A stretch of DNA of 33,332 nt from Oscillospiraceae bacterium (lineage in GTDB: Bacteria > Bacillota > Clostridia > Oscillospirales > Ruminococcaceae): assembly GCA_022769365.1 (NCBI GenBank), contig JALEJO010000035.1:1-33332 (forward strand), in the 5' to 3' direction. Shown here piece by piece: positions 1 through 33,332 of the stretch (within the stretch, counting starts at the first letter, position 1; every line of letters starts with the position of its first letter). The notes under the pieces were generated by a model. The model saw only the letters and a list, made by a program, of their open reading frames with translations, made no database searches and had not been told where the DNA came from. The position numbers and the translations under genes were made by a program.

Positions 1-1
1 T

Positions 2-91
2 CTTGCAGGCAACCTTGAAACAATAAGAGAAAACAACGGAAAATCAATCGTTGAACTTTATAAAGAAATTTATGGATTCCATAATGCTTAA
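2..91 (+). CDS. C-terminal fragment of a protein (probably ABC transporter ATP-binding subunit), 5' truncated by window edge
   Basis: Open frame LAGNLETIRENNGKSIVELYKEIYGFHNA* ending at 91, immediately followed by an ABC-type permease-like membrane protein. Assignment is from context only. Confidence 0.45.
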   Translation, partial: LAGNLETIRENNGKSIVELYKEIYGFHNA

Positions 92-109
92 TTTGTGAGG
101 AGAATTAAA

Positions 110-925
110 ATGTTAAAGTTAATTAAATATGACTTTATGAAAGTAAGGTCACTTATAGTTATATTCGGTATAATAGGTTTGGCAATAAACGGTTTGCTTT
201 TTATATTTTACAAATTAAAGGAAAGCTTTGATGTAAGTTTTCTTAATAATTCAGTAGGAATACTTGCTACTTTTGCTGTTCTGTTTCTTTTTTCATTGCC
301 TGTTTTTATTCTGATTGTAAGCATTATGCTTTATTCAACAGATATATCAAAGAAAAAAGGCTATATGACCTTCTTGACACCGCACAGTGCATATGCAATT
401 ATTGGTTCAAAAATAATTTTAAGCCTTATAATAATGATATGTGCAGTAATTGTTGAATTGTTATTTATAACGGCTGATTTTGATTTGTTTTTTGCAAGTA
501 ATGGTGAAGACCTTGGAATTATATATATTGCAAAAGTTCTTTTTGAAGCTTTGAAAAGATATCCAGGTCAGATTGCACTTTTACTTATCACAGCAATAAT
601 TCAATGGGTGACAAATATTTTATCTTTCTATGTTGCAATTGCCATTTCATATTCAATAGTAAGAAAAGGAAAAATCAATACACTTGTTGCAGTAGCTGTA
701 TGGATTGGTATTGTGATTGTTGAAGGCATAATTGCACAGGTTGGTTCACTGGTATTCCCAAGTTTCGGACTTAGTTTTGATGCAAACAGTACTAATACAG
801 GTATAGAAGCAGACATTGCCTTTCCGACAGAAGTATTTATCTTTTCAATAATTGTGTATGCAGTTATTGGTACAGCAATGTATTTTGTAACTTCATATCT
901 TACAGAAAAAAAGATAAGTATGTAA
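110..925 (+). CDS. ABC-2 type transporter permease-like membrane protein
   Basis: Several hydrophobic segments; the track start at 95 is GTG, but ATG at 110 preceded by GTGAGGAG is a better start. Confidence 0.6.
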   Translation: MLKLIKYDFMKVRSLIVIFGIIGLAINGLLFIFYKLKESFDVSFLNNSVGILATFAVLFLFSLPVFILIVSIMLYSTDISKKKGYMTFLTPHSAYAIIGSKIILSLIIMICAVIVELLFITADFDLFFASNGEDLGIIYIAKVLFEALKRYPGQIALLLITAIIQWVTNILSFYVAIAISYSIVRKGKINTLVAVAVWIGIVIVEGIIAQVGSLVFPSFGLSFDANSTNTGIEADIAFPTEVFIFSIIVYAVIGTAMYFVTSYLTEKKISM

Positions 926-965
926 TTTATTAAATGGGACTTTAAGAAAAAATTTATCATATCAG

Positions 966-1005
966 AAAAATGCTGACTCTGGAATTTTCCATTGTCAGCA
1001 TTTTT
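966..1005. terminator. Bidirectional intrinsic terminator between convergent genes
   Basis: AAAAATGCTGAC-tctggaattttccatt-GTCAGCATTTTT inverted repeat with A/T flanks, between a + gene ending at 925 and a - gene ending at 1031. Confidence 0.85.
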
Positions 1006-1030
1006 ACATATTTTATATATTGAAAGAAAA

Positions 1031-2506
1031 TTATAAAATGAAACATATCAAACCGCAACATCCTTCATTGATTACTCTTTCAAGAGTTTCACGAAGCTTC
1101 ATTCTTGCTTCAGAAGGCATTTTATGGAGTTTTGAGTGAAGTCCTTCATTAACAAGTTCAAAAAGGGATTTACCAAAAATATTTGATTCCCAGATTTTTT
1201 CAGGACTGTCACGGAACTCTTCAAGCAGATAATTTATTAAGTCTTCACTTTGCTTTTCAGTGCCTACAATAGGGCTTACAGTAGTCTGTATTCCTGCTTT
1301 CATAAGATGTATAGATGGTGCGGAAGCTTTAAGTTTAACGCCGTATTTGCCGCCCTGTCTTATTATTTCAGGCTCTTCAAGAGAAAGTTCAGACGGCTGG
1401 GGCATAATTATTCCGTAACCTGTTTGTTCGCATGATTCAAGTGCAGGAGATATTGCGTCATATTTATTTTTTATTTCTTTGAGTTCAGAAAGAAGTGGAA
1501 TTATTCCGCCTTCATCTGATATTTCAAAACCTGTTGATTCGCTTATTATTTTGCAGAATAAATCATTTGAAAATTCCGTTTCAAGTGTAACACTTCCGCA
1601 ACTGAAATCTTTACTGCATATTCGGCAGGATTTTACGTTTTCGTTTTCTGCAATTTTTTCTGTCAGTATGTGAATATCGTTTATTGTTTTTATATCTGAA
1701 ATATTTTCAATTAAAGTTTTGCTGAAACCAGCTTTTAACGGGTGTGTAACAGGCAAAGTCGGAATCCACGAAGGGGCTTTTATGTTTATTTCACACACAG
1801 GGAAACTCATAAGTATATTTTTAAGTATTTCTGCAATATCATCTTCATTTATTTCAAGGCAGTTTACAGCCGTTACTGATGCAGAATATTTTTCTGAAAG
1901 CTCTTTTTTGAGTTTTTGTGCATTTTCTGAATCAGGTTCTTTGCAGTTTAAAACTATTGCAAAAGGTTTGCCAAGTTCTTTCAGTTCATCAATAACTTTT
2001 TTCTCGCATTCTCTGTATTCGTCAGACGGAATACCTGTGAAACTTCCGTCTGTTGTTACAACAAGACCAACTGTTGAATGTTCTGTTATAACTTTTCTTG
2101 TTCCGGTTTCAGCCGCCATATTAAATGGTATTTCCTTGTCGTACCAAGGCGTCATAACCATTCTTGGAGAATTATCTTCAATATATCCCGACGCAGACGG
2201 AACAATGTAACCAACACAGTCTATAAGACGCATATTGAAAGATGTATTGTCATCAATTCTGACTGAGGCAGCCTTTTCAGGTATGAATTTTGGTTCTGTT
2301 GTCATTATTGTTTTGCCTGCGGCAGATTGCGGGAGTTCATCAACCGTTCTTTCCTTAGCCGACTTATCAGCAAGATTCGGAATAACAAATATATTCATTA
2401 TCTGTTTTATAAGGGTGGATTTTCCTGTTCTGACAGGTCCGGCAACACCTATATAAATATCGCCGCCTGTTCTTTGTGCAATGCTTTTGTATATGTTATT
2501 TTCCAT
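1031..2506 (-). CDS. spoIVA: Stage IV sporulation protein A (spore coat morphogenetic ATPase)
   Basis: 491 aa beginning MENNIYKSIAQRTGGDIYIGVAGPVRTGKSTLIKQ (Walker A GPVRTGKST), with SpoIVA-characteristic sequence throughout and C-terminus GCCGLICFIL. Confidence 0.95.
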   Translation of the reverse strand: MENNIYKSIAQRTGGDIYIGVAGPVRTGKSTLIKQIMNIFVIPNLADKSAKERTVDELPQSAAGKTIMTTEPKFIPEKAASVRIDDNTSFNMRLIDCVGYIVPSASGYIEDNSPRMVMTPWYDKEIPFNMAAETGTRKVITEHSTVGLVVTTDGSFTGIPSDEYRECEKKVIDELKELGKPFAIVLNCKEPDSENAQKLKKELSEKYSASVTAVNCLEINEDDIAEILKNILMSFPVCEINIKAPSWIPTLPVTHPLKAGFSKTLIENISDIKTINDIHILTEKIAENENVKSCRICSKDFSCGSVTLETEFSNDLFCKIISESTGFEISDEGGIIPLLSELKEIKNKYDAISPALESCEQTGYGIIMPQPSELSLEEPEIIRQGGKYGVKLKASAPSIHLMKAGIQTTVSPIVGTEKQSEDLINYLLEEFRDSPEKIWESNIFGKSLFELVNEGLHSKLHKMPSEARMKLRETLERVINEGCCGLICFIL

Positions 2507-2520
2507 ATTTTTCTCCTTTT

Positions 2521-4071
2521 TCAGTCAGTCATAGGAATGAGAAGCGGCTGTTTTGCTTCGAGTATTCCGTTTTCAAGGCTGTTACTTTCCATAATTGCCT
2601 TGTGGTCAGTTCCGTATCGTTTTGCAATATCCCATATACTTTCTCCTGCCTCTGCAAAATAAATTCTGAAGGCAGTGTTATCTTTTCTTTCAAGTTTCTT
2701 TTCTTCGTCAATAATGAGTTCTGCAACGGCTTTCACAGCTTTTCTTTCAGAAATTCGGCAGCAGAGTTTTATTTCTGTTTCAGTTTCTATTCTGCTGTCT
2801 GATGTCATATTATAACTGCAATGTTTAACGACAGCCTCACATTCAGCAAAAGAGTTTTCAGTAAGTTCAGCATAATTTTCAGTTGTTTCAAACGGCAGGT
2901 CTTTTTCAGTTATCATAACTGAACCATCAATATTTCTTGAAAGAAGCTGAGAAGAAACAGTTCCCTCAAATAATATTTTTTTATTTTCACTGTCACATTT
3001 TGCGTGAATATTTTTTATATGACAACTGAAATTGTATATTTTTTTCACACTGCTGCATTCGATGTGTGATTTTACAGTTGAAATTTTATCAAATGTTTTT
3101 TCAGGCGATTCGGATAAGAAATGTGAAAAAGAAGTGTCTGTTTGATATTTTGTGGAATAAATATCTTCTATATATTCGGTTTTTCCATAAGTATAAGTCA
3201 TACAGCATATTTTTATATCTGTGCTTAGTTCAAAGTGTTTAAGGAATCCTTTTGAGTCATTTACTGTTTTGCAGGTCGTGTCTGACGGAAAAATTTTTAT
3301 CTTCAATGCAGAATTATTATCTTCATGATTTTTCAGGTCAATTACTCGGCTGAAAGAAACGGGTGTGCTTATTGAACATATATTATCTTCGTTTTCTCCT
3401 GCAAATGTGTATAAAACAGATGCATTAAGTACGCCTTTGATAAGAGTTTTTCCTGAAACATTTTTAATTTCAGTTATTTCAGGCGAGATTTCCGCCATTA
3501 AAACAGATGCACCTGAAATTGAAACATCATTAATAGGTATTTCTTCTGTTACTGTGAAATCTTTTGAAGCAAGAGAAATATCCTTGATATAGTTCAGGCT
3601 GCTTTTCTTTGCGTGAATACTGCCACCAAAACAGTCACATAATAATTCACAAGGTTTAAGTTTGGAAACTTTTAAAATTACTGTTGCCGAACCCTCGAAC
3701 TCTATGCGTCTTTCACTTTTTGCACGACACGAAAAAGATTCAGCATCAGGTTTTATTATACATACAGGATTTTCACATTCTTCTTCAAGTTCTGCTGTGC
3801 CTGAAATATTCTGCATTTTTGAAAAAGACTGAATAAGTTCACTTTCACTGCTTTTGTATAAAACGGTCATCTTGACCAGAAGTTCATAAGACAGATTTTT
3901 TCCTTTTGTATTCCATGATAAAACGGTAACGTTTGCAGATGTTTTCATAATTCTTGAAACGTCAGGGTAATAATCAGGCAGAACAAAAGAAGCGGTAACA
4001 GGGTGAACATTTGTTTTTTCGCAAACATTTTTTCTTGAATTTACGGTTACAGTGTTTTTCTTGAAATTCAT
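2521..4071 (-). CDS. sipL: DUF3794/SPOCS repeat plus C-terminal LysM protein, SipL-like (SpoIVA-interacting)
   Basis: SPOCS-type segments (e.g. VSRVIDLKN...) and C-terminal LysM (FAEAGESIWDIAKRYGTDHKAIMESNSLENGILEAKQPLLIP). Length (~516 aa) and architecture match C. difficile SipL; lies 14 nt upstream of spoIVA. TGGAGG at the ORF start serves as RBS for the ATG at 4071. Confidence 0.75.
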   Translation of the reverse strand: MNFKKNTVTVNSRKNVCEKTNVHPVTASFVLPDYYPDVSRIMKTSANVTVLSWNTKGKNLSYELLVKMTVLYKSSESELIQSFSKMQNISGTAELEEECENPVCIIKPDAESFSCRAKSERRIEFEGSATVILKVSKLKPCELLCDCFGGSIHAKKSSLNYIKDISLASKDFTVTEEIPINDVSISGASVLMAEISPEITEIKNVSGKTLIKGVLNASVLYTFAGENEDNICSISTPVSFSRVIDLKNHEDNNSALKIKIFPSDTTCKTVNDSKGFLKHFELSTDIKICCMTYTYGKTEYIEDIYSTKYQTDTSFSHFLSESPEKTFDKISTVKSHIECSSVKKIYNFSCHIKNIHAKCDSENKKILFEGTVSSQLLSRNIDGSVMITEKDLPFETTENYAELTENSFAECEAVVKHCSYNMTSDSRIETETEIKLCCRISERKAVKAVAELIIDEEKKLERKDNTAFRIYFAEAGESIWDIAKRYGTDHKAIMESNSLENGILEAKQPLLIPMTD

Positions 4072-4216
4072 ATAGGCCTCCATATGTTTTTATTTTCTTT
4101 GTCCACTGTTTGATAATATGCTGATATGTGTTTGTGTATGCTTACTTATTTTCAACAATATCCGACTTATGAATATAATTAAATGTGTGAGATTTATGAA
4201 AACAGACTGCATAATC

Positions 4217-4245
4217 TTGACAATTACTTAAAAAAGGTATATAAT
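4217..4245 (+). promoter_or_regulatory. Perfect-consensus housekeeping sigma promoter upstream of rnj
   Basis: TTGACA (4217-4222), 17-nt spacer, TATAAT (4240-4245). Confidence 0.8.
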
Positions 4246-4251
4246 TATAGA

Positions 4252-4385
4252 CGTATATTCAGGCTGTTTTGAAAAACGGCTATCGGTACTGTATGATTTA
4301 TTTTATTGCAGCAGGGTGTTTTTATCTTGTCCGTGTTGAAGGTTGAAAACCGCTGCATACTGCCTTATTTTATTTCTGTATATTT
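4252..4385 (+). other. Candidate structured 5' leader or small RNA upstream of rnj
   Basis: Hairpin GCTGTTT-TGAA-AAACGGC (4264-4280; one G-U) followed by TGCAGC (4307-4312)/GCTGCA (4352-4357) enclosing GGTT-GAA-AACC (4341-4351), directly downstream of a consensus promoter. Confidence 0.35.
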
Positions 4386-4613
4386 ATCATTTTTCTTTTT
4401 TAAACAGAAATATAACGCAGCTTATTTACATACATAAGATGATTTTTATTTTTACTTTTTTATTAACTATAAGAATCTGAAGACTTACAAACTATTTTTA
4501 TAATCAAACAATCTTATTTAACTAATTATTTTAATTGAAAGAAAACGCAGAATATTTTTTATTTCAGGGGATGAACGAAAGAATTTATTTTTAATTTGAA
4601 AATATAATATTTT

Positions 4614-6587
4614 GTGCTTTTCTTTAACAGTAAAGAGAGGTATTGTATATTGAACCAGAGAGATGTCAGAACTGCTAAACATCTTAGCAGAAAAATACAG
4701 AAATCAAACAAAATTCTTCTTGAAGAAAACAGAAGATATTTTTCTTCAAAAGATGAAAAAAAGAAAAATTATGAGAGAAAAGAAACAGACAGAAACAATC
4801 GTGAAACAAATCACTTTTCACCGGTAAGTTCAAATAATTACAGAAGCAGAAATTATCCTACGACTCCTTCAGCTTTTTTAAGCAATGGAAAAAAGAACAA
4901 TCCCGAAAGGGAAAAAAAGGAAGTTAGAAAAACACCTGTAAGAATCATACCGCTCGGCGGTTTGAATGAAATAGGAAAAAATATGACTGTGTTTGAATGC
5001 AGTAATGATATGTTTATTCTTGACTGCGGTCTTGCATTCCCTGACACGGATATGCCAGGTGTTGATATAGTTATTCCTGATTTTTCATATGTTGAACAGA
5101 ATGCAGATAAAATAAGAGGTATTGTTTTAACTCATGGTCACGAAGACCATATCGGAGGACTTCCTTATTTGTTGAAAAAAATAAATGTTCCTGTTTATGG
5201 TTCAAAACTCACACTCGGACTTGTCGAAGGTAAACTTAAAGAACACGGGCTTTTCAACAAAGTAAGCCTTAATGTCGTTGAACCAAGAAAAACAATAAAA
5301 ATGGGCTGTATGGCTGTTGAAATGATAAGAGTAAATCATTCTATTCCGGGTGCTTTCGGTATGGCAATTCATACTCCTGCGGGAATTATACTTCATACAG
5401 GCGACTTTAAAGTTGACTACACTCCTATTGATGACAGCGTAATTGACCTTGCACGTTTTGGCGAACTCGGAAACAGAGGCGTTCTTGCACTTATGACAGA
5501 TTCAACAAACGCTGAACGTCCGGGATTTACTCCATCAGAAAAGGTTGTTGGTGCATCTTTTGAAAAACTTTTTGAAGAAGCAGCAGGAAAGAGAATAATA
5601 ATTGCAACATTCTCATCTAATATACACAGAATACAGCAGATAATAAATTGTGCAGCTGAACACGGCAGAAAAGTTGCTGTTTTCGGCAGAAGTATGACAA
5701 CTGTTATGACAGCTGCCATAGAACTCGGTTATCTTAAAGTTCCTGATAATATTCTTATTGATATTGATGTTATGAATCAGTATGAAGATGAAAGAATAGT
5801 TCTTATAACAACAGGAAGTCAGGGAGAACCGATGTCTGCCCTTACAAGAATGGCAATGAATGAACATAAGAAAGTTGTTATAACTCCTAATGACTTTATT
5901 ATAATTTCTGCAAAGTCAATTCCTGGAAACGAAAAGTTTGTTACAAGAGTTGTAAACTCACTTATGAAACTCGGCGCACACGTTGTATATGAATCTATGT
6001 ATGAAGTTCATGTTTCAGGTCATGCTTGTCAGGAGGAATTAAAACTTATTTATACTCTTGCAAAGCCTAAATTCTATATACCTGTACACGGTGAATATAA
6101 GCACCTTGTGAAAAATGCTGAACTTGCAAAAAAACTTGGCTGTCCTCCTGAAAATGTTCTTATAGGCGATATAGGAAATGTTATTGAAACAGATGGTGCA
6201 ACAATGAAAGTTGTTTCACAGGTTCAGTCAGGAAAAGTGCTTGTTGATGGTTTTGGTGTTGGCGATGTAGGTTCTATCGTACTTCGTGACAGAAAACATC
6301 TTTCGCAAGACGGCATAATTATAGTTGTTGTTTCAATAGACAGAGCATCAGGAATTGTTATTTCAGGTCCTGAAATAATTTCAAGAGGCTTTGTTTACGT
6401 CAGAGAGTCGGAAGAACTTATGGACGAGTCAAGAAAGATTCTTGGCGATGCACTCAGTAAGTGTTCTTCACAGGATTTGCGTGAATGGAATGCACTTAAA
6501 ACAAGACTCAGAGATACACTTTCAGACTATATATATGAAAAGACAAAACGCAGTCCTATGATACTTCCTATTATAATGGAAATATAG
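4614..6587 (+). CDS. rnj: Ribonuclease J, with Lys/Asn/Arg-rich N-terminal extension
   Basis: Metallo-beta-lactamase/beta-CASP motifs GGLNEIGKNM, LTHGHEDHIGGLPYLL, HTGDFKVD, TDSTNAERPG, PVHGEYKHL. Start uncertain: GTG 4614 or TTG 4650 (GAGAGG upstream of the latter). Confidence 0.93.
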   Translation: MLFFNSKERYCILNQRDVRTAKHLSRKIQKSNKILLEENRRYFSSKDEKKKNYERKETDRNNRETNHFSPVSSNNYRSRNYPTTPSAFLSNGKKNNPEREKKEVRKTPVRIIPLGGLNEIGKNMTVFECSNDMFILDCGLAFPDTDMPGVDIVIPDFSYVEQNADKIRGIVLTHGHEDHIGGLPYLLKKINVPVYGSKLTLGLVEGKLKEHGLFNKVSLNVVEPRKTIKMGCMAVEMIRVNHSIPGAFGMAIHTPAGIILHTGDFKVDYTPIDDSVIDLARFGELGNRGVLALMTDSTNAERPGFTPSEKVVGASFEKLFEEAAGKRIIIATFSSNIHRIQQIINCAAEHGRKVAVFGRSMTTVMTAAIELGYLKVPDNILIDIDVMNQYEDERIVLITTGSQGEPMSALTRMAMNEHKKVVITPNDFIIISAKSIPGNEKFVTRVVNSLMKLGAHVVYESMYEVHVSGHACQEELKLIYTLAKPKFYIPVHGEYKHLVKNAELAKKLGCPPENVLIGDIGNVIETDGATMKVVSQVQSGKVLVDGFGVGDVGSIVLRDRKHLSQDGIIIVVVSIDRASGIVISGPEIISRGFVYVRESEELMDESRKILGDALSKCSSQDLREWNALKTRLRDTLSDYIYEKTKRSPMILPIIMEI

Positions 6588-6627
6588 TAATTATGAAAAT
6601 ATATGCAGTGGGAAAGGAGAAATCATA

Positions 6628-8595
6628 ATGAAGGGCAGTAAGTTGTTGCGATATATTCTTTCGGTAGCAGCTGTTTGTTTAAGCATACTTCCGTCGCTTG
6701 TTGCAATATCAGGCGAGAGAAGACCCGGTGCAGCTGAGCTTACCGCACCTGCTGTTTTTATTATTATGCTTGCAGTATACGTTTTTTCAAGAAATGAACA
6801 TATAAATTCAGGAAAAAACATATCAGCAGGTATGACAGATATTAAAATGTCAGCATACGACGATATGCCTATGCCTTCTGCAATTGTTGATAAAGATGGT
6901 AAGCTGATAAAATATAATGCAGAATTTCTTACTGCTTTTGCATTAAAGCACAGAAGAAGCAAGCAAAATATCAAAGAAATAATGCAGATAGACCTTGAAC
7001 AGATTGCCGAACAGAACATAGCAACTGTTTATAATTTAAGAAGAATTTATCGTGTTTTCGGTGTGAAATACAGTATGTCGAATGAACAGATGATGGTTCT
7101 TTATTTTCACGATGACACCGACTATGTTTCTATTCAGCAGAGAATGATAAATTCTAAGCCGTGCATTATGCTTATTTCTATTGATAATTATGCAGATGCA
7201 CTTCAATCAGCAAAAGAAAGCGAAAAAACAAGAATTTCCGCACATATAGAACAGCTTCTTGATGAATATATTGGAAATGATAAAGATACTGTTATTTTCA
7301 AAACATCAAAAGATTCTTTTACAGTTCTTATGAAAGAACATAATTTAAGAGATATTGTTGCAGGAAAATTCAGAATACTTGATGAGGCAAGACTTATAAA
7401 AACATCAACACAAAACAGCATTACACTTTCTATAGGTGTTGCATTTGACGGAGAAACGTTCACAGACAGTCTTGAACTTGCAAAGCAGTCACTTGATATG
7501 GCACTTGGAAGAGGCGGTGATCAGGCTGCTGTAAAGTCTGACGGTGGTTACAGATTCTTCGGCGGTGTTTCAAAGGGAATTGAAAAGAAGTCAAGAACCA
7601 AAACAAGAGCCGTTGCAAGTGCAATGAAAGACCTTATCAGGAGAAGTGATAAAGTTTATATAATGGGGCATTCATACAGTGACCCTGATAGTGTTGGATC
7701 TGCCTGTGGTATGGCAGGAGCGGTAAGACTTCTTGGAAAAGAAAGCTATGTTGTTCTGAGAAAGAAAACAACTTTGGCACTTCCGCTTGTTGAATCTATG
7801 TTGAAATGTGAGATGCCTGTAAGGTTCATTGAACCTGAAGATGCACTTGATGGCATTACAGATGAAACACTTTTAATAATTGTTGATACTCATAATAAAA
7901 AGATACTTGAAAGTGAAGAGCTTTACAGAAAAGCAAAGCAGGTTGTTGTTATCGACCATCACAGAAAAATAGTTGATTATATCGATAATGCAGTTATTTT
8001 CTATCACGAACCGTTTGCATCATCTGCGTCAGAGCTTGTAACAGAACTTGTTCAGTATTTTGAACTAAATCCTGTTTTGTCATCTGATTATTCAAATGCA
8101 CTTCTTTCAGGAATTATGACGGATACGAAGAATTTTGTTATGCAGACAGGTGTCAGAACATTTGAAGCCGCTGCATATTTAAGAAAAATCGGTGCAGATA
8201 CTGTTAAAGTAATAAATATGACGGCTGACTCGCTTGCACATTATCAGCTGCGAAGCAAAGTTGTGTCTGAAGCGGAATTCTATAAAGGCTGTGCTGTTTC
8301 ATCGGCAGGAAAATCAGATATATCTGAACTTAGAATAATAGCATCTCAGGCAGCCGATCAGCTTCTTACAATAAAAAATGTCAGAGCATCTTTTGTTATA
8401 TATGAAATGAATGATGTTGTTAATATATCAGCACGTTCTTTTGGTGAAATAAATGTTCAGGTTCTTATGGAACAGCTTGGCGGCGGCGGTCATCAGACAA
8501 TGGCAGCTGCACAGCTTAAAAACGTAACCTCAGAAGAGGCAAAGGAATTGCTGATAAGTTTGATTGAAAAAATGAGTGATAAAGGAGAAAATTAA
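6628..8595 (+). CDS. gdpP: Cyclic-di-AMP phosphodiesterase GdpP (TM, PAS-like, degenerate GGDEF, DHH/DHHA1)
   Basis: N-terminal TMs, degenerate GGDEF remnant ([15 protein letters not shown]), DHH motifs ([25 protein letters not shown]), DHHA1 [23 protein letters not shown]; followed by rplI-dnaB as in many Firmicutes. Confidence 0.93.
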
Positions 8596-8597
8596 AA

Positions 8598-9056
8598 ATG
8601 AAAGTTATATTTTTACAGGACGTTAAAGGTACAGCAAAAAAAGATGAAGTTAAAAATGTCTCAGACGGATATGCAAGAAATATGCTTTTTCCTAAAAAAC
8701 TTGCAATAGAAGCAACACCTGAAAACATAAATCATCTTAAAGGAAAAAAATCATCTGAAGAACACAAGGAAGCTGTTGAAAGAGCAAATGCTGAAAAGGC
8801 AGCAGCTGAACTTGAAGGAAAAAAAGTTATGATTTATTCAAAGTCTGGCAATGGTGGAAAACTTTTTGGTTCAGTTACAACTCAGACGATTTCAGATGAA
8901 ATAAAAAAACAGTTTGGAATAAGCATTGATAAAAAGAAGATAACATTAAAAACTTCTATAAAGAATTTTGGACTTTATGAAGCAGAAGCAAAGCCTTATA
9001 AAAATGTTTCAGCAAAATTTTCTGTTGAAGTCGGTGATATTGCACAAAAGCAGTGA
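8598..9056 (+). CDS. rplI: 50S ribosomal protein L9
   Basis: [36 protein letters not shown] is the L9 N-terminal signature; 152 aa. Confidence 0.97.
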
Positions 9057-9064
9057 GGTTTTAA

Positions 9065-10420
9065 ATGCCGAATAATGATTTTGAAAATGACATAGATGTC
9101 CCTTACAGTGCAGAAGCTGAACAGGCGATTCTTGGTGCAATTATAGTCGAACCTCAGCGTATATTTCCTATTGTTATAGAGCATATTAAAGAAGAATACT
9201 TCTACATAGAGCAGCATAGAAAACTTTATTCTTTGCTGCTTAGAAAATTTTCAGGAAATGAAAGTATAGATGCGATTACTGTTTTAAACAGTGCAATTTC
9301 TGAAAATATTTTCAAAAACAGCGATGAAGCACACAGTTATATCAAAAGAATAGTTGAAGTTATTCCGACAATTGCAAATACAGAAAGTTATTGCAAAATA
9401 GTCGAAAATAAATATACGGCAAGAAGTCTTGCAACGGCTGCAAGAAATATATTATCTCAGATTCAGAGCGGCGAAGAAGACGGACAACTTCTTGTTGATT
9501 CTGCGGAACAGATGATATTTGATATACGAAAAGGCAGAAATGTAAGCAGCTTAACAAAACTTTCAGATGCGGTTTATGGTGCATATGACCATATAGGAAA
9601 ACTTGCAGGGCCTGAAAGAGAAAAATATCTTGGTGCAAAAACGGGATTCAATTTACTTGACGTTATAACATCAGGACTTAACAAAAGCGACCTTATAATA
9701 CTTGCTGCAAGACCTGGTATGGGTAAAACATCTTTTGCACTTAATATTGCCGAAAATGTTGCGGCAAGCAACCCTGATATGGGAATTGCGATATTTTCAC
9801 TTGAAATGTCGGCGGAACAGCTTGCAACAAGAATGCTTTCATCTCTTGCTATGGTTGATTCAAAGAATTTAAGAAATGGAAATATAAGCGTTGATGAGTG
9901 GACTTCACTTGCAACAGCAGCCGGAAAACTTTGCGGCTATAATATGTTTATAGATGATACTTCAGGTTTGACAGTTCAGCAGATGAAAGCAAAACTCAGA
10001 CGTGAAAAAAATATCGGGCTTGTTATAGTGGATTATCTTCAGCTTATGGAAACAACTCTTAAAACAGACAACAGAGTTCAGATAATTGCTGAAATAACAA
10101 GACAGATGAAAATTATGGCGAAAGAACTTGATGTTCCTATAATTCTTCTTTCACAGCTTTCTCGTGCGGTTGAGAGCAGAACGGATAAAAGACCGATGCT
10201 TTCGGACCTTCGTGAATCTGGTGCTATAGAACAGGACGCTGATATAGTACTATTTCTTTACAGAGAAGGCTACTATAAAAAAGATGATGCGGAACTTCAA
10301 AACACGTGTGAATGTATTGTTGCAAAAAACAGACACGGTGAGAACGGCACAGCACAACTTGGCTGGAACGGAAAGTATACAAGATTTACTAATCTGGAAA
10401 TGAAAGCAAATGAAAACTGA
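9065..10420 (+). CDS. dnaB: Replicative DNA helicase
   Basis: VPYSAEAEQAILGAI N-terminus, Walker A AARPGMGKTSFALNIA, DYLQLM, SQLSRAVE. Confidence 0.97.
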   Translation: MPNNDFENDIDVPYSAEAEQAILGAIIVEPQRIFPIVIEHIKEEYFYIEQHRKLYSLLLRKFSGNESIDAITVLNSAISENIFKNSDEAHSYIKRIVEVIPTIANTESYCKIVENKYTARSLATAARNILSQIQSGEEDGQLLVDSAEQMIFDIRKGRNVSSLTKLSDAVYGAYDHIGKLAGPEREKYLGAKTGFNLLDVITSGLNKSDLIILAARPGMGKTSFALNIAENVAASNPDMGIAIFSLEMSAEQLATRMLSSLAMVDSKNLRNGNISVDEWTSLATAAGKLCGYNMFIDDTSGLTVQQMKAKLRREKNIGLVIVDYLQLMETTLKTDNRVQIIAEITRQMKIMAKELDVPIILLSQLSRAVESRTDKRPMLSDLRESGAIEQDADIVLFLYREGYYKKDDAELQNTCECIVAKNRHGENGTAQLGWNGKYTRFTNLEMKANEN

Positions 10421-11777
10421 TAGAGAAAAAATAGTTTTGTCTTTTATGAAACAGTATGATATGGTTCAGAAAGGCGAAAAAATAACAGCAGCATTATCAG
10501 GAGGAGCAGACAGCGTATGTCTGCTTCTTATGTTAAATAATTTAAAAGAAAAACTTGGAATAAAGCTTGAAGCGGTTCATATAAATCATCATCTTCGTGG
10601 AGAAGAAAGTATGAGAGATGAAAATTTTTGCAGGGAACTTTGTAAAAAATACGGCATTAAGCTTGATGTTTATGATGTTGATGTTGAAAAGAGAGAGAAA
10701 GAATTTTCTGAAAGCTGTGAAGAGGCTGCAAGAAATTTAAGATATGAAATTTTTGCAAAATATGAAAAAGTTGCAACAGCACATACAGCATCAGATAATC
10801 TTGAAACATCAATATATAATTATATGAGAGGCAGCGGACTTTCAGGAATTGCAGGCATTCCGCCTGTTCGTGATAAAAAGATAATAAGACCGCTTTTGAT
10901 GCTTTCAAGAAATGATATTGAAGAATATCTTTTTGAAAAAAGCGAAAACTATGTTACGGACAGCACCAATTTGACAGATGATTATTCAAGAAACAGGATA
11001 AGACATAACCTTGTTCCTTTGATGAAAGAATGGAATAAATCGATTGAAAAGACCTCATCTTATAACCTTGAAGTTTTAAGAACTGACCTTGATTTTATAA
11101 CTTCTGAATCTGAAAAGATATTTGTTGAATGTTTTAAGGATAATAAAATTAAAGGTTTAAAAAAATATCATTCAGCAATAAGACAGAGATGCATATTGAA
11201 GTACCTTAAAATAAATGGTTTTTCGTATGATTTTGAAAGAATAAGGCAGATTGAAGAGAATCTTCTTGGAAATGGAAAAACAGAAGTTACAACTGATACA
11301 TATATAATGTGTAAAGATGATATTATATATATTGAAAAGAAAGATAATTCCTTGAATGAGGAGAAAAAAATAAAACTCAAAGAAGGTAATAATTCCATTT
11401 TTAAAGGGTATAATATGGAAGTTAGTTTGGTAAAAGATGAAAATACTGTGAAAATGTTAATGTTTAACAAAAATTTAACAAAGAATATTCTCGATTGTGA
11501 TAAAATAAAAGGTGAACCGATTCTGAGAAACAGAAGGTGCGGAGATAAAATAGTTCCGTATAATCGTGATTTCCATATTTCTGTAAAAAAATGGCTTCAA
11601 TCAAATGTTCCTAAAGATGAAAGAAAATTTATACATTTCATAGAAGATGATGAGGGGCTTATTTTTGTTGAGGGTATCGGTGCAGAGAAAAGAGTAAAAT
11701 GCGACAGTGGCACAAAAAATATTCTTCTCGTGTCAGTGAAAAAAACTGAAAAGAAAAAATTACAGAAACAGGAGTGA
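10410..11777 (+). CDS. tilS: tRNA(Ile)-lysidine synthetase
   Basis: PP-loop [15 protein letters not shown] and [11 protein letters not shown]; overlaps the dnaB 3' end by 11 nt; directly upstream of ftsH. Confidence 0.95.
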
Positions 11778-11781
11778 TAAT

Positions 11782-13698
11782 ATGCAGCGAAGAAACAAAA
11801 ACAGAGGGATAGTAACATATCTTGTAATAGCGGCAGTACTTGTTTTGTGTATGATGTTTGTTATACCTAATTTAACTTCTTCATCAAGCAAATATAAATA
11901 CTCAGATATAATGAAGTATTTTGACAATTATAAGGTTACTGAATACACGCTTGATCTTGGAACAGGAAAACTTAATATGACACTTGATGACGGACAGTCA
12001 CTTACTTATAATGTTCCGAATGTCAGTCTTTTCCTTGATGATACAAAGGATTACAGAACAGAATACAATGCAAAAACAGGCAAGGAATTAAGCCTTGATT
12101 ATTTCAAGATAAAAGATAATACCTGGATATTATCGCTTCTTCCGACACTTCTTTTACTTGCACTTGGTGTTGTGCTTCTTGTTGTTATGATGAAACAGGC
12201 AAATGGCGGAAAGTATACATCTTTTGGAAAAGCAAATATAAAGGAAGGTCAGCAGGGAAGAACAGCTACATTTGCAGATGTTGCAGGTGCTGAAGAAGAA
12301 AAACAGGAACTTCAGGAAATAGTTGAATATTTGAAATTCCCTGATAAGTTTACAAGTATAGGTGCAAAGATACCTAAAGGTGTGCTTCTTATGGGCCCTC
12401 CTGGTACAGGTAAAACTTTGCTTGCGAGAGCCGTTGCAGGTGAGGCAGGATGCCCGTTCTATCCTATATCAGGTTCAGATTTTGTTGAAATGTTCGTTGG
12501 TGTTGGTGCTTCAAGAGTTAGAGATTTGTTTAATCAGGCAAAGAAAAATGCACCAGCAATAATATTCATCGATGAAATTGATGCTGTCGGCAGACAGAGA
12601 GGTGCCGGTCTTGGCGGCGGAAACGATGAAAGAGAACAGACACTTAATCAGCTTCTTGTTGAAATGGACGGTTTCAGCGGAAAAGAAAGCGTTATAGTTA
12701 TAGCAGCAACAAACAGACGTGATATACTTGACCCTGCACTTCTTCGTCCGGGAAGATTCGACAGACAGGTTGTTGTCGGATACCCTGATGTTAAGGGCAG
12801 AGAGGCAATTCTTAAAGTTCACACAAGAAACAAGCCTCTTGCACCTGATGTTGATTTAAGAGTTATTGCACAGTCAACAGCAGGTTTCACGGGTGCGGAT
12901 CTTGAAAATCTTGTTAATGAGGCAGCACTTCTTGCAGCAAGAAAAGACAAGAAAGCACTTACAATGGAAGAGATACAGGAAGCAACAATTAAGGTTGTTG
13001 CAGGTCCTGAAAAGAAATCAAGAGAAATTACAATTAAAGAAAAGCGTCTTACAGCTTATCACGAAGCCGGACACGCAGTTTGTCACTTCTACACACCTCA
13101 TACAGATGACGTACACGAAGTATCTATTATACCTCGTGGTATGGCGGGCGGTTATACAATGTCACTCCCTGAAACAGATAAGTCATTTGTTACAAAGAAG
13201 GAAATGGAAGAAAACATCATAGCACTTCTCGGCGGACGTGTTGCAGAACAGATTTTTCTTGATGATATTTCAACAGGTGCTTCAAATGACCTTGAAAGAG
13301 CAACAAAAACTGCAAGAAGTATGGTAACAAAATATGGATTCAGTGAAAAAATCGGACCGGTTGTTTATGGCGGAAATGATCAGGATGAAGTATTCCTTGG
13401 CAGAGATTTCAATTCACCGCCAAGTTATTCAGATGAAGTTGCAAGCAAGATTGATTCTGAAGTAAGAAACATTGTTGAAAATGCATACGCGAAGACAGCT
13501 GAAATTCTTCACGCACATGAAGACCAGATGCATCTCCTTGCTAAATATCTTCTCAGAAATGAAAAGATTGAAAGAGATGATTTCAAGCATCTTATGGAAG
13601 GCACTATGGATAAAGAAACAATTGCAGAATGTATGAAAGAAGATACAGATTTCTATGCATTTCCTGTAAGCACTGACGCAGAAACAGAAGAACAATAA
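11782..13698 (+). CDS. ftsH: ATP-dependent zinc metalloprotease FtsH
   Basis: Two N-terminal TMs, [22 protein letters not shown] region, HEAGH zinc motif. Confidence 0.97.
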
Positions 13699-13711
13699 AA
13701 ATATATAAATG

Positions 13712-13747
13712 AAGCCGCAGATTTTAAAATCTTGCGGCTTTTATTTT
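13712..13747 (+). terminator. Intrinsic terminator after ftsH
   Basis: AAGCCGCAGATTTTAAAATCTTGCGGCTTTTATTTTTTT. Confidence 0.88.
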
Positions 13748-13761
13748 TTTGGCAGTATAGT

Positions 13762-13789
13762 AAAAAGGTGCCGTGGGTAGCACCTTTTT
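13762..13789. terminator. Intrinsic terminator, orientation-symmetric, serving the convergent minus-strand GH13 gene
   Basis: AAAAAGGTGC-cgtgggta-GCACCTTTTT, 10-bp perfect stem. Confidence 0.85.
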
Positions 13790-13816
13790 GCTTTGTTATA
13801 TTTTGAAAATGTTTTA

Positions 13817-15388
13817 TTATTTTTCAATTGTATATCCGTCGCCCACAAGAACTTTTGCCTTTGTTGCAACAAACACATCACCATTCGGCTTTTTATAAAC
13901 AACAAGTTCTTCGGCTGTATCGGAATCCTTTGCAATTGCAATAACTTCACAGCGTTCATTATCTCTTATGATAACTGTTCCTGTTGTAACATCAACAGGT
14001 GTAATTTCTTCTTCAACCTTGATGTCTGCTTCATCAATACCACTGAGAATATCATCAGCAACAAGAATCATTGAAGAGAATGGAGGCATTTTTATATATG
14101 CATTGCCATTATTGACAGAAACAGGAATATTGTTGATTATATCAACAAGCATCGGCTGATCTGTTCCAAAATTAAGATCAGACTCTCTGTCTTCAAGATT
14201 AAGTGCAACATATATTTTCTGACCATTTAATTCTTTCTGGAAAAGAATCTGCTGGTTTCTGATTATTATTGTTTTATATTCACCTGTTCTCATTGCAGGA
14301 TATGCACGATAAATTCTGCCGAGTTTAACAATGTGCTTATAAAGACCTGTATTTTCTCTTTGCATATCTGAAAGTTCAATGCAAGGTCTTAAACCGTCAT
14401 CAGAATTATTTTCGTGCTTTCCGTGTATACCATATTCACTTCCGTAATAAATTGAAGGAATACCAGGCATAGCATAGAGAAGAGTATAGCAAGTTCCAAG
14501 ATACATAGGGTTTTCAAGAGTGCTTGCAAGACGATTTACATCGTGGTTATCAACAAAGTTATAAAGGTTTATTCCTTTATAAATAGCACCATTTGAGCCA
14601 AACTGACGGTTTATAGAGTAGTCTATTTCAAAATAATTTTTAGTATTATGTGAAGAATAAATACCCTTGTAACATTCATAGTTTGTTACACTGTCGAACA
14701 TTTCAGAGTTTGCCCATCTGTTGTAGTCGCCATGAATTATTTCGCCCATAAGCCAGAAATCATTTTTCTTGCCTTTAGTAAAGTAGTGTATTCTCTTGAT
14801 AAAGTCAAAATCAAGGCAGTCGGCAGCATCGAAACGGATACCGTCAATGTCAAATTCATTTATCCAATAATCAACTGCATCAATAAGATAATCGCAAACG
14901 GCAGGGTTTCTAAGGTTAAGTTTAACAAGATTATAGAAACCGTTCCAGCCTTCATACCAGAATGGATCGCCGCATGGACTGCTTCCGCCAAAATTAAGGT
15001 TTGCAAACCAGTCACAATACTGTGAACCCTGTCCTTTTTCCTGAATATCTTTAAAAGCCCAGAAATCTCTTCCAACGTGGTTGAAAACACCATCAAGAAT
15101 AACTTTCATACCTGCTTCGTGAAGTGCTTTGCAGACTTCTTTAAGGTCATCATTTGTTCCAAGACGATTATCAACAAGTTTGTAATCAATTGTATCATAG
15201 CCATGTTCAACTGATTCAAAAACAGGTCCGAGATAAACGGCAGAAATATTCATTTCTTTTAAATGAGGAATCCAGTCGATTACCTTTTTAATTCTGTTAA
15301 CAGGTTCTGTATGCGGGTTCCATTTAGGTGCACCACAGAAACCAAGCGGATAGATATGGTACATTATTGCGTCATCATACCAATACAT
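13817..15388 (-). CDS. GH13 alpha-amylase family enzyme with C-terminal DUF1653-like tail
   Basis: GH13 conserved regions GMKVILDGVFNHVG, DGIRFDAAD, LMGEIIHGDY, FVDNHDVNR; RBS AGGAGGT before ATG 15388. Confidence 0.9.
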   Translation of the reverse strand: MYWYDDAIMYHIYPLGFCGAPKWNPHTEPVNRIKKVIDWIPHLKEMNISAVYLGPVFESVEHGYDTIDYKLVDNRLGTNDDLKEVCKALHEAGMKVILDGVFNHVGRDFWAFKDIQEKGQGSQYCDWFANLNFGGSSPCGDPFWYEGWNGFYNLVKLNLRNPAVCDYLIDAVDYWINEFDIDGIRFDAADCLDFDFIKRIHYFTKGKKNDFWLMGEIIHGDYNRWANSEMFDSVTNYECYKGIYSSHNTKNYFEIDYSINRQFGSNGAIYKGINLYNFVDNHDVNRLASTLENPMYLGTCYTLLYAMPGIPSIYYGSEYGIHGKHENNSDDGLRPCIELSDMQRENTGLYKHIVKLGRIYRAYPAMRTGEYKTIIIRNQQILFQKELNGQKIYVALNLEDRESDLNFGTDQPMLVDIINNIPVSVNNGNAYIKMPPFSSMILVADDILSGIDEADIKVEEEITPVDVTTGTVIIRDNERCEVIAIAKDSDTAEELVVYKKPNGDVFVATKAKVLVGDGYTIEK

Positions 15389-15418
15389 TTTAAATTACCT
15401 CCTAAGTAATAAATTTTC

Positions 15419-15994
15419 TTAATTGCTTTTTTCTAAAAAGTAGGTAGCTTCACAGTCGGCGACGTGAAGAGCATATGCGAGAGGGTACATTTCAAAGGCA
15501 CGGCTTATAAGATTAACATCTTCAGGGCCACTGAATCCCATATGAAATCTTATTGCAAAAGCTTCTTCCATTTCAAGACGCATAAAAAACTGAATCATAA
15601 AAACGGATTTTTCTCCGTGACCATACGGCATTTTGTCATCAATCGAATAGAATGGAACTTCCACCCATTTTCCGTTTTCTTTTTTGTTTCGTGTTGAAAC
15701 AGTATAGAAATTTGTTTTGCATATGTCGTGAAGAAGTGCCGCAACGGCGATTGTTTCTTCACTATAATTCATATTGTAAACAGTCTTAGCCCTTTCTCTT
15801 GAAAGATAGTCTTTAAGGCAGTGATAAACATTAACACTATGTTCAACAAGACCGCCTTCAAAAGAACCATGATAGCGAGTACTTGCAGGGGCTGTAAAAA
15901 AGTCGCTTTTTTCAAGCCATTTAAGTAAATTATCAGCACCGTGTCGTTTAATGTTTTCATTATAGATTTCTATAAATTCGTCTTTTTTAGACAA
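15419..15994 (-). CDS. HD-domain phosphohydrolase
   Basis: FEGGLVEHSVNVYHCL...AALLHDICKTNFY...YGHGEKSVFMI; TTG start preceded by GAGAGGTG. Confidence 0.8.
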   Translation of the reverse strand: MSKKDEFIEIYNENIKRHGADNLLKWLEKSDFFTAPASTRYHGSFEGGLVEHSVNVYHCLKDYLSRERAKTVYNMNYSEETIAVAALLHDICKTNFYTVSTRNKKENGKWVEVPFYSIDDKMPYGHGEKSVFMIQFFMRLEMEEAFAIRFHMGFSGPEDVNLISRAFEMYPLAYALHVADCEATYFLEKSN

Positions 15995-16036
15995 TATTGA
16001 AACACCTCTCTTTTACCGAATTTATATTACTTAATA

Positions 16037-16065
16037 ATTATATCATATATAATTGTAAAAATCAA
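16037..16065 (-). promoter_or_regulatory. Sigma-A-type promoter for the HD-hydrolase/GH13 pair
   Basis: Minus strand TTGATT - 17 nt - TATAAT. Confidence 0.6.
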
Positions 16066-16413
16066 GGTTTTTTATAATTATTGACTAATTGCAAGAAATA
16101 TCATCTTGTAATTTAGTTAATTTATATAGAATTTCAAGTCATTTAATTTTAAAGTAAAAAATGTGTCAGATAAATATGTTATTTTATTTCTTAAATTAAT
16201 TTTAAAAATAAAAGTAAATCTGCAAAATTAAAATGACTGCCATTTGTTGGTATTTAACGAACTTTATAAAAATGGAAAAAAACGGCTGAATATTCAGTTT
16301 TCTTTAAGGGTTTTTGAGTATAATAAACACGATTTCAAATTACATACGCTTTAAACCAATACAAAGTCTTTACTTTTAAAATTACTGACACGTTTAGGAA
16401 AGGATGATTTTAC

Positions 16414-18495
16414 GTGAAACAGACAATTTTTTTAAGAAAATGCTGTGCAGGAGTTCTTGCTGTGAGTTGTGTACTTGCGGCAGCAGCTTGTGCGGCATCA
16501 AAGGAAGATTTTAAAACATATGCATCATCTGAATCAGGAGATATTAATCTTGATTCATCATTAAGTATTGCAGATGCTGTTCTTCTTCAGAAATATATAC
16601 TGAATGAAACAACTTTATCAAGTGCAGCATATGCAAATGCAGATATGAATTCAGATGGAAAAGTAAACATTGTTGACCTTGCACTTCTGAAAGAAAAAAT
16701 TTCAGGAAGTGAAACTCCAACAGAAACAACGGAAGCAACAGAAACTGAAACATCATCTGAATCTGATTCAGAAAATGATGCAGCAGAACTTGTATATTCA
16801 GATTCAGCAGTTGTTATGAAAAATGCAAATGGTGATGAAATAAAGACAGCTTCCAATGTTGTTGTGGATGGTACTAAAGCAACAATAACAAAACCAAGTG
16901 ATGAAATTAAAGTTTCGGGTAAATGTTCATCAGGACAGCTTGTTATTGATGTTGATAAAACAACTTATGCAGACAGAAAAGTTACACTTGTTTTAAACGG
17001 TCTTGAACTTTCAAATGAAAATGATTCACCTATATATGTTGCCGCAATTGGAGATGAGGCAGTACTCAGCATTAAAAAGGGAACTGAAAACGTTATTTCA
17101 GATGGCACAGACTATACAAATGCAGATGAATCACAGGGTGCAATATATGCTTGTGATGACCTTAAAATAAAAGGCAAGGGAACACTTACAGTAAATGGTA
17201 ATGCAAATGATGGTATTGTCTGCAAGAATGATATTAAAATATGGAATGGTAATATTATTGTAAATGCAGCCGATGACGGAATAAGAGGCAAGGATTCTGT
17301 TAAGATAGGTGATCCTGATGACACAGATTTCAGCAATTTGAACGTTACTGTTAAAACAACAGGCGGTGACGGTATCAAGTCTACAAATGAAAAAGAAGAG
17401 GGCGAAGGTACTGTTACAATAAACGGCGGTACAATAAATATAAATGCGTTCAGTGACGGCATACAGGCTGTTTCAGACCTTACAGTAAACGGTGGTGACA
17501 TAACAGTCTACACATATCAGGGTTCTGAATACACAGCAAGCGGAAGCAGCTCAGGAAACACGGGAGGCTTTGGCGGTTTCGGCGGCTTTGGTGGCGGCGG
17601 AATGCAAGACGGCAATTCAAATAAGATGCCTGATGACCTTAGTGCAAAAGGCTTGAAGTCTGATGGAACAATAAACCTTAATGCAGGTACATTTAATATA
17701 GATTCATCTGATGACTCAATTCACGCAACAGGTGATATAAAGATTTATGGCGGTAAATATAAACTTGGTTCAGCAGATGATGCAATACATTCAGATGCGA
17801 CACTTGACGTTGCCAAAGATACAAGCGTTGATTATTCAGAAGTAGAAATTTATGTATATAAATGTTACGAAGGTCTTGAAGCTGTTACAATCAATCAGAA
17901 CAGCGGTATAGTTAATGTTATATCAGGTGATGACGGATACAACGCAGCAGGCGGAACAGACAGCTCAGGTAACAATTCAGGCAATCCATGGCAGCAGGGC
18001 GGCGGAATGGAATCATCAACCGGAACAATGAACTTAAACGGTGGTATTGTTATAGTTCAGGCAGCAAACGGCGACCATGATGCGTTTGACTCAAATGGTG
18101 AACTTAATATAACAGGCGGTTATTATTGTGCAAATGGTCAGGATCCACTTGACTGCGGTGATGGATATTCAATCAACCATACAGGCGGAAATGTTATAAC
18201 AATGACATCAGGAAACACAAACCTTTCAACAACATATGCATTTGTTAAGGACGGAAAGGTTGTTGCATCATTTGTTTCCGGTCAGGTAGGTTCATTCGCA
18301 TATCAGGATGACTCATCTGTAACAGCTTATTCAGGCTGTACAATAACAGGTGGAACAAATCTTTCAACACTTGATGAAACACAGCTTATATACACAGACG
18401 GAACTGTTTCAGGCGGCACAGAAGTTACAAAAACAAATGGAAGCAGTTCAGGCGGCCCTGGCGGCAGTGGAAATCGTCCGGGTGGCGGATTTTAA
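16414..18495 (+). CDS. Secreted protein with N-terminal dockerin and Cthe_2159-like (DUF4353) carbohydrate-binding beta-helix
   Basis: Signal peptide, dockerin duplicate (GDINLDSSLSIADAVLLQKYIL / ADMNSDGKVNIVDLALLKEKI), TE/SE-rich linker, repeated DDGI..GG.I.VNA motifs with Gly-rich insert GGFGGFGGFGGGG; GTG start after AGGAAAGGA. Confidence 0.82.
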   Translation: MKQTIFLRKCCAGVLAVSCVLAAAACAASKEDFKTYASSESGDINLDSSLSIADAVLLQKYILNETTLSSAAYANADMNSDGKVNIVDLALLKEKISGSETPTETTEATETETSSESDSENDAAELVYSDSAVVMKNANGDEIKTASNVVVDGTKATITKPSDEIKVSGKCSSGQLVIDVDKTTYADRKVTLVLNGLELSNENDSPIYVAAIGDEAVLSIKKGTENVISDGTDYTNADESQGAIYACDDLKIKGKGTLTVNGNANDGIVCKNDIKIWNGNIIVNAADDGIRGKDSVKIGDPDDTDFSNLNVTVKTTGGDGIKSTNEKEEGEGTVTINGGTININAFSDGIQAVSDLTVNGGDITVYTYQGSEYTASGSSSGNTGGFGGFGGFGGGGMQDGNSNKMPDDLSAKGLKSDGTINLNAGTFNIDSSDDSIHATGDIKIYGGKYKLGSADDAIHSDATLDVAKDTSVDYSEVEIYVYKCYEGLEAVTINQNSGIVNVISGDDGYNAAGGTDSSGNNSGNPWQQGGGMESSTGTMNLNGGIVIVQAANGDHDAFDSNGELNITGGYYCANGQDPLDCGDGYSINHTGGNVITMTSGNTNLSTTYAFVKDGKVVASFVSGQVGSFAYQDDSSVTAYSGCTITGGTNLSTLDETQLIYTDGTVSGGTEVTKTNGSSSGGPGGSGNRPGGGF

Positions 18496-18508
18496 TAAAA
18501 GCTATTCA

Positions 18509-18546
18509 TAATCAAAAAAGACACCTTACGGTGTCTTTTTTGATTA
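18509..18546. terminator. Bidirectional terminator between the dockerin gene and folA
   Basis: TAATCAAAAAAGACACC-ttac-GGTGTCTTTTTTGATTA; its last bases are the folA stop codon. Confidence 0.88.
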
Positions 18547-19032
18547 ATATTCTTTATAAATAGTAAATCTGTATTTACCATCTTTAAATTTTTTCCATTC
18601 AGAGCAAAAAACAGGCTTTTTTTGAAATTTAACAGGAAAATAAGCATCAGAATTTTTATTTTCAGAAATAATTTCTGTTATATAAAATTTTTCGCAGTCA
18701 TCAAGGAAAAGTTTATATATTTCACTTCCGCCTATAATAAAAATATCTTCAGATTTAAAATTATTTTTTTTGCATAATTCAAAAAAATCTTTTTTTGAAT
18801 TTATAATAATGCAGTTTTCAGCGGAAAAATTTTTATTCCTTGTAAAAATGATATTGATTCTGTTTGGGAGAGGTTTTCTGTTTGGCAAACTTTCAAAAGT
18901 TTTTCTCCCCATAACAATTATTTTTCCTGTTGTAAGATTTTTGAAATATTCCTTATCTTCTTTTATGTTGTATAAAAGATTGTTTTTATATCCTATAGCG
19001 TTATTTGAGTCCAGTGCTGCTATTATGTTCAT
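18544..19032 (-). CDS. folA: Dihydrofolate reductase
   Basis: MNIIAALDSNNAIGYKNNLL, GKIIVMGRKTFESLP, IFIIGGSEIYKLFL. Confidence 0.95.
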   Translation of the reverse strand: MNIIAALDSNNAIGYKNNLLYNIKEDKEYFKNLTTGKIIVMGRKTFESLPNRKPLPNRINIIFTRNKNFSAENCIIINSKKDFFELCKKNNFKSEDIFIIGGSEIYKLFLDDCEKFYITEIISENKNSDAYFPVKFQKKPVFCSEWKKFKDGKYRFTIYKEY

Positions 19033-19849
19033 ATTCTTCCTTAATATCCTTTATATATTCTTTCTTTAAGGGGTGAATTGCATAAGGTGCAATTTCACAC
19101 AAAGGAACAAGAACAAAATCACGCTTTGTCATTTCAGGATGAGGAACAACAAGAGTATCTGTATTTATTACCATATCATCGAACAAAAGTATGTCGAGGT
19201 CAAGAGTACGAGGTCCCCAGTGTATTTTCCTTTCACGTCCTTCTGAATTTTCTATTTCCTGAAGAATTGAAAGAAGTTCTTCGGGTTCAAGAATTGTCTT
19301 GACTTTAGCAACGGCATTTAAAAAATCAGGCTGTTCAACATATCCGACAGGTGCAGTATTATAGAAGGAAGAAATTTTTTCAAGTTTTACAAATTCTCCA
19401 AGTTCTTCTATTTTTGCAAGTGCATTTTTTAGATGCTGTTCTCTGTTGCCAATATTTGAACCAAGTGCAATATATGCGGTATGCCTTGAACGTGTTATGT
19501 TAACTGCCATATAATCAAAATGTGCATCAACAGGTGCAGATGGTTTTTTAACAGCAAGTTCAATTTTATCTATATTTGTGAATTTTGCAAGAAGAATGCC
19601 CGCTAAACTCTGTGCAGCGGTTTCAATAAGGTTTGCACTTTTGCTTTTGAAAACTTTTTTAATTACTTCTGTCACTTCGGCATAATTAACGCTGTTTTCA
19701 ACATTATCGGTTGTTGCAGCACCTAAAACATCAACATAAAGTTTTGCATCAATATAAAATTTTTGTCCGAGTTTTTTTTCTTCTGTAAGTACGCCGTGAT
19801 TTGCATATATTTCAAGATTTTTTATTTCAATATAATCATTTCTAATCAT
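19001..19849 (-). CDS. folBK: Bifunctional dihydroneopterin aldolase / HPPK
   Basis: FolB (IEIKNLEIYANHGVLTEEKKLGQKFYID) fused to FolK (AYIALGSNIGNREQHLKNAL...GPRTLDLDILLFDD). Track start 19867 is TTG; ATG at 19849 has GGAAAGG upstream. Confidence 0.94.
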   Translation of the reverse strand: MIRNDYIEIKNLEIYANHGVLTEEKKLGQKFYIDAKLYVDVLGAATTDNVENSVNYAEVTEVIKKVFKSKSANLIETAAQSLAGILLAKFTNIDKIELAVKKPSAPVDAHFDYMAVNITRSRHTAYIALGSNIGNREQHLKNALAKIEELGEFVKLEKISSFYNTAPVGYVEQPDFLNAVAKVKTILEPEELLSILQEIENSEGRERKIHWGPRTLDLDILLFDDMVINTDTLVVPHPEMTKRDFVLVPLCEIAPYAIHPLKKEYIKDIKEEYEHNSSTGLK

Positions 19850-19853
19850 TTTA

Positions 19854-20660
19854 TCAAGCCTTTCCAAGAATTCTTTCTGTCATTTTGATTATTCTTTTGT
19901 TTTCAAGTACGTCATGAACTCTTACGAACATAGCATTTTTTATAACTGCAAGTACAGTTGTTGCAAGAGTTCCTTCTACTCTCTGGTCAGCAGGGAGGTC
20001 AAGAGTAAGCCCTATCATAGATTTTCTTGAAGTTCCAAGAAGAACAGGATAGCCGAGAGTGTTAAGCATTTCAAGCTTGTTTGTTATTTCAAGATTCTGT
20101 TCATAGCTTTTAGCAAATCCAACACCAGGATCAAGCATAATATTTTCTTTTTTAACACCCGCTTTAAGTGCAATATCAACGCTTTCCTTTAAATCAGCAA
20201 GAACATCTTCCATAAAGTTATTGTAAACAGCCTCTTTTCTGTTGTGCATAAGACAGCAGGTTTTGTTGTATTTTGCTGTTATATCAGCCATTTTTTCATC
20301 ATATTTGAAACCCCATATATCATTCATAAGGTCAGCACCTGATTTTATTGCGGCTTCGCCAACGGCTGATTTATAAGTATCAATTGATACAGGAATATCA
20401 AAATTCTTTTTTATTGCTTCGATAACAGGTGCGACTCTGCTTATTTCTTCTTCATCAGAAATTTTTGTATAGTTAGGTCTTGCTGATTCACCGCCTACAT
20501 CTATGATGTCAGCACCGTCTTTTATCATCTGTTCAGTATGTTTAAGTGCTGCATCAATATTGTTGAACTTACCGCCGTCTGAAAAAGAGTCAGGTGTAAC
20601 GTTTAATATACCCATAATATAAGTTCTGTTTTCTTCAAATTTTCTGTTTCCGATTACCAT
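19854..20660 (-). CDS. folP: Dihydropteroate synthase
   Basis: MGILNVTPDSFSDGGKF, DVGGESARPNY, SIDTYKS, DPGVGFAKS, GTSRKSMIG. Confidence 0.97.
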   Translation of the reverse strand: MVIGNRKFEENRTYIMGILNVTPDSFSDGGKFNNIDAALKHTEQMIKDGADIIDVGGESARPNYTKISDEEEISRVAPVIEAIKKNFDIPVSIDTYKSAVGEAAIKSGADLMNDIWGFKYDEKMADITAKYNKTCCLMHNRKEAVYNNFMEDVLADLKESVDIALKAGVKKENIMLDPGVGFAKSYEQNLEITNKLEMLNTLGYPVLLGTSRKSMIGLTLDLPADQRVEGTLATTVLAVIKNAMFVRVHDVLENKRIIKMTERILGKA

Positions 20661-20677
20661 TTTAATACTCCTGTCAT

Positions 20678-22429
20678 TTAAATATATTTTGTTGTGTGGG
20701 ATTTATCTTCAATACTCCAGTAACATTTGTCATATGCCAGGCATTCAGGGCAATTTCTTGAAAATTTGTCTGCCAGATAAAAAATATCGCTGAAAGTATC
20801 GGGATTGCTGCATTTTTTTCGGTGTGAACCTATGGTTTCGCATATTTTTTGTATTTCTGATTGATTAAATCCGCATTCAGAAAGAATTTCTTTTGAAATT
20901 GCAATGCTATGTTCTTCATGCGAGATACCATCATTATATTCATAGACTCTGCCGAGGTCGTGCATAAATGCAGCAGCGTATATAATATCTTTTTTTTCAT
21001 TTATATTATATTCGCAAGATAAAGTATAACATATTTCAGCCGTTTTTACAAGATGATCAAAGCCGTGTTTACAAAATATTCTGTCTTTTTCGTATTCATC
21101 AATTAAATTTATCAGAGAAATAAATTTTTCATTCGATAGAATTTTTGAAACTCTTTTAAGTTCACCATTGAATATTTCATCACAACAAGATTTTATAAAT
21201 CTTAAATATGAAAGTGAACCGAATGAAATTATAACATCAGGCTTGTCTGCCATAGCTGAAAGAACTGCTGATAAGTATTCTTTGCAGTATGTTATGTTAT
21301 TATATTTTTCTGAAAGCTGCAAAGCCAGTTCTTTTGAAGGAACAGCACGGTTTCCATATGCATCAACTGTATATATTTTATAAGCATAAGGAAAAATTAT
21401 ATCTGCACATTTTAAATATTCTTTATCTTTAAAAGTTCCGAAAATAAGGCATATTTTTTTATTTTGAAAATATTTTTCAATATTTTCGGAAAGTTTTTTT
21501 GCAGCACCTTCATTGTGAGCACCATCTGCTATAATAAGCGGTGATTTATTTAAAATTGTAAATCTTCCGAATAAAATATCATTTTTCAAAAATGCATTTT
21601 TTATACCAGCATTGATATTATATTTTTCTTTTAAAATATCGAAAACTTCAAGTGCAAGTGCAGCATTTTCAGGTTGATAAGTTCCGATTAAATCAGTGAA
21701 AAGATTTTCATATGATTTATAGGAAAAAGTTTGTCCGCCAATATTTTGACTTAATATTTTTATTTTGTTTTTATCAACAATATGAAGTTTGGAATTTTTT
21801 CCTTTTGCTGTTTGTTTTATAATGTCAAGCGAGTCATATGTTCCAACACCAGCACATACAGGGCAGTTTTGTTTTATAATTCCGCATTTTTGTTTTGCAA
21901 TTTCCGGAATTGTTTTACCAAGAAAAGCTGTGTGGTCAATGCTTATTGTTGTTATAACACTGACATCAGGTGAACTTATAATGTTTGTTGCATCTGAAAG
22001 TCCGCCCATACCGCATTCTATAACGGCAAAATCGACTTGTTTTTCCTTAAAATAAAGAAAAGCAGCTGCTGTTTCTGCTTCAAATTCAGTTATTGATATA
22101 TTATTTTTTTCTGCTTCGTTTATTACTCTGTTTGTATAGGAAAGATAATCGTTTTCTGTGATATATTTTCCGTTTATATTTATTACTTCATATTTTTCAG
22201 AAACAGCAGGGGAAGAATATCTTCCGACTTTAAAACCGCATAAGATGAGAATATTCTGAATAAAATAACCTGTTGAACCTTTTCCATTTGTGCCTGCAAT
22301 ATGAATTGTTTTAATTTTATTCTGAGGGTTTGAAAAAACTCTGCATATATCAGTTTCGGGTCTAAGTCCGGGTATGCAGCCTTTTTCTTTGAGTGCTGTT
22401 ATTTTTAAATCAGGTGTATTATTACACAT
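20678..22429 (-). CDS. folC: Folylpolyglutamate/dihydrofolate synthase fused to C-terminal HD-domain phosphohydrolase
   Basis: FolC P-loop IHIAGTNGKGSTGYF, YSSPAV, IECGMGG, SIDHTAFLG, IADGAHNEGA; continuous ORF into an HD domain (HGFDHLVKTAEIC...AAAFMHDLGRVYEYN...EEHSIAISKEIL) with CPECLAYDKCYW near the end. Confidence 0.9.
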   Translation of the reverse strand: MCNNTPDLKITALKEKGCIPGLRPETDICRVFSNPQNKIKTIHIAGTNGKGSTGYFIQNILILCGFKVGRYSSPAVSEKYEVININGKYITENDYLSYTNRVINEAEKNNISITEFEAETAAAFLYFKEKQVDFAVIECGMGGLSDATNIISSPDVSVITTISIDHTAFLGKTIPEIAKQKCGIIKQNCPVCAGVGTYDSLDIIKQTAKGKNSKLHIVDKNKIKILSQNIGGQTFSYKSYENLFTDLIGTYQPENAALALEVFDILKEKYNINAGIKNAFLKNDILFGRFTILNKSPLIIADGAHNEGAAKKLSENIEKYFQNKKICLIFGTFKDKEYLKCADIIFPYAYKIYTVDAYGNRAVPSKELALQLSEKYNNITYCKEYLSAVLSAMADKPDVIISFGSLSYLRFIKSCCDEIFNGELKRVSKILSNEKFISLINLIDEYEKDRIFCKHGFDHLVKTAEICYTLSCEYNINEKKDIIYAAAFMHDLGRVYEYNDGISHEEHSIAISKEILSECGFNQSEIQKICETIGSHRKKCSNPDTFSDIFYLADKFSRNCPECLAYDKCYWSIEDKSHTTKYI

Positions 22430-22459
22430 ATTCTCATCTCCGTATTTTTTTAGTGTCCT

Positions 22460-23140
22460 TTAATTATCAGATGCTTCTGTTTCTGAAATATTTTCAGTTG
22501 TTATTTCATCAGATGTATTTTCTATACTATCGTCAGATATATTTTCTGTATCATTATTATTCTGAGTTGCATCAGCTGTATTTTTTGAAAAATCTGAAAA
22601 TTCAATTGTAAGGCTGAAATTTTCCATAGTAAATGTAAGTGGTGTGCCTTGTTTGTCTGTTATAAGTTCAAATTCGCCATTGTCAATATTGCCTTTTATT
22701 GAACAAAGGTCGTTTTCGACAGTGCATTTTATATCCGAAGTATTATTGTTCTCATCATCAGAAGTTTCACAATTCAAAGCTTCAAGATTATCAGAAACAA
22801 GTATCAGATTCTGCAAAGCAGACTGAACAGGCAATGCATCTTTTGGTATTGAAAATGCAAGACCTTTATAAGATGCTGAAACCATTCCGTCCTCAAAAAC
22901 AAGTTCAACACCTGATAAAGTAGAAGGCTGTGAAAATTCAGCGTTCCAGATTTTGTCAGATTTTGTTATGTTTGCATTGAATTCATTTTCTCCTGAAATA
23001 ATATGTATCTGAGAAGAAAAGCTGCCTGCAAGGCAATCGGGAACAGAAGAAACTTCTGTTGCAGGTGTACTTATGCACCCTGTAAGTATTGCAGATGCAG
23101 GCATAGCAAGCATAAAGTATTTAAAAAAATTGAATTTCAT
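22460..23140 (-). CDS. Lipoprotein of unknown function (possibly LolA-like fold), acidic Ser/Thr/Asn-rich tail
   Basis: Signal peptide with lipobox LTGC; RBS GGAGG before ATG. LolA-like fold is a guess from the alternating strand pattern. Confidence 0.6.
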   Translation of the reverse strand: MKFNFFKYFMLAMPASAILTGCISTPATEVSSVPDCLAGSFSSQIHIISGENEFNANITKSDKIWNAEFSQPSTLSGVELVFEDGMVSASYKGLAFSIPKDALPVQSALQNLILVSDNLEALNCETSDDENNNTSDIKCTVENDLCSIKGNIDNGEFELITDKQGTPLTFTMENFSLTIEFSDFSKNTADATQNNNDTENISDDSIENTSDEITTENISETEASDN

Positions 23141-23197
23141 AAGGAAGCCTCCGTATTATAATATTTTATTTTTCCTTTGACTTCCTTTTATTTTTAA

Positions 23198-24871
23198 TTA
23201 ACTGTATTTTTTTGAAACTTCACAAAGCATATCAATTGTATCTGTCGGGAGCATTGACCTTTCAGAGAATTTTTCTGCTGCAAAGTCGCCTGCTGTTCCG
23301 TGTATCCATACTGATACAGCAACATTGAATGCGTCAGAATTTTTTATTTTTGCTGTGTCGGCAGCAATTATTCCTGCAAGAACATCACCGCTTCCTCCGC
23401 AGCTCATACCAGGATTTCCCGAAGTATTAACAAATATTTCGGCTCTTCCGTGCTGTGAGAAAGAATCGTCATCTGCGAGTGCAAAACCTTCATCACCGCT
23501 TACGCTGAATGTTCCCAAAGCACATGAGAAAGAGGCTGCTGTTACAGTTCCTGCACCTTTTAAAACAAGAATGCAGTTTTTGTGCTGCTGAATAAATTCA
23601 GCGGCAGTATCAAGTCGGCTGCTCTGTATTTCAGCGATAGGTTTGCCTGTAATATAAGACATTTCACCAGGGTGAGGAGTGAGTATAACAGGGTGTTTTG
23701 CTTTTTCAATAATATCTATGCAGTCAGCTATGCATTTTAGACCATCAGCATCAACAATAACAGGACATTCAGCATTTTCTATAACCCATTTTGTAAGTGC
23801 TTTTGTATCTTCTGTTATGCCTATTCCGCAGCCTATAAGAACAGCATCAGAAGTTTTCAGCTTATCAGTCATTTTAGACTTGTTTCTTTCACTGAATTTT
23901 ATAAAACCATCTTCATCAGTTTCAAGAGGAATATAAGTTGCTTCGTTGCAGGAGGCTGCAAGGGCAGGCACATCAGCTTTTGCGGTTGCAACTGAAATAA
24001 GTCCCACGCCGTTTCTGAGAGCGGCTTTAGTACTCATAGCACAAGCTCCGGGCATAGTTTCAGAACCTGTTATGCAGAAAAGTTTTCCAAAATCGCCTTT
24101 ATTTGCATCTGATCTTCTTTTTGAAAAAAGTTTCTTTTCAGGTTTCATACAGTAAACAGATGTTTTTGAAATTTCATTTAAATAAGAAATGTCATCTTTA
24201 AAGCCGATGTCAATAACTCTTATATCGCCACAGCAGTCAAGAAGTGGGAACTGATAAAGTCCTGTTTTTGCAAAACCAAATGTGAGAGTATAGTCAGCAC
24301 AGAAAATATCTCTGTCGATTGTTCCGTTTGTTCCGTTTCCACCGCTCGGAATATCATAAGAAATATATATTTTTTCAGAATTTTTTCTGTCGTTTATAAA
24401 TCTGAAAAGTTCTCTGTCTTCGTCGTTGAAAGAACCATGGAAACCTGTTCCTATAATCCCGTCAACAATAACATTGTTGTCAGATAAAGCACTTCTTAAC
24501 ATAAGGTCAAAAATTCTGTCGGTTGCAAATTCCTTGTAAACTTTTATATCAGAATTTTCAGTCATAAGAAAATATGCTTTTTGTGCAAGGTGGGTTTTAA
24601 GTTTTTTCTTATTAAGAAAAACGGAAACATCATAACCTCTGTCTGCAAGATATTTTGCAGATACAAAAGCATCACCTGCGTTGTTTCCAATTCCCGTAAG
24701 GAAAAGAATGCGAATATCCTTGAGTTTTTTTTCTTTGCATATAGCGATGATTTCTTTGGCGGCATTAACACCTGCATTTGTCATCATATCAAAATATGAA
24801 AGCCCTTTTTCGTTAAAGTGTTCCTCAAGTTTTTTCATCTGATCGGTTGTAACTATCGGTTCAGTTATCAT
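23198..24871 (-). CDS. nnr: Bifunctional NAD(P)H-hydrate epimerase / ADP-dependent dehydratase
   Basis: YjeF_N region (FLTGIGNNAGDAFVSAKYLADRGYDV) plus carbohydrate kinase-like region (PVILTPHPGEMSYITG, NTSGNPGMSCGGSGDVLAGIIA); RBS AGGAGGT. Confidence 0.95.
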   Translation of the reverse strand: MITEPIVTTDQMKKLEEHFNEKGLSYFDMMTNAGVNAAKEIIAICKEKKLKDIRILFLTGIGNNAGDAFVSAKYLADRGYDVSVFLNKKKLKTHLAQKAYFLMTENSDIKVYKEFATDRIFDLMLRSALSDNNVIVDGIIGTGFHGSFNDEDRELFRFINDRKNSEKIYISYDIPSGGNGTNGTIDRDIFCADYTLTFGFAKTGLYQFPLLDCCGDIRVIDIGFKDDISYLNEISKTSVYCMKPEKKLFSKRRSDANKGDFGKLFCITGSETMPGACAMSTKAALRNGVGLISVATAKADVPALAASCNEATYIPLETDEDGFIKFSERNKSKMTDKLKTSDAVLIGCGIGITEDTKALTKWVIENAECPVIVDADGLKCIADCIDIIEKAKHPVILTPHPGEMSYITGKPIAEIQSSRLDTAAEFIQQHKNCILVLKGAGTVTAASFSCALGTFSVSGDEGFALADDDSFSQHGRAEIFVNTSGNPGMSCGGSGDVLAGIIAADTAKIKNSDAFNVAVSVWIHGTAGDFAAEKFSERSMLPTDTIDMLCEVSKKYS

Positions 24872-24904
24872 AGAATACCTCCTGTTTTGAATTTATTTAT
24901 TTTA

Positions 24905-25492
24905 TTATTCTTCTGTTTCATCAGAGTTGTTTTCTTCTGAAACAGTTTCTTCCGAAAGTTCCTTTTCAAGCAAAGTTTTAACGTCCTCTCTTATCTGAGG
25001 TTTAAGAAAAGGAATCATAGCTTCGATTATAGAAGCTGAAGGTGAAAAATAAAGTCTGCACTTTTCACCGTTTTCATTTGTAAAATCAGCATAGAAAAGA
25101 TGATTTATTGTTCCGTCTGAACAGTGATAACGTGTCATATTGTCATCTTCTGTAAAATTATTTTCATCATATTCAGAAAGTGAAGTGAAGTCGCTTACTT
25201 TTACTGAAAGAAGTTCACTTCTTTTTTTCTTTGCTATTATCTTTGAAATATCAAGGTCACCGTTTGTAACTTCATATTCGTATTCGGTGTACATTGAATT
25301 GATAAGATAAAAAGCACCATATATAACACCAATTGCAAAAAGAATAAAGACAGGTGAAAGTTTTGGGAGTATCACGCAAAGAAAAACCGCAATGATACAG
25401 CCTATTACTGCTGCGACTACTATTAGTGTTTTCTTGAGTGTTTCTGATGATGAAGAGTATTTTTTTACGAGTTGTTCGGCAAATTTGTCCAT
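24905..25492 (-). CDS. Small membrane protein of unknown function
   Basis: 195 aa, two adjacent TMs (TLIVVAAVIGCIIAVFLCVILPKLSPVFILFAIGVIYGAFYLI) and acidic C-terminus; GGAGGACA RBS. Confidence 0.65.
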   Translation of the reverse strand: MDKFAEQLVKKYSSSSETLKKTLIVVAAVIGCIIAVFLCVILPKLSPVFILFAIGVIYGAFYLINSMYTEYEYEVTNGDLDISKIIAKKKRSELLSVKVSDFTSLSEYDENNFTEDDNMTRYHCSDGTINHLFYADFTNENGEKCRLYFSPSASIIEAMIPFLKPQIREDVKTLLEKELSEETVSEENNSDETEE

Positions 25493-25533
25493 TTTTTTAT
25501 TGTCCTCCGTTATTAAAATAATTCAATATGTAT

Positions 25534-25562
25534 ATTATAGCATATCTCAAAAAAAATTTCAA
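25534..25562 (-). promoter_or_regulatory. Sigma-A-type promoter for the minus-strand folate-containing gene run
   Basis: Minus strand TTGAAA - 17 nt - TATAAT. Confidence 0.72.
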
Positions 25563-25570
25563 TAAAACAC

Positions 25571-25599
25571 TTGCATTTTTTTTGAAAATTGATTATAAT
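25571..25599 (+). promoter_or_regulatory. Sigma-A-type promoter for T-box/pheST
   Basis: TTGCAT - 17 nt - TATAAT. Confidence 0.72.
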
Positions 25600-25612
25600 A
25601 TATAAGACAACA

Positions 25613-25890
25613 CTGTGATAAAGCAAAGTAGGTTATTATTTTTAAGTTTTTTACAGAGAGTTTCCGCCTTTGGCTGTGAACGGAAGCACAACTTTAATGA
25701 CTGAAATTTCACTTTGGAGTGGCTTTTCTGAAATTTTTACATAAAAACAGAGTAGGAAAGGACGTTGAACTGCGTTAAAGTTCGGAGAGTGACGGCTCTT
25801 TTCTTAACTGTATAAAGGTGGTTGCAGGATAATATATTTGTATATTATAAGTCTTGTCCTTTGGTTAAGGACGGGGCTTTTTATTTTTTA
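25613..25890 (+). ncRNA. T-box leader (tRNA-Phe responsive) with competing antiterminator/terminator
   Basis: Stem I AAAGC.AAAGT / ACTTT...GCTTT bracketing specifier TTC (25708-25710) followed by A; GAGTAGG...TGCGTTAAAG...AGAGTG; T-box AAGGTGGTTGCAGGA with TGGT; 11-bp terminator GTCTTGTCCTT-tggtt-AAGGACGGGGC + T-tract; antiterminator GG[UGGUU]GCAGGA...UCUUGUCC. Confidence 0.92.
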
Positions 25891-25911
25891 TAATTTAGAG
25901 GTGGTTTATCA

Positions 25912-26934
25912 ATGAAACAACAGCTTGAAGAAATTGAAGTTAAGGCAAAAGAAGCACTTTCTTTATGCGAAGACTCAAAAATCCTTGAAGAACTCAGAGT
26001 AAAGTTCCTTGGTAAGAAAGGTGAACTTACAGGAATACTTAAACAAATGGGTAAGCTTTCAGCAGAAGAAAGACCTGCAATGGGTCAGCTTGCAAACAAG
26101 GTAAGACAGGACCTTGAATCAATGATTTCTGAAAAACAGAAACAGCTCCATGAAAAAATGGTTGAAAAGCAGATTAAAGCTGAAACACTCGACATTACTT
26201 TACCGGGTAAAAAGAGAAAGCTCGGCGGACTTCACCCTATGCAGATAGTTGAAGACGAAGTAAGAGAAATATTCCTTGGTATGGGATTTGAAGTTGCAGA
26301 CGGTCCTGAAGTTGAATACGATTATTATAACTTTGAAGCACTTAATCTTCCTCCTGACCATCCTGCAAGAGATACACAGGATACTTTCTATGTAACAGAT
26401 AATATTCTTTTAAGAACACAGACATCATCTGTTCAGGTTCATGTTATGGAAAACAAAAAGCCTCCTATAAGAGTTATCTCACCTGGAAGCGTTTATCGTT
26501 CAGATGCTGTTGATGCAACACATTCACCATTCTTCCACCAGATTGAAGGACTTGTTGTTGACAAGGGTATAACAATGGCTGACCTTAAAGGCACACTTGA
26601 CCTTCTTATGAAGCGTCTTTATGGTGATGAATGTAAGATAAGATTAAGACCGCATCATTTCCCGTTTACAGAACCAAGTGCGGAAGTTGACGTTATGTGT
26701 TTCAACTGCCACGGCAAGGGCTGTAAAGTCTGCAAGGGCGAAGGATATATAGAACTCCTTGGTGCAGGTATGGTACATCCTAAGGTTCTTGAAGGCTGCG
26801 GAATAGACAGCAGTGTATACAGCGGATTTGCTTTCGGACTCGGACTTGAAAGAATTGTTATGAGAAGATACAACATAAGCGATATGCGTCTTCTTTTTGA
26901 AAACGATTTAAGATTCCTTTCACAGTTCAATTGA
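25912..26934 (+). CDS. pheS: Phenylalanyl-tRNA synthetase alpha subunit
   Basis: HPMQIVEDEVREIFLGMGFEVADGPEVE, GSVYRSDAVDATHSPFFHQIEGLVVD, GFAFGLGLERIVMRRY. Confidence 0.98.
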   Translation: MKQQLEEIEVKAKEALSLCEDSKILEELRVKFLGKKGELTGILKQMGKLSAEERPAMGQLANKVRQDLESMISEKQKQLHEKMVEKQIKAETLDITLPGKKRKLGGLHPMQIVEDEVREIFLGMGFEVADGPEVEYDYYNFEALNLPPDHPARDTQDTFYVTDNILLRTQTSSVQVHVMENKKPPIRVISPGSVYRSDAVDATHSPFFHQIEGLVVDKGITMADLKGTLDLLMKRLYGDECKIRLRPHHFPFTEPSAEVDVMCFNCHGKGCKVCKGEGYIELLGAGMVHPKVLEGCGIDSSVYSGFAFGLGLERIVMRRYNISDMRLLFENDLRFLSQFN

Positions 26935-26962
26935 TTCTTTTAGGTAAAGTGAGGTTAGTAAA

Positions 26963-29353
26963 ATGGATTTATCAATGAAATGGCTTGCTGATTTTATTCC
27001 ACGTAAGTTTGACGTTAAGGAATTTTGTGCAGCAATGACAATGAGCGGTTCAAAAGTAGAAGAATACAGACCTGAGGGTGCAGATATATCAAATGTTGTT
27101 GTAGGTAAAATTCTTGCAAAAGAAAAACACGAAAACGCAGATGCACTTTTTGTTTGTCAGGTTGATGTTGCAAAAGAAGAACCAATACAGATAGTTACAA
27201 ATGCAAAAAATGTTCAGGTGGGCGACCTTGTGCCTGTTGCACTTGACGGTGCTGTTCTTCCTGAAGGAAAAATCAAAAAATGCAAGATGAGAGGCGTTCC
27301 AAGTTTCGGTATGTTCTGCGGACTTGAAACACTTGGACTTACAGAACACGATTTCCCATATGCAGACCCTGATGGTGTTTTTGTCATAAAAGAAGATTGC
27401 AAAATTGGTGAAGATATTCATACAGCAATTGGTCTTGATGATACAACAGTTGAATTTGAAATTACTTCAAACAGACCTGACTGCCTTTCTGTTTTAGGAC
27501 TTGCAAGAGAAGCGTCAGCAACTTTCAATATTCCGCTTGAATATAAAAAGCCTGTATTTGAAGGCCTTGATGAAGATATAAACATGCAGCTTAAAATAGA
27601 TGTTGAAAATAAGGAAAAGTGTCCTCATTACACAGCAGGTATTGTTAAGGGTGTTAAAATAGGTCCGTCACCAAGATGGATGAGAGAAAGACTCCGTGCA
27701 AGCGGTGTACGTCCTATAAATAATCTTGTTGATATAACAAATTATGTAATGCTTGAATATGGTCAGCCAATGCACGCTTTTGATAAGAGATATGTTGAAG
27801 GCGGACATATAGTTGTAAGAAATGCTGAAAAGGGTGAAAAGATAACAACTCTTGACGGTGTTGAAAGAGAACTTAGTGAAGAAATGCTTATCATTGCTGA
27901 TGAAAAGAAACCTATCGCTGTTGCAGGCGTTATGGGCGGAGAATTCAGCGGAATTATGGACGATACAACGGAAGTTGTATTTGAATCAGCTTATTTTGAA
28001 CCTGTTCAGGTAAGAAGAACAGCTAAAAAACTCGGAATGAGAACAGAAGCATCTGCAAGATATGATAAAGGCCTTGACCCTACATCACAGAAAACAATAC
28101 TTGAAAGGGCTTTTGAACTTGTTGAAATGCTTGGTGCAGGTACACCTGTAAAATCAATCATAGATGTTGACAACAACACAGCAAAGCCTTCAGAAGTTGA
28201 ATTTGACCCTGACTGGATAAATAATTTCCTTGGCACAGATATAAGCAGGGAAGAACAGGTAAAGTATCTTGAATCACTTGAATTTAAGGTAGAAGGAAAC
28301 AAAGTAATCGCACCATCATACAGAATTGATATTGAATGGAAAGCTGATATTGCAGAAGAAGTTGCAAGACTTTACGGTTACGATAAAATACCTTCAACAA
28401 TAATCAAGGGCGTTGCAAACGCAAAACTTACAGAAGAACAGAAGTTCACAAGAAAACTCAGAAACACAATGACAGCACTCGGATATTATGGTATTTTGAC
28501 TTATACATTTGTTTCACCTAAATATTTCGATAAAATCAATCTTCCAAAAGACAGCAAACTCAGAAATACTATAACAATTATGAATCCGCTCGGTGAAGAT
28601 ACAAGTGTTATGAGAACAACAACACTTCCTTCAATGCTTGAAATTCTTTCTGTTAACCATAACAACAGAAATGCATCAGCAAGACTTTTTGAAATAAGCA
28701 AGGAATATATACCTACAGAAGAAGGTAAACTTCCAGAAGAACCTTTAAGACTTACTCTTGGTATGTATGGTGATGATGCTGATTTCTTTGAAATAAAAGG
28801 TGCAGCGGAAGAAATTCTTGAAGAAGCAGGAATTTATGACTATGAAATAGTAAGAATGAATGAAACAGATGCATTTGAAGAAAAGAGTGCATTCCACCCT
28901 GGAAGAAGTGCAGCTGTTTTAAAGAACGGTAAAGCAATAGGATATTTTGGCGAAATACACCCATCTGTGCAGAAAACATACGGATTTGACACAAAGGTTT
29001 ATGCTGCTAAGTTTAATATTCCTGAAATGATGGAAGAAAGTGTAAGCGAAAAGGTTTATGAAGAACTTCCTAAGTTCCCGGCAACAACAAGAGATTTAAG
29101 CCTTATATGTGATGAATCTTTGCCTGTTGGAAAAATTCAGGAAGCAATTAAGTCAGCAGCAGGAAAAATTCTTGAAGAAGTACAGCTCTTTGACGTATAT
29201 CAGGGTAAACAGATTGAAGCAGGAAAGAAGAGTGTTTCTTATTCTGTTAAGCTTCGTTCAAAAGAATCCACTCTTACAGATGAACAGGCTGACAGCACAA
29301 TGAAGAAGATACTCAAAGCACTTTCAGCAATAGGAGCAGAACTCCGTCAATAA
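26963..29353 (+). CDS. pheT: Phenylalanyl-tRNA synthetase beta subunit
   Basis: MDLSMKWLADFIPRKFDVKEFCAAMTMSGSKVE, ITSNRPDCLSVLGLAREASA, FPATTRDLSLICDE; 796 aa. Confidence 0.98.
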   Translation: MDLSMKWLADFIPRKFDVKEFCAAMTMSGSKVEEYRPEGADISNVVVGKILAKEKHENADALFVCQVDVAKEEPIQIVTNAKNVQVGDLVPVALDGAVLPEGKIKKCKMRGVPSFGMFCGLETLGLTEHDFPYADPDGVFVIKEDCKIGEDIHTAIGLDDTTVEFEITSNRPDCLSVLGLAREASATFNIPLEYKKPVFEGLDEDINMQLKIDVENKEKCPHYTAGIVKGVKIGPSPRWMRERLRASGVRPINNLVDITNYVMLEYGQPMHAFDKRYVEGGHIVVRNAEKGEKITTLDGVERELSEEMLIIADEKKPIAVAGVMGGEFSGIMDDTTEVVFESAYFEPVQVRRTAKKLGMRTEASARYDKGLDPTSQKTILERAFELVEMLGAGTPVKSIIDVDNNTAKPSEVEFDPDWINNFLGTDISREEQVKYLESLEFKVEGNKVIAPSYRIDIEWKADIAEEVARLYGYDKIPSTIIKGVANAKLTEEQKFTRKLRNTMTALGYYGILTYTFVSPKYFDKINLPKDSKLRNTITIMNPLGEDTSVMRTTTLPSMLEILSVNHNNRNASARLFEISKEYIPTEEGKLPEEPLRLTLGMYGDDADFFEIKGAAEEILEEAGIYDYEIVRMNETDAFEEKSAFHPGRSAAVLKNGKAIGYFGEIHPSVQKTYGFDTKVYAAKFNIPEMMEESVSEKVYEELPKFPATTRDLSLICDESLPVGKIQEAIKSAAGKILEEVQLFDVYQGKQIEAGKKSVSYSVKLRSKESTLTDEQADSTMKKILKALSAIGAELRQ

Positions 29354-29356
29354 TAT

Positions 29357-30211
29357 ATGAAAAAGGAAAACTTGATTTTCTTTGGCATTATCGCAGCAGT
29401 TTCAGCGGCTGCGATAATTGCTTTAATTACATATAATATAAATAATGGTAAGGATAATATTGTTATAAACGTGGGAAGTACTGTTTCGGATACTGAAATA
29501 TCAGATGATGAAAATTCTGTTTTTTCAGATGAAAATTCACAAAAATCAGAAAAAACAAAGAAATCTTCCAAAAATAAGAAAAATTCTTCTAAAAAAGGTA
29601 CTAAAAAGACAAGATCTTCAAAAAAATCTGTAAAATCAGTGAAAAAGACCCAGAAAACAGCCGATGAAACAGAAGTTTCTTTTCCGATTAATTTAAATTC
29701 GGCAAGTGCTGAAGAACTTTGTGCAATTAAGGGCATAGGTGAAACTCTTGCGGGAAATATTATTTCCTACAGAGATAGCATTGGCGGATTTATAAACCGT
29801 GATCAGCTTCTTGATGTTGACGGAATAGGCGAGGCGAAATATGCTTCAATACGTGAATACCTCTATATAGAGAATGAACAGGAACTTCCACAGGATATTT
29901 CAGATTCTGAAAATGAAGAAAATCAGACCAAACAGGAAAATTATTCTGATGAAACTGAAATTTATTCAGATGATGATACTCTGCCGGATAGTGAGGATAT
30001 AATTTGCATAGAATTAAACAGTGCGGAACTTGAGGACCTTGAAATGATACCTTGTTTTGATGAGGAGATGTGTGAAAGTATTCTGGAACTGCGTGATAAA
30101 ATAGGGCATTTCAGCGATGTGTATGAAATTTTATACGCTGATGGAATGACGAAGAAGTTATTTTGTGAAGCAGAAAAATATTTATATGTCGAAAATGAAG
30201 ACACGGAATAA
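29357..30211 (+). CDS. Membrane-anchored protein with two ComEA-like helix-hairpin-helix regions
   Basis: N-terminal TM, Lys/Ser-rich linker, HhH INLNSASAEELCAIKGIGETLAGNIISYRDSIGGFINRDQLLDVDGIGEAKYASIREYL, then diverged copy IELNSAELEDLEMIPCFDEEMCESILELRDKIGHFSDVYEILYADGMTKKLFCEAEKYL. Confidence 0.8.
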   Translation: MKKENLIFFGIIAAVSAAAIIALITYNINNGKDNIVINVGSTVSDTEISDDENSVFSDENSQKSEKTKKSSKNKKNSSKKGTKKTRSSKKSVKSVKKTQKTADETEVSFPINLNSASAEELCAIKGIGETLAGNIISYRDSIGGFINRDQLLDVDGIGEAKYASIREYLYIENEQELPQDISDSENEENQTKQENYSDETEIYSDDDTLPDSEDIICIELNSAELEDLEMIPCFDEEMCESILELRDKIGHFSDVYEILYADGMTKKLFCEAEKYLYVENEDTE

Positions 30212-30408
30212 TTATACATAATAAAAATCAAAAAAATGACAGTTCTCTTGTGGTATATGACAAACAAGATGAAATTTATATAAAAATCACGTGTTACGGA
30301 TTTGTAATAAATAGCCAAAACAGCAAAAATTTATCGTGATAATGCATAAAATACAGCTGTTGAATTTGTGTATCATATCCAAAATCTATTAAATAATAAT
30401 CCATAGTC

Positions 30409-30437
30409 TTGACTTTTAGTCGGAAATATTGTATATT
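30409..30437 (+). promoter_or_regulatory. Sigma-A-type promoter of sugar ABC transporter operon
   Basis: TTGACT - 17 nt - TATATT. Confidence 0.7.
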
Positions 30438-30443
30438 ATACTT

Positions 30444-30530
30444 ACCAAAAGTGCACAAAGCCTTGATTGTGTCGTACAGGCATAAGAGAGGAGTTGTGGG
30501 CTTTTCGTACCGCGTGTATAGGGCGGTAAA
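30444..30530 (+). other. Candidate structured 5' leader of the ABC transporter operon
   Basis: Hairpin TACCGC-gtgtatagg-GCGGTA (30508-30528) and alternative pairings AAAGCC (30457-30462)/GGCTTT (30499-30504) versus GCCTTG/CAGGC (30460-30481). Confidence 0.35.
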
Positions 30531-30607
30531 ATTCATATTTTATATTTTCTAATGATATATTATATTTCAACAAATATAGTATAGATATTTAAGGAGGAAA
30601 ATTACCA

Positions 30608-32080
30608 ATGAACAAACTTAAAAAGACATTAGCTTTAGTTGCAGCTATGGGTCTTGCTTGTACAGCATTCGTAGGATGTGGTTCAAGCGATGACAACAAG
30701 AAGGAAGATACAACAGAAGCTACAACAGAAGCAGCTTCAGAAGATTCTTCATCAGAAGACGGTTCAGCAGAAGATTCAAGCAGCGAAGGCGGCGACGCAT
30801 CAGCTGACGGCGAAGGCATTGCTGACACATGGACAGCAGCTGATTCATCACTCGCTGATGACGGCGACCAGCTCACAATCGTAACATGGACAACAAACGA
30901 CCTTGCTAACATGTTCAAGGACTATGTTGGAAATGAAGAAGGCGGTGCAGACGCTAACGGTACTAAGGTTGCTTACCAGCTCGTAGGTTCTTCAGGTACA
31001 GAAGCTATGGAACAGTATACAACATACTTTGACGGCGGCGAAGACGTTGACCTTTACTGTGCAGAAGCTGGCTGGATTCTTGAATACATCACAGATTCAA
31101 AGTATTCTTCACCACTTAGCGAAGTTGGTTTCAACGCAGCTGACTACAGCAACGCTTATCAGTATACACTTGATACAGCTACAGTAGACGGCGAACTTAT
31201 GGGTGCTACATGGCAGGCTGCTCCTGGTGGTTATGTATACAGAACAGACCTCGCAGACAGCTACCTCGGCGTTAAGTCACCAGAAGATATGCAGGCTAAG
31301 ATTTCTGACTGGGATTCATTCTGGGCAACAGCTGAAGAAGTTAAGACAGCTTCAGACGGAAAGACAAGAATGGCAGCTACAGCAGCAGGCGTATGGCAGG
31401 CATATTCAACAGCTATGAACAAGACTTGGGTTAACGACGATATGACTCTTAACACAGACGGCTGTGAAGATTACGTCGACATGATCGAAAATGCAATCAG
31501 CAATGGTTACGTTGACGAAACAGCTCAGTGGACAGATGCATGGTTTGCTGAAGGTCAGGATGACGGTGCATTCGGTTACTTCTTCTCAACATGGTGCCTC
31601 CCTTCAGGTGCTCAGCTTGAACAGGCTTCAGGCGGTACTTCAGGTGCTACATATGGTAAGTGGAACATCGTTACAGGTCCTTGCAACTACTTCTGGGGCG
31701 GTACATGGCTCGTTGCTTCACCTAACTGTGACAACGTTACAGCAGCACATGACTTCATCAAGCACTTCACAGTTGATACAGACGCTATGCAGAACTATGC
31801 TGAAACATACGGCGACTTTGTAAACAACAAGGAAGCTATGAACGCAGTTGCATCAGGCGACTATTCAAACCCAGCACTTGGCGGTCAGAACCAGTTCGCA
31901 GTTCTTACAGATGCTGCTGACGGTATCACACTCAGCGATACAGCTACAAAGTATGACCAGACATGTAAGGATGCATTCAACAATGCAATCACAAACAACT
32001 GGGGCAAGGATAAGGATACAATTATGAACGCATTCAAGACAGATCTCGCTGCAGCATCATCAGATATTACTGTTGAATAA
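30608..32080 (+). CDS. ABC transporter extracellular solute-binding lipoprotein (carbohydrate-type, family 1-like)
   Basis: Lipobox FVGCGSS, acidic Ser-rich linker, SBP-like body (LTIVTWTTNDLANMFKDYV...), followed by MalF-like permease; strong AGGAGG RBS. Confidence 0.88.
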   Translation: MNKLKKTLALVAAMGLACTAFVGCGSSDDNKKEDTTEATTEAASEDSSSEDGSAEDSSSEGGDASADGEGIADTWTAADSSLADDGDQLTIVTWTTNDLANMFKDYVGNEEGGADANGTKVAYQLVGSSGTEAMEQYTTYFDGGEDVDLYCAEAGWILEYITDSKYSSPLSEVGFNAADYSNAYQYTLDTATVDGELMGATWQAAPGGYVYRTDLADSYLGVKSPEDMQAKISDWDSFWATAEEVKTASDGKTRMAATAAGVWQAYSTAMNKTWVNDDMTLNTDGCEDYVDMIENAISNGYVDETAQWTDAWFAEGQDDGAFGYFFSTWCLPSGAQLEQASGGTSGATYGKWNIVTGPCNYFWGGTWLVASPNCDNVTAAHDFIKHFTVDTDAMQNYAETYGDFVNNKEAMNAVASGDYSNPALGGQNQFAVLTDAADGITLSDTATKYDQTCKDAFNNAITNNWGKDKDTIMNAFKTDLAAASSDITVE

Positions 32081-32131
32081 TTCATATTGTTATCTTAAAT
32101 AGTTATACAACTAAACAGTTTTAAATATATG

Positions 32132-32155
32132 GCCTATGGGGCATGCCTCATAGGC
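32132..32155 (+). other. Intercistronic hairpin between SBP and permease
   Basis: GCCTATGGGG-CATG-CCTCATAGGC, 10-bp stem with tetraloop and no immediate T-tract. Confidence 0.75.
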
Positions 32156-32224
32156 TGTATTATGATTTATTACTTACAATTTTTTTCTTACAATTTTATT
32201 TTAATAATTTGAGAGGTGGATTAT

Positions 32225-33244
32225 ATGGCATCAGCGGCACAAAAACGCATTAAATCTATCAGCTATGCTAAATATGGCTATATGTTCATTGCGCCGTTCT
32301 TTATCGTATACTGTTTCTTCCAGTTATGGCCTCTGATTAACACATTTATCTTGGCGTTCTACGGAAACGGAAATACACAGACTGATTTCGTTGGTGTAGC
32401 TAACTTCAAAGCTATTCTTATGGGTGGCGGATTTGCTGAAAAAGCTATACAGATGAGATTTAGTAAAGCAATTGTTACAACAATTATTCTTTGGTTTGGT
32501 AACTTCATACCACAGATTCTTCTTTCTTTGATTCTTGCAGCATGGTTCACAGATGCTAAGCTCAAAATCAGAGGCAAGGGCTTCTTTAAGGTTGTTATGT
32601 ACCTTCCAAATATCATTACAGCAGCTTCAGTTGCTGCACTTTATGTTTCACTTTTCGGTGATACAAAATATGGCGCTATTAACTCACTTCTTATTGGTGC
32701 CGGACTTATTTCAAGCCCTATTAAATTCGTTACAAACGCAGTTTGGGCGAGAGGTCTTACAATGTTCATTCAGACATGGCTCTGGTTTGGTAACACAATG
32801 ATCATGCTTATGTCTGGTATTATGGGTATCAACCCATCACTCTTTGAAGCAGCTGATATTGATGGTGCTTCAAGCACACAACAGTTCTTTAAGGTTACAT
32901 TGCCTCTTCTCAGACCAATCATGGTTTATACACTTATCACATCAATGATAGGTGGTTTACAGATGTTCGATATTCCGTACCTCTTCCACGAAACAGTTGA
33001 TGTTACAGAAGATCTTAGAACAGTTGCCGTATTCGTTTACGAAAACTTCCATACAGCACCTTCACAGGCTAACTATGGTTACTCAGCAGCTGCATCTGTT
33101 ATCCTCTTCTTCATCACAGCAGTTCTTGGTTCTATCTGCTTCTACATGAACAGAGATAAGGACGAAATTGCAAGAAAGAAGAAGAACAAGGAAGCAAGAA
33201 AGAGACTTGCTGAAATTCAGGCAGCAAAGAAGGAGGCTATGTAA
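32225..33244 (+). CDS. Sugar ABC transporter permease (MalF/UgpA-like)
   Basis: Multi-TM; EAA-type motif EAADIDGASSTQQFFKVTLPLLRP. Track start GTG 32216; ATG 32225 preceded by GAGAGGTGG is preferred. Confidence 0.93.
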   Translation: MASAAQKRIKSISYAKYGYMFIAPFFIVYCFFQLWPLINTFILAFYGNGNTQTDFVGVANFKAILMGGGFAEKAIQMRFSKAIVTTIILWFGNFIPQILLSLILAAWFTDAKLKIRGKGFFKVVMYLPNIITAASVAALYVSLFGDTKYGAINSLLIGAGLISSPIKFVTNAVWARGLTMFIQTWLWFGNTMIMLMSGIMGINPSLFEAADIDGASSTQQFFKVTLPLLRPIMVYTLITSMIGGLQMFDIPYLFHETVDVTEDLRTVAVFVYENFHTAPSQANYGYSAAASVILFFITAVLGSICFYMNRDKDEIARKKKNKEARKRLAEIQAAKKEAM

Positions 33245-33332
33245 TGAGTATAAAATATTCAAGCGATCCTGGCATGAAGACAGTCAAGGATAACTATCAT
33301 TTCAAAGTAGCCCTTCGTTCATGGCTTGTATT
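33244..33332 (+). CDS. Second sugar ABC permease (MalG-like), truncated by window end
   Basis: MSIKYSSDPGMKTVKDNYHFKVALRSWLV..., ATG overlaps the previous stop codon (ATGTAATG); family from gene order. Confidence 0.6.
   Translation, partial: MSIKYSSDPGMKTVKDNYHFKVALRSWLV

Follow-up and report, generated by a model that had tools for sequence, protein, structure and literature searches.

A folate operon of a gut-type Oscillospiraceae bacterium, lying in the window (the whole stretch of DNA analysed, 33,332 nucleotides), encodes a protein in which FolC is joined to an HD domain of the FolQ2 family, and this domain is, judged from sequence, likely to be a metal-dependent hydrolase that converts dihydroneopterin triphosphate to dihydroneopterin for FolB. 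Of all parts of bacterial folate synthesis, the removal of phosphate after FolE and before FolB is the least well defined, and a discrete, nearly pathway-confined HD family fills much of this gap in the phylum to which the window belongs. The first-pass annotation had put the fused HD domain forward as the missing phosphatase of this step; that proposal gives the best fit to the linkage, co-occurrence and gene order described below, but it is not novel, being the published prediction of FolQ2 from 2007 (PMC1971073), reached anew via a fused member. What is new is the recurrent fusion to FolC, the quantified co-occurrence with the pathway, and the presence in fusion genomes of an additional FolC that is not fused. 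The features of the window are as follows.

20678..22429, minus strand: FolC-HD fusion gene, 583 aa, a single open reading frame with an ATG start and GGAG upstream
21212..22354, minus strand: FolC (dihydrofolate/folylpolyglutamate synthase) part, aa 26-406; TIGR01499, 307 bits against a cut-off of 163
20681..21160, minus strand: predicted HD hydrolase (FolQ2-type) domain, aa 424-583; PF01966 and the family profile
19854..20660, minus strand: folP, dihydropteroate synthase (DHPS); TIGR01496, 318 bits against a cut-off of 162.6
19001..19867, minus strand: folB-folK fusion (dihydroneopterin aldolase/HPPK); TIGR00525 at 120 bits and TIGR01498 at 158 bits, each over its cut-off
18544..19032, minus strand: folA, dihydrofolate reductase; PF00186, 146 bits
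16414-18495, plus strand: gene for a large extracellular protein, adjoining the folate operon; the protein carries a type I dockerin and a carbohydrate-binding Cthe_2159 domain
22460-23140, minus strand: small predicted lipoprotein, immediately upstream of folC-HD; neither Pfam nor NCBIfam gave a match

The description of the gene as one uninterrupted reading frame, FolC followed by HD, inside a folate operon was confirmed, with folP, folB-folK and folA downstream, and with gaps or overlaps of less than 50 nt along the run folC/HD-folP-folBK-folA. Inspection of the fusion reading frame found the FolC part to be complete, with its AGTNGKGS P-loop and DGAHN motif intact, and a Pfam scan of the fusion protein (P0001, whose 583-aa numbering is used throughout for residues) placed the Mur-ligase FolC domains PF08245 and PF02875 over cut-off, matched PF01966 (HD) to aa 457-558 at 45 bits against a cut-off of 22, and returned no Nudix match. 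Alignment with stand-alone relatives puts the start of the HD protein proper at about aa 424. There is no in-frame ATG, GTG or TTG between aa 393 and aa 489 of the reading frame, and the ATG at aa 393 is inside FolC with no Shine-Dalgarno sequence visible upstream; with no usable internal start, the HD part is therefore expected solely as a fusion with FolC. The earlier remark that the window holds neither folE nor a Nudix gene is correct yet uninformative, as the genome has its folE outside the window (contig C70:18072-18620, L035). It is flanked there by genes resembling queD, queE, queC and queF (named by sequence resemblance), and its product thus presumably supplies both queuosine and folate synthesis. 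No riboswitch or other RNA element was found within the window at gathering thresholds.

The HD part belongs to a sharply bounded family. As sole query it retrieved relatives in five genomes of its own family at 92-114 bits, other HD proteins scoring at most 35, and across Clostridia the members of the family score at least 163 bits against the family profile, with the next HD proteins at 62 or below. Homologues that are 39% identical include both stand-alone and fused forms, the usual form being a stand-alone protein of about 160 aa. Among the five same-family relatives, three (L003-L005) are stand-alone in the order folC-HD-folP-folBK, one (L006) is stand-alone in the order folE-HD-folP-folBK, and the fifth (L002) is, like the window gene, a fusion of FolC and HD. 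The pattern H..HD..H..H..D is typical of a two-metal HD hydrolase, and its residues H459, H490-D491, H504, H536 and D554 are invariant in 141 distinct sequences, that of the window included, which suggests that the domain is such a hydrolase. The family also has the conserved motifs ER.RxFCxH and C-x2-C-x5-C, and the three cysteines of the latter (C560, C563 and C569), present in 140/141 sequences, suggest a putative structural metal site. An AF2 model of the domain is all-helical and confident (pLDDT 93.4). At position 465 (21033-21035) the window copy has Glu where 140/141 family sequences have Arg, a change that may alter substrate binding; taken together with a fairly long tree branch (0.77), this indicates that the activity or specificity of the window copy may have drifted.

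To place the family in its genomic setting, a scan of GTDB contigs was used that matched approximately 560 HD relatives, the best 80 of which were kept for tabulation of loci; in these best 80, folP adjoins the HD gene in every case (80/80), and the order folC-folE-HD-folP-folB-folK is seen in 52/80. An independent sample consisted of 195 Clostridia genomes, each at least 95% complete. With the HD family called at 163 bits or more, the family was present in 40 genomes, all 40 of which hold FolE, FolB and DHPS, and in none of the 137 genomes without this full set (Fisher 7e-28, with kinship not corrected for). The comparison within the window's own family, in which most species are without DHPS, is better controlled for relatedness: the HD gene occurs in 10 of 149 genomes, and all ten are among the 13 with DHPS. 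Ten Clostridia genomes with FolE and without either FolB or DHPS were in every case without the HD gene, so that the family tracks folate synthesis and not FolE alone. In 39/40 HD-bearing Clostridia no more than 5 kb separates the HD gene from folP, folB or folE, and two genomes (G217 and G246) have the order folE-HD-folB. Of the loci selected in other classes of the phylum, 20/20 were in folate clusters, one of them with pabA-pabB-pabC-folE-folP and one adjoining formate-THF ligase. A lack of folate-gene linkage among stand-alone homologues had been named beforehand as evidence that would count against the phosphatase proposal; in all three of these sets of loci the homologues proved strongly folate-linked. 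The single member in the Clostridia sample without folate-gene linkage (L128, on contig C191 of genome G162) is accompanied in the same genome by a separate, complete folE-folP-folB-folK operon (L194).

Proteins of this kind have been described before. HDIG proteins in folate clusters, exemplified by CPE1020 of Clostridium perfringens, were named FolQ2 by de Crécy-Lagard et al. in 2007 and predicted to be an alternative to FolQ, a prediction made without experimental verification (PMC1971073), and pathway reconstructions have since included FolQ2 among their accepted roles (PMC6593275). A search of the open-access literature (subscription papers lay outside it) found no experimental test of FolQ2 since 2007, no paper naming it beyond these two, and no FolC-HD fusion in earlier papers. 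The window family and the FolQ2 of 2007 are alike in being HD/HDIG hydrolases by prediction, in occurring in Firmicutes folate clusters beside folE, folP, folBK or fhs, and in the role proposed for them; the window domain itself combines intact HD metal ligands with a folate-cluster location upstream of folP-folBK-folA. Family, taxon and neighbourhood suggest orthology between the window family and CPE1020, and Clostridium-labelled relatives (L080 and L107) fall within the same HD family on the tree. Unlike the usual FolQ2, the window member is C-terminal to FolC in a fusion and has exchanged a near-invariant Arg for Glu. The 2007 annotation now has strong genomic support, and the role of FolQ2 remains predicted. 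As NCBIfam has no model naming the family (scan of P0001 and its relatives), its members carry a generic HD annotation. The family is directly assayable, and it would sharpen calls of folate prototrophy in gut bacteria; the pathway to which the predicted FolQ2 step belongs is a drug target.

The other enzyme proposed for this step is the Nudix protein FolQ/NudB (dihydroneopterin triphosphate pyrophosphatase), which has the same proposed place in the pathway as the window HD domain but an unrelated fold. Few genomes hold a recognisable FolQ/NudB, and removal of the last phosphate has been ascribed to unspecified phosphatases (PMC1971073). In a search of 60 genomes, some holding the HD family and others not, no protein scored above the curated NudB cut-off, so that the co-occurrence of the fusion with a dedicated Nudix folate enzyme, which the first-pass annotation would have taken as evidence against its proposal, was not seen. 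Four Nudix proteins were found in the window's own genome, the best of them scoring 38 bits against the NCBIfam NudB cut-off of 103; a non-orthologous Nudix enzyme or a general phosphatase, beyond detection by profile, may be an alternative in this genome, which is about 91% complete. Across the Clostridia sample, 18 of the 58 genomes with a complete pathway are without the HD family, indicating that another enzyme is able to fill the step. In four HD-less, folate-making genomes of one family, a Metallophos_2 phosphoesterase gene (PF12850) is directly upstream of folP and is a possible, unrelated candidate to replace the HD enzyme in the same step, at the following positions.

L184:4585-5085, minus strand: Metallophos_2 phosphoesterase gene
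L185:4771-5274, minus strand: Metallophos_2 phosphoesterase gene
L188:2019-2507, plus strand: Metallophos_2 phosphoesterase gene
L192:4966-5529, minus strand: Metallophos_2 phosphoesterase gene

In several other HD-less genomes the operon has no hydrolase gene between folE, folP, folB and folK.

By the proposed route, FolE would make 7,8-dihydroneopterin triphosphate, the HD domain with its bound divalent metals would strip phosphate, acting on the triphosphate, the monophosphate or both, and the resulting dihydroneopterin would pass to FolB. The sequence is compatible with the release of pyrophosphate, of single phosphates or of the whole triphosphate, any of which may occur. Enzymes of the dGTPase/SAMHD1 type, which are HD proteins, remove the whole triphosphate from dNTPs, and by analogy the HD domain could be a one-step triphosphohydrolase (dihydroneopterin triphosphate to dihydroneopterin and tripolyphosphate) that takes the place of two enzymes, the Nudix pyrophosphatase and a monophosphate phosphatase that has never been identified, with the repeated fusion coupling the early pterin step to the dihydrofolate synthase step as its putative benefit; this more specific scheme is tentative and on the whole unlikely. 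The part of the first-pass annotation that appealed to archaeal MptB found no support. MptB, which acts in methanopterin synthesis as an Fe(II) cyclic phosphodiesterase, is described in that annotation as an HD-superfamily metalloenzyme acting on a dihydroneopterin phosphate, and on that description would resemble the window domain in superfamily and in the dihydroneopterin phosphate proposed as substrate of the latter. The analogy is weakened, however, because the 2',3'-cyclic phosphate that MptB opens comes from another cyclohydrolase, MptA (PMC3087415), whereas all 40 HD-bearing Clostridia and the window's genome carry a type-I FolE, an enzyme that yields the triphosphate, and MptB-type cyclic-phosphate chemistry was down-weighted for this reason.

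A different possibility is that the HD enzyme has a housekeeping function, clearing damaged or dead-end phosphorylated pterins, recycling a by-product, or acting on another pterin or folate intermediate. HD enzymes have diverse nucleotide-like substrates, and the complete pathways that do without the family, several with nothing between folE, folP, folB and folK, would fit an enzyme that is not obligatory for synthesis; however, the way in which the HD gene and the pathway are lost together in the family of the window, the operons in which it stands between folE and folB, and the want of any other recognisable dihydroneopterin triphosphate hydrolase in the genomes searched for NudB make this improbable.

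The fusion itself recurs. FolC-HD fusions were found in six distinct proteins (that of the window, L002/L058, L050, L057, L139 in genome G096 and L195 in genome G209), and a tree built from the HD part requires four changes of the fusion label, with well-supported forks forcing three or more of them, although bootstrap support is not fully settled. With at least three forced changes, the join has been gained or lost repeatedly, in a setting in which folC directly precedes the HD gene. This recurrent fusion to a folate enzyme is independent support for the FolQ2 prediction. That the window fusion is instead a fortuitous read-through without function, or an artefact in which a mistake of assembly or sequencing deleted a stop codon, was considered in view of the separate, adjoining folC, HD and folP genes of close relatives and of the internal Met that the other fusions retain at or near the HD start; it is quite improbable, given that the window copy has lost this start codon, leaving its HD part dependent on the fusion, and that the six fusion proteins come from unrelated assemblies on several branches. 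It is possible that the fusion is real but neutral, which would have no bearing on the predicted activity of the HD domain.

A second, unfused FolC was found in each fusion genome checked (G000, which is that of the window, G014, G096 and G209). Three relatives (G007, G017 and G020) have one FolC each, and DHPS was not detected in these three. A putative division of labour would give the dihydrofolate synthase step of the de novo pathway to the operon FolC and polyglutamylation to the second FolC. In the window's genome the unfused copy is at contig C2:2747-3910, the operon FolC being an extra paralogue.

Comparison with characterised HD proteins and solved structures gave distant matches. The nearest solved structure, and the sole convincing match in a search of the PDB, is 2pq7, a predicted HD hydrolase from an uncultured Thermotogales bacterium for which no function is known (profile 8e-13, fold E 4e-4, TM approximately 0.6); the profile match spans positions 14-135 of 161, ending before the C-terminal cysteine motif of the window family. 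YqeK, YfbR and SAMHD1/dGTPase have the HD fold and the H/HD/D metal pattern in common with the window domain, but the similarity is weak and below cut-offs. Membership of the YqeK, RNase Y, Cas3'' or dGTPase families was rejected, the matches being far below curated cut-offs; for YqeK, TIGR00488 had no match to P0001 at E 0.1, and members of the HD family reach at most 22 bits against its cut-off of 70. These weak resemblances to YqeK, RNase Y and dGTPase-type proteins, along with a nearest structure of no known function, would leave room for a regulator of folate synthesis that hydrolyses a nucleotide or second messenger and is not a pathway enzyme, which is very improbable given the sub-threshold scores, the family's own conserved motifs and a restriction to complete-pathway genomes that would be unexpected of a regulator. 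Beyond the operon, the dockerin-bearing protein encoded on the opposite strand suggests a cellulosome-type lifestyle for the organism.
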